Shown: piece after piece, positions 1-64,000 of the stretch
Position numbering within the stretch: the first letter of the stretch is position 1
Layout: each line of letters starts with the position of its first letter
DNA from: Acidobacteriota bacterium
Lineage (GTDB): Bacteria; Acidobacteriota; Terriglobia; Acidiferrales; UBA7541
Direction: 5' to 3'
NCBI GenBank assembly: GCA_003223325.1
Contig: QHYS01000063.1
Location: 1-64,000, forward strand
Length of the DNA stretch: 64,000 bases
Notes under the pieces: generated by a model
What the model saw: only the letters and a program-made list of their open reading frames with translations
Databases searched by the model: none
What the model was told of the DNA's origin: nothing
Position numbers and translations under genes: made by a program

Positions 1-73
1 CCAATCGTCAGGAGGGGAATACTGTTTACAGAACATCAACATGCTTGCTGAATTTGAGGACCTGTTTTCGCGG

Positions 74-403
74 CTAGCTCACTGTGAACGAACTGCCGCA
101 ACCACAGCTATGGGTCGCTCGCGGATTCTGGAATACAAATCCCTGCCGCATCAGGGTTTCTTCGTAATCCAGGGTCACTTCGTCGAGATAGACATAGCTC
201 TTCGGGTCCACAAAAACCCGCGCTCCATTCTCCTCGATTACTCGATCGCGATCGCGGGCCTGCACGTCAAGCCGCATCGCGTAAGTGAGCCCCGAGCAAC
301 CCCCACCTTGCACTCCCAGGCGCAAGCCCCCGCGAGCGGAAACACCTTCCTTCGCAAGGAGTTCTCGAATCTTCTCGGCCGCTTTTTCGGTGACGTGAAT
401 CAT
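74..403 (-). CDS. iscA: A-type iron-sulfur carrier protein (IscA/ErpA family)
   Basis: This 109-residue protein is a small cytoplasmic scaffold or carrier that delivers Fe-S clusters to apo-proteins. It matches the HesB/IscA family in length and shows the three conserved cysteines: one in GGGCSG near residue 36 and two in the C-terminal CGCG motif near residue 100. It lies about 40 bases downstream of the cysteine desulfurase gene on the same strand, so the two probably form a unit in which IscS supplies sulfur. No IscU, HscA/B or IscR gene is visible before the window ends. ErpA or SufA would be equally acceptable names, since the sequence does not separate these subfamilies. Confidence 0.93.
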   Translation of the reverse strand: MIHVTEKAAEKIRELLAKEGVSARGGLRLGVQGGGCSGLTYAMRLDVQARDRDRVIEENGARVFVDPKSYVYLDEVTLDYEETLMRQGFVFQNPRATHSCGCGSSFTVS

Positions 404-443
404 CTTCTCGTTCCAGACGCCCTCAAGTTATTTTACGGCCGCC

Positions 444-1652
444 TCAGTTCATTTTACTCAAATGCACACGTTCTTTGGCTGTTTCGTGGAGTGGCGAAAG
501 CTCACGCAAGCGGCTGACCACCTCCACGACGCGCTGAATCACGTAGTCCACTTCCTCTGGCGTGTTGAATCGGCCAAGTCCAAACCGAATCGAACTCTGG
601 GCCAGTTCCTCGCCCACACCCAGCGCCTTCAGAACGTAGCTCGGCTCCATCTTGGCCGAGGTACAAGCCGAACCGCTCGACACAGCCACGTCGTTGATGC
701 CCATCAGAAGTGACTCGCCCTCCACAGAAGCGAAGCTTACGTTTAAGTTGTTCGGCACCCGGTAGGTCATGGAGCCATTGATGTACACCTCATCCAAGCG
801 CCCGAAGATTCCCTCCTGGAGCCGATCGCGCAGCCCCCGCAGCCGCTCGCTTTCCTGTTCCATTTCGTTTTGACAAAGCTCCGCAGCCTTGCCGAAGCCG
901 ACGATGCCCGGAACATTAAGCGTTCCGGAACGCATGCCCCGCTCGTGTCCGCCGCCGTCGATGATGGACGTCAATTGCACACGCGGATTTCGCCGCCGCA
1001 CATAAAGCGCGCCGCAGCCTTTAGGCCCGTAAATCTTGTGGCCGGTCATCGCTAGCAAATCGACGTTTTCTTTATTCACGTCTATGAGAACCTTCCCCAC
1101 CGCCTGGACGGCGTCTGTGAGGAACAGAATCCCTTTTTCTTTGGCGATCTTTCCAATCTCTGCGATTGGCTGAATCACTCCGATTTCGTTGTTGGCGTAC
1201 ATGACGGCAATCAAGATCGTTTTCGGAGTGATCGCGCGCCGTAAATCATCCGGATCAACGCGCCCATCCTTGGCCACCGGCAAATACGTCACCTGATAGC
1301 CATACTTTCCCAGACGCTTACAGGTATCGAGTACTGCCTTGTGCTCGGTAACCTGCGTGATGATGTGATTTCCCTTTTCGCGGTACATCTCCGCGACGCC
1401 TTTAATGGCCAGGTTGTTGGATTCGGTCGCGCCGCTGGTGAAGATAATCTCCTTCGGGGCGGCATGAATCAGCTTAGCAAGCTGACCTCGGGCGCTCTCC
1501 ACAGCCTCCTCCGCTGCCCAGCCGAAGGAGTGATTACGGCTGGCGGCGTTGCCGAATTTCTCATGGAAGTACGGCAGCATGGCGTTCATCACGCGCGGGT
1601 CCACTTGCGTGGTGGCGTGATTATCCATGTAGATTGGCAATTTGACGCCCAT
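444..1652 (-). CDS. iscS: Cysteine desulfurase (IscS/NifS class V aminotransferase)
   Basis: A PLP-dependent enzyme that converts L-cysteine to alanine and passes the sulfur as a persulfide to Fe-S assembly and tRNA thiolation partners. The 402-residue length is typical of IscS. Visible motifs are [12 protein letters not shown] at the N-terminus, [20 protein letters not shown] with the PLP-binding lysine, and [10 protein letters not shown] carrying the catalytic cysteine. The start ATG is preceded by an AGGGGTGAG ribosome binding site. It is divergent from coaD and followed by the iscA-like gene. Assignment to IscS rather than NifS rests on the cysteine loop and on the iscA neighbour. Confidence 0.96.
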
Positions 1653-1822
1653 TTGCTCACCCCTATTCTACCGCTAAAGCTTGGCCCGGGCCACTCGAGT
1701 CAGGAATCTCCAACACTTCGAGTCACTTACGGTTCACAATTCTCGTGATCGTAGCCGACTCCATCGGGCGATTTTTCCTTACTTCGGGGTAAGTCTGCGA
1801 TAAAATGCGATTTAATCTTGTC

Positions 1823-2305
1823 ATGGAACCAGTGCTGGCCATCTATCCTGGTTCGTTCGATCCGGTGACCAATGGTCACCTCGACCTGATCGAACGGGGT
1901 GCGAAGATATTCGACCGGCTGGTCGTAGCGATCCTTCGGAACACCGAAAAGGCGCCGCTTTTCACTCTCCCCGAACGGACGGAGATGCTGTCTGAGGTCA
2001 CCGCACCGTTTCCGAACGTCGAGGTCGAAAGTTTTCACGGTCTTCTCGTAGATTATGCGAAAAAGCGCAAAGCGCACGTGCTCCTCCGCGGCATCCGCGC
2101 CGTGTCCGACTACGAATTCGAATTGCAAATGGCCATGATGAATCGGAAGCTTCAGCCGGGTCTCGAAACTGTTTTCATGCTGCCGGCTGTGGAATATAGC
2201 TTCCTGAGCTCACGGTTGGTCCGCGAGATCGCACAACTGGGAGGCTCGGTTAGCGGTCTCGTTCCGGTCGCGGTTGAACGCCGCCTGCGCGCCAAGGTAA
2301 TCTAG
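1823..2305 (+). CDS. coaD: Phosphopantetheine adenylyltransferase
   Basis: Catalyses the fourth step of coenzyme A synthesis, transferring AMP from ATP to 4'-phosphopantetheine to give dephospho-CoA. The nucleotidyltransferase signature YPGSFDPVTNGH is at the N-terminus, followed by LRGIRAVSDYEFE and the C-terminal EYSFLSSRLVREIA motif. I use the second in-frame ATG, which gives 160 residues and begins MEPVLAIYPGSFDP as is usual in the family; the ORF track adds six residues upstream. A weak -10-like TAAAAT lies about 17 bases before this start, so the leader would be very short. It is divergent from iscS. Confidence 0.95.
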   Translation: MEPVLAIYPGSFDPVTNGHLDLIERGAKIFDRLVVAILRNTEKAPLFTLPERTEMLSEVTAPFPNVEVESFHGLLVDYAKKRKAHVLLRGIRAVSDYEFELQMAMMNRKLQPGLETVFMLPAVEYSFLSSRLVREIAQLGGSVSGLVPVAVERRLRAKVI

Positions 2306-2328
2306 AAAGGAGTTTCAGGGTAGCCAAA

Positions 2329-3519
2329 ATGACAGAGAGACTTGCGAATCGTGTCAATCGTATCACCGTCTCGCCAACCATGGTGGTTCTTGCGGAGGCA
2401 GAGAAACTGCGTGCTCGGGGCCTGGACGTAGTGGATTTTGGGCCGGGCGAGCCGGACTTCCCTACGCCCGCTCACATCAAAGAGGCGGCTGTCGAAGCGC
2501 TGGAGCGTAACCGCACCAAATACACCCCGACGGCGGGCATCGCACCGCTGCGCGAGGCGGTCTGCCGCTGGCACGCACAGCAACTTGGCAGTTCCCATGA
2601 GCCTGGTGAATGCATTATCTGCGTGGGCGGCAAGCATGCCATCTACAACGCAGTCATGGCACTCATCCAGGAAGGCGACGAAGTCCTCATCCCTTCCCCT
2701 TACTGGGTCAGCTTCCCCGATATCGTGAAGATTGCGGGCGGCGAACCTGTTTTTGTGCCCACCGACGCGTCCTCCGGCTTCGAACTCCGCGCCGAGCAAC
2801 TCCAGGAGGCCCTAACTTCCCGGACGCGGATGGCGATCATTAATTCGCCGAATAATCCAACCGGCGCTATTATCCCCCCTGCGGAATTTGAAAAGATATA
2901 CGAGGTATGCCGCAGGCGGAGCATCTGGCTGCTGAGCGACGAATGCTATTCGCATTTCACCTATGGCGCGGCGCGACCCTACTCAATTGCCAGTATTAGG
3001 GGTTCGAAGCCGCATCTAATCATCGTTGGGTCGCTCTCGAAGACCTTCTCCATGACGGGCTGGCGCCTCGGCTACGCGCTGGCGCCGAAGCCTATCATCG
3101 AGGCCATGCTGAAGGTGCAAAGCCAGTGCACCTCTAATCCCAGCTCGATCTCGCAGTATGCCGCTCTTGCCGCGCTCACTGGCCCCATGGATTCTCTGCC
3201 AGTCATGCTGGCCGAATATGCGCGGCGGCGCGCCCGAATCCTGGCCGGCTTGAGCGCCATTCCCGGCGTCTCCTGTACCGAACCTTCCGGGGCGTTTTAT
3301 GCTTTCCCGGATGTGTCCGCGCACCTAGTCGACCGCTCAGGAGATTCGACTGCTCTGGCGCGGCATCTGCTCGAACGCGAACAGGTGGCTGTGGTACCCG
3401 GCGATGCCTTCGGAGCGCCCGGCTATCTGCGTATTTCTTACGCGACATCCATTGACCGCATAGAAGAAGGATTACGCAGGCTCGAGCGCTTCTTCGCCTC
3501 GGCGGCCGTCGCTCCGTGA
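2329..3519 (+). CDS. Pyridoxal phosphate-dependent aminotransferase (aspartate aminotransferase, Ib type)
   Basis: A 396-residue fold-type I aminotransferase, most like class Ib aspartate/prephenate aminotransferases. Seen in sequence: FGPGEPDFPTP near the N-terminus, KYTPTAGIAPLREAV, SPNNPTGAI, the PLP-lysine motif SLSKTFSMTGWRLGY, and the C-terminal arginine region YLRISYATS. It starts about 20 bases after coaD and its stop overlaps the GTG start of manA (GTGA), so it is co-translated with the GDP-mannose genes although no biochemical link is obvious. Exact substrate cannot be read from sequence; aspartate or an aromatic/prephenate substrate are both possible. Confidence 0.9.
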   Translation: MTERLANRVNRITVSPTMVVLAEAEKLRARGLDVVDFGPGEPDFPTPAHIKEAAVEALERNRTKYTPTAGIAPLREAVCRWHAQQLGSSHEPGECIICVGGKHAIYNAVMALIQEGDEVLIPSPYWVSFPDIVKIAGGEPVFVPTDASSGFELRAEQLQEALTSRTRMAIINSPNNPTGAIIPPAEFEKIYEVCRRRSIWLLSDECYSHFTYGAARPYSIASIRGSKPHLIIVGSLSKTFSMTGWRLGYALAPKPIIEAMLKVQSQCTSNPSSISQYAALAALTGPMDSLPVMLAEYARRRARILAGLSAIPGVSCTEPSGAFYAFPDVSAHLVDRSGDSTALARHLLEREQVAVVPGDAFGAPGYLRISYATSIDRIEEGLRRLERFFASAAVAP

Positions 3520-4571
3520 CCATTTCGCCTTCCCGTCTGGCGCCTATCTTTGTGCCTCGTATTTGGGGCTCCCGGAACTTGGCACCATTGTTTGACAGTG
3601 CGCCGGCCGCAACCGAACCAATAGGGGAGGTCTGGCTCACGGGAGACCGGTGCACTTTTGCATCGGGTCCCCTGTCGGGGCGATCTGTTGGCGAGTCTTG
3701 GACCGGGCTTTCAGCAGAATGGAAAGGAAGCCGGCTCGAAGCTAGCCAACGAATTCCCTTGCTTTTAAAGTTCCTCTTCCCGGAAGAAAAGCTCTCCGTC
3801 CAGGTTCATCCGGATGACGAATATGCCCGCCAGCACGAAGCTGCGGCGGGGGGAACGGGTAAGACAGAAATGTGGTATGCCGTCGCTGCACGGCCGGGCG
3901 CCGAACTCCGGCTCGGATTGGAGCCCGGCATCACGCCGGAAATTTTCCGTCAGGCGCTGAATGATTCCGATGTCGAGCGGTGCCTTTCGCGGCTCTCTGT
4001 GGAGACGGGAGATGCCTTCTTCGTTCCAGCGGGAAGCGCGCACACAATTGGGCCCGGCGTGTTGTTGTGCGAAGTGCAAGAGCATTCGGATATCACTTAC
4101 CGCATCTTCGACTATAACCGGCCGCAGGCTGATGGTTCGAGCCGTCCTTTGCACCTTCGCCAGGCTCTTGATGTACTGCAGTTCGGACCCCAGCGATGCG
4201 GAAGGGCGCACGGCGTCCAAGTTCAAGTTCAGCAAGGATCGGCAAAGAAGACGTACTTGGCCGCCTGCCCGTATTTCGCCACCGAGATTTGGGAATTTGC
4301 CGCCGCCATGGATGGCAAAACGTGCCCGGATCGGTTTGAATTGCTGGTTCCGCTCGAAGGGCACGGCCGTATTCGCTGGCGTTCAGAATCAATGCCTTAC
4401 CTTCCCGGCGAAGCCTGGATGCTTCCGGCTGCGCTGGGCGAATTTCAGCTCGTCGCCCGATCCGCCACCAGGCTGTTGCGCACATATGTACCCGACTTGG
4501 AGCAACTCTCGCGCGAACTTGCCGAGCACCGCCTCAGCGTGTCTCAACGCTCCGCTATTCTTCGCCAATGA
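3516..4571 (+). CDS. manA: Mannose-6-phosphate isomerase, class I
   Basis: Interconverts fructose 6-phosphate and mannose 6-phosphate, the entry step to GDP-mannose. The zinc-binding cupin motifs are visible: KLSVQVHPDD (histidine), KTEMWY (glutamate), and the FVPAGSAHTIG segment followed by EVQEHSDITYRIFDYNR, which is diagnostic of the family. The gene begins with GTG overlapping the aminotransferase stop and ends overlapping the manC start as ATGA, so the three genes are translationally coupled. Length of 351 residues is normal for the short bacterial form. Confidence 0.93.
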   Translation: MTISPSRLAPIFVPRIWGSRNLAPLFDSAPAATEPIGEVWLTGDRCTFASGPLSGRSVGESWTGLSAEWKGSRLEASQRIPLLLKFLFPEEKLSVQVHPDDEYARQHEAAAGGTGKTEMWYAVAARPGAELRLGLEPGITPEIFRQALNDSDVERCLSRLSVETGDAFFVPAGSAHTIGPGVLLCEVQEHSDITYRIFDYNRPQADGSSRPLHLRQALDVLQFGPQRCGRAHGVQVQVQQGSAKKTYLAACPYFATEIWEFAAAMDGKTCPDRFELLVPLEGHGRIRWRSESMPYLPGEAWMLPAALGEFQLVARSATRLLRTYVPDLEQLSRELAEHRLSVSQRSAILRQ

Positions 4572-5695
4572 GTTCGGCAGCGCCAGCCGCTCACGCGATC
4601 ATTCTTGCCGGTGGACGCGGAACGCGTTTTTGGCCTCGAAGTCGCCTGCGGTCTCCGAAACAACTCCTCAACATCATTGGGGAGACAACGATGCTTGAGC
4701 AAACCTACGAGCGCCTCGCCCCGCTATTCCCCCCTTCACACGTTTGGGTGGTCACCAATCACAAGCAGGCTGCCGCCGTGCGCCGGCAGCTGAGGCACGT
4801 GCCTTCACGGCACGCGTTGATCGAGCCTTTCGGCCGGAATACGGCAGCGGCCATTGGCCTAGCCGCCGTGCATTTATCGAAGGAGGAAGGCGACGTGGAT
4901 GCGCTTATGGCCGTGTTGCCTGCGGACCACTTCATCGGCAAACCCGCGCGTTATCGGCGGGTCGTTCACGCTGCTTTGAAGGTTGCAGCTCAGTGGGGCG
5001 CTCTCGTTGTGTTGGGAATTCCGCCTTCGCGCCCGGAAACCGGATATGGCTATATCGAACGTGTTCCCCGCGACCAGTCGCGTCAGTCCATAAAGGCTGG
5101 AGAACATGCCTCTGCAGTTCGCCGTTTCACGGAGAAGCCCTCCCTGAAGCTGGCCCGCGACTACGTCGCATCGGGCCGCTATCTGTGGAATGCCGGAATG
5201 TTTTTCTGGCGCGTATCCACATTCCTTGAAAACCTCGAGCGTCATTTGCCCAAGACTCATGCCGCCTTGATGCGCCTCGCGGACACAATCGGTACGTCCC
5301 GTTATGCGGCGGCGCTCAAGCGCGAATACTCACGCTTGGAAAATATCTCCGTCGATCACGCACTGCTCGAGCCGGCTTCGCGCGATCCTCGTCATGCTCG
5401 TGTCCTCGTCATTCCCGCATCTATCGATTGGAGCGATATCGGATCCTGGGCTGCTGTTTACGAACTCTTGGCCAAACGCACCGGAGCAAACGTTTCCACC
5501 GGCCGCGTGCTCACTCTCGATGCATCAGGAAATCTCTTCTGGAGTCCCTCTAAGTTCGTCGCCGCTGTTGGAGTGTCCAATTTAGTCGTCGTAGAAACCT
5601 CTGACGCGCTTCTCGTATGTTCCCGTGAACGGGCGCAAGATGTGGGACGCGCGGTGAAGTGGCTCGAGCTGCATCGCCTCCACAAACTGCTCTGA
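4568..5695 (+). CDS. manC: Mannose-1-phosphate guanylyltransferase
   Basis: Makes GDP-mannose from mannose 1-phosphate and GTP for polysaccharide or glycan synthesis. The nucleotidyltransferase signature ILAGGRGTRFWPRSR followed by PKQLL is at residues about 12-32; PADHFIG, GYGYIE and EKPS, and the WNAGMFFW motif follow in family order. At 375 residues it has the nucleotidyltransferase domain without the C-terminal isomerase domain of bifunctional AlgA/ManC, which fits with a separate manA directly upstream. Start ATG overlaps the manA stop (ATGA). Confidence 0.93.
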   Translation: MSSAAPAAHAIILAGGRGTRFWPRSRLRSPKQLLNIIGETTMLEQTYERLAPLFPPSHVWVVTNHKQAAAVRRQLRHVPSRHALIEPFGRNTAAAIGLAAVHLSKEEGDVDALMAVLPADHFIGKPARYRRVVHAALKVAAQWGALVVLGIPPSRPETGYGYIERVPRDQSRQSIKAGEHASAVRRFTEKPSLKLARDYVASGRYLWNAGMFFWRVSTFLENLERHLPKTHAALMRLADTIGTSRYAAALKREYSRLENISVDHALLEPASRDPRHARVLVIPASIDWSDIGSWAAVYELLAKRTGANVSTGRVLTLDASGNLFWSPSKFVAAVGVSNLVVVETSDALLVCSRERAQDVGRAVKWLELHRLHKLL

Positions 5696-5741
5696 TGGTC
5701 GTGCGTTTCGCGTGCGCCACTCGTTCGCATATACTGTGCCC

Positions 5742-7151
5742 GTGAATACGATCCGCTTTGGCACAGACGGATGGCGGGGCATTATTGCGGACGACTTCAC
5801 AGTCGAAAATATCCGCAAGGTCGCCTTTGCCATAGCTCGCTACATCGTGCGCGCCGAGAAACCCGGGCAAGGCGTCATCGTTGGATATGACAACCGCTTC
5901 GGATCAGAACGGTTCGCGCAAGCTGTTGCCGAAACGATTTCCATGACGGCCCTGCCGGTGTGGCTCTCGACTTCGCCTTGCCCTTCTCCGGCAGTTTCAT
6001 TACTGGTACGACAGCGCCGAGCGGCGGGCGGCGTCATGATCACTGCCAGCCATAATCCTTATCGCTGGAATGGAATCAAATTCAAGGCCAGCTACGGAAG
6101 CTCGGCATTGCCTTCCATCATCGAGCAGATCGAACACGAACTCGACACCGTGCAGACGCGTGGCCTTCCGAACCTGCCGCTGCGGCCCGGCCAAATTCAT
6201 CCGCTCGATGTCCACGCGCCATATCTCGATACGATCGACAAGCTGGTCGATTGGGAAAGACTGCAAGCCGCCCGGCTGCGTTTCGTCGTCGATCCGATGC
6301 ACGGGTCGGCCCGGGGGCTGCTGATTTCGTTGATGCGGCGCCATGGCCTCGCCTGTGATGAGATTCGCGGCACGCGCGATCCGCTCTTCGGCGGTGTCAA
6401 TCCGGAACCAATCGAACCTCACGTCGCGGCGCTGCGTGAGGCGATTCGGCGCGGCGGCTACGATGCCGGGTTTGCCGCTGACGGAGATGGCGACCGCATC
6501 GGGGCCATGCACTCCGACGGCACATTCATCACTCCGCACCAAATCTTTTCCATCTTATTTTGGCATCTCGCCGGCACGCGCCAGGTCAGCGGCGACCTGG
6601 CCAAGACTTTCTCCACCACGAAGCTGCTCGATAAGATCGCCTCGCGTTACGGCCGGCGCGTTCATGAAGTGCCTGTCGGCTTCAAATACATCTGCGAGCT
6701 GATGCTTGAAGCCAACATCCTGATAGGAGGCGAAGAGTCCGGGGGCATTGGCACTAAGCTTTATCTACCCGAGCGCGACGCCACGGTAAGTGCACTTCTG
6801 CTCGCCGAAGTCATGGCCTGGCATCACCTGTCACTGGGCGCGCTGGTCGCGCATTTGCACTGCGAATTCGGCGAGCACCACTACGGCCGAGTGGATTTGG
6901 AATTGCACCCCGGGCAAAAAGAGCGTGCCATTGAATATTTCGCGGATTCCAATATCCACCGGCTGGGCGACTGGCCCGTGGTTCGCCGCGAAAATCTCGA
7001 CGGCATCAAGTTATATGTCGGTGACGAGGGATGGGTGATGGTGCGCGCCTCCGGCACTGAAAATATGCTCCGCGTTTACTCGGAAACGAAACGCGTGGAA
7101 AACACGCAGCGGCTCCTGAATGAAGTCAGTGCCCTGGTGCAGGCATGGTGA
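5742..7151 (+). CDS. Phosphomannomutase/phosphoglucomutase family protein
   Basis: Alpha-D-phosphohexomutase that would convert mannose 6-phosphate to mannose 1-phosphate, completing the route between the manA and manC products. The active-site serine loop (ITASHNPYRWNGIKFK), metal-binding loop DGDGDRIG, sugar-binding EESGG and C-terminal phosphate-binding RASGTEN are all present. I chose the GTG that gives an N-terminus of MNTIRFGTDGWRG, the usual family start; an upstream in-frame GTG at 5712 is possible and neither has a clear ribosome binding site. It lies 46 bases after manC. Specificity for mannose or glucose is inferred only from the neighbours. Confidence 0.9.
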   Translation: MNTIRFGTDGWRGIIADDFTVENIRKVAFAIARYIVRAEKPGQGVIVGYDNRFGSERFAQAVAETISMTALPVWLSTSPCPSPAVSLLVRQRRAAGGVMITASHNPYRWNGIKFKASYGSSALPSIIEQIEHELDTVQTRGLPNLPLRPGQIHPLDVHAPYLDTIDKLVDWERLQAARLRFVVDPMHGSARGLLISLMRRHGLACDEIRGTRDPLFGGVNPEPIEPHVAALREAIRRGGYDAGFAADGDGDRIGAMHSDGTFITPHQIFSILFWHLAGTRQVSGDLAKTFSTTKLLDKIASRYGRRVHEVPVGFKYICELMLEANILIGGEESGGIGTKLYLPERDATVSALLLAEVMAWHHLSLGALVAHLHCEFGEHHYGRVDLELHPGQKERAIEYFADSNIHRLGDWPVVRRENLDGIKLYVGDEGWVMVRASGTENMLRVYSETKRVENTQRLLNEVSALVQAW

Positions 7152-7155
7152 AAAA

Positions 7156-8034
7156 ATGAGGCGTCATTTTTACCATCTCGACGTCTTTACGGATAAGCCG
7201 CTGGCCGGCAATCCCCTCGCCGTAATCACTGATGGCGACGGTCTATCGCCGCGGCAGATGCAGGCGATTGCGCGGGAGATGAATCTTTCCGAGACGGTAT
7301 TCGTGCAGAAGCCCACGGGCAATCGCGCACTGGCGCGCCTGCGCATTTTCACCACCAAATGCGAACTACCACTGGCCGGCCATCCGGTCATCGGCACGTG
7401 GTTTCTTCTGGCCCAGCTCGGCGTGGTACCGGCCCAGGAGGGCAGCGTTCAGGTCCTGCAGCAGACAAGCGCTGGCGTCCTGCCCGTCGAGATCATCTTC
7501 CATGAAGGTCGGCCTCTCCGCGTTGCCATGACCCAAAAGCAAGCGGAATTCCGGCCTGCGCGGATTGATCGTGGCGCCCTTGTTCGGGCGCTCGCCCTCG
7601 GCCCGCGTGACCTCGATCCGTCGCTGCCGATCGAATACGTCTCCACGGGTATTTTCAGTCTCCTCGTTCCGGTACGACGACCCGCCCTGCAAAAGATCGA
7701 GCCGAATCCGCCCGCACTGCGGCGCCTGCTTCGCGATTCGGGAACGATGGCCTACTGCTTCGCAGTCGAAAATAGAAATACCCTTTTCGCGCGCGGTATT
7801 CTTCCCTGGGAAATCAGGGAAGATGCGGCGACCGGATCAGCCGCCGGTTCGCTAGGCGCCTATCTGGTGCATCAAGGGCGCCTCAAGCTGGCTACTCTTC
7901 TGGAGATTCATCAAGGCATCGAAATGCAACGTCCCAGCCGCATACGCGTGGAGGTGCTGGCGCAGCATGGGAAGCTTGTGCCGCGCGTGAGCGGCACTGC
8001 CGTTCGGATCATGGAAGGTCTAATGGAAACTTGA
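7156..8034 (+). CDS. PhzF family isomerase/epimerase-like protein
   Basis: Member of the PhzF family, which has the diaminopimelate epimerase fold and acts on small metabolites; true PhzF works in phenazine synthesis, but most family members are of unknown substrate. Seen: YHLDVFTDKPLAGNPLAV at the N-terminus, the catalytic glutamate in MNLSETVF near residue 45, LPLAGHP, and the C-terminal EDAATGSAAGSLGAYL glycine-rich loop. The start used is the ATG four bases after the preceding stop; the ORF track begins 12 codons earlier inside the mutase gene. No phenazine genes are nearby, so a phenazine role is unlikely. Confidence 0.88.
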   Translation: MRRHFYHLDVFTDKPLAGNPLAVITDGDGLSPRQMQAIAREMNLSETVFVQKPTGNRALARLRIFTTKCELPLAGHPVIGTWFLLAQLGVVPAQEGSVQVLQQTSAGVLPVEIIFHEGRPLRVAMTQKQAEFRPARIDRGALVRALALGPRDLDPSLPIEYVSTGIFSLLVPVRRPALQKIEPNPPALRRLLRDSGTMAYCFAVENRNTLFARGILPWEIREDAATGSAAGSLGAYLVHQGRLKLATLLEIHQGIEMQRPSRIRVEVLAQHGKLVPRVSGTAVRIMEGLMET

Positions 8035-8044
8035 ATCGCGCAAA

Positions 8045-8068
8045 CGGGCCCGTCCAAAGACCGGCCCG
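8045..8068. terminator. Hairpin between convergent genes, possible bidirectional terminator
   Basis: CGGGCCcGTC-CAAA-GACcGGCCCG forms a stem of about ten pairs with a single C-C mismatch and a four-base loop. It sits between the 3' ends of the PhzF gene and the convergent heptad-repeat gene. There is no T-run, so it is not a textbook intrinsic terminator. Confidence 0.45.
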
Positions 8069-8095
8069 CCGTAACCTCACGCCAGAGAACTCCGC

Positions 8096-8524
8096 CTAAC
8101 GCCTCTTGGCTACGTCCTGCCTACGGTCGCGACGATCCTGTCGTAGATCCTTACCATCGTGGTGGATGTCGCGCCTGTCCTGGTTGCGATCCAACACATC
8201 GTGGTGCATGTCCCGCTTGTCGGCGCGAATATCCTTTCGATCCGCCCTCACTTGGGAGCTATTGGCGCCGAACTGAGATTTGTCTTGCTGGAGCGGGCTT
8301 CGATCCGAGCGAATATCGCGTCGGTCTCGGCGAATATCGCGGTTATCCGTGTGGCGATCGCGCGCATCCTGCCGAACATCCCGCCGGTCCTGCCGGATAT
8401 CGTGCGTGTCGCTGCGCACATCGCCCGGCTCGGCGCCGCTTGAATTCTGCGCCCACCCACTCGCCGCCACGAGGCCGACGATCGCGAACACACTAAGGCA
8501 CATTTTCATCGTCATGAGCTTCAC
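8096..8524 (-). CDS. Exported protein made of 7-residue charged repeats
   Basis: I recognise no named family. The start is a GTG preceded by AAGGAGG at ideal spacing, which removes 16 residues from the ORF track and leaves a clean signal peptide (hydrophobic CLSVFAIVGLVAASGWAQ, probable cleavage after AQ or nearby). The mature part is about 15 consecutive heptads with consensus D-[IV]-R-x-D-R-R, for example DIRQDRR, DVRQDAR, DIRRDRR, DIRADKR, DLRQDRR. The fifth-position aspartate is almost invariant and histidines appear in several units (DMHHDVL, DIHHDGK). The protein is extremely rich in Asp and Arg. A helical rod, a coiled coil, or a periplasmic metal or polyanion binder are all possible; no function can be assigned. 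Confidence 0.75.
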   Translation of the reverse strand: MKLMTMKMCLSVFAIVGLVAASGWAQNSSGAEPGDVRSDTHDIRQDRRDVRQDARDRHTDNRDIRRDRRDIRSDRSPLQQDKSQFGANSSQVRADRKDIRADKRDMHHDVLDRNQDRRDIHHDGKDLRQDRRDRRQDVAKRR

Positions 8525-8659
8525 GATTTCCTCCTTTAAAGCGACGGAACCAGCTTGCACTAGGAAAAACACAGCTGTGGCTGAAAAGTTGCGCTGTGTA
8601 CCAGGTTGTTCGTGGTGCGAGCGTACTAGCGGCCGGCGCTTCTGGTGCGGCAGTTTCCC

Positions 8660-9044
8660 TTAAGATCCGCCGTCTTGTTTTACTTTTTCCGGCAGGGCGT
8701 GCAGGACAGAATCGAGAACCCCATTCACAAATCCTGCTGCCTCTTCGGAAGAAAAGGTCTTGGCCAGCTCCACGGCTTCATTTACCACCACTTTGCGCGG
8801 CGCCTTGTCTGAGCGCAGTTCGTACACGCCTAGGCGCAGGATGGCGCGATCGATCAGCGCGATCCGTTCCAGGCGCCAGTTTTCCGTGTGCGCCGAAACC
8901 ACAACGTCGAGTTCCGCGGCGCTTTTTACGACCCCCTCAAAGAGCTCGTTGGCAAAGGCCCGAGTGCTCTTCTCCGCCCGAGCAATGCGCCAAAAGCCCC
9001 AGCATCTGCAGCGCGTACTGTCGGGCCTTATGCCTCTGCGGCAT
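8660..9044 (-). pseudogene. nusB: nusB, disrupted by internal deletion and frameshift
   Basis: NusB joins the antitermination complex on rRNA operons. The expected N-terminus MPQRHKARQYALQML is read from an ATG two bases after the ribH stop, then the frame runs to an early stop. The rest of NusB continues in another frame (GFWRIARAEKSTRAFANELF, then the conserved ENWRLERIALIDRAILRLGVYEL and EAVELAKTFSSEEAAGFVNGVLD). The segment is 385 bases, not a multiple of three, and about 20 residues between ALQML and FWR are missing compared with the family. Both halves are well conserved, so the lesion is recent or an assembly error. Position after ribH is the usual one. Confidence 0.85.
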
Positions 9045-9045
9045 T

Positions 9046-9570
9046 TTAGTGGCGCTTTCGCATGCGGACGGCAGAAAGGCGAGCGGCCGCCCGAAGCTGG
9101 CTCGATAGACGCGCCATCTCCAGCGCCGCTAGCCCTGCCTCATAACCCTTGTTCCCGCTCTTCAGCCCCGCTCGGTCGATGGCCTGCTCAAGCGTGTCGC
9201 AAGTCAGCACGCAAAAGATGATCGGCACGCCGGTATCCATTTGCGCGAGTTGTACGCCGCGCGCCGCCTCCGTGGCGACGTAATCAAAATGCGCCGTCTC
9301 GCCGCGCAGCACGCAACCGATGGCTATGATGGCGTCGTAACGCTGCGCCAGCGCCATCTTCTTGGCCGCCAGCGGAATTTCAAACGAGCCCGGCACGCGC
9401 ACAAGGTCGGTTTGTTCCGCGGATGCACCGCCCTTCTCCAGGGCCTCCATGGCGCCGGCCAGCAGGCGCTCGGTGATGAAGCTATTGAACCGGCTCACCA
9501 CTAAGCCGAAGCGCATTCCTGATGCATCCAACGAACCGCGAATCTCATGGGGCTGAAAATCGTCACTCAT
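9046..9570 (-). CDS. ribH: 6,7-dimethyl-8-ribityllumazine synthase
   Basis: Condenses the ribityl-aminouracil with dihydroxybutanone phosphate in the penultimate step of riboflavin synthesis; the enzyme normally forms 60-mer or pentamer shells. Motifs are FGLVVSRFNSFITERLLAGA, RVPGSFEIPLAAKKMA, the catalytic histidine in RGETAHFDYV, and GVPIIFCVLTCDTLEQAIDRAG. The C-terminus carries the usual KGYEAGLAALEMA segment plus a basic tail. It is 174 residues, slightly long. It follows the enoyl-CoA hydratase gene and precedes nusB, the common ribH-nusB pairing. No other rib genes are in the window. Confidence 0.95.
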   Translation of the reverse strand: MSDDFQPHEIRGSLDASGMRFGLVVSRFNSFITERLLAGAMEALEKGGASAEQTDLVRVPGSFEIPLAAKKMALAQRYDAIIAIGCVLRGETAHFDYVATEAARGVQLAQMDTGVPIIFCVLTCDTLEQAIDRAGLKSGNKGYEAGLAALEMARLSSQLRAAARLSAVRMRKRH

Positions 9571-9599
9571 TCGATCTCTGCACCTGCATCAGGACCTGT

Positions 9600-10382
9600 T
9601 CATTTGCCCTGAAATTGCGCAGCGCGCTTTTCGAGAAATGCTCGCGTGCCTTCGCGCATGTCCTCGGTCGCGCAGCTCATGCCAAAGAGCGCGGCCTCCA
9701 AAAACAAGCCTTGCTCCTGGGGCATCTCCAGGCCACGCTCTATTGCTTCCATGGTAAGCTGCACGGCCACGGGACCATTCGCAGCGATCTTCTGTGCCAG
9801 AGAATGCGCCGCCGTCAGGAGCTCGCCCGGCTCGTAAACGTGATTCACCAGCCCGATGCGTTGCGCTTCTTCGGCGGAAATCATCTCGCCGCTCAGGCAC
9901 AACTCGTGCGCGACAGCTTTTCCGCAGAGCCGCGCCAGCCGCTGGCTCCCTCCGTATCCAGGAATAATGCCCAATTTCACTTCCGGCTGCCCGAATTTTG
10001 CCGTCCGGCTCGCCAGACGAATCGAGCAAGCAAGCGCCAGTTCGCAGCCGCCGCCTAGCGCGAAGCCATTAACCGCTGCGATCGAAGGCTTGCCCAGCGT
10101 TTCGAGCTTATGCAGCACGGCTTGGCCGTGCAAAGAAGTCTCGGGCCCAGTAGTCGGTGTCAGGCGCGCCAGCTCGTTGATGTCTGCTCCAGCGATAAAA
10201 GCTTTGTCGCCCGCTCCGGTAAGAACTAGCACGCGAAGATCCTTATCGTTGCGAGCTTCGGTGAGCAGCGCATCCAGCTCATCCATGGTTTGCCGATTGA
10301 GCGCATTCAACACTTTGGGCCGGCTGAACGTGACCGTGCCGATATGCTCTTGCTTCTCGAAGATCAGATTTTGATAGGGCAT
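9600..10382 (-). CDS. Enoyl-CoA hydratase/isomerase family protein
   Basis: Crotonase-fold enzyme of 260 residues, expected to hydrate trans-2-enoyl-CoA to 3-hydroxyacyl-CoA. The oxyanion-hole segment GADINELA and both catalytic glutamates are present, one in GFALGGGCELALAC and one in FGQPEVKLGIIPGYGG, so hydratase activity rather than an isomerase-only role is likely. It follows the 3-hydroxyacyl-CoA dehydrogenase gene by 46 bases on the same strand, giving two consecutive steps of short-chain beta-oxidation or the reverse butyryl-CoA route. Chain-length preference cannot be read. Confidence 0.92.
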   Translation of the reverse strand: MPYQNLIFEKQEHIGTVTFSRPKVLNALNRQTMDELDALLTEARNDKDLRVLVLTGAGDKAFIAGADINELARLTPTTGPETSLHGQAVLHKLETLGKPSIAAVNGFALGGGCELALACSIRLASRTAKFGQPEVKLGIIPGYGGSQRLARLCGKAVAHELCLSGEMISAEEAQRIGLVNHVYEPGELLTAAHSLAQKIAANGPVAVQLTMEAIERGLEMPQEQGLFLEAALFGMSCATEDMREGTRAFLEKRAAQFQGK

Positions 10383-10428
10383 GCGCTCAGGCCCCGCTGA
10401 ATCTCAGAGGCTCTTCCAATCCACATGG

Positions 10429-11322
10429 TCAAACAAGCGTCACCGGCTTCGGATTTTCGGGATCGCCATAATCGTAAAAGCCGCGCCCGGACTTACGCCC
10501 GTTCCAACCTGCCATCACCATGCGCTTCAATAGCGGAGGCGGAGCAAAGCGGCGCTCTTTGAACTCGTCGTACATGATGTTGGCGATGTAAAACGTGGTA
10601 TCCAACCCCACAAAATCGAGAAGCGTAAGCGGCCCCATGGGATGGCCGCAACCCAATTTCATGGCCCGATCAATATCTGGGATGCTGGCCACCCCTTCTT
10701 CTAGTGCGCGAACGGCGTCGAGCAAATAGGGAACCAATAGGCGGTTGACCACGAAGCCGGTGCGATCGCTCGTGCGCACGGCCGTTTTTCCAAGCCGGCC
10801 GGCAAGTGCGGCGACCTCCTCGTAAACCCTGGGATCGGTGGCAATGGTTCGGATGACCTCTGCAAGCTTCATAATGGGCACTGGATTGAAAAAGTGCAGG
10901 CCCACGAAGCGTTCCGGTCGCCGAGTGCCTACAGCCATTTCCGTGATCGACAGCGAAGACGTATTGCTGGCATAGATCGTTTGCGGCGGGCAAACTTTAT
11001 CTAGGGCTCCAAAGAGGTCTTTTTTCGCTGCAAGTTGTTCCGTGATGGCCTCGATGATCAAGTCGCAGCCTGCCAAGTCTTCGAGTTTTGTTGTTCCCCG
11101 CAGCCGGTTACGCGCGGCGTCGCGTTCCAGGGCAGTTAGCGTCCCCCGCTCGAGCAGCCGTGCCAGACTCTTATCAATATTGGCAAAGCCTTTGTCGATC
11201 AATTCCGTCGAGACTTCTCTTACCGTCACCTGCAGACCGGCCTGGGCAGCCGTTTGCGCAATGCCCGAACCCATCAAACCGCAACCCACTACGCCCAGCT
11301 TTTCAATGGCCATTCCCATCAC
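10429..11322 (-). CDS. 3-hydroxybutyryl-CoA/3-hydroxyacyl-CoA dehydrogenase
   Basis: NAD-dependent oxidation of 3-hydroxyacyl-CoA to 3-ketoacyl-CoA. The Rossmann motif is GVVGCGLMGSGIAQ at the N-terminus. Catalytic-domain features are SNTSSLSITEMA, RFVGLHFFNPVPIMKLAEV with the catalytic histidine, and the dimer-domain GFVVNRLLVPYL and GCGHPMGPLTLLDFVGLDT. The first possible start is GTG overlapping the upstream stop (GTGA), but an ATG one codon later and another three codons later are equally plausible, with AAGGGA upstream. At 297 residues it is a stand-alone dehydrogenase, not a FadB fusion. Confidence 0.93.
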   Translation of the reverse strand: MMGMAIEKLGVVGCGLMGSGIAQTAAQAGLQVTVREVSTELIDKGFANIDKSLARLLERGTLTALERDAARNRLRGTTKLEDLAGCDLIIEAITEQLAAKKDLFGALDKVCPPQTIYASNTSSLSITEMAVGTRRPERFVGLHFFNPVPIMKLAEVIRTIATDPRVYEEVAALAGRLGKTAVRTSDRTGFVVNRLLVPYLLDAVRALEEGVASIPDIDRAMKLGCGHPMGPLTLLDFVGLDTTFYIANIMYDEFKERRFAPPPLLKRMVMAGWNGRKSGRGFYDYGDPENPKPVTLV

Positions 11323-13859
11323 TTTCCCTTGAGCCTGGAGGCAATCACCACGTTCCCCCCGCGCCCCTGTGCTTCCCCTAAGCCCGCTTCAGCGCGGTTG
11401 ATCAGCTCTGTGACAATGTCCTCGCTGTCATAATCGGGCCGAGCTACTGCTTCCGCTACGCTGGCGCTGAAACTGGGCGGCACTCCGCCGTCCCAAGGCG
11501 GCGCGACGTGCGCAGCAGCTTTCCGCAGCTTGTCCGCCAGGATTTGTGCCCCGGCCAACCCCGTGTCGGGGAGAATGAAGGCGATCGTCCAGGCCGTGTA
11601 CTTGATCGCTAGGTCTGTCTGGCGGATAAGCGCGTGGAACGCGCGCGCGAGTTGCTCCACATAGCGTTCAAGTTGTATCTCGCCCTGCTGCCGCAGCACT
11701 TCAGGCCCGCCATCAATCTGTACTAATGTCAGTGCCAAAGCAATGCCATTGGACTTGGCGCGATGCGCCTCCGACAGGAGACATTCCTGGTAAGAGCTTC
11801 GCGCCAGCAGCCCGGTCTTTTCGTCTGCGACTCCCACCGTGCGCGCCCGCATGCGCAGGCGGGTGTGATTTACACCCAGAAGGATTTGGTCCCCTACCGC
11901 TTGCAAAAAGTAAGTTTCGTGCGCCCGCCATCGGTGCGCAGAGGCGTATCCAGCTACTACCATGCCTGCCTGGCTTTGGGTCTCACGATTCATCAAAGCG
12001 ACGCCCAGGACCGTTTCGAGCCCCAGGTCCCTCAGAACCGGCGCCGCCGCGGCATGCAAAGGTAGTCCTCCCATCGCATCCGGCGCCGCCCGATCCAATT
12101 GGCTAAAGAGTTTCACTAGCAGAGCTCCGTTGGCGGGCTCGACATTCGGCGCGCAAAATTCCGAGGCCAGCTCAGGCGGTTTTCCCGCAGGGCCGATAAC
12201 CGCGATGCAACGCGTGACCCGCAAGTGGGTTCCGATCTCGTTGATCCCGGCGGAAAGAATGGCCCGCGCCGAGGGCAGCCGAAACAATCCCCGGCTGATC
12301 TCGGAAATCTTGGCGAGGTCGCGCATGGTGTCTGCGGAATCTGCAGCAGGCGCCGCGGAGCTCGCGGCGCGCTCCGAGGACGACGCCTGCGGCACGGTGG
12401 AGCCTTCCGGCCACCAGTTCGCGAGCTGATAAAGGTTGCGCAAGCGCTGGTTCTGTTTCTCTTCCCCGGGAAAGACCTCGGCAATTTTTTGCAGCCGCTC
12501 CACCGCCTTGGCCTGCAACGAGTACTGGAGAAAAATTTCTGCCTGCACTATCAAATCCTCGAGCGTTGGCTGAGTCGTCGGTTGTTCGGAAGCGGGGAGC
12601 GAAGGGCTCTGCGCGCCCAGCAGCGGCGTTTCCGCACCGTGCTTGGCCGTTTGTCCCAGACGGGTGCGAATGTGGGAGAGAAAAGCAGGATCGCCACGGG
12701 ATTCGATCTGGCTGAATCGCTTCTGATTGCGCGCGTCGTAGGGATCGATATCCACCAGCATTCCCAACGTCTTGGAGGCATTCTGCATGTCCCCGGCAGC
12801 GACATACAGATCAAACAGCCGAACCAGAGCGTCGAAATACTTGGTTTCGCGGTTCAATTGGGCATAGGTAACGGCCCAGAATTCGGCCAGGGGAATGGAG
12901 CCGCCGTGAGAATCCGCCAGAGCGTCGAGCCTGGCGGCAAAATCGTTCTCCCGGTGCGCCGCGCCCATTTTTTCCTGAGCCTTTTTCAGCAAAGCGACCG
13001 CCTCACCATCCTGATGCGCCGCCAGATAGCGGTCGGCCAGCTCGAAAATCCGGTTGCCCATCTCGGGTTGGTCGGCCGGGAGCCGTTCGACGACGTCGCG
13101 CGCGCGATCTAAAGCCCCAGTGAGCGTTAACGCCTCGCCAAGAGTTCGCAGGAATGCCTGATCCAGTTCGCCTCGGGCCAATGGTTCCAGCAACTGCATC
13201 GCTGCTGCTCCGTCTTTGCGGCGCAGCAGCGCCTGCGCACACAATAATGCTGGGCCGCGCTCGTTCGGCACGAGTTCGTGGGCCCTCATCATTTTCTTAA
13301 GAGCCCCTTCCACATCGCCGGAGGCCTCTGCGAGTTGACCTGCGCGGAGTAATCCGCGCGCGGCAAGTGCATTCTTGCCCAACTGCTCGGCCAGTTCCGC
13401 AATCGCTAACTGGCGTTCGGAATTATCCGGATCGAGCTGCGCTACGCGCTCCAAACAGTCGAGCGCGGCCTCTCGATTTCCGTGTGCCAGAAATAATTCC
13501 GAGGCGAACGAGTACTGCTCGACAGCTTCCTCCGCCCGACTTTGCTTCTGCAACAGCAAAGCGTATCGGGCCATCCGCGCCGGAGGCTGCTGGATACCCT
13601 TCAGCGCCCGCGTATAGATGGCTAGCGCCTTGTTTTCCTCGTGCATCTCGAAAAAGCGGTCGAAGAGCATGCCGTAATACTTGAGGGCGCGATCGGGCTG
13701 GCTAAGCCGCGTGTACAGATCCCCTAGCGCTTGCAAGGCCTCCGAGTGGCCCGGCATTTCGCTCAGAACCGCCTCGTAGGCCTCCACGGCGTCTTCGAGT
13801 CTGTTCCTCTCGAGACTCCGGGCGGCCCGGTCCAGTTGTTTGCTGACGTCGACGCTCAT
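11319..13859 (-). CDS. TPR-repeat protein with GAF and degenerate GGDEF-like domain
   Basis: An 846-residue cytoplasmic protein. The start is the ATG at MSVDVSKQLDRAA; the upstream ORF extension has no family-like sequence. The first 500 residues or so are TPR repeats (DAVEAYEAVLSEMPGHSEALQALGDLY-type units), then a proline/alanine linker, a GAF-like region from about ISEISRGLFRLPSAR, and a C-terminal nucleotide-cyclase-fold region (DEKTGLLARSSYQECL...). The place where GG[DE]EF should stand reads TAWTIAFI, so diguanylate cyclase activity is very unlikely. Its stop overlaps the dehydrogenase start. It is divergent from lepA. A sensory scaffold is the best guess. Confidence 0.75.
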   Translation of the reverse strand: MSVDVSKQLDRAARSLERNRLEDAVEAYEAVLSEMPGHSEALQALGDLYTRLSQPDRALKYYGMLFDRFFEMHEENKALAIYTRALKGIQQPPARMARYALLLQKQSRAEEAVEQYSFASELFLAHGNREAALDCLERVAQLDPDNSERQLAIAELAEQLGKNALAARGLLRAGQLAEASGDVEGALKKMMRAHELVPNERGPALLCAQALLRRKDGAAAMQLLEPLARGELDQAFLRTLGEALTLTGALDRARDVVERLPADQPEMGNRIFELADRYLAAHQDGEAVALLKKAQEKMGAAHRENDFAARLDALADSHGGSIPLAEFWAVTYAQLNRETKYFDALVRLFDLYVAAGDMQNASKTLGMLVDIDPYDARNQKRFSQIESRGDPAFLSHIRTRLGQTAKHGAETPLLGAQSPSLPASEQPTTQPTLEDLIVQAEIFLQYSLQAKAVERLQKIAEVFPGEEKQNQRLRNLYQLANWWPEGSTVPQASSSERAASSAAPAADSADTMRDLAKISEISRGLFRLPSARAILSAGINEIGTHLRVTRCIAVIGPAGKPPELASEFCAPNVEPANGALLVKLFSQLDRAAPDAMGGLPLHAAAAPVLRDLGLETVLGVALMNRETQSQAGMVVAGYASAHRWRAHETYFLQAVGDQILLGVNHTRLRMRARTVGVADEKTGLLARSSYQECLLSEAHRAKSNGIALALTLVQIDGGPEVLRQQGEIQLERYVEQLARAFHALIRQTDLAIKYTAWTIAFILPDTGLAGAQILADKLRKAAAHVAPPWDGGVPPSFSASVAEAVARPDYDSEDIVTELINRAEAGLGEAQGRGGNVVIASRLKGK

Positions 13860-14135
13860 CGCTATCTTCGGAAATTTCCCGGGATCGGTCCTCTCGATTG
13901 AGGGGACGGAGCCAAACACAATATATACCGTTCGAGATTCTGCGGAAAACGTCCAGGCACACGGCAGGTGCCGCAACGTCAACTGATCCGCCGCAAAAGC
14001 CCGATCTCTTGGGGCAGTCGGGGCGCTCTCCTGGCCGCTCGCATCCAATTGTGGCAAACTGAGGTACTCTCAGGCGCTTTGCTCCCTCGTGGTGGCGAGC
14101 GGCACGATTGCTCGCGCCGAGAGAAACATATCCTC

Positions 14136-15944
<1,809 letters not shown>

Positions 15945-15999
15945 CCGCTCTCTTCAATCTGTTGTTTTTTTCGCGATCTCGCGCTCAGTTGGTTCCGCC

Positions 16000-17385
16000 T
16001 CACCTCTCTCCTGTTTCCCGCTCCGGGACTTCTCTCTCTTTCACTTCGGCGCTGAAGCGGCCGCGCGCGAGTCGTACGCGAATGCGATCGCCGAACGCCA
16101 CCTGATCCGCGGAGTGCACGACGCGGCCGGCCGCGTCATAGCAAATCGCGTAACCTCGCTCCAACACACGCAGAGGGCTGCGCTCTTCGAGCTGCACAAG
16201 CAATTTTTCGAGGCGCTGACCTTTTTCCGTGAGCGTGCGGCTCACGCGGACGCCGAGCGCGGCGGTGCGCTGGTCAAGGCGCACGGCCGCCGCTCTCAAA
16301 CGCGCCCGAAAATCGACGGTAGCGAGGCGCAACACCGCCGCTTCAAAACGCCGCTCGAGCGCTTCCAACCGGCCGCGAAGCGCGCCGCTAAGCCGTGCGC
16401 AGAGCTCGTCGGTATGCTGGCGCCTGCGGCGCAGCGCATCCTCCAAGCGCCGGGCGGCGCGATGCAGATCGAGTTCGCGGAGTTTGTGACTGGCCTGAAG
16501 CATACGATAGCGCAGCAGCTGCGCGATTTTCTCGCGCAGGTCGCAGAGCTGGCCGTCGAATTCCTGCCGCGTGCGGACGACCATTTCGGCCGCAACGGAA
16601 GGCGTCGACGCGCGCATATCGGCGGCGAAATCCGCGATGGTGAAATCGGTCTCGTGGCCGATGCCGGCGATAATGGGAATCGTGCACGCCACAATCGCCC
16701 GCGCCACAAGCTCTTCGTTGAAGACCCACAAATCCTCGAGCGACCCGCCGCCGCGCGCGAGAATAAGAACGTCGGCGAGCTGTTTGCGGTCGAAGTAGCG
16801 AATGGCCTGCACGACTTCGCTGGCCGCGCCTTCACCCTGCACGCGCACGGGATAAAGGACAATGTGCAGGTTCGGGAAGCGCCGCTGCAGGATGCGCACG
16901 ATATCGCGTACCGCGGCGCCGCGCGGCGAAGTAATCAGTCCCACGCACTGCGGCAGCACGGGAAGCGGTTTTTTCCGCCCGGGATCAAACAGGCCCTCAG
17001 CGTCGAGGCGCTTTTTCAGTTGCTCGAAGGCGAGCTGCAGAGCGCCCAAGCCGACCGGCTCCACGTGTTCGACATAAAATTGGTATTGACCGCGCGATTC
17101 GTAGACGCTGATGGAGCCGCGCACGGTCACATGCAGGCCGTCTTCGGGACGAAATTTCAGGCGCGCCAGCTGCGTGCGAAAACAGACGCAACGCACCTGC
17201 GCGTGATTGTCCTTGAGCGTGAAGTAGAGGTGGCCGGATTGCGCTGCGTGCGCGTTGGAGACCTCGCCCTCGACGAAAACGTCGGTGAACTCGCCAGCGA
17301 GCAGATCGCGGATGCGCGCGGTGAGATCGCTTACCGACCAGACCGCGCGACGCGGCATGAGCGGAAGCTGAAAGGGTTTTGCCAT
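16000..17385 (-). CDS. xseA: Exodeoxyribonuclease VII large subunit
   Basis: Large subunit of the single-strand exonuclease used in DNA repair. The N-terminal OB-fold region reads VWSVSDLTARIRDLL...VFVEGEVSN, followed by SGHLYFTLKD; the catalytic domain carries GLITSPRGAAVRDI and ARGGGSLEDLWVFNEE, then GIGHETDFTIADFAADMRASTPSVAAE; the last 200 residues are arginine-rich and probably coiled coil. Length of 461 is typical. The small subunit gene xseB is not adjacent. The opposite strand carries a 426-residue ORF that is only a shadow of this high-GC gene. Confidence 0.95.
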   Translation of the reverse strand: MAKPFQLPLMPRRAVWSVSDLTARIRDLLAGEFTDVFVEGEVSNAHAAQSGHLYFTLKDNHAQVRCVCFRTQLARLKFRPEDGLHVTVRGSISVYESRGQYQFYVEHVEPVGLGALQLAFEQLKKRLDAEGLFDPGRKKPLPVLPQCVGLITSPRGAAVRDIVRILQRRFPNLHIVLYPVRVQGEGAASEVVQAIRYFDRKQLADVLILARGGGSLEDLWVFNEELVARAIVACTIPIIAGIGHETDFTIADFAADMRASTPSVAAEMVVRTRQEFDGQLCDLREKIAQLLRYRMLQASHKLRELDLHRAARRLEDALRRRRQHTDELCARLSGALRGRLEALERRFEAAVLRLATVDFRARLRAAAVRLDQRTAALGVRVSRTLTEKGQRLEKLLVQLEERSPLRVLERGYAICYDAAGRVVHSADQVAFGDRIRVRLARGRFSAEVKEREVPERETGER

Positions 17386-17448
17386 GGGTGCTAATTATTT
17401 GCGACGAGTCGCGTGGGCCTGATTGATTTGCACGATCACTTCTCAGGT

Positions 17449-17682
17449 CTATTTCCGGAATAACGATACCAGCCACATCACGAGCGTCAGCACCACACTC
17501 AACAAGATGCACGTGACTACCGGAAAATAGAACGAGCCGCGCTTGCCTTCGATGGCGATGTCGCCGGGCAGCCGGCCGAGCCGGAAGGGTAGGCGCCCAC
17601 TGACTAAAAACAAGCCGCCGATGGCCGCTAAAATCAGGCCGCCGAGCACCAGCCACTTCCCGAGTTCACGCGCCGGATCCAT
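17449..17682 (-). CDS. Small membrane protein, DUF2905 family
   Basis: A 77-residue protein with two hydrophobic segments: LGKWLVLGGLILAAIGGLFLV and FYFPVVTCILLSVVLTLVMWLVSLF. Between them is RLGRLPGDIAIEG, the conserved loop that defines DUF2905. The start at MDPARELGKWL is preferred because the nine residues before it are not membrane-like. Function is unknown for the family. It follows xseA's start on the same strand by about 60 bases. Confidence 0.8.
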   Translation of the reverse strand: MDPARELGKWLVLGGLILAAIGGLFLVSGRLPFRLGRLPGDIAIEGKRGSFYFPVVTCILLSVVLTLVMWLVSLFRK

Positions 17683-18148
17683 CGTATTCCAAGCCGCCGC
17701 CGACCCCACCTAAGGCAGTTAAGTTCGTTCCTCCCCCACTCACTTTTCTGTACCTGTTCATTCTGCGGCTACTGATCTTCGAGCATGCGCAAGTCCCCTT
17801 CATGCGCCGAAAAAGATCGTGCCGTTAAAGCGTTGCTTGAGAGGCGCCTTTTTTTCATAACCATATCATTCCCAAGGAGTTCCGCTTTAGAGCCGTGCAA
17901 AGATATCATTCTGAATTGTCTCGGACGCCACTTGGCATAAGAAGAGGAGACCAGCACGCTCGTGGAAAAGACAGTCCGGCGCCAATTCGAAATTGTGTGC
18001 TCGGTTCGACGGGCAAATTTCGAGCATATTCTATTGTAATATTGTACTGCACGAGTAAATAACCGCGGCCTGAAAAGCCAAGAGATCCCTCCTCCGGTTC
18101 CTCGCTCGAGATGACCATACGGATCCATTTGAGTGTCGGTAGCCACAT
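17683..18148. other. AT-richer intergenic stretch, no convincing gene
   Basis: About 470 bases with lower GC than its surroundings. The two overlapping minus-strand ORFs listed here (125 and 80 residues) lack a family match, plausible composition or ribosome binding site. A short direct repeat (ATTGTA twice near 18033-18046) is present. It may be decayed or recently acquired DNA next to the broken AHSA1 genes. Confidence 0.5.
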
Positions 18149-18184
18149 TTAAGTTTGCACTAACGAAAGCGTATACTAACTTAA
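18149..18184. promoter_or_regulatory. Dyad TTAAGTT-N22-AACTTAA, candidate ArsR operator
   Basis: Perfect 7-base inverted arms flank a -10-like TATACT at 18172-18177 and lie about 45 bases upstream of the first AHSA1 start. ArsR-type repressors commonly autoregulate through such dyads, and an intact arsR gene lies downstream. Binding is inferred. Confidence 0.4.
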
Positions 18185-18229
18185 CGCGCCGCGGCAGGGC
18201 TCAAAATCTAAACGGAGGAGCACCGGGAA

Positions 18230-18457
18230 ATGGAAACGAAGTCGATCACCCACGAAGTGTTTCTGAATGCAACCCCTCATGAAGTATTCGAAGCCTATGT
18301 AGACGACACGCAGCACGCCGAATTCTCAGGCGCACCTGCAACCATCGCACGTAGAGCCGGAGGACGGTTCACCGCGTACGATGCGCATCTCAACGGAACA
18401 ACGCAAGAGATTGAACAAGACCGTGCGCGGAACGAAGACTGCCGGGCAGGTTGGTGA
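18230..18457 (+). pseudogene. Truncated AHSA1/SRPBCC-domain gene
   Basis: The first 55 or so residues (METKSITHEVFLNATPHEVFEAY..., then GGRFTAYDAHLNGT) match the N-terminal half of activator of Hsp90 ATPase-1-like START-fold proteins, which are usually 130-150 residues. After EIEQDRAR the similarity stops and the frame ends at 75 residues. I cannot find the missing C-terminal half in any frame before arsR, so it looks deleted. A good GGAGGAG ribosome binding site precedes the ATG. It sits in the usual ArsR/AHSA1 arrangement and was probably functional until recently. Confidence 0.7.
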
Positions 18458-18497
18458 TTAAGGCAGAAGGGAAGCTTTCTCTGCGCAAGAGGACGGC

Positions 18498-18821
18498 TTG
18501 GAGCAAATGCAGGCTATTTTGAGAGCCCTCGCGGAGCCGCGCCGCGTCGCCATCCTCAAGTTGGTTCGCTCAAGGGAATTGCGCGCGGGAGAGATTTCCC
18601 GGCATTTTCGAACTACGCGGCCCGCTATCTCTCAACATTTGCGAGTGCTCATCAAGGCCGGATTGCTGACAGAACGGAGGGATGGCACGCGGCGGCTTTA
18701 TCGCATCTGTCCAGAGGGCTTTGCACAATTGCGGAGTTTTCTCGAAACATTCTGGGATGAGAAGCTGGCCAAGCTGAAGTCGGCGCCAGAGGGGGAGATG
18801 ACGGAAACCCTTGGCCTCTGA
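18498..18821 (+). CDS. ArsR-family winged-helix transcription regulator
   Basis: A 107-residue helix-turn-helix repressor-type protein. The family signature is clear: ILRALAEPRRVAILKLV, then ELRAGEISRHFRTTRPAISQHLRVLIKAGLLTERRDGTRRLY, the recognition helix and wing. The metal-binding ELCVCDL motif of metal sensors is absent, so it belongs with the non-metal group (SdpR-like) that pairs with AHSA1 proteins. The ORF starts with TTG after an AGAGGA; an ATG three codons on is also possible. Its end overlaps the TTG start of the next AHSA1 gene. It probably binds the upstream dyad. Confidence 0.88.
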   Translation: MEQMQAILRALAEPRRVAILKLVRSRELRAGEISRHFRTTRPAISQHLRVLIKAGLLTERRDGTRRLYRICPEGFAQLRSFLETFWDEKLAKLKSAPEGEMTETLGL

Positions 18822-19264
18822 TCCCATCGTCAAGGAAATCTACATTGAGGCGCCACCTTCGGTAGTCTTCATGTTTCTTACCGATCCCCTAAAGATGCTT
18901 CGCTGGATGAGAATTCGCGCCGAAATCGACCCGAAACCCGGCGGAATTTATCGCTTAGCTAGATCCAAATGGCCGAGACATAATTCGGAGCGAATATGTC
19001 GAGATCGTAGCTGACTCGCGCGTGGTGTTCACCTGGGGCTTCGAAGGGGGCGGCTATAGCGTGGCGGAAGGATCGAGTCGGGTGGAAATTGATCTGAAGC
19101 CAGAAGGTAAAGGCACGCGGCTTCGGCTGACCCATTGTGAGCTGCCTCCAGAAGCCCACGAACGACACGATTCCGGATGGAGTCACTATCTGGGCCGCCT
19201 GAAGACAGTCTCCGAAGGCGGCGAGTCGGATCCGATGGCCAACCCGAGCGTGCGCCACGGCTGA
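18811..19264 (+). pseudogene. AHSA1/SRPBCC-domain gene broken by a 4-base insertion
   Basis: The N-terminal part (DPIVKEIYIEAPPSVVFMFLTDPLKMLRWM...) and the C-terminal part (VVFTWGFEGGGY...GTRLRLTHCELPPEA...GWSHYLGRLK) of one START-fold protein are read in two frames. The join is at about 18956: TATCGCTTAGCTAGATCC should read TATCGCTTAGATCC (YRLDPNGRDIIRSEYVEIVADSR), so an extra four bases, GCTA or an equivalent, shift the frame. Restoring it gives one uninterrupted protein of about 150 residues. Start is TTG overlapping the arsR stop region. A sequencing error must be excluded. Confidence 0.82.
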
Positions 19265-19268
19265 ATCG

Positions 19269-19739
19269 CTAAAATTCAGACGAATCACCCAGCTGAACGC
19301 TGAATCCATCCGGATCCTTGACGTGAAAGCCCGCGAAGCCCTTTTCGTCCGCCTCTGGAGTGACTCCGCGCGCCTTCAGATCTCGAATGACCGATTCTCG
19401 GTTGAATTTATCTACCCCCAGGCAAAAGTGATCTACGAGCCCGGAATCCTTATCCTGTCGAAGGGTGAGATGACTCGGGCCAACCCCCAAACGTATAGCG
19501 CTGGGGTTGGCCGCTACTCGCTTCGGCAGGGCAAAGGCCCGCATGTAAAACTCTGTGGAGCGCTTTAGATCGCTGACTTGAATGGAAACGTGATTAATCG
19601 TGGAGGCCGCAAAGCCAGTATCCGCGGCCGATAGCGTTTCGCGTGCCACGGTCAGCATTGCCAAGCCCTGAATCAATTCGCGGCGGGTAAGCGCGCCGCT
19701 CTCGTAACGTCCCAACAGACTGGAAATGACGTGTTCCAC
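19269..19739 (-). CDS. VOC (glyoxalase/bleomycin-resistance fold) protein with Tat-like N-terminus
   Basis: A 156-residue vicinal-oxygen-chelate protein. After a twin-arginine-like segment (ALTRRELIQGLAMLTVA, residues about 16-32) comes one VOC module beginning INHVSIQVSDLKRSTEFYMRAF and ending GFHVKDPDGFSVQLGD. The metal-ligand positions H (INHVS), H (VDHFCLG) and a C-terminal E/Q (SVQLG) can be seen, the last being Q rather than E. The start is GTG with a strong AGGAGG five bases before it. Export through Tat is inferred; substrate is unknown. It is convergent with the broken AHSA1 gene. Confidence 0.82.
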   Translation of the reverse strand: MEHVISSLLGRYESGALTRRELIQGLAMLTVARETLSAADTGFAASTINHVSIQVSDLKRSTEFYMRAFALPKRVAANPSAIRLGVGPSHLTLRQDKDSGLVDHFCLGVDKFNRESVIRDLKARGVTPEADEKGFAGFHVKDPDGFSVQLGDSSEF

Positions 19740-20071
19740 AAGGACCTCCTGGTTCTAAATTTTGGTTTAATTTCGTGAAGTTTTCATTTTTGGTGGTTAC
19801 AACCGAGCGGTAGTGGCTCAATGTTGTGTGGCCGGGCCCGATGTGTCCGCTACCGGGGTTTTCTGGTCCCTAGGCACGAATTTCCCAGCGCTTCCACCAC
19901 CCCACCATGCACAAAGGCGGCGCACGCCGGGGACCCCGGTTCCGCGCTGCGCTAAGCTGTAGCGTCCCTTCGGGACGCCAGAGCTAACTAACCCACTACC
20001 CGACCGTGCAGGTAGATATACCCGACCCGGCGCGCTGTCAAGAACCGAAGCCCTGATTGTGAAGCTGATCG
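19740..20071. other. Intergenic region with repeat copy and hairpin
   Basis: No gene is supported here. It contains one copy of a dispersed repeat (19919-19941), whose centre GGGGACCCC is self-complementary, and a strong hairpin GCGTCCC-TTC-GGGACGC at 19962-19978. The region lies upstream of the VOC gene and downstream of ndk on the minus strand. Confidence 0.6.
19919..19941. repeat. Dispersed intergenic repeat, copy 1 (GGCGCACGC-N-GGGGACCCCGGTT)
   Basis: This 23-base block differs at only one position from the block at 20680-20702. Its GGGGACCCC core is self-complementary. Confidence 0.7.
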
Positions 20072-20503
20072 TTACAGCAGTTCGTGGGAGGCGAAGAGGT
20101 AAGAGATTTCGAAGGCGGCGGTTTCGGCGGCGTCGGAGCCGTGGGTGCAATTATTCTGGATGCTGGTGCCGAGGTCGCGGCGGATGGAGCCCGGCACCGC
20201 CTTGGCGGGATCGGTGGCGCCCATGGTGTCGCGCCAGCGGGCGATGGCTCCGGGCGCCTCGAGGACCATGACGATGATTTTGCCGGAGCTCATAAACGAA
20301 GTGAGCTGGCCGAAAAATCCTTTCCCGCGATGCACGGCGTAAAAGCCCTCGGCCTGCAATGGCGTGAGCCGCAGGGATTTGATGGCAACGATGGAGAAGC
20401 CGCCGCGATGAATGCGGGAGAGAATGTCGCCGGCGAGGCCGCGACTCATGGCGTCGGGCTTGATGATGGCGAGCGTGCGTTCGAACGTGGTTTCGGGAGA
20501 CAA
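20072..20503 (-). CDS. ndk: Nucleoside diphosphate kinase
   Basis: Transfers the gamma phosphate of ATP to nucleoside diphosphates through a phospho-histidine. The N-terminal ERTLAIIKPDAMSRGL, the GKGFF motif, VMVLEAPGAIARWRDTMGATDP, SIRRDLG, and the active-site NCTHGSD are all visible. At 143 residues it is the normal size. It lies downstream of sucC-sucD on the same strand, separated by 395 bases of repeat-rich DNA; Ndk is functionally linked to succinyl-CoA synthetase through NTP balancing, but co-transcription is unproven. Confidence 0.96.
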   Translation of the reverse strand: MSPETTFERTLAIIKPDAMSRGLAGDILSRIHRGGFSIVAIKSLRLTPLQAEGFYAVHRGKGFFGQLTSFMSSGKIIVMVLEAPGAIARWRDTMGATDPAKAVPGSIRRDLGTSIQNNCTHGSDAAETAAFEISYLFASHELL

Positions 20504-20549
20504 GGGATTCTCCTAATGCTAAATTTGCGGCGAATTCGGCACTGCTTAT

Positions 20550-20579
20550 GAGAGATTCTTCGGTTCGCTCAGAATGACA
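20550..20579. repeat. Intergenic repeat of the GAGAGATTCTTCG...CAGAATGACA type, copy 1
   Basis: This uninterrupted copy matches the copy at 24239-24260 plus 24357-24366, which is split by a small insertion. Confidence 0.7.
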
Positions 20580-20679
20580 AATTTCAATATCTTCGCGCCG
20601 AATTGCTCACCACAAAGAGCCGCAACTTACATCGCAAAACCCCCAGGGCCGCGCACCACACCAACGCGCGCAAAAACGC

Positions 20680-20702
20680 GGCGCACGCAGGGGACCCCGG
20701 TT
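20680..20702. repeat. Dispersed intergenic repeat, copy 2
   Basis: 22 of 23 bases match copy 1 at 19919-19941. Confidence 0.7.
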
Positions 20703-20735
20703 AACGCGGGGCGCCCTAGGCTACAAAAGATAGCC

Positions 20736-20751
20736 AAAAGCAGATCCCTCG
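20736..20751. repeat. AAAAGCAGATCCCTCG repeat, copy 1
   Basis: Identical 16-mer to 25029-25044 in the trpE-trpG gap. Confidence 0.65.
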
Positions 20752-20898
20752 CTCGCACCCCCTTGCGTGGGGTAGGGCATAATGGGAGCGCTCGCTCAGA
20801 TGACGGCTACTCGCACTACTTGCCTCAGCCTATATGCCGCCCTGATCGCTCGCGCCAGTGGCTCGGGACAAGAGAGCAGCGGTCGCGAGCCGTGACGG

Positions 20899-21783
20899 TC
20901 AGCGGGCCACCGATTTGCTGAGCGCGGCGGCCAGAGTCTGGCCGATATCGGCTGGACTCTGCACGCAATGGATTCCCGCGGCGGCCATGACTTCGTATTT
21001 TTCTTTTGCCGTGCCGCTGCCCCCACTGATGATGGCGCCGGCATGACCCATGCGCCGGCCGGGCGGTGCAGTCTGCCCGGCGATGAAGCCGACCACCGGC
21101 TTGCGCACATGGCCGCGAATGAATTCCGCGGCCTGCTGCTCGGCATTGCCTCCGATCTCGCCGATCATGACGATGGCGTGCGTATCGGGATCATCGTTGA
21201 AGAGTCGCATGGCATCGAGGAATGAAGTGCCGATGATGGGGTCGCCGCCAATGCCGATGCACGTGGATTGGCCGATGCCCAGATGCGTGAGCTGACCGAC
21301 GGCTTCGTAGGTCAGGGTACCGCTACGGCTGACGACGCCGACGTGGCCTTCGCGGTGAATCTGTCCGGGCATGATGCCGATTTTGCATTTGCCCGGCGAG
21401 ATGATGCCCGGGCAATTGGGCCCGATAAGCCGAGTCCGGCTGCCACGAAGCGCGGCGGCCACGCGAACCATATCGAGTGTGGGAACGCCTTCGGTGATGC
21501 AGACGACCAGCGGCAGACCGGCGTCAATGGCCTCAAGCATGGCGTCGGCGGCAAACGGCGGGGGCACGAAAATCGCGGCGGCATTGGCTTGAGTTGCGCG
21601 GACGGTTTCGGCGACGGTATTGAAAACCGGCACATCGTTATGCAACGTGCCGCCCTTGCCCGGGGTGACTCCGGCAACCACTTTGGTGCCGTATGCGATC
21701 ATCTGGCTTGCGTGGAAGCCGCCTTCGCGGCCGGTGACACCCTGCACGATGACTCGGGTCATCTCGTTTACCAGAACGCTCAC
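20899..21783 (-). CDS. sucD: Succinyl-CoA synthetase (ADP-forming), alpha subunit
   Basis: Alpha subunit of the TCA-cycle enzyme that couples succinyl-CoA cleavage to NTP formation. The CoA-binding [19 protein letters not shown], the [12 protein letters not shown] loop, and the phospho-histidine segment [14 protein letters not shown] are present. Length of 294 is normal. The GTG start overlaps the sucC stop (GTGA) with GGAGGTG upstream; an ATG seven codons later is an alternative start. It is coupled to sucC. Confidence 0.96.
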
Positions 21784-22922
21784 CGCGCACCTCCGGCGAG
21801 GCGCACGGCTTTCTCCGCGCCATCTTTCATGTTTTCGCCGATGGTGAAGTTGAGCCCGGAGTCGCGCAGAATCTGGCGGCCCTGCTCGACGTTGGTGCCT
21901 TCCATACGCACGACCACAGGCAGCTTCAATTGCAACTCGCGCGCCGCGGCGACCACGCCCGTTGCCAGCACATCACAGCGCAGGATGCCTCCGAAAATGT
22001 TGATGAAAACGCTGCGGACTTCCTTGTCGCTCGTCAGGATTTTGAAGGCGTTTTTCACCTGGTCGGCGGAAGCGCCGCCGCCCACGTCGAGAAAGTTCGC
22101 CGGAGCGCCGCCGGCGAGCTTGATGATGTCCATGGTGGCCATGGCGAGGCCCGCGCCATTGACCATGCAACCGACGGTACCGTCAAGCTTGATGTAGTTA
22201 AGCTTGTAATTCGAGGCTTCCACTTCGAGCGGGTCTTCTTCGTTGTGGCGATAGAGTGCGTTATCGTCGAAATTCATCTTGGCGTCGAGCGCGATCAGCC
22301 GGCCATCGTCGGTAACCACGAGTGGATTGATTTCCGCGAGCGAGGCGTCTGTTTCGATGAAGGCACGATAGAGAGATTGTAGAAAAGGCACGGCGGCCTG
22401 CGCCAGTTCGGCGGTCAGGCCGAGGCTGAAAGCGAGTTTGCGGGCGATGTATGGTTGAAGACCGACGGCCGGGCCGATCGTTTCGCTCAGAATGGCCGCG
22501 GGATTCTCCCTGGCGACTTCTTCGATTTCCATGCCGCCGGCGGCGCTGCCCAGGACGACCGGAGCTTCGACGGCACGATCCACAAGGACGCTGAGGTACA
22601 GCTCGTGCTTGATGTCGAGTCCCTCTTCGACCAGCAGGCGGCGCACGATGCGGCCGCCGGGGCAGGTCTGCGGCGTGATCAGGTTCATGCCTAGAATTTT
22701 GGAGGCGAGCTTCGCGGCTTCGTCAGCGGAACGCGCCAGCTTCACGCCGCCACCTTTGCCTCGCCCCCCGGCGTGGATTTGCGCTTTCACCACCACGACA
22801 GGCACGCCGAGCTTCTGCGCCACTTTGCGCGCGTCCTCGGCGGTGGTCACCATTTCGCCGCGCGGCGTGGGAACGCCGAACCGACGGAAAATTTCCTTAG
22901 CTTGATACTCGTGGATTTTCAT
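21780..22922 (-). CDS. sucC: Succinyl-CoA synthetase (ADP-forming), beta subunit
   Basis: Nucleotide- and succinate-binding ATP-grasp subunit. [22 protein letters not shown] at the N-terminus, [52 protein letters not shown] and the C-terminal [16 protein letters not shown] segment are all family signatures. Length is 380 residues. It is the first gene of the sucC-sucD pair and is divergent from trpD across a 267-base gap. Confidence 0.97.
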
Positions 22923-23085
22923 GAGTCATCCGTGGGCCGTTGATTCTTCGACTGCCGGCCGGGTGCGGTTTCCTTCTCTTCGGAGCCGACGCGTCTCGCT
23001 CGATGCTAAAATTTGAGTTTGCTCAAAGTCGGCAAGTTTACTCTGAAGGCGGCGGCGCGAGCAAGGCCGCGCAGGACTTGTGAAA

Positions 23086-23131
23086 GTCAGGGGTTAAGAG
23101 CCCTGACGGGGAGAATCGGCGTATGTCAGGG
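23086..23131 (+). promoter_or_regulatory. Alternating hairpin arms upstream of trpD
   Basis: GTCAGGG (23086-23092), CCCTGAC (23101-23107) and a second GTCAGGG (23125-23131) lie 60-100 bases before trpD. The middle arm can pair with either outer arm, so two mutually exclusive stems are possible. There is no T-run and no Trp-rich leader peptide, so classical attenuation is not shown. Confidence 0.35.
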
Positions 23132-23189
23132 TTAAGAACGCGACCCACCAACCCGCCCTCGGGACCGTGATGGATACGAGCGACTGAAA

Positions 23190-24206
23190 ATGATTGCAGA
23201 GTCGCTGCGCAAAGTTGAAGCCGGAAGCAATCTTTCCGCGCAAGAGGCGGAAGAGGTTATGGGCGAACTGCTCGAAGGCCGCCTGGCGCAAGAGCAGATC
23301 GTTGGCCTACTAGTTTCACTGCGCGCGAAAGGCGAAGCGGTGGAGGAACTGGTGGGATTCGCGCGAGCCATGAGGCGGCGAGCGAGTCTTGGAAGCAATG
23401 AGGCGAAAATCTGGCCGCTTGTGGACACATGCGGAACAGGAGGCGACGGTGGCGGCACATTCAATGTGTCGACGGCAGCGGCGCTGGTGGTGGCCGGCGC
23501 GGGCGTGCGCGTGGCCAAGCATGGCAACCGGTCTTTTAGCTCGCGCTGCGGGTCGGCCGACGTGCTCGAGGCCCTGGGGGTGAGGATCAATATCGCGCCG
23601 CAGCGGGCACTCGCGGCCATCGATCAGATCGGTATCGGCTTTCTCTTCGCACCGAGCATGCACACGGCCATGCGGCATGCCGCCGCGGCGCGTCGCGAGG
23701 CGGGAGGGCGCACCGTTTTCAATCTGCTGGGGCCACTTACCAATCCGGCAGGGGCGACGGCGCAGGTGATCGGCGTCCCGGCGGCAGCGCTGGTGGAAAA
23801 ACTGGGGCACGCGCTGGCGGAACTCGAGACGCAGCACGCGTTCGTGGTGCACGGGGTCGACGGAATTGACGAAATTTCGCTGAGCGACGAGACAGAAGTT
23901 GCGGAGGTGCGCCCACATTCCGTGCAGAGATATCGTGTGAAGCCGACGGATTTCGGGGTGGTGCCCGCGCGCCGCGAAACTTTGGCGGGCGGCGATGCGG
24001 CCACGAATGCGAAGATCATCCGCAGCATTCTCGATGGCGAACGCGGGCCGCGGCGGGATTTTGTGTGCATCAATGCAGCCGCGGCGCTGGTGGCCGTCGG
24101 CCGGGCGGCGCATTTCCGTAAAGGCACTCTCCTAGCGGCAAAAGCGATCGATGCGGGATTGGCGCGGGCTAAGCTAGAAGCGCTGATCGAATTTTCGCAC
24201 TCTTAG
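23190..24206 (+). CDS. trpD: Anthranilate phosphoribosyltransferase
   Basis: Second step of tryptophan synthesis, joining anthranilate to PRPP. The diagnostic segments DTCGTGGDGGGTFNVSTAAALV, VAKHGNRSFSSRCGSADVLEALGV and HGVDGIDEIS are present, with LGPLTNPAG in the middle. Length is 338 residues. It stands alone on the plus strand, with trpG-trpE-aroDE on the opposite strand and convergent, so the tryptophan genes are split into two transcription units here. The ribosome binding site is weak; the leader has alternate hairpins. Confidence 0.96.
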   Translation: MIAESLRKVEAGSNLSAQEAEEVMGELLEGRLAQEQIVGLLVSLRAKGEAVEELVGFARAMRRRASLGSNEAKIWPLVDTCGTGGDGGGTFNVSTAAALVVAGAGVRVAKHGNRSFSSRCGSADVLEALGVRINIAPQRALAAIDQIGIGFLFAPSMHTAMRHAAAARREAGGRTVFNLLGPLTNPAGATAQVIGVPAAALVEKLGHALAELETQHAFVVHGVDGIDEISLSDETEVAEVRPHSVQRYRVKPTDFGVVPARRETLAGGDAATNAKIIRSILDGERGPRRDFVCINAAAALVAVGRAAHFRKGTLLAAKAIDAGLARAKLEALIEFSHS

Positions 24207-24238
24207 CTTCCTCACAGGTTCTACCCAAAAAAGATGAG

Positions 24239-24366
24239 AGAGATTCTTCGCTCCGCTCAGAGGCTGTAACTTTATTCAAAATTCGCGCATTTTTCGCATC
24301 TAACCTCAATGTTTTCAGCGACGGTTTTCGCGAAAAATCAAAAAAGTCACAGCCTGTCAGAATGAC
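24239..24366. repeat. GAGAGATTCTTCG...CAGAATGACA repeat, copy 2, split by an insertion
   Basis: GAGAGATTCTTCGCTCCGCTCAG ends at 24260 and the repeat resumes with TCAGAATGACA at 24357. Removing the intervening 96 bases and one TCAG restores the same sequence type as 20550-20579. Confidence 0.7.
24261..24356. mobile_element. 96-base MITE-like element with terminal inverted repeats and TCAG duplication
   Basis: The element begins AGGCTGTAACTTT and ends AAAAAGTCACAGCCTG, so the ends are imperfect inverted repeats of about 13-16 bases. The interior is AT-rich and non-coding. It is flanked on both sides by TCAG (24257-24260 and 24357-24360), consistent with a 4-base target duplication. It interrupts an older intergenic repeat whose unbroken form is seen at 20550-20579. 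No transposase is in the window, so it would depend on one elsewhere. The family is not identified. Confidence 0.65.
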
Positions 24367-24380
24367 ATGCGGCGCCGAAG

Positions 24381-24941
24381 CTAAAGTGCGAGGAAGTTGC
24401 GCAGCATGTGCATGCCCACCTCGGTGAGCACGGATTCGGGATGGAACTGCACGCCTTCGAGGGGCAGCTTGCGGTGGCGCAGGCCCATGATGAGGCCATC
24501 GGTCTCGGCGGAGATTTCCAGTTCGCGGGGCAGGGCCTTTTTTTGGACGATGAGGGAATGGTAGCGTGTGGCCACGAAGTCCTGTGGAAGTTTGCGAAAA
24601 ATGGTCTTGCTATCGTGATGGATACGGCTGGTCTTGCCGTGCATCAGGGCCGGGGCGCGCACTACTTTGCCACCGAATGCGTAACCAATGGCCTGATGGC
24701 CAAGACAAACTCCCAGGATTGGTAGTTTGCCCGTGAATTGGCGGATAACGTCAACGCAAATGCCGGCATTTTGCGGCTCACCGGGGCCGGGAGAGATCAC
24801 GATGCGCTGCGGCTTTTTCGCGGCGATCTGATCGAGAGTGATCTGGTCGTTGCGGCGGACTTCCAGCTTTTCGCCCAGCTGGCCGAGGAATTGCGCCAGG
24901 TTATAGGTAAACGAATCGTAGTTGTCGATCAGCAGGATCAT
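24381..24941 (-). CDS. trpG: Anthranilate/aminodeoxychorismate synthase glutamine amidotransferase
   Basis: Class I amidotransferase that feeds ammonia to TrpE (and possibly to the folate enzyme). The catalytic triad is visible: Cys in LGVCLGHQAIGYAFGG, His and Glu in QFHPESVLTE. The N-terminal LLIDNYDSFTYNLAQFLGQLG is typical. Length is 186 residues. It lies 180 bases downstream of trpE on the same strand; the gap carries an intergenic repeat. The window contains no separate pabB, but a pabC-like aminotransferase is at 41.4 kb, so a dual role (TrpG/PabA) is plausible. Confidence 0.95.
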   Translation of the reverse strand: MILLIDNYDSFTYNLAQFLGQLGEKLEVRRNDQITLDQIAAKKPQRIVISPGPGEPQNAGICVDVIRQFTGKLPILGVCLGHQAIGYAFGGKVVRAPALMHGKTSRIHHDSKTIFRKLPQDFVATRYHSLIVQKKALPRELEISAETDGLIMGLRHRKLPLEGVQFHPESVLTEVGMHMLRNFLAL

Positions 24942-25028
24942 GATTATCCAAAAGCGGAGTCCTCGCCGTCCACGGGCTCTTCGGAAAGACGCGCTAATAA
25001 ATTAGCTTAGGGCATTCCACGGAAAAGC

Positions 25029-25044
25029 AAAAGCAGATCCCTCG
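25029..25044. repeat. AAAAGCAGATCCCTCG repeat, copy 2
   Basis: Identical to 20736-20751. It lies in the 180-base gap between trpE and trpG. Confidence 0.65.
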
Positions 25045-25121
25045 GCCGACTCCGTATGCCAAGCTCTGAGTTTGCCTACTACGAGTCGGGCCTCGCGACG
25101 ACAGTGCAGGGTCAGCGTGAG

Positions 25122-26675
25122 CTACTTGGCGCGGGCGCTTCGCCTGCGGCGGAGGCGGAGCGACTGGCCGGCGGCCCTCAGGGGAGGCGACATGCCGTCA
25201 CCGCCGCTATGTGCCACTTCCAGTGCGGCGATCAAAGCGCGCGCCTTATTGACCGTTTCCTGATATTCGCGCTCAGGAATCGAATCGGCAACGAGGCCGG
25301 CGCCGGCTTGCACGCAAGCCAACCCCTTTTTCACCACCATGGTACGGATGGCGATGCAGGAGTCGAGATTGCCGGAGAAATCGAGATACAGGATGGCACC
25401 GGCATAGATGCCGCGGCGTGTGGGTTCGAGTTCATCGATGATTTCCATGGCGCGAACTTTGGGCGCGCCGGAGACGGTTCCCGCCGGGAAGCAGGCTGCC
25501 AACGCGTCTAGACAGTCCACGTCGGGCCGCAGCCGGCTGCGGAGGGTGGAGACCAAATGCATAACGTGGGAATAGTACTCAACGAATTCGAGCCGTTCTA
25601 CGCGAACCGAACCGTATTCCGAGACGCGGCCGAGGTCGTTGCGGCCCAGATCCACGAGCATGATGTGTTCGGCGCGTTCTTTGGGATCGGCGGCGAGTTC
25701 CGTGGCTAACCGGTGGTCTTCGTTCTCGTCCTTCCCGCGCGGGCGCGTGCCGGCGATGGGCCGGTAGTAGGCGTCGCGACCCTGTACCTTGAGCAGAAGT
25801 TCGGGCGAGCTGCCAACGATAGCCGTGTCCCCGAGTTTCAGAAAATACATATAGGGCGAAGGATTGAGGACGCGAAGAGCACGATAAATGTCGAAGGGAT
25901 CGGCGTCTGTGCGCGCGGAGAATCGCTGGCTGATGACCACCTGGAAGACATCTCCGGCGCGGACATATTCCTTAGATTTGCGAACGGCGGCGAGGTATCG
26001 CGAGCGCGTGAAATTGGATTCTACACGTAGCGGCGCGGCGCGGCGGTGCGGCTTGCGCCGGTTGTCATCGAGGGGCAGCTCGAACAAGCGGCGCGTCTCG
26101 GAAATCTCGCGAACAGTGGCACGATATTTCGAGCGGAGGCTGCCGGGACCCTCGGTGAAGACGTTGCGCACGACCCAGACACGATGGCGGACATGATCGA
26201 ACACGACCAAGCCGAGATAAAACATCAGGACAGCGTCGTCAGTGCCGATGTCGTTTTGCGAACGGTCTGGGATGCGTTCGAAAAGACGCACGATATCGTA
26301 AGCGAAGTAGCCGATAGCCCCAGCCGCCAAAGGTGGCAGGCCGGGCACGCGCACCGGGCGGTAACGCTGAATGCGATTGCGCAGGAAATCGAGAGGATTA
26401 GACTGCACCCAGGAGACACGGCTCTCCGATTCCAGCACACAGGCTCCGTTGACGTAGCGGAAAACTTCGCTGGGATTTGCGCCGACGAACGTGTAACGAG
26501 CGATCTTCTCGCCACCCTCCACGCTTTCCAGCAGACATGCGTAGCGGGCCCGGCCTGCCAGGCGCAAGTAAGCTCCTACAGGGGTCAGCAGGTCGGCTGT
26601 AAAGGTCTCGTAAACGGGAACCAGATTGCCTTGGCGGGCTAGGCGGCAAAAAGTCTGAAAATCCGGCTCGATCAT
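25122..26675 (-). CDS. trpE: Anthranilate synthase component I
   Basis: Converts chorismate plus ammonia to anthranilate. I use the ATG that overlaps the aroDE stop (ATGA), giving 517 residues beginning MIEPDFQTFCRLA; the ORF track runs 31 residues further upstream inside aroDE. The chorismate-binding core is clear: GDVFQVVISQRF, NPSPYMYFLKL, IAGTRPRGKDENED, MLVDLGRNDLGRV, FPAGTVSGAPKVRAMEIIDELE and RRGIYAGAILYLDF. The C-terminal tail is arginine-rich and probably not functional. It is translationally coupled to aroDE, joining the end of the shikimate route to the first Trp step. Confidence 0.95.
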   Translation of the reverse strand: MIEPDFQTFCRLARQGNLVPVYETFTADLLTPVGAYLRLAGRARYACLLESVEGGEKIARYTFVGANPSEVFRYVNGACVLESESRVSWVQSNPLDFLRNRIQRYRPVRVPGLPPLAAGAIGYFAYDIVRLFERIPDRSQNDIGTDDAVLMFYLGLVVFDHVRHRVWVVRNVFTEGPGSLRSKYRATVREISETRRLFELPLDDNRRKPHRRAAPLRVESNFTRSRYLAAVRKSKEYVRAGDVFQVVISQRFSARTDADPFDIYRALRVLNPSPYMYFLKLGDTAIVGSSPELLLKVQGRDAYYRPIAGTRPRGKDENEDHRLATELAADPKERAEHIMLVDLGRNDLGRVSEYGSVRVERLEFVEYYSHVMHLVSTLRSRLRPDVDCLDALAACFPAGTVSGAPKVRAMEIIDELEPTRRGIYAGAILYLDFSGNLDSCIAIRTMVVKKGLACVQAGAGLVADSIPEREYQETVNKARALIAALEVAHSGGDGMSPPLRAAGQSLRLRRRRSARAK

Positions 26676-28174
26676 CGGCGGAGGGATGTCTCTTCCTTTT
26701 GCAACGCGGCCAGAACGACTCGGCGCATGACGGTCTCGGGGGCGGACTCGCCCATCCATAACTCCCACTGCGCAACGCCTTGAGCGACGAACATGTCCAC
26801 TCCCGAGATGGTTTCAATTCCTCTGCGTTCCGCGCGGCTTAGCAATTCCGTCTTGAGCGGACGATAGATCAGGTCCATCACCAGGCGGCAATTCAGCTCG
26901 CGGGTCTCGAGCGGCGAGCCGCCACCGGGATGCAACCCGACCGGGGTGCAGTTCACGATCGCATCGAAGGATCGACGTGCGATTACCCGCCGTTCGATCG
27001 CCTCGCCGCCAACGGCCCGTGCCAAAGCGCGTGCCCGTTGCGGACGGCGGGCCCAGATGCTCACCGAGGCGCCCGCGTGCGCCAGCGCAAAAGCGGCGGC
27101 ACGTGCCGCTCCTCCTGCGCCCACTAGCAATACAGAGCTCGAGGGGAGAGGCAAGCGTCGCTCAATCGCCCGCAGGACACCGGTGAAATCGGTATTGTAA
27201 CCGTACAGTTTACCTCTGCGCACGACGACTGTATTCACCGCACCGATTTCCGACGCGAGAGGCTCGCAATCATCGAGATGCCGCAGAATGCGTTCTTTGT
27301 GTGGGAGGGTCACACTGAACCCCGCGATCTGGAACGGCCCGATGGCCCTGATAAAATCAGGGAGGTCGCGTACGTGAAAAGGGACGTAGACGCCGTTCTT
27401 GTTGCGGGCCGCAAATCCGGCATTGTGCATCAGAGGCGAGAGAGAGTGGGCAACGGGGTCGCCGATGACCCCGTAAACCTTGGTCTGCGGATTAATCCCA
27501 GCTTTCGATTTGCCAAAACGACGCCTGAGGCGATAGACCCTCTCCATTTCATGGAAAGGAATTTGGCCAGGCGCGGTGCTTTGGGCGACGGGCGCGTAAG
27601 CGAGCGCGCTGCCCTGGCGGAGGGCCAGGACACGTGCCGCAAGCATGTCTTCGCCCATCGGGATGACCACCACCTCCGGACGAGCGCGGGCGAGTTCCAA
27701 CAGCCGCCTCGCCTCAGTCAGCGAGCGACACGCCGCGGCTATTTTTATGGCGCTTCCGCGAAACGCTTCGAGACGTCTCAGTATCACCGGCAGGTTTTGC
27801 GGCAAACGCCTAAAATCATGTGCCGAGAACAGCAGCCGTGCCGGAGCCAGTGCGTCCTTCACTTGAACGGCGCTAAGCTGCTCCGCAGTTTCGATTTCGA
27901 CGTCGCACCAACGGCAGCCCGCCACCACGGCTTGCTCGAGGATGGCCATTTGATCGGCCCCACTGCCTTTGAAGTGTCCGCCGGCCCGGCGGCGCCGACA
28001 CGTGGCAATGAAGGTTGGTATTGTTTCTTCGCGGGCGAGCCAGCCGAGCAAACGGGCAATTTCCGCCTGACTTGACAGGAAATCCAGACGCAATTCGACA
28101 ACATGCGCTCTTCCAGAGGTCGATCTGGCAGCCTTCACCTGGCCGATTGCGTCTGAGGCGCTTCGGGCTGCCAC
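26672..28174 (-). CDS. aroDE: Fused 3-dehydroquinate dehydratase (type I) / shikimate dehydrogenase
   Basis: A 500-residue bifunctional enzyme doing steps 3 and 4 of the shikimate pathway. Residues 1-225 are a type I dehydroquinase with VVELRLDFL (glutamate), SAHDF (catalytic histidine) and AIKIAA (Schiff-base lysine). Residues from about 235 are shikimate dehydrogenase with GVIGDPVAHSLSPLMHNAGF, LPHKE (lysine), GYNTDFTG (aspartate) and the NADP loop VGAGGAARAAAFAL. The best available start, GTG, cuts off most of the first beta strand; the in-frame upstream codons read FGNDRVCAVV but offer no ATG, GTG or TTG. The real start is therefore uncertain. It overlaps trpE. Confidence 0.92.
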   Translation of the reverse strand: MAARSASDAIGQVKAARSTSGRAHVVELRLDFLSSQAEIARLLGWLAREETIPTFIATCRRRRAGGHFKGSGADQMAILEQAVVAGCRWCDVEIETAEQLSAVQVKDALAPARLLFSAHDFRRLPQNLPVILRRLEAFRGSAIKIAAACRSLTEARRLLELARARPEVVVIPMGEDMLAARVLALRQGSALAYAPVAQSTAPGQIPFHEMERVYRLRRRFGKSKAGINPQTKVYGVIGDPVAHSLSPLMHNAGFAARNKNGVYVPFHVRDLPDFIRAIGPFQIAGFSVTLPHKERILRHLDDCEPLASEIGAVNTVVVRRGKLYGYNTDFTGVLRAIERRLPLPSSSVLLVGAGGAARAAAFALAHAGASVSIWARRPQRARALARAVGGEAIERRVIARRSFDAIVNCTPVGLHPGGGSPLETRELNCRLVMDLIYRPLKTELLSRAERRGIETISGVDMFVAQGVAQWELWMGESAPETVMRRVVLAALQKEETSLRR

Positions 28175-28390
28175 GACGGCACAGACACGGTCGTTTCCGA
28201 AGACACCTGGTCGCGGGAAGGCCCGCTTAAGGGGGCCAGGCCGACGCGAAGCAGGGACGTTAGCGTCGGCAGCGCGTGCGATGTCGGCCTCCGGGCAACT
28301 CTGTTAGCGTACCGGCTGCATCTGTGTGCGCCGACGCTGGGCGCTTCTATCATGTGGTATCGAAAGTGTAAAGCAAGAGGCGGGACCAGC

Positions 28391-28419
28391 TTGACCGGTC
28401 CTAGTACCCCTGCTATTTT
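28391..28419 (+). promoter_or_regulatory. Sigma70-type promoter, TTGACC-17-TATTTT
   Basis: The -35 TTGACC (28391-28396) and -10 TATTTT (28414-28419) are separated by exactly 17 bases and lie 55 bases before the start of the exported protein gene at 28474. It is one of the cleanest promoter matches in the window. Confidence 0.6.
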
Positions 28420-28473
28420 CGATTCGATGCTCGGCAACCGGAAGCCTCGGACGACTCAAAGAGGAGAACGACG

Positions 28474-29334
28474 ATGATGCGGAAATTTTGCCTTGTTCTT
28501 ATTTTCTTAGGGGTTATGGCTTCTGTGTTACATGCCCAAGCAACACCTCGGGTAGTGCTGGAAAGCCAAGTATATTGCAGCGGAATCGTCACTCCAGATC
28601 CTGTTCCTACAGATACGTATGTGATCTCCGGGGAAGAGTCCTATTACCGCCTCACCTACAGCGACGGTAAGCTCGTCTTCCTAAATAAGGGTTCGTCGCA
28701 GGGTGTGAAGGTGGGCGACGAATTCGAAGTGATACGCGCTACGCCGATCGACTATGTCCAAGGTGAGTGGTTCCAATATCAGAATAGACTGCTCAAAGCG
28801 ATGGGCACGACATATGAGGACGAAGCGCGGGTTCGGGTCGTTAACGTGCAGCCCAACACCTCCACCGCCGAAGTCGTTCTCTCCTGTGGTTATGTGCAAC
28901 GCGCAGATTTGGTGCAGCCCTTCACGCCTCGACCGGCCCCTGTGATCAAGTCCGAAGAGGGCTTCGATATCTTTGCGCCTCCGAGCGGGAAAGCCAAAGC
29001 GCTGGTCGTCACGACCAAGCACTTTGGCCAGCTGGCGGCAAATGGGACGGTCGTATACCTCAACTTGGGCAGCGCCCAAGGCGTCAAGGTCGGCGACTAC
29101 TTCCGGGTCTTCCGCTATCAGGGCAACAGCAGCGAAAACGCATACCAGACGCCGCGCGTCGCGTATGAGATCTTCGGCTTAGGCTCCACGCCTCGGCCTT
29201 ACACCGCGGAGGAATTGCCGCGTGAGATCTTGGGCGAAGGAGTGGTGCTGCGAGTGAGCAAGAATGCAGCGACGGTATTGATCACGTTGAGCAGGAAGGA
29301 AATGTACCCCGGTGATTACGTCGAGCTTGAATAA
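28474..29334 (+). CDS. Exported protein with two related SH3-like (FlgT-C-like) segments
   Basis: A 286-residue secreted protein; a signal peptide ends about LHAQ. AGAGGAG lies seven bases before the ATG. The motif LVFLNKGSSQGVKVGDEFEVIR (residues about 67-88) recurs as VVYLNLGSAQGVKVGDYFRVFR (about 193-214), so the protein contains two copies of a small beta domain of the type found at the C-terminus of FlgT and in other envelope proteins. A third related strand set (EILGEGVVLRVSKNAATVLIT...MYPGDYVELE) closes the protein. Two cysteines are in the mature part. Function unknown; an envelope or secretion-accessory role is a guess. Confidence 0.7.
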   Translation: MMRKFCLVLIFLGVMASVLHAQATPRVVLESQVYCSGIVTPDPVPTDTYVISGEESYYRLTYSDGKLVFLNKGSSQGVKVGDEFEVIRATPIDYVQGEWFQYQNRLLKAMGTTYEDEARVRVVNVQPNTSTAEVVLSCGYVQRADLVQPFTPRPAPVIKSEEGFDIFAPPSGKAKALVVTTKHFGQLAANGTVVYLNLGSAQGVKVGDYFRVFRYQGNSSENAYQTPRVAYEIFGLGSTPRPYTAEELPREILGEGVVLRVSKNAATVLITLSRKEMYPGDYVELE

Positions 29335-29436
29335 TCGAGCAAACCCAACCGGCCGGCCCGGAGGGTAGGTCCCTTGGCGCTACCGGTTCGCGCCTCAACA
29401 TCCTACGGCCCGCGAACATCGCGCGGAGCGTTGGAT

Positions 29437-30033
29437 TCACCCTCCAGCGAGCTGTCGGCCTAGAGGAACAAGGCTAATCTCAGAGAACACTTCCGCAGTA
29501 AATGCAAAAAGTTTCGTTTCTGGACCACGCCAGGCGCTGGGTTCTAACCTGGCCTTCCGGCAGGCCGCCTCAAGAAATTGAGTCGCGGACCAATTGTGTT
29601 CAAGGGCCACTTGCGGCAGAAGCAAACCGCGGCTGGCCCCTCGACTAACCACGATCCCGTGGATTCCGAGCTCAAGCCCTTCCGGACGTGCCGGCTGCAG
29701 TTCAGAAATGACTGAAATTTCGATTTCCAGCCCGGCTATTTCTTCCACGGTGAGAGGCTTGAACCGCGGATCCTGCAAAGCAGCTGTGATTGCGCATTGC
29801 GCGACCGTCTCCGCCAGGGCATGGGCAGCATCGATACAGCCCATGCATCCGCGCAAGCGCCCGTTAGAGCGCAGGGTCACGAACGCCCCCGCGGGGTCAG
29901 CTAAGCGGCCTACGGCAGGGGGCAGATCGGGAAAACGCATGGAGGAGACAGTTTCTAAGATAGCCCGGCGTGCCCGTGCGAGGAGAGCGTGCCGGTCTTC
30001 GTCTGACAATGGGAGATCAGAGCGTGGGTGCAT
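29437..30033 (-). CDS. AMMECR1-domain protein (AmmeMemoRadiSam system protein A)
   Basis: A 198-residue protein with the AMMECR1 signature LRGCMGCID (usual form LRGCIG) and the downstream blocks DPRFKPLTVEEIAGLEIEISV and GLLLPQVALEHNWSATQFLEAACRKA. The AMMECR1 family is widely conserved but its molecular role is not settled; it often occurs with a Memo-like protein and a radical SAM enzyme, neither of which is visible here. Its start overlaps the end of pgsA by 17 bases, so the two are coupled. Confidence 0.88.
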   Translation of the reverse strand: MHPRSDLPLSDEDRHALLARARRAILETVSSMRFPDLPPAVGRLADPAGAFVTLRSNGRLRGCMGCIDAAHALAETVAQCAITAALQDPRFKPLTVEEIAGLEIEISVISELQPARPEGLELGIHGIVVSRGASRGLLLPQVALEHNWSATQFLEAACRKARLEPSAWRGPETKLFAFTAEVFSEISLVPLGRQLAGG

Positions 30034-30643
30034 CCTGTGCTTTTCTGCGGCGTTCGAGCAGCCGCAGATGGCGCCTCTGTTTTACGCGGTCGTCCACGTG
30101 ACTCCAGAACTTCGAAAAATATTGAACCGCTGAGGCGACCGCACTCATCACCACCAGCCAGACAAGAATGGTGCCCAGGGGACGTACCTCGCTATGTTTC
30201 GCTCCCAGGATCACCGCACAAACTGCGATCACTTGCAGCACCATTTTTGTCTTACCCAGCGCGGAGGCTGGAATCGTGAAACCCTCCGCGGAGGCGATAT
30301 TGCGAAGTCCGAGGACGGTGATTTCGCGGCCTATGATGATGACCACCATCCAGCCGGGGACGAGCTGCATCTGCACAAGCGAAATAAACGCTGCGGAAAT
30401 CAAGAGCTTGTCGGCAATAGGATCGAGCAGAATGCCCAAGGTGGTGACCTGTTCCCGGCGGCGCGCGTAGAATCCATCGGCCCAATCGGTGGCCGCCGCG
30501 AGTAATAAAATCAAGACGCCCCAGACGGCGAAATTCATGGGCACGCTCAGGAAGACTATGTTTGGCTGGCGCGTAAGCAGCACTACGACCAAAAGCGGTG
30601 TGAAAAAGATACGTAGAATAGTTAAGCTATTTGGAAGGTTCAT
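30017..30643 (-). CDS. pgsA: CDP-diacylglycerol-glycerol-3-phosphate 3-phosphatidyltransferase
   Basis: Membrane enzyme for the committed step of phosphatidylglycerol synthesis. The CDP-alcohol phosphotransferase signature D-G-x2-A-R-x8-G-x3-D-x3-D is fully present as DWADGFYARRREQVTTLGILLDPIADKLL (written here in overlapping pieces: DGFYARR and GILLDPIADK). The 208-residue protein has an N-terminal LPNSLTILRIFFTPLLV segment and several further hydrophobic stretches. It overlaps the AMMECR1 gene by 17 bases. Upstream is a 590-base gene-free gap. Confidence 0.92.
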   Translation of the reverse strand: MNLPNSLTILRIFFTPLLVVVLLTRQPNIVFLSVPMNFAVWGVLILLLAAATDWADGFYARRREQVTTLGILLDPIADKLLISAAFISLVQMQLVPGWMVVIIIGREITVLGLRNIASAEGFTIPASALGKTKMVLQVIAVCAVILGAKHSEVRPLGTILVWLVVMSAVASAVQYFSKFWSHVDDRVKQRRHLRLLERRRKAQDAPTL

Positions 30644-31233
30644 GGAGCACCCAGGCCAAGCACATCCGTAGATGCGTCAACCTAGTCTGAATGCTACTTC
30701 ACTATAGTCTGCCATCGCTCCGGCAGTCAACGATCCCAAGCGACCGGTAGTGCTCTAGAACAGCACCAAGCGACGCCGACCATTGCGGGAGGCTCGCTGT
30801 GGGGCTTGTGCTCAACCAAGTCCGATCGGGATGGATTTTGGGGATACCCGAATTGTACTCAAAGTGTTAATAGCCTCGTGAGAGGCGATAACCAGCTTGA
30901 AAGCTTGCAAAATCGCACTATTACGGACCTGTTAACATGCCGCGTTCTACAAAATTGGCCGAAACCTGTGGATTTTCGTGTGGAAATCGTACTTTACTGT
31001 CAAGTTAATGGCGCGGGAGGCCATACGTTGACGGGACCGCCCACGCAACCCAATTCCCATCTAAGTGCTAGATAACATGGAAGTTGAATGTGGGGAAGCA
31101 GGCTGCAGCGGTGTTCTTCAATGGAAAATTGCCCGCAAAACGGCCGGAGCCGATTTGCACAGAAGTACAGCAACGCACTGAAGTAATCGCTTAGGCTTTA
31201 ATGGAATAGAAACAAAGCCAAGACGCTGCCCAT
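30644..31233. other. 590-base gap without a supported gene
   Basis: The only ORF (30806-31075, plus) has no recognisable domain, no good ribosome binding site and atypical composition. A small perfect hairpin with a GNRA-type loop, GCCTC-GTGA-GAGGC, is at 30873-30886. The stretch is less GC-rich than its neighbours. A small RNA is possible but not supported by a clear promoter and terminator. Confidence 0.5.
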
Positions 31234-32535
31234 TTACGACCCTTCCATCGGCGTCAGGCGCAGGCGGCGCACAAGTGACTCGGGGAGCTCGGCATCAATG
31301 ACCATCTTCGAGTCGCGAAGCTCGCTATGTAGCACTCGCCCCAGGCCGTGCACCAGCGCCAATTTCCGGCCTTCGCTTAGAGGGACTGAAAAGCGCAGCC
31401 GCCTCATGGGATCAACGGTAATCATTTCATCGATGCGGCAAAACAGCTCGTCGAGGCCCGTTCCCTCGAGCGCGGAAACAAAGACATTCCCGTTGCTGGT
31501 GGACATGGCCTTTCGCGTCTCGGGATCCAAACGATCGATCTTGTTGAAGACGTGCAGGCGCGTGCGATCGCTCACCCCAAGTTGGGCCAGAACCTTGTCT
31601 ACCTCGGCATCCTGTTCAGCGTGATGCGGGTTCGATATGTCCGTGACTTGGAGAATCAAGGCTGCCTGTTGCACTTCCTCCAGCGTAGCGCGGAATGCCG
31701 CCAGCAAACCCTTAGGGAGGTCGCGAATGAAGCCAACCGTATCGGAAACTAAAACCCGGCGATGCGAGGGAAGACGAACTGCGCGGACTGTGGGATCGAG
31801 CGTGGCAAACATTTTCGAGGAAACCAGCACATCGGCGCGGCTGAGGACGTTAAAAAGCGTCGATTTCCCGGCGTTGGTGTAACCGACCAGGGCAACGGTG
31901 CCAAGCGGGACAGACTGGCGCGCACTGCGGCGCAGAGCGCGCTGCCGCCGCAGCGTTTCAATTGCGGCGCCGATGCGCCGCACCCGGTCACGAATGCGGC
32001 GCCGGTCAGTTTCGAGTTTTTGCTCGCCGGGACCCCTGGTGCCGATGCCGCCGCCCAGGCGGGAAAGTTCGGGATCAGCCCCCGCTAATCTCGGCAGCAG
32101 ATAGTTCAGCTGGGCCAATTCCACCTGCAACTGGCCTTCGCGGCTGCGCGCCTGACGAGCAAAAATATCCAAGATCAGTTGCGTGCGATCGATCACGCGG
32201 CGCTCCACGCCCCTCTCCAAATTACGCTGCTGCCCGGGAGTGAGCTCACGATCGAAGATAATCAGCGGTGCTCGCCGGGCTTGAGCTTCGGCCCGGATCT
32301 CCTCAAGTTTGCCGTGTCCGACTACGCTTGCGGGATCAATGGCCTCACGCATCTGAAGAATGCTTCCAGCCACAACGGCGCCGGCGCTTCGCGCCAATTC
32401 CGCGAGTTCCTGCAGCGACTCGCGGGCAGTCTCGTCAGAGGGATGGCCGGGGAGGTGAGGCGCGCGTTTCAGACCTAGTCCGACCAAAAGAGCCCGTTCC
32501 CGAACGTCTGTGTTCGTTGGAGTCTTCATGCACAC
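31234..32535 (-). CDS. hflX: Ribosome-associated GTPase HflX
   Basis: GTPase that splits or rescues stalled ribosomes under stress. The HflX N-terminal domain (ASVVGHGKLEEIRAEAQ, IIFDRELTPGQQRNLE) and the glycine-rich linker (LGGGIGTRGPGEQKLETDRR) are both clear. G motifs are VGYTNAGKSTLFN, DTVGFI and NKIDRL. Length of 433 is typical. It follows miaA on the same strand with an 84-base gap. The hfq gene that lies between miaA and hflX in many proteobacteria is absent. Confidence 0.95.
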   Translation of the reverse strand: MCMKTPTNTDVRERALLVGLGLKRAPHLPGHPSDETARESLQELAELARSAGAVVAGSILQMREAIDPASVVGHGKLEEIRAEAQARRAPLIIFDRELTPGQQRNLERGVERRVIDRTQLILDIFARQARSREGQLQVELAQLNYLLPRLAGADPELSRLGGGIGTRGPGEQKLETDRRRIRDRVRRIGAAIETLRRQRALRRSARQSVPLGTVALVGYTNAGKSTLFNVLSRADVLVSSKMFATLDPTVRAVRLPSHRRVLVSDTVGFIRDLPKGLLAAFRATLEEVQQAALILQVTDISNPHHAEQDAEVDKVLAQLGVSDRTRLHVFNKIDRLDPETRKAMSTSNGNVFVSALEGTGLDELFCRIDEMITVDPMRRLRFSVPLSEGRKLALVHGLGRVLHSELRDSKMVIDAELPESLVRRLRLTPMEGS

Positions 32536-32619
32536 AAAAACGATATGCGCGGATTGGATCCTAAAGAGTCCGATAGGGGAGCATGCATCGAGCTCGTGTC
32601 GTAAGTGCCCATTGCCTAA

Positions 32620-33636
32620 TTATACCGCGTCGCGAGGGCCCCGATGCCCGGCGCTATCCTGAGATTGCCTCAGCAAAGGCGCTAGGAAACCGAGCGCTGC
32701 TGCAAGAGTCTCCGGTGCGTCACCAAAACCCGCGAACCACTGAACGCCCGATTCCCGACGAAACCAGGTGAGTTGACGTTTGGCGTAGCGACGAGTGGCC
32801 TGGGCGATGGCCCCCACCGTATTCGAAACGGGCTGGCCGGTCTTAGATTGGGCCAGAAGCTCGCGATAGCCGATAAATTCGAAGAGCTTCGCGGCCTTCG
32901 GCGCACCCTCGGCGACGAGAGCCGCCACTTCCTCGCTCCAGCCATGATCGAGCATAAGTTGGACGCGTCTCTCGATGCGCTCATAAAGCGCTTGGCGAGG
33001 AGGGTGGAGACCGATCTTCAAAGCGGCGTAGCCTTGCAAGGCCCGGCGGCCAGCTCGATGCAACTCACTCAGGGGTTGCCCCGCCAGCAGACACACCTCC
33101 ACCGCACGCACGAGCTTCTGGCGATCATTTGGCGAGATGCGTTTGGCAGCGGCGGGATCGAGGCGACAAAGTATCTTGTGCAAGTGTATGCCGCCGCGCT
33201 TTGCGCCGGTTGCATTGAGCCTCGCACGCAACCGGTCCGAGCGCGAGGGCGCATCGGTCAGACCCTCCATGAGCGCGCGAAAATACAACCCGGTTCCGAC
33301 GGTGAAAATCGGTAGACGATTGCGTTGACGCAAATCCGCGAGCACTTCGAGGGCAAGCTTGCGATACTCACCGGCACTAAAGACTTCCGTGGGTGGGACC
33401 AGATCGATCATGTGGTGAGCAATATGGCGGCGTTCGTCCGCCGACGGCTTCGCCGTACCGATATCACAACCTCGATACACCTGCGTGGAATCGCAGGCGA
33501 TAACCTCTCCGCCCAATCTTCCAGCCAGGGCGACCGCCAGCGCCGATTTCCCCGAAGCCGTGGGCCCGAGGATGGCCACGAGGGGCAGCGTGGATAGCTG
33601 AATTGATATCGCCGAGGAATGCGCGGGAATTAGCAA
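32620..33636 (-). CDS. miaA: tRNA dimethylallyltransferase
   Basis: Adds the dimethylallyl group to A37 of tRNAs that read UNN codons. The P-loop ILGPTASGKSALAVALA, the substrate motif ACDSTQVYRGCDIGTAKP, HHMIDLVPP, FTVGTGLYFRALMEGL, and the C-terminal FIGYRELL and RRYAKRQLTWFRRE segments match the family in order. The first 15 residues before LPLVAILG are poorly conserved, so a later start is possible. It is the second-last gene of the fabZ-to-hflX run. Confidence 0.95.
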   Translation of the reverse strand: MLIPAHSSAISIQLSTLPLVAILGPTASGKSALAVALAGRLGGEVIACDSTQVYRGCDIGTAKPSADERRHIAHHMIDLVPPTEVFSAGEYRKLALEVLADLRQRNRLPIFTVGTGLYFRALMEGLTDAPSRSDRLRARLNATGAKRGGIHLHKILCRLDPAAAKRISPNDRQKLVRAVEVCLLAGQPLSELHRAGRRALQGYAALKIGLHPPRQALYERIERRVQLMLDHGWSEEVAALVAEGAPKAAKLFEFIGYRELLAQSKTGQPVSNTVGAIAQATRRYAKRQLTWFRRESGVQWFAGFGDAPETLAAALGFLAPLLRQSQDSAGHRGPRDAV

Positions 33637-33729
33637 ACTGATCCAATCGGCTCCCAGTAACGAATTAGCAGATAAAGCAAAACAGCGCAGCGAGAAAAAA
33701 CGAGCCCAGGGCCTGAGCTTCGCGTGGCT

Positions 33730-35082
33730 TCATTGCGCGGCACTCACAGGCAAATTGTACAAAAAGATGAAGCGCAACTCGATAAAGGGTCCGCTGAAGG
33801 CCGCAGGCAGAGGTTCAAAGGGAGAAGAAGCGCGGATCGCGGAGTATGCGGCGCGATCGAGCGGTTCCTTCCCTGAAGAGGACATCAACTGCGGCTCGGC
33901 GTCCGGGACGGCGCCGTTGGTCATAATTCGGAATTGCAGGACCACGCGGCCCTTCTCACCCAGGTACACCGATTCTGGCATCACGGAATACCAGTTGCGT
34001 TTGACGCTAGCAACCACGCGCGCCAGATAATCGTTGAAGTCGACTCCTTCGGTCGGCGTGAGCAACTGCACGGCGCCGTAACCCTCGCCCCCTCCTCCGC
34101 CGCCGCCCCCATAGCCCAGTGGACCGCCGCCGGGTATGCGTCCGCCGAACGCTTCCATCCCATTGTTGGAGCTTTGGCGCGACTGCTGCGCCGACTGTTC
34201 AAGCGTGCGCCCGGGCGAACTGACTTGCGGAAGAATGAGGCGATTGGGGGCCTGGGGTTGAGGCTGGGGCTTCGGCGCATCGACACGAGAATACGGCGGC
34301 GTCTGCGGTTGCGGCTTGGGCGCTACGGGGAGCTCTGGCGCCGGCTCGGCGGGCGTATCGCGTAGCACGCGGTCCGGCTCCTTTGGCGCAGGCACCGGTT
34401 GAGGAACAACCGGCGGCGCCATCTGGCGCAAGATACGTGGATCGATGCGCATTTGCGGGCTGCGCGGCGGCGGTGGCGTCGGCGGCAAACCGCGCACGTC
34501 CGGAGGCATATAGATGAAATTGAGTTGCTGCCGCGCCAGATCGATTTGCGATTGTGTAGGCGGATGATAGGGAAAGAGCTTGGTCTGCAGCAGAAGAAAA
34601 CTGATGAACAGGATGTGAAAAGCGATCGAGCCGGAGCGGGCGATCCAGTTCCAATCTCGCGGTGGAGTTTCCACGGGTGCCACCATGAGATTGACGTCAC
34701 CCGTGGTGAGAACGTCGGGTTTGAGAACTTCCGGCAGTTCGAAGGGGGAGACGAGCCCTTTTGGTTCGAGTTCGACCACGGGCAACGCCGGAGGCACGGT
34801 GACTCTGTAATCGAGCACGGTAACTGGCGCGTATTCGGGATGGACCATCGCAGGATCGAGTGGCATCGCCGGAGTATCTCGGGGAACGAGGACGCGCGAG
34901 GCGAGCACGTCCAGTGGCAGGTGCGCAGGAATGGAGCTGTGCGTTTGCAGTTCCGAGCGCGGCAGATTCGCGGCTACGACCGTGCGTTCATCGAGCAGAG
35001 TCGTCAGGCGGCGCGGAGGGGCCGCATCCGCTTTCTCGGTTGCGGGGCGCACGTCACGCGGAACTAGACTCCTTGAAATCAT
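33730..35082 (-). CDS. TonB-like energy-transducing protein with long cytoplasmic region
   Basis: A 450-residue protein. Residues 1-150 are soluble and Pro/Val-rich with a repeated LVPRD motif; a single transmembrane helix follows at about 151-170 (GSIAFHILFISFLLLQTKLF). Then comes a Pro-rich spacer of about 130 residues, a Gly-run and a C-terminal TonB domain (YLARVVASVKRNWYSVMP, GRVVLQFRIMTNG, PLDRAAYSAIRASSPFEPLP). I use the ATG whose A is the last base of the upstream stop (TGATG). No ExbB/ExbD is adjacent. A canonical TonB has its helix near residue 10-30, so the long cytoplasmic head is unusual. It is coupled to the lipid A genes. Confidence 0.85.
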   Translation of the reverse strand: MISRSLVPRDVRPATEKADAAPPRRLTTLLDERTVVAANLPRSELQTHSSIPAHLPLDVLASRVLVPRDTPAMPLDPAMVHPEYAPVTVLDYRVTVPPALPVVELEPKGLVSPFELPEVLKPDVLTTGDVNLMVAPVETPPRDWNWIARSGSIAFHILFISFLLLQTKLFPYHPPTQSQIDLARQQLNFIYMPPDVRGLPPTPPPPRSPQMRIDPRILRQMAPPVVPQPVPAPKEPDRVLRDTPAEPAPELPVAPKPQPQTPPYSRVDAPKPQPQPQAPNRLILPQVSSPGRTLEQSAQQSRQSSNNGMEAFGGRIPGGGPLGYGGGGGGGGEGYGAVQLLTPTEGVDFNDYLARVVASVKRNWYSVMPESVYLGEKGRVVLQFRIMTNGAVPDAEPQLMSSSGKEPLDRAAYSAIRASSPFEPLPAAFSGPFIELRFIFLYNLPVSAAQ

Positions 35083-36059
35083 CAATTTGCTCGAGGGGGT
35101 GCAAAGGCACCCAATTGGACGCGCTGATTGTGCTCCAGGATGCCCGCCATAACCCTGTCGGCCAGTTCCAACGCGCGGCGGCCAGCGTGCGCATCGACAA
35201 GAGGGGCGGTGCGATGGCGTACTGCGTCAACAAACGCGCGCAGCTCCGCGGCCAGGGGCTCCTCCGGGCGCGTCGGGATCGGCACAAAATCGAATTGCGG
35301 CTCAGGAGCAGGCTGCCGGACGCGAATGCGCAGCGCATCCTGCCGGGCATAATCCAACGAAATATATTCGTGCTCCTGAAAGAAACGGAGTTTGCGCACG
35401 CGCTCGGTGGAAACGCGGCTGGCTGTTAAATTGGCCACGGCGCCGGAAGCGAACTCGAGACGCGCATGGGCGATATCAACTTTATCGGTGATGACCGGAA
35501 TCCCGAGGGCATGAATCGACGTCACCGGCGAATCGGCGAGAGCGAGGAGGATATCCAGATCGTGGATCATGACGTCATACACCACATCGATGTCGAGGCT
35601 GCGCGGGCTGAACACCCCCAGACGATGTACTTCGAAGTATAGCGGCTCCTTGATTATCGGCAAGACCGCCACAAAAGCGGGATTAAATCGCTCCAGGTGG
35701 CCGATCTGCAATACGCGGGCGTACTGCCGTGAGGCGTCGACGAGCAGATCGGCCTCGGAAACCGTAGCCGCAATGGGCTTCTCCATCAACACATCAATCC
35801 CCTGCGCCAGCAGGCGACAACCGATGCGCGCGTGCTCGTTGGTGGGCACTGCGACGCTGACGGCGTCCACGCAGCCGCTCAAAGATTCAAGATCGCAGAG
35901 GCTGGTACCAAATTGATCGGCGACGCGCCGAGCGCGTTCGGAATCGGAGTCCACGACCCCAACGAGGTCCACGCCTTCGATCTGGCGATAGACGCGGGCG
36001 TGGTTACGTCCGAAATCGCCGACCCCTACCACTGCAACGCGAACAACTCGCTCAGTCAT
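35082..36059 (-). CDS. Gfo/Idh/MocA-family oxidoreductase in lipid A cluster
   Basis: A 325-residue NAD(P)-dependent sugar oxidoreductase. The Rossmann motif VAVVGVGDFGRNHARVY, the catalytic-lysine segment DVLMEKPIAATV and the HDLDILLALAD segment are present. It overlaps lpxI upstream (ATGA) and the TonB-like gene downstream (TGATG). Oxidoreductases of this family beside lpxA/lpxI act in some bacteria as GnnA, making the 3-keto precursor of 2,3-diamino-glucose lipid A, but the partner aminotransferase GnnB is not here. So GnnA is a hypothesis from context, not a call. Confidence 0.82.
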   Translation of the reverse strand: MTERVVRVAVVGVGDFGRNHARVYRQIEGVDLVGVVDSDSERARRVADQFGTSLCDLESLSGCVDAVSVAVPTNEHARIGCRLLAQGIDVLMEKPIAATVSEADLLVDASRQYARVLQIGHLERFNPAFVAVLPIIKEPLYFEVHRLGVFSPRSLDIDVVYDVMIHDLDILLALADSPVTSIHALGIPVITDKVDIAHARLEFASGAVANLTASRVSTERVRKLRFFQEHEYISLDYARQDALRIRVRQPAPEPQFDFVPIPTRPEEPLAAELRAFVDAVRHRTAPLVDAHAGRRALELADRVMAGILEHNQRVQLGAFAPPRAN

Positions 36060-36985
36060 CCGGCTTTTGCTCCGGAAATATCGTTTGGGCGAGGAGGCGG
36101 GGCACCGGGCGCGCCACTGGGTTGTGCATCCGGCGCAACAGCCTCCATGGCGATGCCCGCTTCGTCGGCCGCCTCGATGAGCCGCGGGCGATCGAAAAGC
36201 AAAGTGCGGCAGGCATCGATGGCGAGCGCCGTCGCGTGCGAACGTCTCATTACTTCGACCGTTCGCAGTCCCACGACAGGAACATCGAAACGCATATCTT
36301 GACCGGGCTTGGCAACCTTTACGACCACCAGTGGTTTGCCGACCGTAAGCCGCGCCGCGCGTTCAATGGTCTCGTCGGTTCCTTCCATGGCTTCGACGGC
36401 CACACAAGCGCGGTCGCTGATAACCACCGTCTGGCCCAAATCGAGACCGGCAACGCGCCGGGCGATTTCCAGGCCGTACGCAATATCAGCCGATTCGCTC
36501 GAATCCGGAGCACGCCGAGTGAGAACGCCTGGGTCAGGCAATAGCGGTTTAAGAAAAGTTGTCGAATCGACGAGTTGAATGCCTTCCTCTTCGAGCATGT
36601 GAGCCACGGCGCCGATTAACGAATCGGTATTTTTTCTGGGCAAGGAAAAGATCAGTTTAGCCAGCTTCCAGTCGGGCCGAATCGAGCTAAAAATCTTGGC
36701 GTGCTTCACCTGGCCGGCCATGACGGCCCGCGTGACACCCTCCTGATGAAGCAAATCGAGGGCGCGGCTCAATTCTCCCAAGCTCACCCAATGCAGCCGC
36801 TGGGCAATCGCCTCCAGTTCCGGAGAAGCTTCCTCCCGCAGAGCAATCACAGCCATTTCGATGCCCTGACTCCTTGCGGCTTCGAGAACTAAAAAAGGGA
36901 ACCGGCCATTCCCCGCAATCAAGCCCCATTTCCCGGGAAGGGTTGCGCTTGGCGGGAACATATTTCCTTCGGAAGCTTCAGCCAC
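36056..36985 (-). CDS. lpxI: UDP-2,3-diacylglucosamine pyrophosphatase LpxI
   Basis: Hydrolyses UDP-2,3-diacylglucosamine to lipid X and UMP, the step done by LpxH in enteric bacteria. The DUF1009/LpxI family pattern is clear: GLIAGNGRFPFLVLEAARSQG, the VTRAVMAGQVKHAKIF segment, RKNTDSLIGAVAHMLEEEGI, AIEAMEGTDETI-like (here AVEAMEGTDETI), and GQDMRFDVPVVGLRTVE. The start GTG overlaps the lpxA TAG stop by one base; an ATG eight codons later is an alternative. The gene sits between lpxA and the oxidoreductase, all coupled. Confidence 0.93.
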   Translation of the reverse strand: MAEASEGNMFPPSATLPGKWGLIAGNGRFPFLVLEAARSQGIEMAVIALREEASPELEAIAQRLHWVSLGELSRALDLLHQEGVTRAVMAGQVKHAKIFSSIRPDWKLAKLIFSLPRKNTDSLIGAVAHMLEEEGIQLVDSTTFLKPLLPDPGVLTRRAPDSSESADIAYGLEIARRVAGLDLGQTVVISDRACVAVEAMEGTDETIERAARLTVGKPLVVVKVAKPGQDMRFDVPVVGLRTVEVMRRSHATALAIDACRTLLFDRPRLIEAADEAGIAMEAVAPDAQPSGAPGAPPPRPNDISGAKAG

Positions 36986-37794
36986 TACTTGGTTACACCA
37001 CGCTCGCTGGATTCCATGAAACGCATCAGTTCGGCCACATCCGCGGAGCCGTCGAGCGTGAGCCGCATCTGTTCGAGGGCCTGGCTGGTATTGAGCTTCG
37101 AAGTCAAAAGCAGACGATAGGCGCTTTCAATGGCGCGGATGCGTTGCGGGGCAAAGCCGCGGCGTTCCAGTCCGACGCTATTGACGCCAAAACACCGCGT
37201 CTGTCGCTTCGTGACGACCAGCGAGAAGGGCAGAACGTCTTGCGTAATCACGGTCGAAGCGCCGATATAAGCACAGCGGCCGATGCGGCAGAATTGATGC
37301 ACGGGAGAAAATGCGCCGATGGTGGAGTAGTCCTCGACCGTCACGTGGCCGGCCAGAGTGGCGCCATTGGCAAAAATCGTGTGATCGCCGATCACGCAAT
37401 CGTGGGCCACATGTGCCGAAGCCATGAAGAGATTATCGCTTCCAATGCGAGTCACACCCCCGCCTTGAATGGTTCCGCGGCTCACCGTAACGCACTCGCG
37501 GAAGACGTTGCGATCGCCGACCTCCAGGTGCGTGCGCTCGCCCGCATACTTCAGATCTTGCGGATCGCCGCCAATTCTGCAAAACGGATGCAACACGTTG
37601 CCGCGGCCCAGGCGCGCCGGACCATTCACTACAGCGTGAGGATGAAGAACACAATCCTCGCCCAGCTGGACGTCGTCGCCCACGACTGCATACGCCCCGA
37701 TGCAGACACCAGCGGCCAATCGCGCGCCCGACGCAACTACCGCGCGGGAGTCGATTTCGGCTGGAGCTGCGGTGCGATCTAGAGTTTCGCTCAT
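36985..37794 (-). CDS. lpxA: UDP-N-acetylglucosamine acyltransferase
   Basis: First step of lipid A synthesis, adding a 3-hydroxyacyl chain from ACP to the sugar. Left-handed beta-helix hexapeptide repeats run through the first 190 residues, and the catalytic region AHVAHDCVIGDH is visible, followed by ATLAGHVTVED. The C-terminal helical part (RAIESAYRLLLTSKLNTSQALEQM) is typical. I take the ATG overlapping the fabZ stop (ATGA), which gives 269 residues; the longer ORF runs into fabZ. Acyl chain length and whether it makes an ester or amide cannot be read with confidence. Confidence 0.95.
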   Translation of the reverse strand: MSETLDRTAAPAEIDSRAVVASGARLAAGVCIGAYAVVGDDVQLGEDCVLHPHAVVNGPARLGRGNVLHPFCRIGGDPQDLKYAGERTHLEVGDRNVFRECVTVSRGTIQGGGVTRIGSDNLFMASAHVAHDCVIGDHTIFANGATLAGHVTVEDYSTIGAFSPVHQFCRIGRCAYIGASTVITQDVLPFSLVVTKRQTRCFGVNSVGLERRGFAPQRIRAIESAYRLLLTSKLNTSQALEQMRLTLDGSADVAELMRFMESSERGVTK

Positions 37795-38282
37795 TCTCGA
37801 TGTCCGGCCACGCCGGCCGGCTGGGCGGCCGTCGGCGCTTCCACCGGATCGCGGTCCACCATTTTGCACATCAGCGTCGCCTCTGCCGCGAGCTCGCTAT
37901 TGACACTCGCTGTCCCGCGCAGTTTGCAGAAATTCCCGCGCCAGGAAACCACCGCAACTTCGAGCCGCAACTGCTCCCCCGGAACCACGGGCCGGCGAAA
38001 GCGCGCATCGTCAACGGCCACGAAGTAGAGCAATTTATTCTCACGCTCGGGAACCTCTTGCAAGAGCAGCAAACCGCCGGTCTGGGCCAGGGCTTCGATG
38101 ATCAAAACCCCCGGCAGGATGGGTTTGCCGGGGAAGTGGCCTTGAAAAAAACTCTCGTTGATGCTGACGTTTTTCACGCCGACAATGCGCTTGAATCGCT
38201 CCATTTCCAGGATGGCGTCGACCATCAGGAATGGATAGCGATGGGGCAGGATCTTCTGGATGCCGTTGGTGTCCAGAATCAT
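37791..38282 (-). CDS. fabZ: 3-hydroxyacyl-ACP dehydratase FabZ
   Basis: Dehydrates 3-hydroxyacyl-ACP in fatty acid elongation. The hot-dog fold signatures are [12 protein letters not shown] with the catalytic histidine and [20 protein letters not shown] with the catalytic glutamate. The start at [18 protein letters not shown] is chosen over the longer ORF and has AGGAA upstream. The C-terminus runs about 15 residues longer than usual ([15 protein letters not shown]...), a Pro/Ala-rich tail. It is the first gene of the minus-strand run and is coupled to lpxA. It is divergent from the M20 peptidase. Confidence 0.93.
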
Positions 38283-38410
38283 CGAAGTTCCTAAACTCCG
38301 GCGAGAGGCCGCGCGACACACACAATCCGGTCAAGGCATTATAAGCGAAAGCAGGAAGGCGCGGGAGCCGCGTTGCCGCAGGAGAGTGTGGCTGTTAGGA
38401 TACGCGCGCC

Positions 38411-39586
38411 ATGCTCTCAGCCGAAAACTTGCCGGAAATCCTGGGGTTTTTGCAAAGCCGCGAGACGGCCATGGCGCATTTACTCAAACGCTGCGTGCTT
38501 TGCGAATCGCCGACGGATTCGAAGCCCGCCGTTGACTACTTCGGGTGCATGCTAGCGACGGAATGGAAGATGCGCGGAGCGAAAGTCGAATTTCTTCCAA
38601 GAAAGGACGCAGGCAATCACCTGCGGATCATCTGGCTCCCAAATCCTGCACGTCGGGCGGGGATTCGGGCTCGGGCCGGTCAAATTCTGGTCCTCGGACA
38701 CTTGGACACCGTGTACGAAGTTGGGACGATCAAGAAGATGCCCTTTCGCGTGACGCAGGGGCGGGCGTTCGGTCCGGGCGTCTTGGACATGAAGGGTGGA
38801 CTCGTCATCGCCGTCTTTGCCGTCGACGCTCTCGCACATGCCGGCTGGCTGCCAGATCGCCGTATTGTTTTTCTGTGGACTTCGGACGAGGAGACCGGGA
38901 GCAAAACCTCACGCGCGGTAATCGAACACGAAGCGCGCCGCAGCGCGGCGGTGCTCGTTCTCGAGCCCGCAAACGGACCCGAGGGGCAACTCAAAACGCG
39001 GCGCAAGGCGACGGGAACCGCCGAACTCGTCATCTCCGGCCGCGGCGCGCATGCTGGCCTCGACCCAGGGGCCGGTGTCAACGCGGTGCACGAACTGGCA
39101 TTGCAAGCGGCGCGGTTGATGCGTCTGAATAATCATCGTCGCGGAATCAGTGTGAACCCAACCATCGCGCAAGGAGGCACGCGTAGCAACGTGATCCCAG
39201 CGGAAGCTCGCCTCACAATCGACTTGCGCGCCGAAACTCTCGCGGACATGCGCCGGATCGAACGCAAGCTGATGGCGTTGCGGCCGATCCTGCCGGGCGC
39301 GCACCTATCCGTGCAGGGTGGATTTTCGCGTCCGCCCCTCGAACGCCATGCCAGCGCGGCACTTTTCTCTAAAGCGAGGGAATTGGCGCAGGGATTGGGA
39401 TTTTCCGTTGGCGAAAGCTTGGCCGGAGGCGGTTCCGACGGCAACTTCACCGCGGCGCTCGGCGTGCCCACGCTCGATGGCTTGGGAGTGGTCGGCGAGG
39501 GCCCCCACAGCCCTGACGAACAGGTGATCCTCTCGGCTCTGTCGCAGCGCGCAGCCCTTCTGGCCGCCCTTCTTGCGACCCTATAA
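38411..39586 (+). CDS. M20 family metallopeptidase (glutamate carboxypeptidase-like)
   Basis: A 391-residue di-zinc aminoacylase/carboxypeptidase. The zinc ligands are visible in order: LGHLDTVYEVGT (His), GPGVLDMKGGLVIA (Asp), SDEETGSKTSR (Glu-Glu) and GPHSPDEQV (His). The lid domain reads FRGRGAHAG-like as ISGRGAHAGLDPGAG. The layout matches carboxypeptidase G2 and relatives. There is no signal peptide, so it is probably cytoplasmic, although CPG2 itself is exported. Substrate is unknown. Confidence 0.9.
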   Translation: MLSAENLPEILGFLQSRETAMAHLLKRCVLCESPTDSKPAVDYFGCMLATEWKMRGAKVEFLPRKDAGNHLRIIWLPNPARRAGIRARAGQILVLGHLDTVYEVGTIKKMPFRVTQGRAFGPGVLDMKGGLVIAVFAVDALAHAGWLPDRRIVFLWTSDEETGSKTSRAVIEHEARRSAAVLVLEPANGPEGQLKTRRKATGTAELVISGRGAHAGLDPGAGVNAVHELALQAARLMRLNNHRRGISVNPTIAQGGTRSNVIPAEARLTIDLRAETLADMRRIERKLMALRPILPGAHLSVQGGFSRPPLERHASAALFSKARELAQGLGFSVGESLAGGGSDGNFTAALGVPTLDGLGVVGEGPHSPDEQVILSALSQRAALLAALLATL

Positions 39587-39678
39587 CCGGCCGGGCGCTT
39601 AGTTAGGATGAAAAATGAAGGATGCTTAGCGGCTAGCGCAAGACCGCAGAGCGAGTCAGAGATTTACTTCGACGCAAT

Positions 39679-41115
39679 CTAGCGGAGTTTGTGGAGATAG
39701 TCGGCGGCGGCGGCGTTCAGGTCCGCGTAGGTCAAGTGCAGTGTGGCGCGGACAGCATTTTCGGGCGAAGCGCCTTCGTCGAGGCGGTCGAGGATTCGTT
39801 CCAAATCCCCCGGGCTGGTGGTCTCGATCGTCTCAATAACCGCAAGCGACCACTCATAAGCGATCCGCGCGAAGCCCGATTGCAGATTCGTCCAGAAGGG
39901 CTCGAGAACAGTAAGAGAGGGCTCTTCGTGCCGGTCATACATGCCGAGAAGCTCCGCGGCTGCTCTGTTGTCTGTGCGCGTTCCTTCCATCCATTGTGCC
40001 GTGCCTTCCTGCAGCCAGGTGGGGCAGTGGCCGTGCGTTTTCTCGTTGACAAAGCTATGCGTTAATTCGTGCTTGAGAACACGCGCAAGCCCAGGCGCCA
40101 CTCGGTCAAGTCCCTGCACAGGCACGCGAATCCGGCCATCGTTCAGCGCTCCGGCCCAACTTGGCGCGCGGGTAATGTCCTGAAAGAGCTGATTGGTGTA
40201 AAGCGTAACGGAAATAGGCTTTCTCGGCGTGTAATTCAGCGCGGCGGAAATGTCCTCAAAATCGCCTTCTAATGCGCGCAGAACGTCCCGAGCCAGCTCG
40301 GGCGCCGCCTCGCCGTAATAGTGCAAATCGAAATGCGCGCTGCGGCCTTCGCGAAAGCTATTCTCGACGTCGAGATCGCGCTGTGCCTTCTCCAATGCGC
40401 GCGCCACGTCGGGATCGGGATGCTCCTGCTGGGAACGCTTCCATTTTGCCACGGCATCCGGCAAGCGATTCAGGCCAAAATCCGCCCATCCCGCCAGCCT
40501 TTCAATGTCGGCGGAATCCGGGTCGCTGCGGCGCCCTTTTTCGAGCAAGTCCTGGGCAGTTTGGTATTCACCTCGACGCAGATGTAGATAGGCGACGTTC
40601 AGAAGCAGCGGAATCTGGTCGGGCGCGAAAGTGAGCGCGCGGTCGGCATGCTGCAGGGCCGCGCCAAGATTATTTCGGTCAAGCTCAAAACGGCTGGCCG
40701 CGGATTCCGTTTCTGCAGCTCGAGCACGCGCGTCGGCGGCTCCCGTCGAGGCTCTTGCGTCAATCTGCGCCAGAGCGCGCTCGTCTATGGCGCCGTTCCG
40801 CAGGATCGATTGCAATGCCGACGCGCCATCGCTAGAGGAGGGCGGGGCCATTTGCAATTCCGCCGCGGCAGAATTCAAACTCCGCTGGGGAGCGATCGGA
40901 GGAACACCGCTCACGATGTGGTCAACCAGCGATTCGGGCACGCTCATGGTACCCGCCGTTGTCTCGAAGGTTACTTTGCCATTCTGCCTGATGGGGTTAA
41001 TACCCTGAATTTGGCGGCCATTCTTGAGGTATATCGTATCGCCACGAGCGAAGAGAGGACACAGCGAAGCCACAAAGAGGAACCCCATCCAAATTGGCTT
41101 AAGTGCCATATTCAC
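39679..41115 (-). CDS. Secreted TPR protein with HExxH metallopeptidase-like domain
   Basis: A 478-residue exported protein with signal peptide (IWMGFLFVASLCPLFARG). After a short beta domain (DTIYLKNGRQIQGINPIR), TPR repeats occupy about residues 140-260. The C-terminal domain carries VLKHELTHSFVNEK, a zinc-binding HExxH, and the third-ligand region TWLQEGTAQWMEG, the pattern of the peptidase MA-like gluzincins. Catalytic residues appear intact. It is convergent with the M20 peptidase gene across a 92-base gap. Substrate is unknown; a role in envelope protein processing is inference. Confidence 0.78.
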   Translation of the reverse strand: MNMALKPIWMGFLFVASLCPLFARGDTIYLKNGRQIQGINPIRQNGKVTFETTAGTMSVPESLVDHIVSGVPPIAPQRSLNSAAAELQMAPPSSSDGASALQSILRNGAIDERALAQIDARASTGAADARARAAETESAASRFELDRNNLGAALQHADRALTFAPDQIPLLLNVAYLHLRRGEYQTAQDLLEKGRRSDPDSADIERLAGWADFGLNRLPDAVAKWKRSQQEHPDPDVARALEKAQRDLDVENSFREGRSAHFDLHYYGEAAPELARDVLRALEGDFEDISAALNYTPRKPISVTLYTNQLFQDITRAPSWAGALNDGRIRVPVQGLDRVAPGLARVLKHELTHSFVNEKTHGHCPTWLQEGTAQWMEGTRTDNRAAAELLGMYDRHEEPSLTVLEPFWTNLQSGFARIAYEWSLAVIETIETTSPGDLERILDRLDEGASPENAVRATLHLTYADLNAAAADYLHKLR

Positions 41116-41361
41116 GGAGCCTCGAGAAGAGCGTTGCTAATCCACAGTAAGAATAAGATTCGTATGTGTCAATTGTACGAGCGTAGGTCTGTCTCCAGCG
41201 GGTACATGCGCCACCTCCAGCCGGTTCACGGCGAACCGACACCCGAGCGTGGCCACCCAAAATGTTAGCTTCCCAGCCCGCGCGTGGGCCATGACCGCTC
41301 TGCGCTGGGTTACAATAACAGCTTTAGATTGGGGTCGCACTGCCGCGGCCAAGGGACTATC

Positions 41362-42249
41362 GTGATCCATCGCTACATATTCCACAACGGGCACGTCGTG
41401 CCCGTTGAGCAGGCGCGCCTTTCGCCCGGCCAAGCCGGGCTGCTCAACGGTTGGGGGCTCTTCACTACCTTACGTGTTTTTCGCGCTGAGCCCTTCGCAT
41501 TTGAGCGCCACTGGAAGAGACTTCAAAAAGACGCGGCTCGTACGCGCATGCCCCTTCCCTTCGATCCCGCCGAGGTGCGTTCCTGTTTGCGCGAACTGAT
41601 TCAGCGAAACGATGTGCGGGAAGGCACGGCGAGAATTTACGCCGTCTACAATAAGGTGGGATTCTGGCACAGCAGCGAGGAACTGCCGGAAGTGGATCTG
41701 CTGCTCTGCACCGCGGGGCTCCCGTCGTATCGCGAACCGGTCCGCCTGAGTCTCTGCCAACAAAGCCGTCATGCGGCGTCGCCCCTGGCCGGAACTAAGG
41801 TTACGTCGTGGATCTTCAACGTCTGGACTTTGCAAGGCGCCCAGCAACGCGGCTACGATGAAGCCCTGCTGCTCAACGAGCGCGGCGAAATAGCCGAATG
41901 CACGGCTGCCAATATCTTCTGCGCCCACGGTGGGCGAGTCTTCACGCCGCCTCTTTCTTCCGGTTGCCTGGAAGGCGTCACGCGGGGCATCTTGCTGGAC
42001 ATTGCTCCGGCAACGGGCTTTCCCGTGGAAGAGAAAACGCTGCGGCCCGAAGAGTTATTCGGCGCCGATGAGGTATTCATTACTTCCACCAATCGCAGCC
42101 TGCTGGGAGTCTCCGAGGTCGAAGGCCATAAATTCGCCGGCGCTCCCGGCCCCATCACCCAGCGGCTCGAGCAAGCCTTCAGCAATCACATGATCGATTA
42201 TGTGAGCCGCATGACCACCCCGCAGCTGCAAAACTCTAGAAAGCTTTAA
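41362..42249 (+). CDS. Class IV aminotransferase (BCAT / aminodeoxychorismate lyase type)
   Basis: A 295-residue fold-type IV PLP enzyme. The start is GTG with AAGGGA five bases before it; the ORF track begins 26 codons earlier. Visible are YIFHNGHVVPVEQARLSPGQAGLLNGWGLFTTLRVF, the PLP-lysine in GTKVTSWI, and NERGEIAECTAANIFC followed by PPLSSGCLEGVTRG. Branched-chain aminotransferase, D-amino acid aminotransferase and PabC are all possible. PabC would complement the TrpG/PabA gene, but there is no direct evidence for it. Confidence 0.85.
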   Translation: MIHRYIFHNGHVVPVEQARLSPGQAGLLNGWGLFTTLRVFRAEPFAFERHWKRLQKDAARTRMPLPFDPAEVRSCLRELIQRNDVREGTARIYAVYNKVGFWHSSEELPEVDLLLCTAGLPSYREPVRLSLCQQSRHAASPLAGTKVTSWIFNVWTLQGAQQRGYDEALLLNERGEIAECTAANIFCAHGGRVFTPPLSSGCLEGVTRGILLDIAPATGFPVEEKTLRPEELFGADEVFITSTNRSLLGVSEVEGHKFAGAPGPITQRLEQAFSNHMIDYVSRMTTPQLQNSRKL

Positions 42250-42306
42250 CGCCTAGCGCAACTTCATCCTGGAAGCCGGTTTTCACCTGAAGGCAGCAGG
42301 TTTATA

Positions 42307-44133
42307 GTGCGAGTGAACCAAATTCTTTCGGGCTGCAGATTCGTGACCTGGTACTGGCACTGCCTCTTTCCAAAAGTACGCGCCGTATTCGCGGCCATCG
42401 TATTGCTATCTGCAGGCTTGCCGCTGGAGTCCGGACGCGAGCCTCTCGCGCAAGCCGATTATCAGGCTCTTGGGCCAGCCCGCGATTCTCAAAATCGCGC
42501 TGAGGGCGCGCCCCAGGCGCTCGACGCTTCCTTGAAAGGCAAGCTGCCCATTTCCGAGTTAACCGAAAACGAAGCCATCTTGCACGCACTGAACCGGCTG
42601 GGTTATGGCCCGCGTCCGGGAGATCTGGAGCGCGTCAAACGCATCGGACTCGAGCACTGGATCGAGCGCCAGCTTCACCCCGAAAAAATTGCCGAACCCG
42701 CGTTCGAAGCCCGTCTGGGGCAACTGCCTGCGGCAGATCTTAATTCGCAAGCGCTGCTCGCCACGTATCCGCAGCCTGAGATCGTCGCCAAGCGCCTGGG
42801 AATCAGTGTCGAAGAGTATCGCAAGCAGATGGACGCCGAGGCCCATCCTCCGCAGGGTGTGCGTCCCAAGTCGAGCAAACTGCCGCAGGAAGTGCTGAGT
42901 CAACTCCAGCAGGCCAAAACGTTGCGCGCCATTTATAGCGAACGTCAGTTGCAGGGGCAATTGGCCGATTTCTGGTTCAATCACTTTAACGTCTTCGCCA
43001 ACAAGGACCTCGATCTCTGGCTGCTGGCCTCTTACGAACGGGACGTCATTCGGCCGCGCGTCTTGGGCCGATTTCGCGACTTGCTCGGGGCCACCGCCAA
43101 GAGTCCGGCCATGCTTTTTTATTTAGACAATTACCTCAGCGCGGATCCACAGGCCGCCCAGCGGCTCAAAACGCATCCCGAAAAACTTCGAGGTCGCCAG
43201 AATGCTCAACTTCCTCCCGTAGGCAAGCGCGGTCTCAATGAGAATTACGGGCGAGAACTGATGGAGTTGCACACGCTGGGAGTTGAGGGCGGCTATACAC
43301 AGCAGGACGTGATTGAAGTGGCTCGCTGTTTCACAGGCTGGACCATCCGCAATTCCCGAACCAAGCCGGAATTTGCTTTTGACGACCGCGTCCACGATCC
43401 CCAACCTAAGCGCGTGCTGGGCAAGAAAATTCATGCCGGCGGAATCAGAGATGGCGAGCAGGTGCTCGATCTGCTGGCGCGCGATCCACACACCGCGCAT
43501 CACCTCGCGCTCGAACTTGCCCAACATTTCCTTTCCGACGATCCCCCCGACGCGCCGGTCGATCGCATGGCCGCAGCGTTTCGGAAATCGGGAGGCGATC
43601 TGCGCGAGGTGATGCGCGCGATGATCTACTCGCCGGAATTCTGGTCCAGGGCCGCCTACCGGGCGAAAATCAAGACGCCTTTTGAATTGGTGGTTTCGGC
43701 GGCGCGCACCCTGGGCGCTGACGTTGATACCGCGCTGCCCCTGGTCAATTGGGTCACGCGCATCGGCGAGCCGCTTTATCAATGCTTGCCGCCAACCGGC
43801 TATTCGGACAGAGCGTCGGCGTGGGTGAATAGCGGAGCGCTGCTAAACCGCCTGAACTTCGCCCTGGCGCTAGCCGGCAACCGCGTCCCAGGAAGCCAGG
43901 TGCAAATAGCGCCTCTGCTCGGCGCCGAAGCTGAAACAGATCCCTACCAGGCGTTCGAGCGCGCCGTCAACGTGTTCCTGGCCGGCCAAATCTCTGACAG
44001 CACGCGCTCGACTCTGGAGAGGCAATCTGCCGATCCGCAGATTGTGCAAATCAAATCGAGCGCGACAACGCAGGTCAATCTCGGCACGATCACCGGACTG
44101 GTGCTGGGAGCTCCCGAATTTCAGCAACGATAA
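42307..44133 (+). CDS. DUF1800 family protein
   Basis: A 608-residue protein with a probable N-terminal membrane or signal segment (VRAVFAAIVLLSAGLPL). The DUF1800 core follows: ILHALNRLGYGPRPGDLERVKRIGLEHWIERQLHP, QLADFWFNHFNVFANK, RGLNENYGRELMELHTLGVEGGYTQQDVIEVARCFTGWTI and QLPPVGKRGL. Function is unknown; the family is common in Acidobacteria, Planctomycetes and Bacteroidetes, typically next to a DUF1501 sulfatase-like gene. That partner is absent here, which is unusual. It is convergent with the small exported protein gene. Confidence 0.9.
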   Translation: MRVNQILSGCRFVTWYWHCLFPKVRAVFAAIVLLSAGLPLESGREPLAQADYQALGPARDSQNRAEGAPQALDASLKGKLPISELTENEAILHALNRLGYGPRPGDLERVKRIGLEHWIERQLHPEKIAEPAFEARLGQLPAADLNSQALLATYPQPEIVAKRLGISVEEYRKQMDAEAHPPQGVRPKSSKLPQEVLSQLQQAKTLRAIYSERQLQGQLADFWFNHFNVFANKDLDLWLLASYERDVIRPRVLGRFRDLLGATAKSPAMLFYLDNYLSADPQAAQRLKTHPEKLRGRQNAQLPPVGKRGLNENYGRELMELHTLGVEGGYTQQDVIEVARCFTGWTIRNSRTKPEFAFDDRVHDPQPKRVLGKKIHAGGIRDGEQVLDLLARDPHTAHHLALELAQHFLSDDPPDAPVDRMAAAFRKSGGDLREVMRAMIYSPEFWSRAAYRAKIKTPFELVVSAARTLGADVDTALPLVNWVTRIGEPLYQCLPPTGYSDRASAWVNSGALLNRLNFALALAGNRVPGSQVQIAPLLGAEAETDPYQAFERAVNVFLAGQISDSTRSTLERQSADPQIVQIKSSATTQVNLGTITGLVLGAPEFQQR

Positions 44134-44144
44134 ACGATAAGAAG

Positions 44145-44166
44145 AGGGCAGGCTGAAGGCTGCCCT
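44145..44166. terminator. Hairpin between DUF1800 and the convergent small gene
   Basis: AGGGCAG-GCTGAAGG-CTGCCCT is a perfect 7-base stem placed 11 bases after the DUF1800 stop. There is no T-run, so it is a terminator-like hairpin rather than a textbook terminator. Confidence 0.45.
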
Positions 44167-44200
44167 GAAAGGTTTGTGCAGTTGTGGTGGCTTCTTGGGC

Positions 44201-44479
44201 TTAGTGCCTGTCGTAATTCATCGCCAGGTGCAATTCCTTCAACGCCTGATCGAGGTGCTCGACGGCCTTGGCGCGGTGTCCGCCGAAATCGTGGTCGGCA
44301 TAATCCTGGAGATCGTGCCGGGCGCGCTCGATCTTCTCAATCGATTCCCGAATAACCGGATGTCGCGCATGTTCCTGCGGCGCGGGTTGCGGCTGCGGTC
44401 CCGCAGAGACAAGCACCGGAGCGGCCAGCACTCCCGCCAAGAGTATTGCACCGAACGCCTTTAGAACGTTGTCGCGCAT
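44201..44479 (-). CDS. Small exported protein, unknown function
   Basis: A 92-residue protein. The start at MRDNVLKAFGAILLAGVLA has GGGAGG five bases upstream; the ORF track starts 71 codons too early. A signal peptide ends around VLVSAGP. The mature part is short, His- and Asp-rich and helical (IRESIEKIERARHDLQDYADHDFGGHRAKAVEHLDQALKELHLAM, given in parts), with a heptad-like spacing. Many acidobacteria encode comparable small periplasmic helical proteins, but I recognise no named family. Confidence 0.65.
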   Translation of the reverse strand: MRDNVLKAFGAILLAGVLAAPVLVSAGPQPQPAPQEHARHPVIRESIEKIERARHDLQDYADHDFGGHRAKAVEHLDQALKELHLAMNYDRH

Positions 44480-44718
44480 TGTGCCTCCCTGGTGAATTTG
44501 GATACCCGCATTTGAGCCACGACCGATTTTCGCACCGCCCCATAGAACCCTCGTCTCTAGAAAAGGCTCCGGTTGCCTTTTCTCATAGCTGTCCCCGAGG
44601 ACAGCTGTTGCGCTGCGTCTGTAAGCAAACCTTTGATAAAATGCGCTGCTAGTTCTCTCCAAAGGCCCTGACCTGTTCGCTAAATTCGCCATCCAGCGGA
44701 AAGGAAGGAATCAGCCCC

Positions 44719-45159
44719 GTGGCAAACGAAAAAAAGCAAACGTTTGAGAATCACGTTAGAGTCGTTCCGGCCTACCACATGTACGTTTTCGGTGTTTTCT
44801 TGATCAATTTCATCTGGCGTCTCGTTCAGTTAAAAGACGGAATCACTTTCGCTTCCATCATGAACATCCTTCTGGCCTCCGCGTTTGTGATTCTTTTCTT
44901 TTACGCGCGGAGTTTCTCAGTTACGGTGCAAGACCGAGTGATACGCCTGGAGATGCGCCTCCGCCTGGAGCGGCTGTTGCCGCCGGATCTGCGCTCGCGA
45001 ATCCCGGAGTTCACCACGCCGCAACTGATTTCTCTGCGCTTTGCGGGAGACGAAGAGCTGCCAGCCCTTGCGCGGCAGGTGCTGGATGAAAAGCTGAGCG
45101 ACCGCAAATCCATCAAGCGGCGAATCAAAAATTGGCAGGCTGACTTTTTGCGTGCTTAG
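44719..45159 (+). CDS. Membrane protein, DUF6526 family
   Basis: A 146-residue protein with two transmembrane helices near the N-terminus: YHMYVFGVFLINFIWRLVQL and IMNILLASAFVILFFYARSF. The cytoplasmic remainder contains RLEMRLRLERLLPPDL and RFAGDEELPALARQVLDEKLSDRKSIKRRI, typical of this acidobacterial/Bacteroidetes family of unknown function. The start is GTG with GGAAGGA upstream. It stands alone between two minus-strand genes. Confidence 0.8.
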   Translation: MANEKKQTFENHVRVVPAYHMYVFGVFLINFIWRLVQLKDGITFASIMNILLASAFVILFFYARSFSVTVQDRVIRLEMRLRLERLLPPDLRSRIPEFTTPQLISLRFAGDEELPALARQVLDEKLSDRKSIKRRIKNWQADFLRA

Positions 45160-45187
45160 CGAAAACCACAGAGGAACGGCCTAAAAC

Positions 45188-46450
45188 CTAAAAGAAGAGC
45201 GCCACCAGGCCCACGAGCGCCAACGCTGCCAGCAAGACGAGCGCCTCCGAGCCGGTTCGTCGATCGCCAAAACCAAACGCATAGAGTCCTTTCATCAGGT
45301 TATTACTCGACGCGGCGATAGCGATGGCGTGTCCTGCCAACATCGAAGGCTGACCCGATTGCGTCATACCCAGAACAAAGGGATCGACATCCACCGTACC
45401 CGTGATCGCAGCCAAGCCGTAGATCCCGCCTCGCCCGAAGTGGGCGGCCACATAATGCGAGGCTGCCAGGAGGGCCACGAACATGAGCGCAAATAGAAAC
45501 GCAGCCGATAGCTCCAGGGGGTTCTTGATCCGCAAGTTTTCCCGGTTTGCCCTGCTAGCGGAGGATGGCACACGCGCCCAGTACCACCCAAAAACTAGAC
45601 CGGCTATTGCAGCAATCAGAAACGGCCATAAAAGACTCGCCGCCAGCCCCCCATTAAACAGAGCGAGCAAAACCAACAAGCGTACGTACATGGTTCCCGA
45701 AGACATCAGCATGCTGCCCGCGAACAGGTGCGGCGAACGCACTTCCCGCGCGCGCTTGGCCAAAATCACCGTGGTCACGGTGGAAGAATAGACGCCGCCC
45801 AACACCGCAGAGAGAAATACGCTCTCCCGTCCTTGACTCGCCTTCTGCAGCAAATAGCTGCCGTAAGAGACGCCGCTCGCGGCCACCACAATCAGCCACG
45901 CCTTGAACGGATTGAAGCCAAAGGAGCCGAACGTGCGGTTAGGAACGATAGGCAGAATGACCGCTGTCAGCAGCAGGAATTTCGTGAACGCCAGGATTTC
46001 TTCCCCGGGCAAGCGACGCGACAAATTTTCGAGCGCCGCCTTCAGCTCGAGCAAAAGGATGCTCGTAACAGCGATGGTCGTGGCTATCCAGAATTGGCCG
46101 TGCGAAACGAGCACGCCGACGAGATAGGTCGCCAGCCCGGACATCTCCGTCGTGACTCCGGCGTTTTGGTACGCGGCGAGCTTGTGCTGATAAGAGAGCC
46201 ACAAAAACCCGCCAATCACGCCAAACCCTAGCGTCGGCGGGATCAAATTCTCGCCGGAAACCAGGCTTAAGGCGTAGCCGATGAGTCCCACCAGCGGAAA
46301 AGTCCGGACACCGCCAAAAGCATATCCCTCCGGGCCTTTGGATCCGGCATGATGTTCTTCTCGTTCGAGGCCGACTAGAAAAGAAAGGAACAGAACCAGT
46401 ACGAACTTGAGGCCCTCAGTTGGCAGCAAGCCTGTCAGCCAAGCCGGCAA
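45188..46450 (-). CDS. MgtC/DUF4010 family integral membrane protein
   Basis: A 420-residue protein with about 10-12 hydrophobic segments. The N-terminal part is MgtC-like (LSFLVGLEREEHH, GGVRTFPLVGLIGYAL) and the C-terminal part is DUF4010 (LAAITGTVDVDPFVLGM and related). The best start is TTG preceded by GGAGG; the ATG just upstream is in another frame. A transport or envelope role is likely but unproven. It is convergent with the DUF6526-like gene. Confidence 0.85.
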   Translation of the reverse strand: MPAWLTGLLPTEGLKFVLVLFLSFLVGLEREEHHAGSKGPEGYAFGGVRTFPLVGLIGYALSLVSGENLIPPTLGFGVIGGFLWLSYQHKLAAYQNAGVTTEMSGLATYLVGVLVSHGQFWIATTIAVTSILLLELKAALENLSRRLPGEEILAFTKFLLLTAVILPIVPNRTFGSFGFNPFKAWLIVVAASGVSYGSYLLQKASQGRESVFLSAVLGGVYSSTVTTVILAKRAREVRSPHLFAGSMLMSSGTMYVRLLVLLALFNGGLAASLLWPFLIAAIAGLVFGWYWARVPSSASRANRENLRIKNPLELSAAFLFALMFVALLAASHYVAAHFGRGGIYGLAAITGTVDVDPFVLGMTQSGQPSMLAGHAIAIAASSNNLMKGLYAFGFGDRRTGSEALVLLAALALVGLVALFF

Positions 46451-46578
46451 GCCAAGCCTCCATCGCGCAGCACTAAACTAAACATGAATTCTGGAAAGGC
46501 TCCGTGCCGGCTGTCGCTGTCGCTCGGGCATCATCGGATCCATTTCAGCGTCGGCAGAGCAAGAGCGCGCCCGCCGAA

Positions 46579-47052
46579 TCAATGTGTCCGGCAGGCCGCG
46601 ATGCCGTGCTTCAAAAAATAACGCTGGTGATATTCCTCGGCACGCCAGAAATCGGTCGCCGGAACGATTTGTGTCACGATCTTGCGAGGGAAGCGGCCCG
46701 CCCGGTCGAGTTCGTCTTTCACCTTCTGTGCCGTGCGTTCCTGCTCGGCATCGTGAAAGAAAATGACGGAACGGTACTGCTTGCCATAGTCAGGCCCCTG
46801 GCGGTTCAGAGTCGTGGGGTCGTGGATGTCGAAGAAAACGCGTAGTAGCCCCTCGTAAGAAATTTGCATGTGATCGTAATGGAGTTGCACGACCTCGGCA
46901 TGACCTGTGCGATCGGTGCACACGTCTTCATAGGTGGGACTGGCGAGCGTGCCGCCCATATAACCGACGGCCGCATCGGTTACGCCCTCTACTTGCCGGA
47001 AAGCGCTCTCCACGCCCCAAAAGCATCCCGCGCCGAATGTCGCTTTGGCCAT
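46579..47052 (-). CDS. msrA: Peptide-methionine (S)-S-oxide reductase
   Basis: Repairs oxidised methionine in proteins. The active-site GCFWGVESAFRQV is at residues about 8-20, and the conserved GYMGG, YEDVCTDRTGHAEVVQLHYD and FFDIHDPTTLNRQGPDYGKQYRS segments follow. The start at MAKATFGAGCFWG has GGGAGG upstream; the ORF track starts 18 codons early. The usual resolving cysteines are not obvious at the C-terminus (it ends HGIAACRTH, with one Cys). No msrB is nearby. Confidence 0.95.
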   Translation of the reverse strand: MAKATFGAGCFWGVESAFRQVEGVTDAAVGYMGGTLASPTYEDVCTDRTGHAEVVQLHYDHMQISYEGLLRVFFDIHDPTTLNRQGPDYGKQYRSVIFFHDAEQERTAQKVKDELDRAGRFPRKIVTQIVPATDFWRAEEYHQRYFLKHGIAACRTH

Positions 47053-47235
47053 GGTCCCTCCCCTGCTCCCGGGTGATTCATGTTGCCACAGCCGTCCAAC
47101 CCGCACAATTGCCGGACTGTCTGTGCAGTCCAGTTCTCGGGAACGGCTTTGAACCTGTTAACCTGCGGGTGCCGCCAGGCGTCATAAGGCTGAAGAAAGT
47201 GAGCGCGCTAATCCCGAGCGCGCTTGGAGTAGTTC

Positions 47236-47856
47236 ATAAAATACGCGAAGATCCTGACCCTCTTAGCCATCGCAGCCGCAATTGGCACGCTTCCAGTCCA
47301 AGCCCAAACCGGCGGTTTCGACCGCACCATGCAGGTTTCCGGCGCTGTGAATCTCGACGTCAGTTCTGGCTCCGGAAGCATCACCGTGCGCACCGGCGCA
47401 AACGATAGCGTTCACGTGGTGGCCATCGACTCGGTTAAGAGCCTGAACGCAAAAACTGGGAGCGGCGATATCCACGCGACGCATGTAGCGGGCGCGATCG
47501 TTGCCAGCACTGGCAGCGGCCGCAGGCAACGCTCTGATCGATGCCGCCTCGGGTGAGGTCACGCTCCGGGGTGTCAAAGGCGCGCTTAGGGTCGAAACCG
47601 CCAGCGGCGAAATTCGCGTGGAAGGCGAGCCCAAAGCCGATTGGCATATCGGCACTGCTTCCGGGAGCATTGGCCTGAAGCTTCCGTCGCAGGCTTCCTT
47701 CAATCTCGACGCTAGAACAATCGCGGGCACCTGAGAACGGACCGCGCCATTACGGTTGAGGGCCTCATCTCCGGCCGTCAGCTCCATGGCAGGGTTGGCA
47801 ACGGCGGCGCGCTGCTCGAGGCGCACACCTCCTCGGGCGATATCGAAATCGATTAG
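47236..47856 (+). pseudogene. DUF4097-family (adhesin-like beta) gene, inactivated
   Basis: A signal peptide followed by the repetitive DUF4097 beta pattern (VNLDVSSGSGSITVRTG, TASGEIRVEG, HTSSGDIEID) can be read in three frames. A GGAG ribosome binding site stands six bases before ATA, exactly where ATG is expected (IKYAKILTLLAIAA), so the start codon is lost. One frameshift is near 47520 and a second, one base, near 47730. Restored, it is about 205 residues, the normal size. The product would have been periplasmic or surface-exposed. Confidence 0.82.
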
Positions 47857-48044
47857 CTCTCACTAGACGCCCGCGAATCCACTTGGCTCCTACAATCATT
47901 TGGGCATCAGACCCCCAGGATGTATGATTCTCACTCGATCCAAAGAACATCGAGTCCCCGTCGTACGTGGTCGCATCGGAATTACGGATGCTGACGCCTT
48001 TCCGGCCGAGGGTGCATAAGTCTAATTAGCCATTTGGAGCAAAG

Positions 48045-48518
48045 ATGCGCAAGCAGGTCGGCCTCTTGGCCGTTATTTTTGTCCTCGGCTCGGGGTGCCT
48101 TGTCCCGGCCAAGGCGCAGAAGCGTCGCAGTTTGCCGCCGCGGCTTTTGACAGCCAATCGAGTCTATTTCGAGAATCAGACCGGCTTCGCGGCCGTCGGC
48201 GGCGATGCAATCCGCGAGCTGGAAAGATGGGGCCGCTTCCAAGTAGTCCGAAGCCGTGACCAGGCGGAACTGCTGTTTGTGCTTTCGTCGAAAGTTGAAT
48301 CTGAAGGCACTGCCAATCCCACCGAGGACAGACGGTTTGGACCCGATTTGTCCTTTCATTTTCGCTATCGGCCAGCCAATGCCTACCTCACCGTGGACGA
48401 TGCAGTTACCGGAGAAAGATTGTGGAGTGGCTCGCACGCTTGGGGCGGTCTACTGACCGGCTTCAACAGCGCCGGCCGCCGTCTGGTCCATAGGCTCCGC
48501 AAGCAGGTCGAGCGCTAA
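48045..48518 (+). CDS. Exported protein, unknown function
   Basis: A 157-residue protein with signal peptide (LLAVIFVLGSGCLVPAKAQ; a cysteine precedes the cleavage site but the lipobox is not canonical). GGAG lies five bases before the ATG. The mature part has FRYRPANAYLTVDDAVTGERLWSGSHAWGG and ends in a basic tail; it is similar in style to other small acidobacterial secreted proteins. No family is recognised. It is on the same strand as the downstream kinase but 299 bases away. Confidence 0.7.
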   Translation: MRKQVGLLAVIFVLGSGCLVPAKAQKRRSLPPRLLTANRVYFENQTGFAAVGGDAIRELERWGRFQVVRSRDQAELLFVLSSKVESEGTANPTEDRRFGPDLSFHFRYRPANAYLTVDDAVTGERLWSGSHAWGGLLTGFNSAGRRLVHRLRKQVER

Positions 48519-48817
48519 GCCAGCGAAGGCGTGCCGATTTCATTTCGCTCCTTCGAGACTATTCTGCGCAGCAGTCTCCTCGGGCGCCATCAACAGGGCT
48601 CGCTGACGACGCCAACTGCGACGGAGCCAGACTCGTATCCGTTGGTCTGGCTATTAATCATTCGTGAACGCAACAGAGGGCTCTGATTGACCCCGCATAC
48701 AGGCGTAGGAAAATTAATATTAGCCAAAACGGAACAGCCGCTAAGTCTCAATTTTTTCCCAATTTGGCGGCATTCTCCCAATTCCTCTGAGCGCGAGGGC
48801 TGAGGGCAAGGACGAAA
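48519..48817. other. 299-base gap, no feature recognised
   Basis: The gap holds no supported ORF. It must contain the promoter of the histidine kinase gene, but I see no convincing -35/-10 pair. GAGGGCAAGGACGAAA just before the kinase ATG is a usable ribosome binding site. Confidence 0.5.
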
Positions 48818-51520
48818 ATGAACCGAATTTCCATCGGTGCCAGACTGGCCGTCGCTTTTAGTCTTGTCCTCTCGATTCTTATTGGTGTCGGTTGGTCAGG
48901 GCTCAACCGCATGGCGCGAATCAACGCCGACCTCAACGACATCAATTACCGACGCTGGGCTAAGGTTCAATTGGCGCAACAGGCCACCACCTATTCCAAT
49001 TTGAACAATCGGCTCCTGCAAGGAGCGATTCTCTCCGGACGGCAGGAGGAGGTCGCGTCTCTTCTGAACCAGCGGGACCTCAACGTCCAGCACATCACGG
49101 ACATCTTCCAGACATTGAGTAAGGGAATTGAATCCGCGACGGAAAGAGAGCTCTTGCAGCAACTCGATCAGCAGAGGGCCGCCACGGCAGATGGCATCGC
49201 CCGCATAACCGACCTGCTGAAGGCAGGTAAATTCCAGCAAGCAAGAGTAACGATGGCGAGCGATGTGATTCTTCAAATCGATGCTCTGCATGACGCTTGG
49301 AATGCTTTCACGCGGTTCGAAGAGCTCCAGATGCAGCAGGCTCGCGATCAAAGCCAGGCAAACTACGCCAAAGCCCGCCGCCTCACCACTTGGTTGATCC
49401 TGTTTGCGTTCCTGGCCGCTGCGGCCATTGGCACCTTTGTGACACGTACCATGGTGCGAGAAGTGGAACAACGCGAGCGCACCAAGCGGGAGGCTCGCAA
49501 GCTCAGCGATGATTTGGAAAAGAAGGTAGCCGAGCGCACCGAGGAACTGGCGCGGGCCATTCGGCACCTCGAAAGCGAAGCGACCGAGCGAAGGCGCAAG
49601 GAGGAGGATCTTCGGCGCTTGGCGGCAATTGTGGAGTGTTCCGAAGACGCCATCATCGCCGCCGACCTTGACGGCAAGATCACCGACTGGAACGCGGGGG
49701 CGGAGAAAATGTTCGGCTACTCTCGGGCGGAGGCGGCCGGGATGCCCGTTTCGATCATCGCTCCGGCAGAGCGACGACGCGAGCATTTAGATATTCTGGC
49801 CAGGATTCGTAAAGGCGCTGGGATCATGAATCAGGAGACCGTGCGCATCAAGCAGGATGGCAAACCTGTGCACGTTTCGCTCACAGTTTCGCCGATACGA
49901 AATCAAGCCGGACGCCTCACCGGCTCCGCTGCCATCGTGCGGGATATTACCGAACGGATTGAGATGGAGGCGGCACTGCGCCGATCCGAGACGAATTTCC
50001 GCTCGGTTATCGAGAACTCTCCTTACGGCGCTCTTCGAACCTTGCCTGACGGCCGGATCCTGCTTGCCAATCCTGCAGCGATCAGGATGCTCGGCTATAC
50101 CTTCGAAAGCGACGTTCTCAGCCTGAATATGGCCACGGACATCTATCGAAATCATGCCGATCGCGCGCGACTCATCGAACAATCACGCCATGCCGAGTAT
50201 CTCAAAGACCTCGAGGTGGAGTGGAAACACAGAAACGGATCGCCAATCATGGTGCGTTTCAGCAGTCATATCGTGAAAAATCAATCCGGCGAGATAGACC
50301 ATTTCGATCTGATGGTGCAGGACATCACCAAGCAACGCAACCTCGAGGATCAGTTGCGGCAAGCGCAAAAGATGGAAGCGATCGGACGGCTGGCCGGCGG
50401 CGTGGCCCACGACTTCAACAATCTGCTTGGAGTCATCATCGGTTATAGCGAGTTGGCTCTAGACCAAATCGAGCCTGGGAGTGCCGTGCGCGGTCAAGTG
50501 GAGCAGATCCGCAAAGCAGGCGAACGGGCCAGCGCCCTCACCCGCCAACTCCTGGCGTTTAGCCGGCAGCAAGTGCTCGACACCAAGACGCTCAATGTTA
50601 ATGGCATCATTTCCGATATGGCCCAGATGCTCCTCCGCTTGATCGGCGAGGATATTGAACTGCAAACCAAACTGGACTCGGAGCTGCATGCTATCCGGGG
50701 CGATCAAGGACAGATCGAGCAGGTCATCCTGAATCTCGCGGTCAACGCACGCGACGCCATGCCCCACGGCGGCAAGTTGATGATCGAAACGCGCAATGTG
50801 AGGGTGGAGGAGGAAGAGCCCCACCGGCACACGCCCATGACGCCCGGCGATTACATCCTGTTGACCATCTCCGATACGGGCGTGGGGATGGACGCCGAAA
50901 CGCAAGCTCACATCTTCGAGCCCTTCTTCACAACCAAAGCTCAGGGAAAGGGTACAGGCCTGGGTCTAGCCACCGTTTATGGTGTGGTGAAGCAAAGTGG
51001 AGGCTACATTTGGGTGTACAGCGAGCCCGGAGTAGGCGCGACATTCAAGCTATACCTACCGCGGGTGCTCGACGAGTCTCAAGCCAGCCGACCTCCCGAT
51101 ATGGGCAATTCTCACCAAGCCACAGCGACGGTTTTGGTCGTTGAGGACGAGGCATCCCTTAGAACTTTTACCTGCACGTTACTGAAGAACAGTGGTTACA
51201 CAGTGCTGGAGGCGGGGGACGGCGACGAAGCCCTCACTTTGGCGGGGCAATACAAGCCGCCTATCCATCTTCTACTGACGGACATGATCATGCCCGGTAT
51301 GAATGGACCGGCTGTGGCGGGAAAGCTTGCTTCGTTGCACCCCGAAGCCAAGGTGCTGTTCATGTCCGGTTACACGGGGTTCGTGAGCCGGGGGCTGATC
51401 GATCCTCACGCTGTTCTGGTGTCGAAGCCGTTTACCCGCGAGGAATTGCTCCGCAAAATCGAGCAGGTATTGGGCCAGCGCACGACCGCCCCTACAAATG
51501 GGAGCACGGTGCGTGTCTGA
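48818..51520 (+). CDS. Hybrid sensor histidine kinase (4HB sensor, PAS-PAS, HisKA, HATPase, receiver)
   Basis: A 900-residue membrane kinase. Two helices (about 8-28 and 190-212) bracket a four-helix-bundle periplasmic sensor; two PAS domains follow (about 265-385 and 390-515). The H-box is GRLAGGVAHDFNNLLG, the N-box NLAVNARDAMPHG, G-boxes DTGVGM and GTGLGLATVYG, and the C-terminal receiver has the phospho-acceptor in LLLTDMIMPGMNG plus the lysine in VSKPF. No DNA-binding response regulator or output gene is next to it, so it is an orphan. The signal and downstream partner are unknown. Confidence 0.93.
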   Translation: MNRISIGARLAVAFSLVLSILIGVGWSGLNRMARINADLNDINYRRWAKVQLAQQATTYSNLNNRLLQGAILSGRQEEVASLLNQRDLNVQHITDIFQTLSKGIESATERELLQQLDQQRAATADGIARITDLLKAGKFQQARVTMASDVILQIDALHDAWNAFTRFEELQMQQARDQSQANYAKARRLTTWLILFAFLAAAAIGTFVTRTMVREVEQRERTKREARKLSDDLEKKVAERTEELARAIRHLESEATERRRKEEDLRRLAAIVECSEDAIIAADLDGKITDWNAGAEKMFGYSRAEAAGMPVSIIAPAERRREHLDILARIRKGAGIMNQETVRIKQDGKPVHVSLTVSPIRNQAGRLTGSAAIVRDITERIEMEAALRRSETNFRSVIENSPYGALRTLPDGRILLANPAAIRMLGYTFESDVLSLNMATDIYRNHADRARLIEQSRHAEYLKDLEVEWKHRNGSPIMVRFSSHIVKNQSGEIDHFDLMVQDITKQRNLEDQLRQAQKMEAIGRLAGGVAHDFNNLLGVIIGYSELALDQIEPGSAVRGQVEQIRKAGERASALTRQLLAFSRQQVLDTKTLNVNGIISDMAQMLLRLIGEDIELQTKLDSELHAIRGDQGQIEQVILNLAVNARDAMPHGGKLMIETRNVRVEEEEPHRHTPMTPGDYILLTISDTGVGMDAETQAHIFEPFFTTKAQGKGTGLGLATVYGVVKQSGGYIWVYSEPGVGATFKLYLPRVLDESQASRPPDMGNSHQATATVLVVEDEASLRTFTCTLLKNSGYTVLEAGDGDEALTLAGQYKPPIHLLLTDMIMPGMNGPAVAGKLASLHPEAKVLFMSGYTGFVSRGLIDPHAVLVSKPFTREELLRKIEQVLGQRTTAPTNGSTVRV

Positions 51521-51698
51521 ATAAGGCCCTTTCGCGAGCAACTCAAAAAAACGCCTTTCGTTGCTTTCGTTGGAACTCCTCTATCCGAAACGGCAGGGAA
51601 GGGCTAAACTTCGGCAGGCGCCGCTGGAGGTGCGACCTTAATCTTTCCTTCAGCTTCGCCCACACAAACTTCCATCCCGCTGCTAAAGGGAGTTTCAT

Positions 51699-52637
51699 AT
51701 GCTACAGGAAGTTTCGCGGAATAAATGGCAGAGGGTCCTGCCGACCGTGATCGGGGCGGTAGTAGTCGCTGGCGTGTTTGGCTTTCCAGCGGGACGAGAT
51801 CTTCTGGGACGTTTTTTCCGATCGCTGCGTATGCAAAAGGTGCAGGCGGTGAACGTAAATCTCTCCGCTTTCGCCGACCCGAACGCGAATCCCGCGTTAC
51901 ACCAAATGATCGCACAGATGATTTCCGATGAGGTCGGGGTGGCCGCCAACGAGCCGGACCAGTCGGTGGCGGATGCAACTGCCGCGGCGCAGTTGAGCGG
52001 CTTTGACGTATCCGTGGTGGCTGGGCGAAAGGACCCGCCCAAATTCGTGGTTACAGGCCGTCACGCCTTTGATATGACTCTGAATCGTGGCCGCCTGCAA
52101 ACAGTGTTCAATCAGGCGGGACATCCGGAAATTTCCGTTCCGCCGGCGCTAGATGGCGCGCCGCTTAAAGTGGAGATTCCCAGGGCTGTAGAAATACAGT
52201 ACGGGCATTGCCCAACCCCGGCCAGCGCCAGCCAGACCCTGGCAAACAACCTCAGTGGGCCAACTCCCTCCTCCACGGAATACAGCGATTGCCTGCGCTT
52301 GAGAGAAGGGCCCAACCCTATCGTTAACGTTCCACAGGGAGTGGATGTCGAGAAATTGGCGGAAATCGGACTCGAAACGGCGGGCATGAATGCGGGTCAA
52401 GCTCGAGACTTTCTGCAAACGGTTAGCTGGCAATCCACGCTGGTCATGGCAGTACCCCGCTTTCTTCGTTCCTATGAAGCGGTGCGAGTGGCCGGTGCAA
52501 AAGGCACACTCCTAAGCATGCCCGGAAGACGCGGACCGGGCTATGCACTGATCTGGGCGAAAGATGGGAGAGGCTATTTGCTCACGGGTTTTGGAGACTC
52601 CAGCCATGCCTTGGAGTTAGCGGACTCGGTGAAATGA
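51699..52637 (+). CDS. Membrane-anchored protein upstream of an ABC exporter
   Basis: A 312-residue protein with one N-terminal transmembrane helix (VLPTVIGAVVVAGVFGFPAG) and a large extracytoplasmic part. AGGGAG sits six bases before the ATG. I recognise no named domain; the C-terminal GTLLSMPGRRGPGYALIWAKDGRGYLLTG resembles the end of DUF4367-type anti-sigma proteins only vaguely. It has two cysteines at GHCPTP and SDCLRL. It lies 24 bases before the ABC ATPase gene, so it is probably part of that operon. Confidence 0.7.
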   Translation: MLQEVSRNKWQRVLPTVIGAVVVAGVFGFPAGRDLLGRFFRSLRMQKVQAVNVNLSAFADPNANPALHQMIAQMISDEVGVAANEPDQSVADATAAAQLSGFDVSVVAGRKDPPKFVVTGRHAFDMTLNRGRLQTVFNQAGHPEISVPPALDGAPLKVEIPRAVEIQYGHCPTPASASQTLANNLSGPTPSSTEYSDCLRLREGPNPIVNVPQGVDVEKLAEIGLETAGMNAGQARDFLQTVSWQSTLVMAVPRFLRSYEAVRVAGAKGTLLSMPGRRGPGYALIWAKDGRGYLLTGFGDSSHALELADSVK

Positions 52638-52661
52638 GAACCGTGGCCTAGAGGAAACGCC

Positions 52662-53588
52662 CTGAGCCAGCCAAAGAGCTTTGCCATCGAGGCGCGGAAT
52701 CTGCGCAAGGTGTTCGGCGACAAGATCGCTGTTCGGAACTTGTCGCTAAGCGTGCCCCGCGGCGAAATCTTCGGGTTCCTTGGTCCGAACGGAGCCGGCA
52801 AAAGCACGTCCATAAAAATGCTCCTGGGGCTGGTGAGCCCAAGCGGCGGCGAGGCCTTCGTTCTCGGAGTGCCTTCCGGCGAGGTAGAAATTCGTCGCAA
52901 AGTCGGATTTCTACCGGAGGATTTCCGCTTCTATCAGTGGCTCACCGCCACTGAGCTTCTCGAATTTCATGGTCGCCTCTGCGGCATGGATGCAGGGCGG
53001 CTGCGCGAGCGCGTCCCTTATCTCCTGGATCTCGTCGGGCTCGCTCCGCATCGCGGCAAGCGCTTGCAGGGTTTTTCCAAGGGTATGCTCCAGCGCATCG
53101 GCCTGGCCCAGGCGCTCATCCACGATCCGGAAGTCATTTTCCTGGACGAACCTACCTCGGGTCTTGACCCCATGGGCCGGCGGCTGGTCCGCGATATCAT
53201 CCGCGCGCAGCGTGACCGCGGCGCAACGGTCTTCCTGAATTCGCACCTGTTGAGCGAAATCGAAGTCACCTGCGATCAAGTCGCCTTCATTCGTGATGGA
53301 GAGATCGTTACTACGCGAGATCTTCGCGGCTGGCAGGAAGAAAAAGTCCGTGTAAGGGTGTGCGCGCGCAAGCTGGCGCCACAGATCGTTGCGGGCCTCT
53401 CGCAGTGGGCCACCTGCGATCAACTCGATGACCAAAGCCTCTCACTTACCGCCGCCTCGCGCGAGGTTCTTCCCGAAATACTTTGCTATCTCGTCCAATC
53501 CGGCAGCGCGCCTTTTGAATTCACGCCGCAGCGCATATCTCTCGAGGACCTCTTTATGGAAATAGTCGGCGAGGATCGCGGTCTATGA
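52662..53588 (+). CDS. ABC transporter ATP-binding protein (ABC-2 type), CTG start
   Basis: A 308-residue ATPase. The Walker A GPNGAGKST, the signature FSKGMLQRIGLAQAL, Walker B VIFLDEPTSGLD and the H-loop NSHLL are all present. The ORF track starts at 52710, but that cuts off FAIEARNLRK, the first strand of the fold. An in-frame CTG 16 codons upstream has AGAGGA six bases before it, and no ATG, GTG or TTG is available, so CTG initiation is likely. Its end overlaps the permease start (ATGA). Confidence 0.88.
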   Translation: MSQPKSFAIEARNLRKVFGDKIAVRNLSLSVPRGEIFGFLGPNGAGKSTSIKMLLGLVSPSGGEAFVLGVPSGEVEIRRKVGFLPEDFRFYQWLTATELLEFHGRLCGMDAGRLRERVPYLLDLVGLAPHRGKRLQGFSKGMLQRIGLAQALIHDPEVIFLDEPTSGLDPMGRRLVRDIIRAQRDRGATVFLNSHLLSEIEVTCDQVAFIRDGEIVTTRDLRGWQEEKVRVRVCARKLAPQIVAGLSQWATCDQLDDQSLSLTAASREVLPEILCYLVQSGSAPFEFTPQRISLEDLFMEIVGEDRGL

Positions 53589-54418
53589 ATCCGCTTTGGG
53601 TCATCGCGTCCATCACCTTTCGCGAAGCCGCGCGAAAAAAAATCCTCTGGACCGCACTCGTTGTGGGCCTCGGTTTTTTGATGGTATTTGGGGCGGGCCT
53701 GTACTATCAGATGGCGGATTTCCACGCCAGCAACATGCCGCCTTTTCTGCGCTATCAAGTCTTGAGCGCCATGCTCATGGTGGGACTCTACACCGTCGAT
53801 CTGCTGGCCGTGGTCATGACCATCCTCACCTCCGTGGACACGATCTCCGGCGAGATCGCTTCCGGCACGATTCAGGCCATCGCCACAAAACCGGTGGCCC
53901 GTTGGCACGTGCTGATCGGCAAGTGGGCGGGGTTTGTAGCCATGCTCGCAATTTACGTTGCCGTGATGTTCGGCGGGACTCTGGCGGCAGGCTATTGGAT
54001 CGCCGGAGTGTCGCTGGATAATCCGCTTCGCGGCGGCCTGCTTGTCTATCTAGAATGCCTGCTCGCGTTGACCGCAACTTTCCTGATGGGAACGTGGTTC
54101 TCCACTCTCACCAACGGCGTGATCGTGCTCGGCCTTCATGGGCTCGCGTTTCTCGGTGGGTGGCTCGAGCAGATGAGCGGATTCGCGCAGGGATCGGCCC
54201 TGGTGACACTCGGCGTGGTTTCGAGCCTGATCATGCCCTCGGAGGCCATTTGGCGCCGAGCTGCGTTTCTGATGCAGCCCCCTTTGGCGGGCGCCCTGCA
54301 GTTTACGCCATTTGCGAATATTTCCGTGCCCAGCGGCGCGATGGTCGGATATGCCGGGTTTTACCTGATCATTATTCTGGCGCTAGCTATTTACCATTTT
54401 CAGCGCCGGGATCTATAG
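53585..54418 (+). CDS. ABC-2 type transporter permease
   Basis: A 277-residue integral membrane protein with six likely helices. The first is at residues 15-35 (TFREAARKKILWTALVVGLGF), then a large stretch with VISIDTISGEIASGTIQAIATKP-like sequence (here SVDTISGEIASGTIQ). This is the permease partner of the upstream ATPase; the two overlap by four bases. Cargo is unknown; the membrane-anchored protein upstream may be its substrate or regulator. Confidence 0.9.
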   Translation: MNPLWVIASITFREAARKKILWTALVVGLGFLMVFGAGLYYQMADFHASNMPPFLRYQVLSAMLMVGLYTVDLLAVVMTILTSVDTISGEIASGTIQAIATKPVARWHVLIGKWAGFVAMLAIYVAVMFGGTLAAGYWIAGVSLDNPLRGGLLVYLECLLALTATFLMGTWFSTLTNGVIVLGLHGLAFLGGWLEQMSGFAQGSALVTLGVVSSLIMPSEAIWRRAAFLMQPPLAGALQFTPFANISVPSGAMVGYAGFYLIIILALAIYHFQRRDL

Positions 54419-54444
54419 ACAACCGAGGCATAAGAAGTCGGTGC

Positions 54445-54795
54445 TCATTCCACAGGCCGGCGGAGCACCTGCCGCACCGCAATATTCAGCAGGCTCAAAA
54501 TAATCGCGCCCCAAACTGCCGGAGCGAATCCCTGAACGTCAAAGCCGGGTACAAACAAGGACGCGAACTTCAGCATCAGCGCATTAATGATGATCCAGAA
54601 GATTCCAAACGTGAGCACAATGAGCGGAAAGGTCAGGATTTTCAGAAGTAGACCGATCGTGCCGTTCACGAACCCGATGATCACGGCCGCCAGAAGCGCG
54701 GTGACAAATCCCCGCACCACGAATCCCGGCACAAATCGAGCGACCAACAATATGCACAGCGCGCTCAAGACCCAATGTGCAATGAGCCGGGCCAT
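54445..54795 (-). CDS. Phage holin family 4 / four-helix membrane protein
   Basis: A 116-residue protein with four hydrophobic helices and the family segments LLLKILTFPLIVLTFGIFWIIINALMLKF and FVPGF (twice). This family is widespread in bacterial chromosomes outside phages and is not evidence of a prophage. It is convergent with the ABC permease gene. Function is unknown. Confidence 0.88.
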   Translation of the reverse strand: MARLIAHWVLSALCILLVARFVPGFVVRGFVTALLAAVIIGFVNGTIGLLLKILTFPLIVLTFGIFWIIINALMLKFASLFVPGFDVQGFAPAVWGAIILSLLNIAVRQVLRRPVE

Positions 54796-54826
54796 TCACG
54801 TACCTCAAGGAAGCATCGGCAAAACT

Positions 54827-55258
54827 CTAAGGCGCTTTGCTGCCGCAAGCAAGGCACAGCCCAGTGCAGTGGCCTATGAGCTGAATGAGTTTCGATTTTG
54901 GCAAATTGCAAGCCGGCTCTATGCTGCCGACGTGAATCGTTTTGGTCGCCGCGTCGTAGCTGCCCGTCACTTTGACCCTCGACCCTGCGAATTGTTCGGG
55001 CCTCTTCTGATCGTCAAGCTGGTAGACGGTCTTGCTCTCGGCGTCGTAGAGCACATATTTACTGCCCAGCTTGACGCAGGTGATTGTGCAAACCTTAGGC
55101 GTCTCTCCCTTCTTCAGCATCATTTCGTGTCCGGCCATTTCCACGCAGTCGCGATCGGAGATCTCGCCCCTGAACGTTTGCGCCTTTTGGACGCCAAGAG
55201 TTGCGCATAACGTCAAAATTGCGCTGAATGTCATGAGAGCAGAAGCGAGCTGTTTCAT
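54827..55258 (-). CDS. Exported DUF5818-like protein
   Basis: A 143-residue exported protein. The ATG at MKQLASALMTFSAILTLCATLG has AAGGA upstream; the ORF track starts 16 codons earlier. After the signal peptide the mature part reads TFRGEISDRDC, CTITCVKLGSKYVLYDAESKTVYQLDDQKRPEQFAGSRVKVTGSYDAATKTIHVGSIE in pieces, a pattern I associate with acidobacterial DUF5818. Several cysteines are present, including C-terminal CTGLCLAC. Function unknown. It lies 25 bases from the DUF1697 pseudogene. Confidence 0.75.
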   Translation of the reverse strand: MKQLASALMTFSAILTLCATLGVQKAQTFRGEISDRDCVEMAGHEMMLKKGETPKVCTITCVKLGSKYVLYDAESKTVYQLDDQKRPEQFAGSRVKVTGSYDAATKTIHVGSIEPACNLPKSKLIQLIGHCTGLCLACGSKAP

Positions 55259-55283
55259 CGGCAGTATCCTTCGATCATTTCCG

Positions 55284-55820
55284 TCAAAGCTTCGATGCCA
55301 TTTCAAACAAGGCGCCCACCGTTTTCCAGTTCCGAGTCGTGGCTCCTACCGAAAGCGCCCTTTCAAGCGCGTTGTTGGAGAGTCTCGTGTTGCCATACCC
55401 ACCTGGACAGTAAAGATAGATTTCCTGGCGGCCAACATAGAACCGATCTTGTCCACTGGAAACCCTTCTAGCTTTTTCTGGGGGCTCTTTGACGCGGCCT
55501 CGGAAAGAAAAGTGACATGGAGTTTCGATCGATGCCTCTTTCTTTCAAGAATGGATTGCCCTCGATTACATACTTCATTTCCTTTGCTGTTTTGATGAGA
55601 ACGGGCACCTGGAATCCGAAGTCATGGAGAAGCGCTTGGCTCAAATTTTTCGAGAGACTGGAGGGCGATTTCCGTCCAGGAAAACGACGTTGCCGCTCTG
55701 GAGGTATGTTTCGATGCTACGAAATCCCAGCGCCGTACACAATTCACGAACATGTTCCATTCGGACGAGTTTTCGTCCGCCGACGTTAATCGCTCGTAAC
55801 ATCGCAATGTAAGCCGGCAC
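55284..55820 (-). pseudogene. DUF1697 gene broken by several frameshifts
   Basis: A whole DUF1697 protein of about 178 residues can be pieced together from three or four frames: YIAMLRAINVGGRKLVRMEHVRELC, then LHDFGFQVPVLIKTAKEM, EAASKSPQKKLEGFPVD, and DRFYVGRQEIYLYCPGGYGNTRLSNNALERALSVGATTRNW. The length matches the intact family. At least three frameshifts interrupt it, near 55660, 55530 and 55460. The pieces are well conserved, so decay is recent or the assembly is wrong here. Function of DUF1697 is unknown. Confidence 0.82.
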
Positions 55821-55948
55821 GATTTCGCACCCTGGTCGCATACACTATACGCGTGAAGCTCTAGGAAGTCTTGGCTCTGGAGTCCTCTGGTTCGCAGCGA
55901 TCAGGTCGAACAGGCGGGTCTTGGAGCAACTTCCGGGCGCATTTTCTT

Positions 55949-58217
55949 TCAAAGCACCATGCGCATGTCACTGGAGGTGCCTCCGGCCGCGGGGATGTAG
56001 CACTTGAGGGTGTAATCCATGACCATGCGATCGGCATTGAACCGCCATCCTAGCGTGCGGATTGCTCTCTTCATGCGCTTGATCCAGCCCCGAGGCAAAC
56101 CGTCGCGGTCGCGCTGGTAATAAAGCGGGATCACCTCTTCGCGCAGCACTCGATAGAGATCCTCCCCGTCGCGCGCGTCGTGCAGGCTTACATTGGAATG
56201 AGTTCTGCCGGTTCCGATCGCGAACCCATTTAGCCCGTCATACGCTTCCGCCCACCAGCCGTCCAGCACGGAGAGATTCAGCCACCTTCTGCCCACTCGT
56301 ACCGGATGCCTCAAAGAGGCGCCGCGGGTTGTTCAGCCACACATCGACGCCCTGGACGAAATGGCGTCCGACATTGATGTCGTAATCCTCCACAAAGACA
56401 AACTTGTCGGCGAACTCCGCGTCGCACATCATCTCGGCAATTTGCTGCCGCAGGCGCTTGCCGGGATCGTCGCGCGGGTGCGCTGTGCCCGCGAACACGA
56501 ACTGCACCGGGCGCTTGGGATCATTGACCATGGACGCGAGTCGTTCGATATCGGCGAGAATGAGGTTGGCCCGCTTGTAGGTGGCAAACCGCCGTGCAAA
56601 CCCGATGGTCAGCGCGTCGGGACTTAGCACGCGGCTGAGTCTCTGCAGGGCCTCTGCCGGCGCGACCCGCCGCTCCGCCTGCTCCACTACGCGCAGCCGA
56701 ACGAACTCGAGCAGTCGTGCCTTCAGACTGAGATGGGTTTCCCAAAGTTCGGCATCATCAATATTCTCGATGGCATCCCAGAAACTGGATTCACCACCGC
56801 GTATCTGCCAGCCACTCCCCAAATGCCGGTCGTAGAGGCGAAACATCTGCGGCGCAAGCCAGGAGGGCACGTGCACCATTGGTGATGTGCCCGATGGGAA
56901 CCTCGTCTTCCTGCTTACCCAGGTAGAGTCCCTTCCACATTGTCCGCGAAACGTGCAGACTCGATACCGCATTCGCGCGCCGCGCAAATCGCAGGCCGAA
57001 GACAGTCATGCAAAACTCCTCGCCTGGGTCTTCGGGATTCTCGCGGCCAAGTTCCATTAGTCTTCGCTGCGAAAGCCCCAGCCCCTCGCGCAGCGGTCCC
57101 AGATGCTCCTCGATCAGATCGGAAGGGAAACGGTCGTGGCCTGCCGGCACGGGTGTATGCGTGGTGAAGACGACTTCACGCGCGACCCGCGTTGCCGCGC
57201 GATCGAAGTCCAGCCCCTCGTCCTCCATACGATGCCGAATCCTGGCCATAAAACAACCCGATGCCGATGAGGGGAATGCCTAAATCCGACGCGCTCTTGA
57301 TGTGGTCGCCGGCCAGCACGCCCAATCCGCCCGAATAGATGGGCATAGACTCGTGCAATCCGAACTCCGCCGAAAAATAACCTACCGGCCGCGTCCGCAA
57401 GACGCCGGCGTGCCGCACGCCCCAAGCGCAGTCCGCCTCCAGGTACTCGCGCTGGCGCCGATAGGCATAATTGATGAGACCCTGCAGGACCATCTCTCGC
57501 GCGCTCCGTTCGATGCCGGCAAACGGAATTTCCGCAGGAAGAGAGATGGGATTCTGATTGAGCTGCCACCAGCGTGCAAGCTGGTGGAATCATGATCCCA
57601 GCTCCACCATAGATTGCGCGCCAGGGCCCAAAGCCGCTCTTGTGTTGGAGCGATGAAGCGATCCAGCGTACGCGCCTCGCTGACAACCGGCGCCACTTGC
57701 CCGGCGGCTTGAACCAGCATGCGAATCTCGTCTTCCCGAAAGACGCGCGTCTCGATCGTCTGCACCACGAGTACACCTGCAAAACGCCGCGGTCGATCAG
57801 AGGGACGCCCAAAAATGATTGATAAGGCTCTTCTCCCGCCTCGCTGAAATATTTGAACCGCGGATGCCTGTTGACCTGTTCGACGGCAACCGGGCTCACC
57901 TGCTCGGCCACCAGTCCCGCCAGCCCTTCATTCAGGGCCATGCGGAGATGGCCCACACAGCTCAGGCGAAGTCCAAGCATCGCAGCTAAAACCAAGTTGG
58001 CACGGTCAGGCTCCAGCAGATACGCGGAGCAGACGTCGGTCTGGAATCTCCTGGCAACCAACGCCACCAGATTCATCAGCGTTTCCGCCGGCTTGCCGCT
58101 CTCCGCTGTCAGGTTATCGATTTCATCGAAGCTAAGTACCTGACCGCCGCCGGCAACGCGCATGCCCGCGCTCTGCGCGTCATCGATGTTTTCACTGATT
58201 GGGCCAACAAATGCCAT
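55949..58217 (-). pseudogene. GAF-alpha-glucan phosphorylase fusion, heavily frameshifted and deleted
   Basis: From the N-terminus: a GAF domain (ETLMNLVALVARRFQTDVCSAYLLEP, FLGVPLIDRGVLQ), a DUF3417 segment ([15 protein letters not shown]), then GT35 phosphorylase pieces ([92 protein letters not shown]). At least five frame changes occur, and roughly 115 residues are missing between LFYGQ and [13 protein letters not shown]. Glycogen or maltodextrin phosphorolysis is the expected family role, but this copy cannot be functional. Confidence 0.85.
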
Positions 58218-58226
58218 TGACCACAC

Positions 58227-58532
58227 CCTCCGAGGGACGTTAGCTTAACCGCGCGCGGGAAAAATGTGTGAGCAATGAAATGATTGAGCGCATCGAAAGT
58301 ATGACTAGCTGTGAAAAGCCCTAGGAAAGGCTGCGCCAAACGCCGTGCATGAGCTTCGCCTGGGGCGTTTCTGTCTTCGGCGTCTCCGTTCAACTCATCC
58401 GATGCTCTAGAAATTTCTGGGGTGTGGGACTGGCAATGTAGTTCGGCGTAGGCGAAAATGCTTAGCCAGGAACGCGAGCGGGCGCGCGGCCTCTCTTGCC
58501 GCTTCCGCGGCTGGCGGCGATAGCGGCACACG
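58227..58532. other. 306-base gap, no feature recognised
   Basis: This lies between the phosphorylase pseudogene (divergent) and the DUF2203 gene. No ORF, strong hairpin or clear promoter pair is seen. Confidence 0.5.
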
Positions 58533-59000
58533 ATGGCAGACGAAGAGAACGAACAAGAAGCACCGGAACCCAGGTTATTCACGCTCACCGAGGCCGAACG
58601 CACCCGGCGCGAGATCGAGCCGGTCCTGATCGAGGCCATCGAGCTGCGCAAAAAACTCGCGCCGCTGGTGGAAGAATTAGGAGCCATCTCCGCGCGGATT
58701 CAGTGGGTCGGGGGTTCCGTCATTCCCTACGAGAAAACGGCGCGGCTGCGTTTCGAGCACGACCACCTGGCCGAGTCCCTCAAGGCTGCGCTCGAAAGGA
58801 TTCAGTCTACGGGCTGTTTGATAAAAGACCTGGACACCGGACTGCTTGATTTTCCTGCCATCATCAATAATGAAGAGGTTTATCTCTGCTGGCGTCTCGG
58901 CGAAGAGCGTATCCGCTTCTGGCATCGCCAGAATGAGGGCTTTGCCGGCCGCAAGCCCCTCAACCCGGGCGACGCTGGCCCGAATAGTCCCGTGCAGTGA
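58533..59000 (+). CDS. DUF2203 family protein
   Basis: A 155-residue acidic protein of unknown function. The DUF2203 pattern is clear: FTLTEAERTRREIEPVLIEAIELRKKL, then DLDTGLLDFPAIINNEEVYLCWRLGEERIRFWH, ending with GFAGRKPL. The N-terminus is acidic and variable. No clear ribosome binding site precedes the ATG, so another start is possible. It is followed 24 bases later by the YyaL gene on the same strand. Confidence 0.85.
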   Translation: MADEENEQEAPEPRLFTLTEAERTRREIEPVLIEAIELRKKLAPLVEELGAISARIQWVGGSVIPYEKTARLRFEHDHLAESLKAALERIQSTGCLIKDLDTGLLDFPAIINNEEVYLCWRLGEERIRFWHRQNEGFAGRKPLNPGDAGPNSPVQ

Positions 59001-59024
59001 GACCCATTTTAGGGAAGGAAAGAC

Positions 59025-61154
59025 TTGAGCGCCGAGCAAACCAATCATCTTGCGCGTTCCGCTAGCCCTTACCTGCGCTCGGCTGCCCACCAGCCTGTGG
59101 AGTGGTACGAATGGGGCGAGGAAGCTTTCGCGCGCGCCCGTGCCGAAGATAAGCCCATCTTGCTCGATATCGGCGCGGTCTGGTGCCACTGGTGCCACGT
59201 CATCGACCGCGAAAGCTATGAAGACCCCGGCCTCGCCGCGCTCATCAACAAGCTCTTCGTTCCGGTAAAAGTTGATCGCGACGAGCGGCCCGACGTGGAT
59301 GCCCGTTACCAAACCGCGATCAGCGCCGTCTCGGGGCAAGGCGGCTGGCCGCTCACCGGTTTTCTCCTTTCCGATGGGCGTCCTTTTTACGGAGGCACCT
59401 ACTTCCCTCCGCAGGACTCCATGGGCCGCCCCAGTTTCCGCCGCGTGCTCGAAAATATCGCCGAGGCTTTCCGCACGCGCCGCGATGACGTGGAAAAAGC
59501 CGCCGGCGCTTTGGTAGACGCCGTGCAGCAGACAGAACTTTTCGAGGGAGCGCGCGGCAGCTGGACACCGGCAATAGTCAACGAACTGACGGGCTCCATC
59601 CTCGAGCATTTCGACCCGCACTACGGCGGATTTGGCAGCGGCGCCAAATTCCCTCACTCTGCCGCCATCGACCTGCTCCTCGAACGCTATCAAGCCACCC
59701 GCGACCCGCAATTGCTGCTTGCTGTGCAGACCACGCTCGAAAAAATGGCCCGCGGCGGCGTTTACGATCAGCTCGGCGGCGGTTTCCATCGATATTCGGT
59801 CGATGAGCGCTGGCTGGTGCCCCATTTCGAGAAGATGTCCTACGACAATTCCGAGCTGTTGAGAAACTATTTGCACGGCTATGCCGTCACGCGCAATCCA
59901 CTGTTCCGCGAAACCGCCATCGGCATTCTCCGCTGGGTAGATACCGTGCTTTCCGACCGCGAGCATGGCGGCTTTTACGCGAGTCAGGATGCCGATATCT
60001 CGCTCGATGACGACGGCGATTACTTCACCTGGACGCTCGAAGAAGTTCGTGCCGTCCTCAGCCCTGAGCTCTCGCGCCTCATCGAGCTTTACTACGACAT
60101 CGGACCTCGCGGCGAAATGCACCATAATCCGGCAAAAAATGTGCTCTGGGTCGCGCGCGAACCGCAAATCATTGCCGACGCCGTCGGCTCATCCGCAGAA
60201 GACGTAAAGAAGAAGCTCGAAGATGCTCGCGGGGAGCTTTTTGCCGCGCGCCGTAATCGCCCCACACCCTATGTTGACACTACCATCTACGTCAATTGGA
60301 ACGCCATGTTCATCTCTGCGTATCTCGAGGCCGCTCAGATTCTCGATGGCGAGGCCGCCTACAGCTGCCGCATTTTTGCTCTGGGCACTCTCGATCGTCT
60401 GATCGAGGAAGGCTGGGACGACCGCCGCGGTTTTTCCCATCGCCTCAGCTCAAATGCCGACCGCCTCGCAGGCGCCCTCGACGATCAGGTCTTTGCTGCC
60501 GCCGCATTGCTCGACGGCTTCGAAGCCACGCTCGACATGCGCTATTTCGATCTTGCCGAACGCACCGTCCGCTTGGTGCTCAAGAAATATGCCGATAACG
60601 AAAACGGTGGATTTTTCGATCGCGCCTCGGATGCGCCGCCGCTCGGCGGCTTCGACGTCCGCCGCAAGCCGATTCAGGACTCGCCAATACCCGCCGGCAA
60701 TGCTGTCGCCATCATCGTGCTCGATCGCCTTTACGAATACACCGGCAACAACGAATATCGCGAGCAGGCGCACATCGCTCTTGAAGCCTTTTCGGGTATT
60801 GCGTCGCGCTACGGAATGTTTGCGTCAACTTACGGCCTCGCTACGGTTCTCCACGCCCGCCATCCCCTGCAAGTTGTAATCACCGGAGCCTACGAAGATG
60901 AAGCGGCTCGGCGACTGGAGCGAGCTGCCTCTCTCTTTTATCGTTTTGGCAAAGCCGTGCTGCGCGTGACTCCCAAGCCGAATTTCGAGACGTTGCCCCG
61001 TGCTCTGCGGGAAATGCTGCCGGAGATTCATGCCGAAAGGACCCAGGCGTTTGTCTGCACCGCGGGCACATGTTTTCCGCCCGTCAGCGACCCGCAAAAG
61101 CTCACCGAGCTCCTCGCGCACGTGGGCGCCGGCACGGGGGCCGCCGCCGTTTGA
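59025..61154 (+). CDS. yyaL: Thioredoxin-domain protein YyaL (DUF255/spermatogenesis-associated 20 family)
   Basis: A 709-residue cytoplasmic protein. The N-terminal thioredoxin-like DUF255 domain has VWCHWCHVIDRESYEDP and SGQGGWPLTGFLLSDGRPFYGGTYFP; the C-terminal half is an (alpha/alpha)-barrel resembling sugar epimerases (GGVYDQLGGGFHRYSVDERWLVPHFEKMSYDN, YVNWNAMFISAYLEA). The TTG start follows GGAAGGAAAGAC and is the best choice. The biochemical function of the family is unsettled. It is 24 bases downstream of DUF2203. Confidence 0.9.
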   Translation: MSAEQTNHLARSASPYLRSAAHQPVEWYEWGEEAFARARAEDKPILLDIGAVWCHWCHVIDRESYEDPGLAALINKLFVPVKVDRDERPDVDARYQTAISAVSGQGGWPLTGFLLSDGRPFYGGTYFPPQDSMGRPSFRRVLENIAEAFRTRRDDVEKAAGALVDAVQQTELFEGARGSWTPAIVNELTGSILEHFDPHYGGFGSGAKFPHSAAIDLLLERYQATRDPQLLLAVQTTLEKMARGGVYDQLGGGFHRYSVDERWLVPHFEKMSYDNSELLRNYLHGYAVTRNPLFRETAIGILRWVDTVLSDREHGGFYASQDADISLDDDGDYFTWTLEEVRAVLSPELSRLIELYYDIGPRGEMHHNPAKNVLWVAREPQIIADAVGSSAEDVKKKLEDARGELFAARRNRPTPYVDTTIYVNWNAMFISAYLEAAQILDGEAAYSCRIFALGTLDRLIEEGWDDRRGFSHRLSSNADRLAGALDDQVFAAAALLDGFEATLDMRYFDLAERTVRLVLKKYADNENGGFFDRASDAPPLGGFDVRRKPIQDSPIPAGNAVAIIVLDRLYEYTGNNEYREQAHIALEAFSGIASRYGMFASTYGLATVLHARHPLQVVITGAYEDEAARRLERAASLFYRFGKAVLRVTPKPNFETLPRALREMLPEIHAERTQAFVCTAGTCFPPVSDPQKLTELLAHVGAGTGAAAV

Positions 61155-61251
61155 AAAACATGATCGAAAGATTAGCCCTGGAGTACTGCGCGAGTCTGCG
61201 GCGCCATGCCGCCGAATAGAACGTGCGAAACTTGACGGATTAGCTCTCTGC

Positions 61252-61268
61252 CGCCCGTGAGACGGGCG
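61252..61268. terminator. Hairpin downstream of yyaL
   Basis: CGCCCGT-GAG-ACGGGCG is a perfect 7-base stem with a three-base loop located about 100 bases after the yyaL stop. It has no T-run; termination is a possibility only. Confidence 0.3.
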
Positions 61269-61340
61269 ACACACGAGTCTCCCTCCTGCCAGCGATATGC
61301 GCCTCTCGCATGTTAAAATCAGAAGGTTAGGGTAACCCCT

Positions 61341-62663
61341 GTGAACGCGTTCAGCATCATGCGCCTCGCTGTTGCCGTGCCCCTCCTGCTGCTCTTGCTC
61401 TGGGCGCAACGCTATTGGTTTCTGCGCCTTTGGCGATTCGTCTCTCGAATTAAATCCCCCATTCCCCGCCGAATCGCGCGCGGTCTGGTCATATCCGGAT
61501 TCGGCATGGTGGGCGCGGCCCTGCTGACCGCCTTCTTTTCCGGCCGTCGCGACGTGGTCTGGCGCTTTTCTGGGACGATGGGCGTAATCGGACTGTGGAT
61601 TACCACCGGATTCCTGTCCTGGGTCGTGATCAGCTTGGTCTCCGGCATACGTTTGATCGGGCGGCGCGCTCGCCGTCTCTTCGCGCGGATCTCCCTGGCC
61701 ACAGGTTCGCCAGGACAATCAGCGCCAAGTGTCCGCCAAGACGATGTTCGCCTCGATCGTCGCCGATTTATTCAGGCCGCCACCGCACTTGCCGGAGCGA
61801 TCCCCTTCGGCGCGGGCGCCTACGGTTTTCTCATCGGCCGGCACGATTATCGTGTGTATCAGATCGAGTTGCCGATTAGCGGGTTGCCGCGGGAACTCGA
61901 TGGCTTGCGCATCGCCCAACTCAGCGACATCCACATCGGCAGTTACATGTCCGCAGCAGAAGTGCGCCGAGCCGTGGGCCTGGCCAACGACCTCAAGCCC
62001 AATCTCTCGGTTATTACCGGGGATTTTATTACCGGCAAGAACGATCCCCTGGCAACCTGCATTTCAGAACTGGCGCGCTTGCACGCCCCGCTGGGTGTGT
62101 GGGGCTGCAACGGAAACCATGAGATTTATGGAGACGCTCAGGAAAAAGCCGCCGAGCTCTTCGCAGATCACGGGATGAAGCTTCTGCGCCAAGAAAATGC
62201 GGAGATCAGCTGGCGCGGCGGAAAATTGAATCTGATCGGCGTCGATTATCAGCTCTCCCGGAGCTTCCGTGGCCGCCGCACGATCATGCTGGCGCACACG
62301 GATTCGCTGGTGCGGCGCGATATGCCCAACATTCTTCTTTCACACAACCCAAATTCCTTTCCGCGTGCGGCGGAGCTCGGCATTGAATTGATGCTCACCG
62401 GCCACACTCATGGCGGTCAGGTGCGCGTGGAGATTTTGGACCATCGCTTCAACCCGGCCCAGTTCTTCACTCCCTACATTGCCGGTTTGTACAGGCGCCC
62501 CCTCGGCGGCGCCAGTGCGCTGGATGACAAAGAACTGTGGACTGCCATGCCCTCCGCCCCGGCGGCGCTGGTCTACGTCAATCGCGGCTTGGGCACAATC
62601 GGCGCTCCCGTCCGCCTCGGCGTCCCACCGGAAATCTCCCTCTTGACCCTCCGCTGCGCCTGA
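61341..62663 (+). CDS. Membrane-anchored metallophosphoesterase
   Basis: A 440-residue protein with four or so N-terminal hydrophobic segments (residues 1-105) and a C-terminal calcineurin-like phosphoesterase domain. The metal ligands are visible: RIAQLSDIHIGS, ITGDFITG, CNGNHEIYG, LSHNP and LTGHTHGGQVR. A short polar region with a Tat-like RRRFIQAATALAGA segment lies between them, so the enzyme domain may be exported. It resembles the YaeI/YkuE group, acting on UDP-diacylglucosamine or other phosphates; the true substrate is unknown. GTG start after a TAACCCCT stretch. Confidence 0.88.
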   Translation: MNAFSIMRLAVAVPLLLLLLWAQRYWFLRLWRFVSRIKSPIPRRIARGLVISGFGMVGAALLTAFFSGRRDVVWRFSGTMGVIGLWITTGFLSWVVISLVSGIRLIGRRARRLFARISLATGSPGQSAPSVRQDDVRLDRRRFIQAATALAGAIPFGAGAYGFLIGRHDYRVYQIELPISGLPRELDGLRIAQLSDIHIGSYMSAAEVRRAVGLANDLKPNLSVITGDFITGKNDPLATCISELARLHAPLGVWGCNGNHEIYGDAQEKAAELFADHGMKLLRQENAEISWRGGKLNLIGVDYQLSRSFRGRRTIMLAHTDSLVRRDMPNILLSHNPNSFPRAAELGIELMLTGHTHGGQVRVEILDHRFNPAQFFTPYIAGLYRRPLGGASALDDKELWTAMPSAPAALVYVNRGLGTIGAPVRLGVPPEISLLTLRCA

Positions 62664-62772
62664 AGCAAAGTTTCGCTTCGGGGCCATCGGTCTTAAACTG
62701 CTCGGGTTGCGATTTTGCAGTCCGGTCTATCCCAGTCCCATGGAAGCCAGCGCGCAGACCCACGGGGCGCTA

Positions 62773-62816
62773 CCCTCAGTAAAAAGATGTGATAATGTGT
62801 CCCCTCAGTCTAAAAG
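62773..62816 (+). promoter_or_regulatory. Extended -10 flanked by direct repeats upstream of thiC
   Basis: CCCTCAGT followed by A-rich AAAAAG occurs at 62773-62786 and again (CCCTCAGTC-TAAAAG) at 62802-62816, on both sides of TGTGATAAT, an extended -10 element at 62788-62796. This suggests a transcription factor site over the thiC promoter. I looked for and did not see a TPP riboswitch between it and the ATG. Confidence 0.4.
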
Positions 62817-62839
62817 GGCAGTCAAAAATAGTAGTCTGA

Positions 62840-64000
<1,161 letters not shown>

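Follow-up and report, generated by a model that had tools for sequence, protein, structure and literature searches.

The nusB locus

The DNA analyzed here, hereafter the window, is the 64,000-base stretch formed by bases 1-64000 of contig C6 in G000, a 6.10 Mb draft genome of 377 contigs that is 98.4% complete and appears to be metagenome-derived. On the minus strand, an intact 174-aa ORF, which we take from its family to be ribH, lies directly upstream of nusB in the normal ribH-nusB order, and nusB itself is divided between two frames (Table 1). The initial annotation had placed the first 15 NusB residues in one frame and the rest of the protein in another, and this arrangement is indeed what is found: MPQRHKARQYALQML stands in the original frame and is followed, across the junction sequence GCTGGGGCTTTTGGCGC, by FWRIARAEK... 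in the other. Read from its ATG, the start frame hits a stop after 35 codons, and no single ORF at the locus spans the whole NusB fold (about 130-145 aa). The 3' part matches the Pfam NusB profile (PF01029) over profile positions 40-132 with an E-value of 8.8e-30 and 106 bits, a score that passes the curated cut-off of 23.1 and is far above chance.

Table 1. Coordinates of genes, junctions, and assembly breaks discussed in the text
Feature	Location	Strand	Description
nusB 5' piece	window 9000..9044	-	start codon ATG and the next 14 codons, original frame; aligned with the intact gene from three congeners
nusB junction	window 8999..9000		N-free; lacks 44 bases found in congeners; exact position uncertain by 1-2 bases
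nusB 3' piece	window 8660..8999	-	other frame, GFWRIARAEK... up to stop at 8660; PF01029 match
Presumed ribH (lumazine synthase)	window 9046..9570	-	intact ORF; aligned to congeners
Arg/Asp-rich repeat protein	window 8096..8572	-	158-aa ORF
AHSA1-like gene	window 18811..19261	+	frame break near 18957
sucC, window copy	window 21780..22922		contains the bases absent from G003
sucC, G003 copy	G003:C115 (piece L124), near 16187		263 bases absent
nusA break	G000:C189, about base 34,147 (piece L123 near 9147; L116 near 2539)		49 bases absent
TENA/THI-4 break	G000:C184, about base 49,180 (piece L132 near 9182)		62 bases absent
Short N runs	G000:C184, L133 at 13024 and 16948, L135 at 3885; G000:C45 (L114 at 1501)		one in valS, one in 16S rRNA gene

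Three genomes of the same genus encode intact NusB proteins of 143, 142, and 138 aa, and the window copy resembles these in its ribH neighbor, its N-terminal start, and its conserved C-terminal part, but differs from them in the absent bases and in not being covered by one frame. The alignments with G003 and with G001 give an identical loss of exactly 44 bases, or 14 codons plus 2 bases. An earlier estimate of about 20 missing residues, corresponding to 62-68 bases and a remainder of 2 on division by three, was thus correct in its remainder and too large in its size. The entire window, the nusB join included, is free of Ns.

One way to rescue a protein from this arrangement would be +1 ribosomal frameshifting at the junction, and inspection of the sequence indicates that a slip at CTT T, from zero-frame CTT TTG to TTT TGG, would join both frames and could yield a shorter NusB. 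Such a product would still be without about 14 residues of an N-terminal helical region present in every congener, and there is neither a conserved slippery site nor any relative with such an arrangement, so that we give this explanation practically no credence.

Two other features of the window were recorded in passing. Beside nusB is an ORF that consists mostly of repeated Arg/Asp-rich units (RDIRQDRRDVRQD...) and bears a possible signal peptide, and this protein occurs in G003 as well. In the AHSA1-like gene, 4 bases are inserted compared with G003, whose copy is intact (151 aa), making this another broken frame in the window besides nusB and one of another type.

nusB in the family, its partner factors, and selection

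If the deletion were genuine and recent, nusB would be a pseudogene in this strain, and rRNA antitermination would proceed without NusB at a growth penalty. The clean, N-free junction is in keeping with such an event, as is the content of the assembly, which was considered a possible source of another nusB copy but contains none. Apart from nusB, PF01029 matches only the N-terminal domain of an RsmB-type methyltransferase (461 aa, intact), and no part of the assembly matched a pattern representing the beginning of the absent nusB segment. Biology would also permit a real loss, as delta-nusB strains of Escherichia coli are in use and mutants of the gene show cold sensitivity (PMC4807359), implying that absence of the protein is survivable at the cost of cold sensitivity and 30S maturation defects. 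These null mutants were constructed or selected, however, whereas nothing seen here demonstrates that the organism of the window is without NusB.

The distribution of nusB in the family argues against a genuine deletion. With a full-length query, the gene was matched in 75 of 80 other family genomes, and it is full length in all of those matched except G034, where it meets a contig edge, and G011, where it is split by an N gap; no other resolvable nusB among the 80 is broken. A lineage-wide loss of nusB was likewise considered and rejected, given that the gene is intact throughout the family and the split in G011 reflects an N gap only. The partner factors tell against a real loss as well, in that nusA and rpsJ are found in G000 and a boxA-like element, GTTCTTTGACAACTGAA, is kept in the 16S leader, ahead of the 16S gene; NusB proteins characteristically bind boxA RNA jointly with NusE/S10.

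Purifying selection has acted on what remains of nusB in the window lineage, a point in favor of an assembly error. Relative to the state common to G001 and G003, this part has undergone 10.5 synonymous and 6.5 nonsynonymous changes, and a nonsynonymous share of 6-7 out of 17, against a neutral expectation of ~75%, rejects neutral evolution (p about 0.0006-0.003). The ratio of nonsynonymous to synonymous changes is ~7:10 in the window lineage versus 5:21 in the congeners, and while this somewhat higher share is what a short pseudogene phase would give, and as such counts against an assembly error, the excess is not significant (Fisher p 0.17). Relaxed selection following the break was not detected in the retained nusB, although a very recent break would leave no such signal.

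Breaks and gaps elsewhere in the assembly

To place the nusB junction in the context of the draft, approximately 144 kb of G000 (the window, C189, C161, and two pieces of C184) was compared with the matching DNA of G001 and G003, and 295 kb of G000 was scanned for Ns. Two further N-free losses are present in G000. The nusA gene is frame-broken by a loss of 49 bases just after the KH region, where G001, G003, and G015 are all intact, and a gene of the TENA/THI-4 family lacks 62 bases, placing it out of frame, while G001 and G003 are intact. At each of the three N-free losses (nusB, nusA, and TENA/THI-4), both congeners are intact and the junction is ambiguous by at most 2 bases.

N runs in G000 are as short as 2, and three of them could be calibrated against G001 and G003. 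In valS, which encodes valyl-tRNA synthetase, 16 Ns stand where both congeners have 36 bases, and two more runs in C184, of 8 and 20 Ns, represent 47 and 62 real bases, respectively, with the same value in both congeners. The N runs therefore fall short of the true length by 20 (16 Ns), 39 (8 Ns), and 42 bases (20 Ns). The true sizes of the N-bearing gaps (36, 47, and 62 bases) overlap fully with those of the N-free losses (44, 49, and 62 bases), and, apart from nusB, base loss of similar size thus occurs at five other places in G000 (36, 47, 49, 62, and 62 true bases). The breaks in valS, nusA, and TENA/THI-4 are all out of frame. As valS is an essential gene, the presence of an N gap within it implies that breaks in this assembly occur without regard to the importance of the gene. 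The assembly is not uniformly bad, as the S10-region ribosomal-protein genes that were checked are intact.

The coincidence of breaks in nusB and nusA might also be read as decay of the Nus system in this lineage, with nusB and the C-terminal helix-hairpin-helix region of NusA lost as linked functional losses, and an out-of-frame loss located directly behind the KH region of nusA, where G001, G003, and G015 are intact, is what such decay could produce. However, the unrelated TENA/THI-4 and valS genes have been struck likewise, the 3' part of nusA past the break is still recognizable in the shifted frame at 78% identity to G003, and the intact S10-region genes speak against it too. We consider this reading barely credible.

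The same comparisons weigh against a genuine nusB deletion, since losses of the same size are present at other joins in G000, among them N gaps whose lengths are demonstrably wrong. A real loss would have to coincide with artefacts of matching size and type at other places in this genome and retains only a slim chance.

The best explanation for the apparent deletion is instead an assembly artefact in which a scaffold gap was closed without Ns, to which we assign a probability of roughly 0.9. Two contigs would have been joined over an unsequenced stretch of ~44 bases inside nusB, the length of which the scaffolder would have underestimated, as it did elsewhere in G000; with the estimate dropping to zero or below, the contigs may simply have been butted together. 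With gap lengths understated by 20-42 bases, gaps that really span about 44-62 bases can be expected to receive estimates of zero or below in many cases and to vanish from the assembly. We infer that the nusB junction is itself such a scaffold join, at which reads would restore the segment, and the living organism most likely carries a normal, intact nusB beside ribH. The lack of Ns at the join weighs against this explanation, as does the survivability of NusB loss in E. coli. The suggestion in the initial annotation that the assembly might be wrong is strongly supported by the three calibrated gaps that are too short and the two further N-free, out-of-frame losses, and its headline that the nusB of the organism is broken is accordingly probably false.

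Two candidate causes of drop-out were considered and rejected. The missing segment is not hairpin-prone, as its folding is no stronger than that of shuffled sequences (z -0.4 to -1.3), and no long repeat of the sort liable to collapse in de Bruijn assembly was found at the junction, where at most 2 bases are ambiguous.

The congener drafts have losses of their own, amounting to 241, 248, 263, and about 283 bases in G003 and to 106 bases, and 103 with Ns, in G001. The 263-base loss in G003 falls in sucC, which encodes the beta subunit of succinyl-CoA ligase and retains these bases in the window. Two of the four broken genes in G003 and one of the two in G001 encode repeat proteins (PASTA, FG-GAP), and because such repeats can truly vary in length, the congener breaks serve as supporting evidence only.

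Implications for gene-loss claims

Pseudogenes made by assembly are well documented (Cooley and Wright 2024, PMC11017572), and the window nusB is similar to these in that a conserved gene looks frame-broken through a draft assembly. It differs in the likely step at which the error arose, which in the documented cases is a base or homopolymer error and here would be a wrong gap length at scaffold joins. At joins without Ns in G000, some 40-60 bases can go missing unnoticed and throw conserved genes out of frame, and claims of gene loss from this draft and those of its congeners consequently need read support. The sequence observation is real, the biological claim is unsupported, and nothing here is biologically novel; the finding is no discovery, and its value is cautionary. 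It is highly improbable that a free-living soil acidobacterium has truly lost both a working NusB and the C-terminal portion of NusA, keeping a boxA-like leader and making its rRNA without the standard Nus complex. If the loss of nusB were nevertheless true, the organism would offer a naturally occurring test of how a cell lives when NusB is absent.

Follow-up and report, generated by a model that had tools for sequence, protein, structure and literature searches.

What interrupted a short intergenic repeat between two genes of tryptophan biosynthesis type in a soil acidobacterium, and which enzyme brought the intruder there? The window, the whole 64,000-nucleotide stretch of DNA that was analysed, belongs to a draft Acidobacteriota genome (G000; 6.1 Mb in 377 contigs) and holds trpD at 23190-24206 on the plus strand and, convergent to it, a GATase/TrpG-type gene at 24381-24941 on the minus strand. 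A preliminary description had placed at 24239-24366 a MITE-like element of 96 bases, with inverted ends, an AT-rich non-coding interior and a TCAG duplication at both edges, which had entered an older intergenic repeat and had to be moved by a transposase encoded elsewhere.

Structure of the element and its empty site

The element lies where it had been described, its actual size being 95 bp (24261-24355, plus strand). End Y is AGGCTGTAACTTTAT (24261-24275, plus strand); in other subfamilies it reads AGGGTGTGACTAAATTG and there resembles the right end of the IS1182-type element described below. End X (24341-24355), which reads AGGCTGTGACTTTTT when taken from the minus strand, resembles the left end of that element. 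In the terminal inverted repeats (TIRs) AGGCTGTAACTTT and AAAGTCACAGCCT, 13 of the 15 end bases pair, and shuffling the element 200,000 times never produced as many pairs. The interior has a GC content of 39%, the window one of 59%. No open frame exceeds 31 codons, a length insufficient for a transposase; no gene is present and a search of Rfam with the element gave no match. Inverted ends and a non-coding, AT-rich interior were thus correctly recognised, and a duplication does stand at both edges, although it comprises 5 bp rather than TCAG, with CTCAG on the left (24256-24260) and GTCAG on the right (24356-24360), the latter mutated from CTCAG in its first base. In each of three distinct copies, those of the window (at 24356), L032 and L039, the base adjoining the element is no longer that of the consensus (a change of G to C when read along one strand), perhaps a trace of imprecise joining.

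The duplicated target is most likely 5 bp long, and sister copies have it intact on both sides (CTGAG/CTGAG, CTCGG/CTCGG). Since CTSAG is an interrupted, nearly palindromic sequence, it could also be read as a TSA duplication of 3 bp with a TIR longer by one base (GAGG...CCTC).

The interrupted repeat consists of a left half, GAGAGATTCTTCGCTCCGCTCAG (24238-24260, plus strand), and a right half, GTCAGAATGACA, which includes AATGACA (24356-24367, plus strand). The same repeat stands uninterrupted at 20550-20579 (plus strand), as had been noted for the empty form, and is the sole match in the window at up to three mismatches, none being expected. The left half can be aligned to an empty repeat at the orthologous site of G059, a genome of the same genus with a TrpD 88% identical, in which the trpD/trpG spacer carries the intact repeat AGAGAGATTCTTCGCTGCGCTCAGAATGACA (...GCGCTCAGAATGACA), and in G060, of the same genus with a TrpD 92% identical, the same spacer holds an uninterrupted variant. 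With the orthologous repeat empty in relatives, the insertion in the window is seen directly; presence at this site in all relatives, which the preliminary description had named as an observation against transposition, was not found. The element accordingly combines small size (below about 300 bp, no transposase gene) with TIRs, a target-site duplication that is perfect in sister copies and has its empty counterpart in G059, and multiple dispersed copies, the properties by which MITEs are recognised.

Copies across genomes and the target repeat

A strict TIR-pair pattern retrieved the window copy only, because the ends of further copies are mutated, and looser searches were needed. These located six copies in G000 (C6, which is the window, C47, C146, C318, C362 and C184), so that the five additional copies supply what the preliminary description had asked for. 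Relatives of the same family hold one copy (G017), two copies (G069) and six complete copies with further pieces at contig ends (G058), and a pattern scan of public genomes added PLJN01000059 and PLZN01000221, both acidobacterial MAGs. The total is 17 complete copies, including the copy on C184, which was read as two pieces around an intron. Matches of the scan outside Acidobacteria, in Aeromicrobium (L066) and Prevotella (L072), were judged to be due to chance. A search of viral contigs with the TIR pattern led to a single genuine match, at a locus also present in G058: the IMG/VR contig L249 (IMGVR_UViG_3300037316_000181) bears the MITE locus of G058 C418 and may be a prophage or else bacterial DNA under a wrong label. 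The transposase query found no match among the viral contigs.

All 17 complete copies sit at one point, CTSAG (or CTCGG/CCGAG), within TGTCATTCTGAGCGAAGCGAAGAATCTC, a weakly palindromic intergenic repeat of 30 bp, in its standard or a recognisably variant form. The preliminary description had correctly seen an interrupted intergenic repeat, whereas the role of this repeat as a regular target was not visible from the window. The window contains 82 CTSAG sites, which extrapolates to about 7,800 in G000, so that the chance of six landings out of six within repeats is about 3e-10, even if 200 repeats are assumed. With respect to the repeat, 12 of the 17 elements are oriented one way and five the opposite way, and both orientations occur inside one near-identical subfamily (G058 C157 and PLJN01 versus G058 C259), while the six copies of G000 agree in position and orientation. 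The duplication follows the local variant of the repeat, being CTGAG/CTGAG in most intact cases and CTCGG/CTCGG in G058 C157. Both the mixed orientations and the variant-matched duplications argue that the insertions, as read from sequence, are independent and site-specific and do not reflect one composite repeat that spread. The copies on C198, C418 and C274 of G058 have some flank in common, and these three insertions may be related events. Y1/REP-associated tyrosine transposases were considered as movers of the 30-bp repeat itself and were set aside, as the genes are present and none is flanked by an intact repeat.

A candidate helper element

When the CTSAG and TIR pattern was run over 95 genomes of the order, a high-copy element was found in G052, which belongs to a different genus of the same family. 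Contigs of G052 mostly end about 100-200 bp within this element, as expected of a long repeat, and 19 left ends (AGGCTGTGACTTTTTCGTGCG...) and 15 right ends (AGGCTGTGACTAAATTGGCGG...) could be read, which bear the 11-bp sequence AGGCTGTGACT (AGTGTGTGACT in two left ends). Of these 34 ends, 33 are located inside the same repeat as the MITEs. Sixteen left ends adjoin TGTCATC directly followed by CTGAG and two are reversed, 13 right ends adjoin CTTCGCTCAG and two are reversed, and the orientation bias thereby equals that of the MITEs (29/33 and 12/17, respectively). A copy on C90 occupies CTGAG without a recognisable repeat, and CTGAG therefore appears to be the core of the target.

The left end codes for 82 N-terminal residues (P0001), which match the NCBIfam IS1182 model NF033551 (E=4.8e-6) as a partial hit far below the full-length cut-off and are about 50% identical to IS1182 transposases on Microvirga plasmids. 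The right end codes for ...WCALAYNLMHFGTHLLR followed by a stop, which by eye resembles the WACLTYNLMRW C-terminus of full IS1182 relatives, the TIRs of which (GAAGCTGTGAAGAAACC, GGAACGTGTGAAGAAATTGG) have the same TGTGA core. We infer that the left and right ends belong to one IS, joined across an interior that is not assembled. IS and MITEs have asymmetric ends in common: one of them is TGTGACTTTTT, and the opposite one reads TGTGACTAAATTG in several MITE subfamilies. Further inward the MITE does not evidently resemble the IS ends, so that the termini may be all that the two share.

A transposase with matching ends, for which the preliminary description had proposed to search the genome, is at hand in a related genome but not in the assembly of the window itself, and the expectation that a gene-less element draws on a transposase encoded elsewhere is supported. 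The draft assembly of G000 yielded no full-length element, unpaired TIR or matching IS with these ends; it does contain IS1182-like genes, and the single end that was read has a different TIR, AGGTTGTTGCAAAACC. A MITE may outlive its helper and an autonomous copy in the same genome is not strictly required. Loss, non-assembly or cross-mobilisation are possible reasons for the absence of the helper from G000.

A second IS1182-like group of the genus was encountered in G000 (L215, on C44) and G058 (L213, on C348), with ends in which CTAGCTAA is joined to AGGYTGTTGCAAAACC; the common CTAGCTAA flank could be a target or a terminal repeat. A longer non-autonomous relative of about 216 bp, AGGTTGTGACTTTTTTGG...AAGTCACACTCT with a perfect CTCAG/CTCAG duplication, is located on C304 of G052 (L242), and L245 and L246 are two further MITE-like copies.

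Proposed mobilisation and alternative explanations

The element is very probably an IS1182-family MITE for which a full-length IS1182-type element, alike in its ends and aimed at CTSAG in the TGTCATTCTGAGCGAAGCGAAGAATCTC repeat, supplied the DDE transposase; such mobilisation in trans is proposed from the shared ends and target. The transposase would recognise CTSAG inside the weakly palindromic repeat and make a staggered cut there, by which, most likely, 5 bp would be duplicated. The mover of the window copy would have been a transposase of the G052 type or a close relative, now lost or unassembled in G000, and targeting of intergenic repeats would spare host genes. Whether such a transposase has become tied to a single position within a dispersed repeat, the weak palindrome and CTSAG core of which it reads, so that the repeats serve as safe landing sites for IS and MITEs alike, we consider an evenly balanced proposition.

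The length of the duplication bears on the family assignment. Duplications on record for the IS1182 family, in the accessible parts of the reports on ISPse1 and MITEPye1, are 4 bp long (PMC3281130, PMC11578231), whereas that of the present element is 5 bp (or 3 bp). As the family has been called heterogeneous (PMC5678879), this mismatch lowers the case for IS1182 membership without excluding it. A different IS family with AGGCTGT ends, for example of IS5 type, which would have GAGG ends and duplicate TNA (3 bp), would accommodate the interrupted palindrome CTSAG equally well through the 3-bp TSA reading with GAGG...CCTC ends. This is quite improbable, since the 11-bp AGGCTGTGACT ends were found together with this target in one element only, which codes for an IS1182-type transposase; PF01609 transposases, tried as a source, gave 34 matches in six genomes, and none of the 30 loci fetched from MITE-bearing genomes had matching ends.

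Two further explanations do without repeated transposition into the repeat or without transposition as the reason for the element's presence. The uniform position and orientation of the six G000 copies, a first search that matched the element together with the repeat, and flank pieces common to three G058 copies, for which some local spread is possible, would suit a single insertion into one repeat, followed by spread of the composite of about 127 bp through recombination between repeats or through mobility of the repeat itself. It is rendered quite improbable by the occurrence of two orientations in G058 and within a near-identical subfamily, by duplications that fit local repeat variants, by the empty G059 repeat at the site orthologous to the window and by a separate IS with the same insertion point and the same bias. 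Retention of the element for a function, such as that of a bidirectional terminator, might be considered from its position between convergent genes and from inverted ends that are able to pair, but the fold of the single-stranded DNA is no better than that of shuffles (z = -1.03), two genomes of the same genus have an empty site and the copies decay independently, which makes this explanation highly improbable.

Comparison with known elements

Like the IS1182-family MITE proposed here, MITEPye1 of Paracoccus yeei is a small, non-autonomous element of that family that lacks a transposase gene, has IS1182-like terminal repeats and is found in low copy number (1-3 per chromosome) and mostly in intergenic regions. 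Unlike the acidobacterial MITE with its likely 5-bp duplication, it has 4-bp direct repeats and 18-bp TIRs, and the accessible part of its description mentions no repeat-specific target, whereas the acidobacterial MITE hits one point of a 30-bp repeat (PMC11578231). IS1272 and the palindrome-targeting members of IS1182 have a transposase of the same family and inverted-repeat targets, but the stem-loop target of IS1272 is replaced and not duplicated, while the acidobacterial target is retained and duplicated (PMC5678879). The REP-targeting elements ISPsy8, ISPpu9 and ISRm22 are alike in that all copies occupy the same precise point within a palindromic repeat between genes, with a short duplication made by ISPsy8 and ISRm22; they differ as full ISs of the families IS3, IS110 and IS4 from Proteobacteria (PMC1525189). 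The text of that paper mentions neither MITE nor IS1182, and a search of open-licence papers yielded no account of an element of IS1182 type, or of a MITE, that is locked to a repeat and makes a duplication, and no mention of the sequence of the present repeat.

Earlier work has described IS1182-family MITEs, ISs that target repeats and IS1182 members that target palindromes, each by itself; their combination, in Acidobacteria, appears to be new. With IS and MITEs at one repeat point, in both orientations and with empty sites, it is a clean example, drawn from several genomes, of how a DDE transposase chooses its target site. Repeat-targeting elements, which are known for the most part from Proteobacteria, are extended by it to Acidobacteria and to the IS1182 family with its MITEs, and it offers a testable system for how a DDE transposase reads a weak palindrome.

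Nested and variant copies

The copy on C184 of G000 is split by a group II intron of about 620 nt (L007:1537-2152, approximately 118241-118856; Rfam RF00029, 57 bits), which has no ORF and lacks the length needed to encode the usual intron protein. At its junctions, TTTTGATTTTT leads into GTGTG and CTACTCAC into CCGC, and the nest has three levels, with the intron within the MITE within the repeat. The copies L003, L005 and L006 lie in a longer form of the repeat that contains, downstream of the element, a GC-rich insert, TGTCATTCTGAGCGAAGCG being separated from NAGTCGAAGAATCCCTC by CCCGA...TCGGGACGC; the version in L006 is more diverged.
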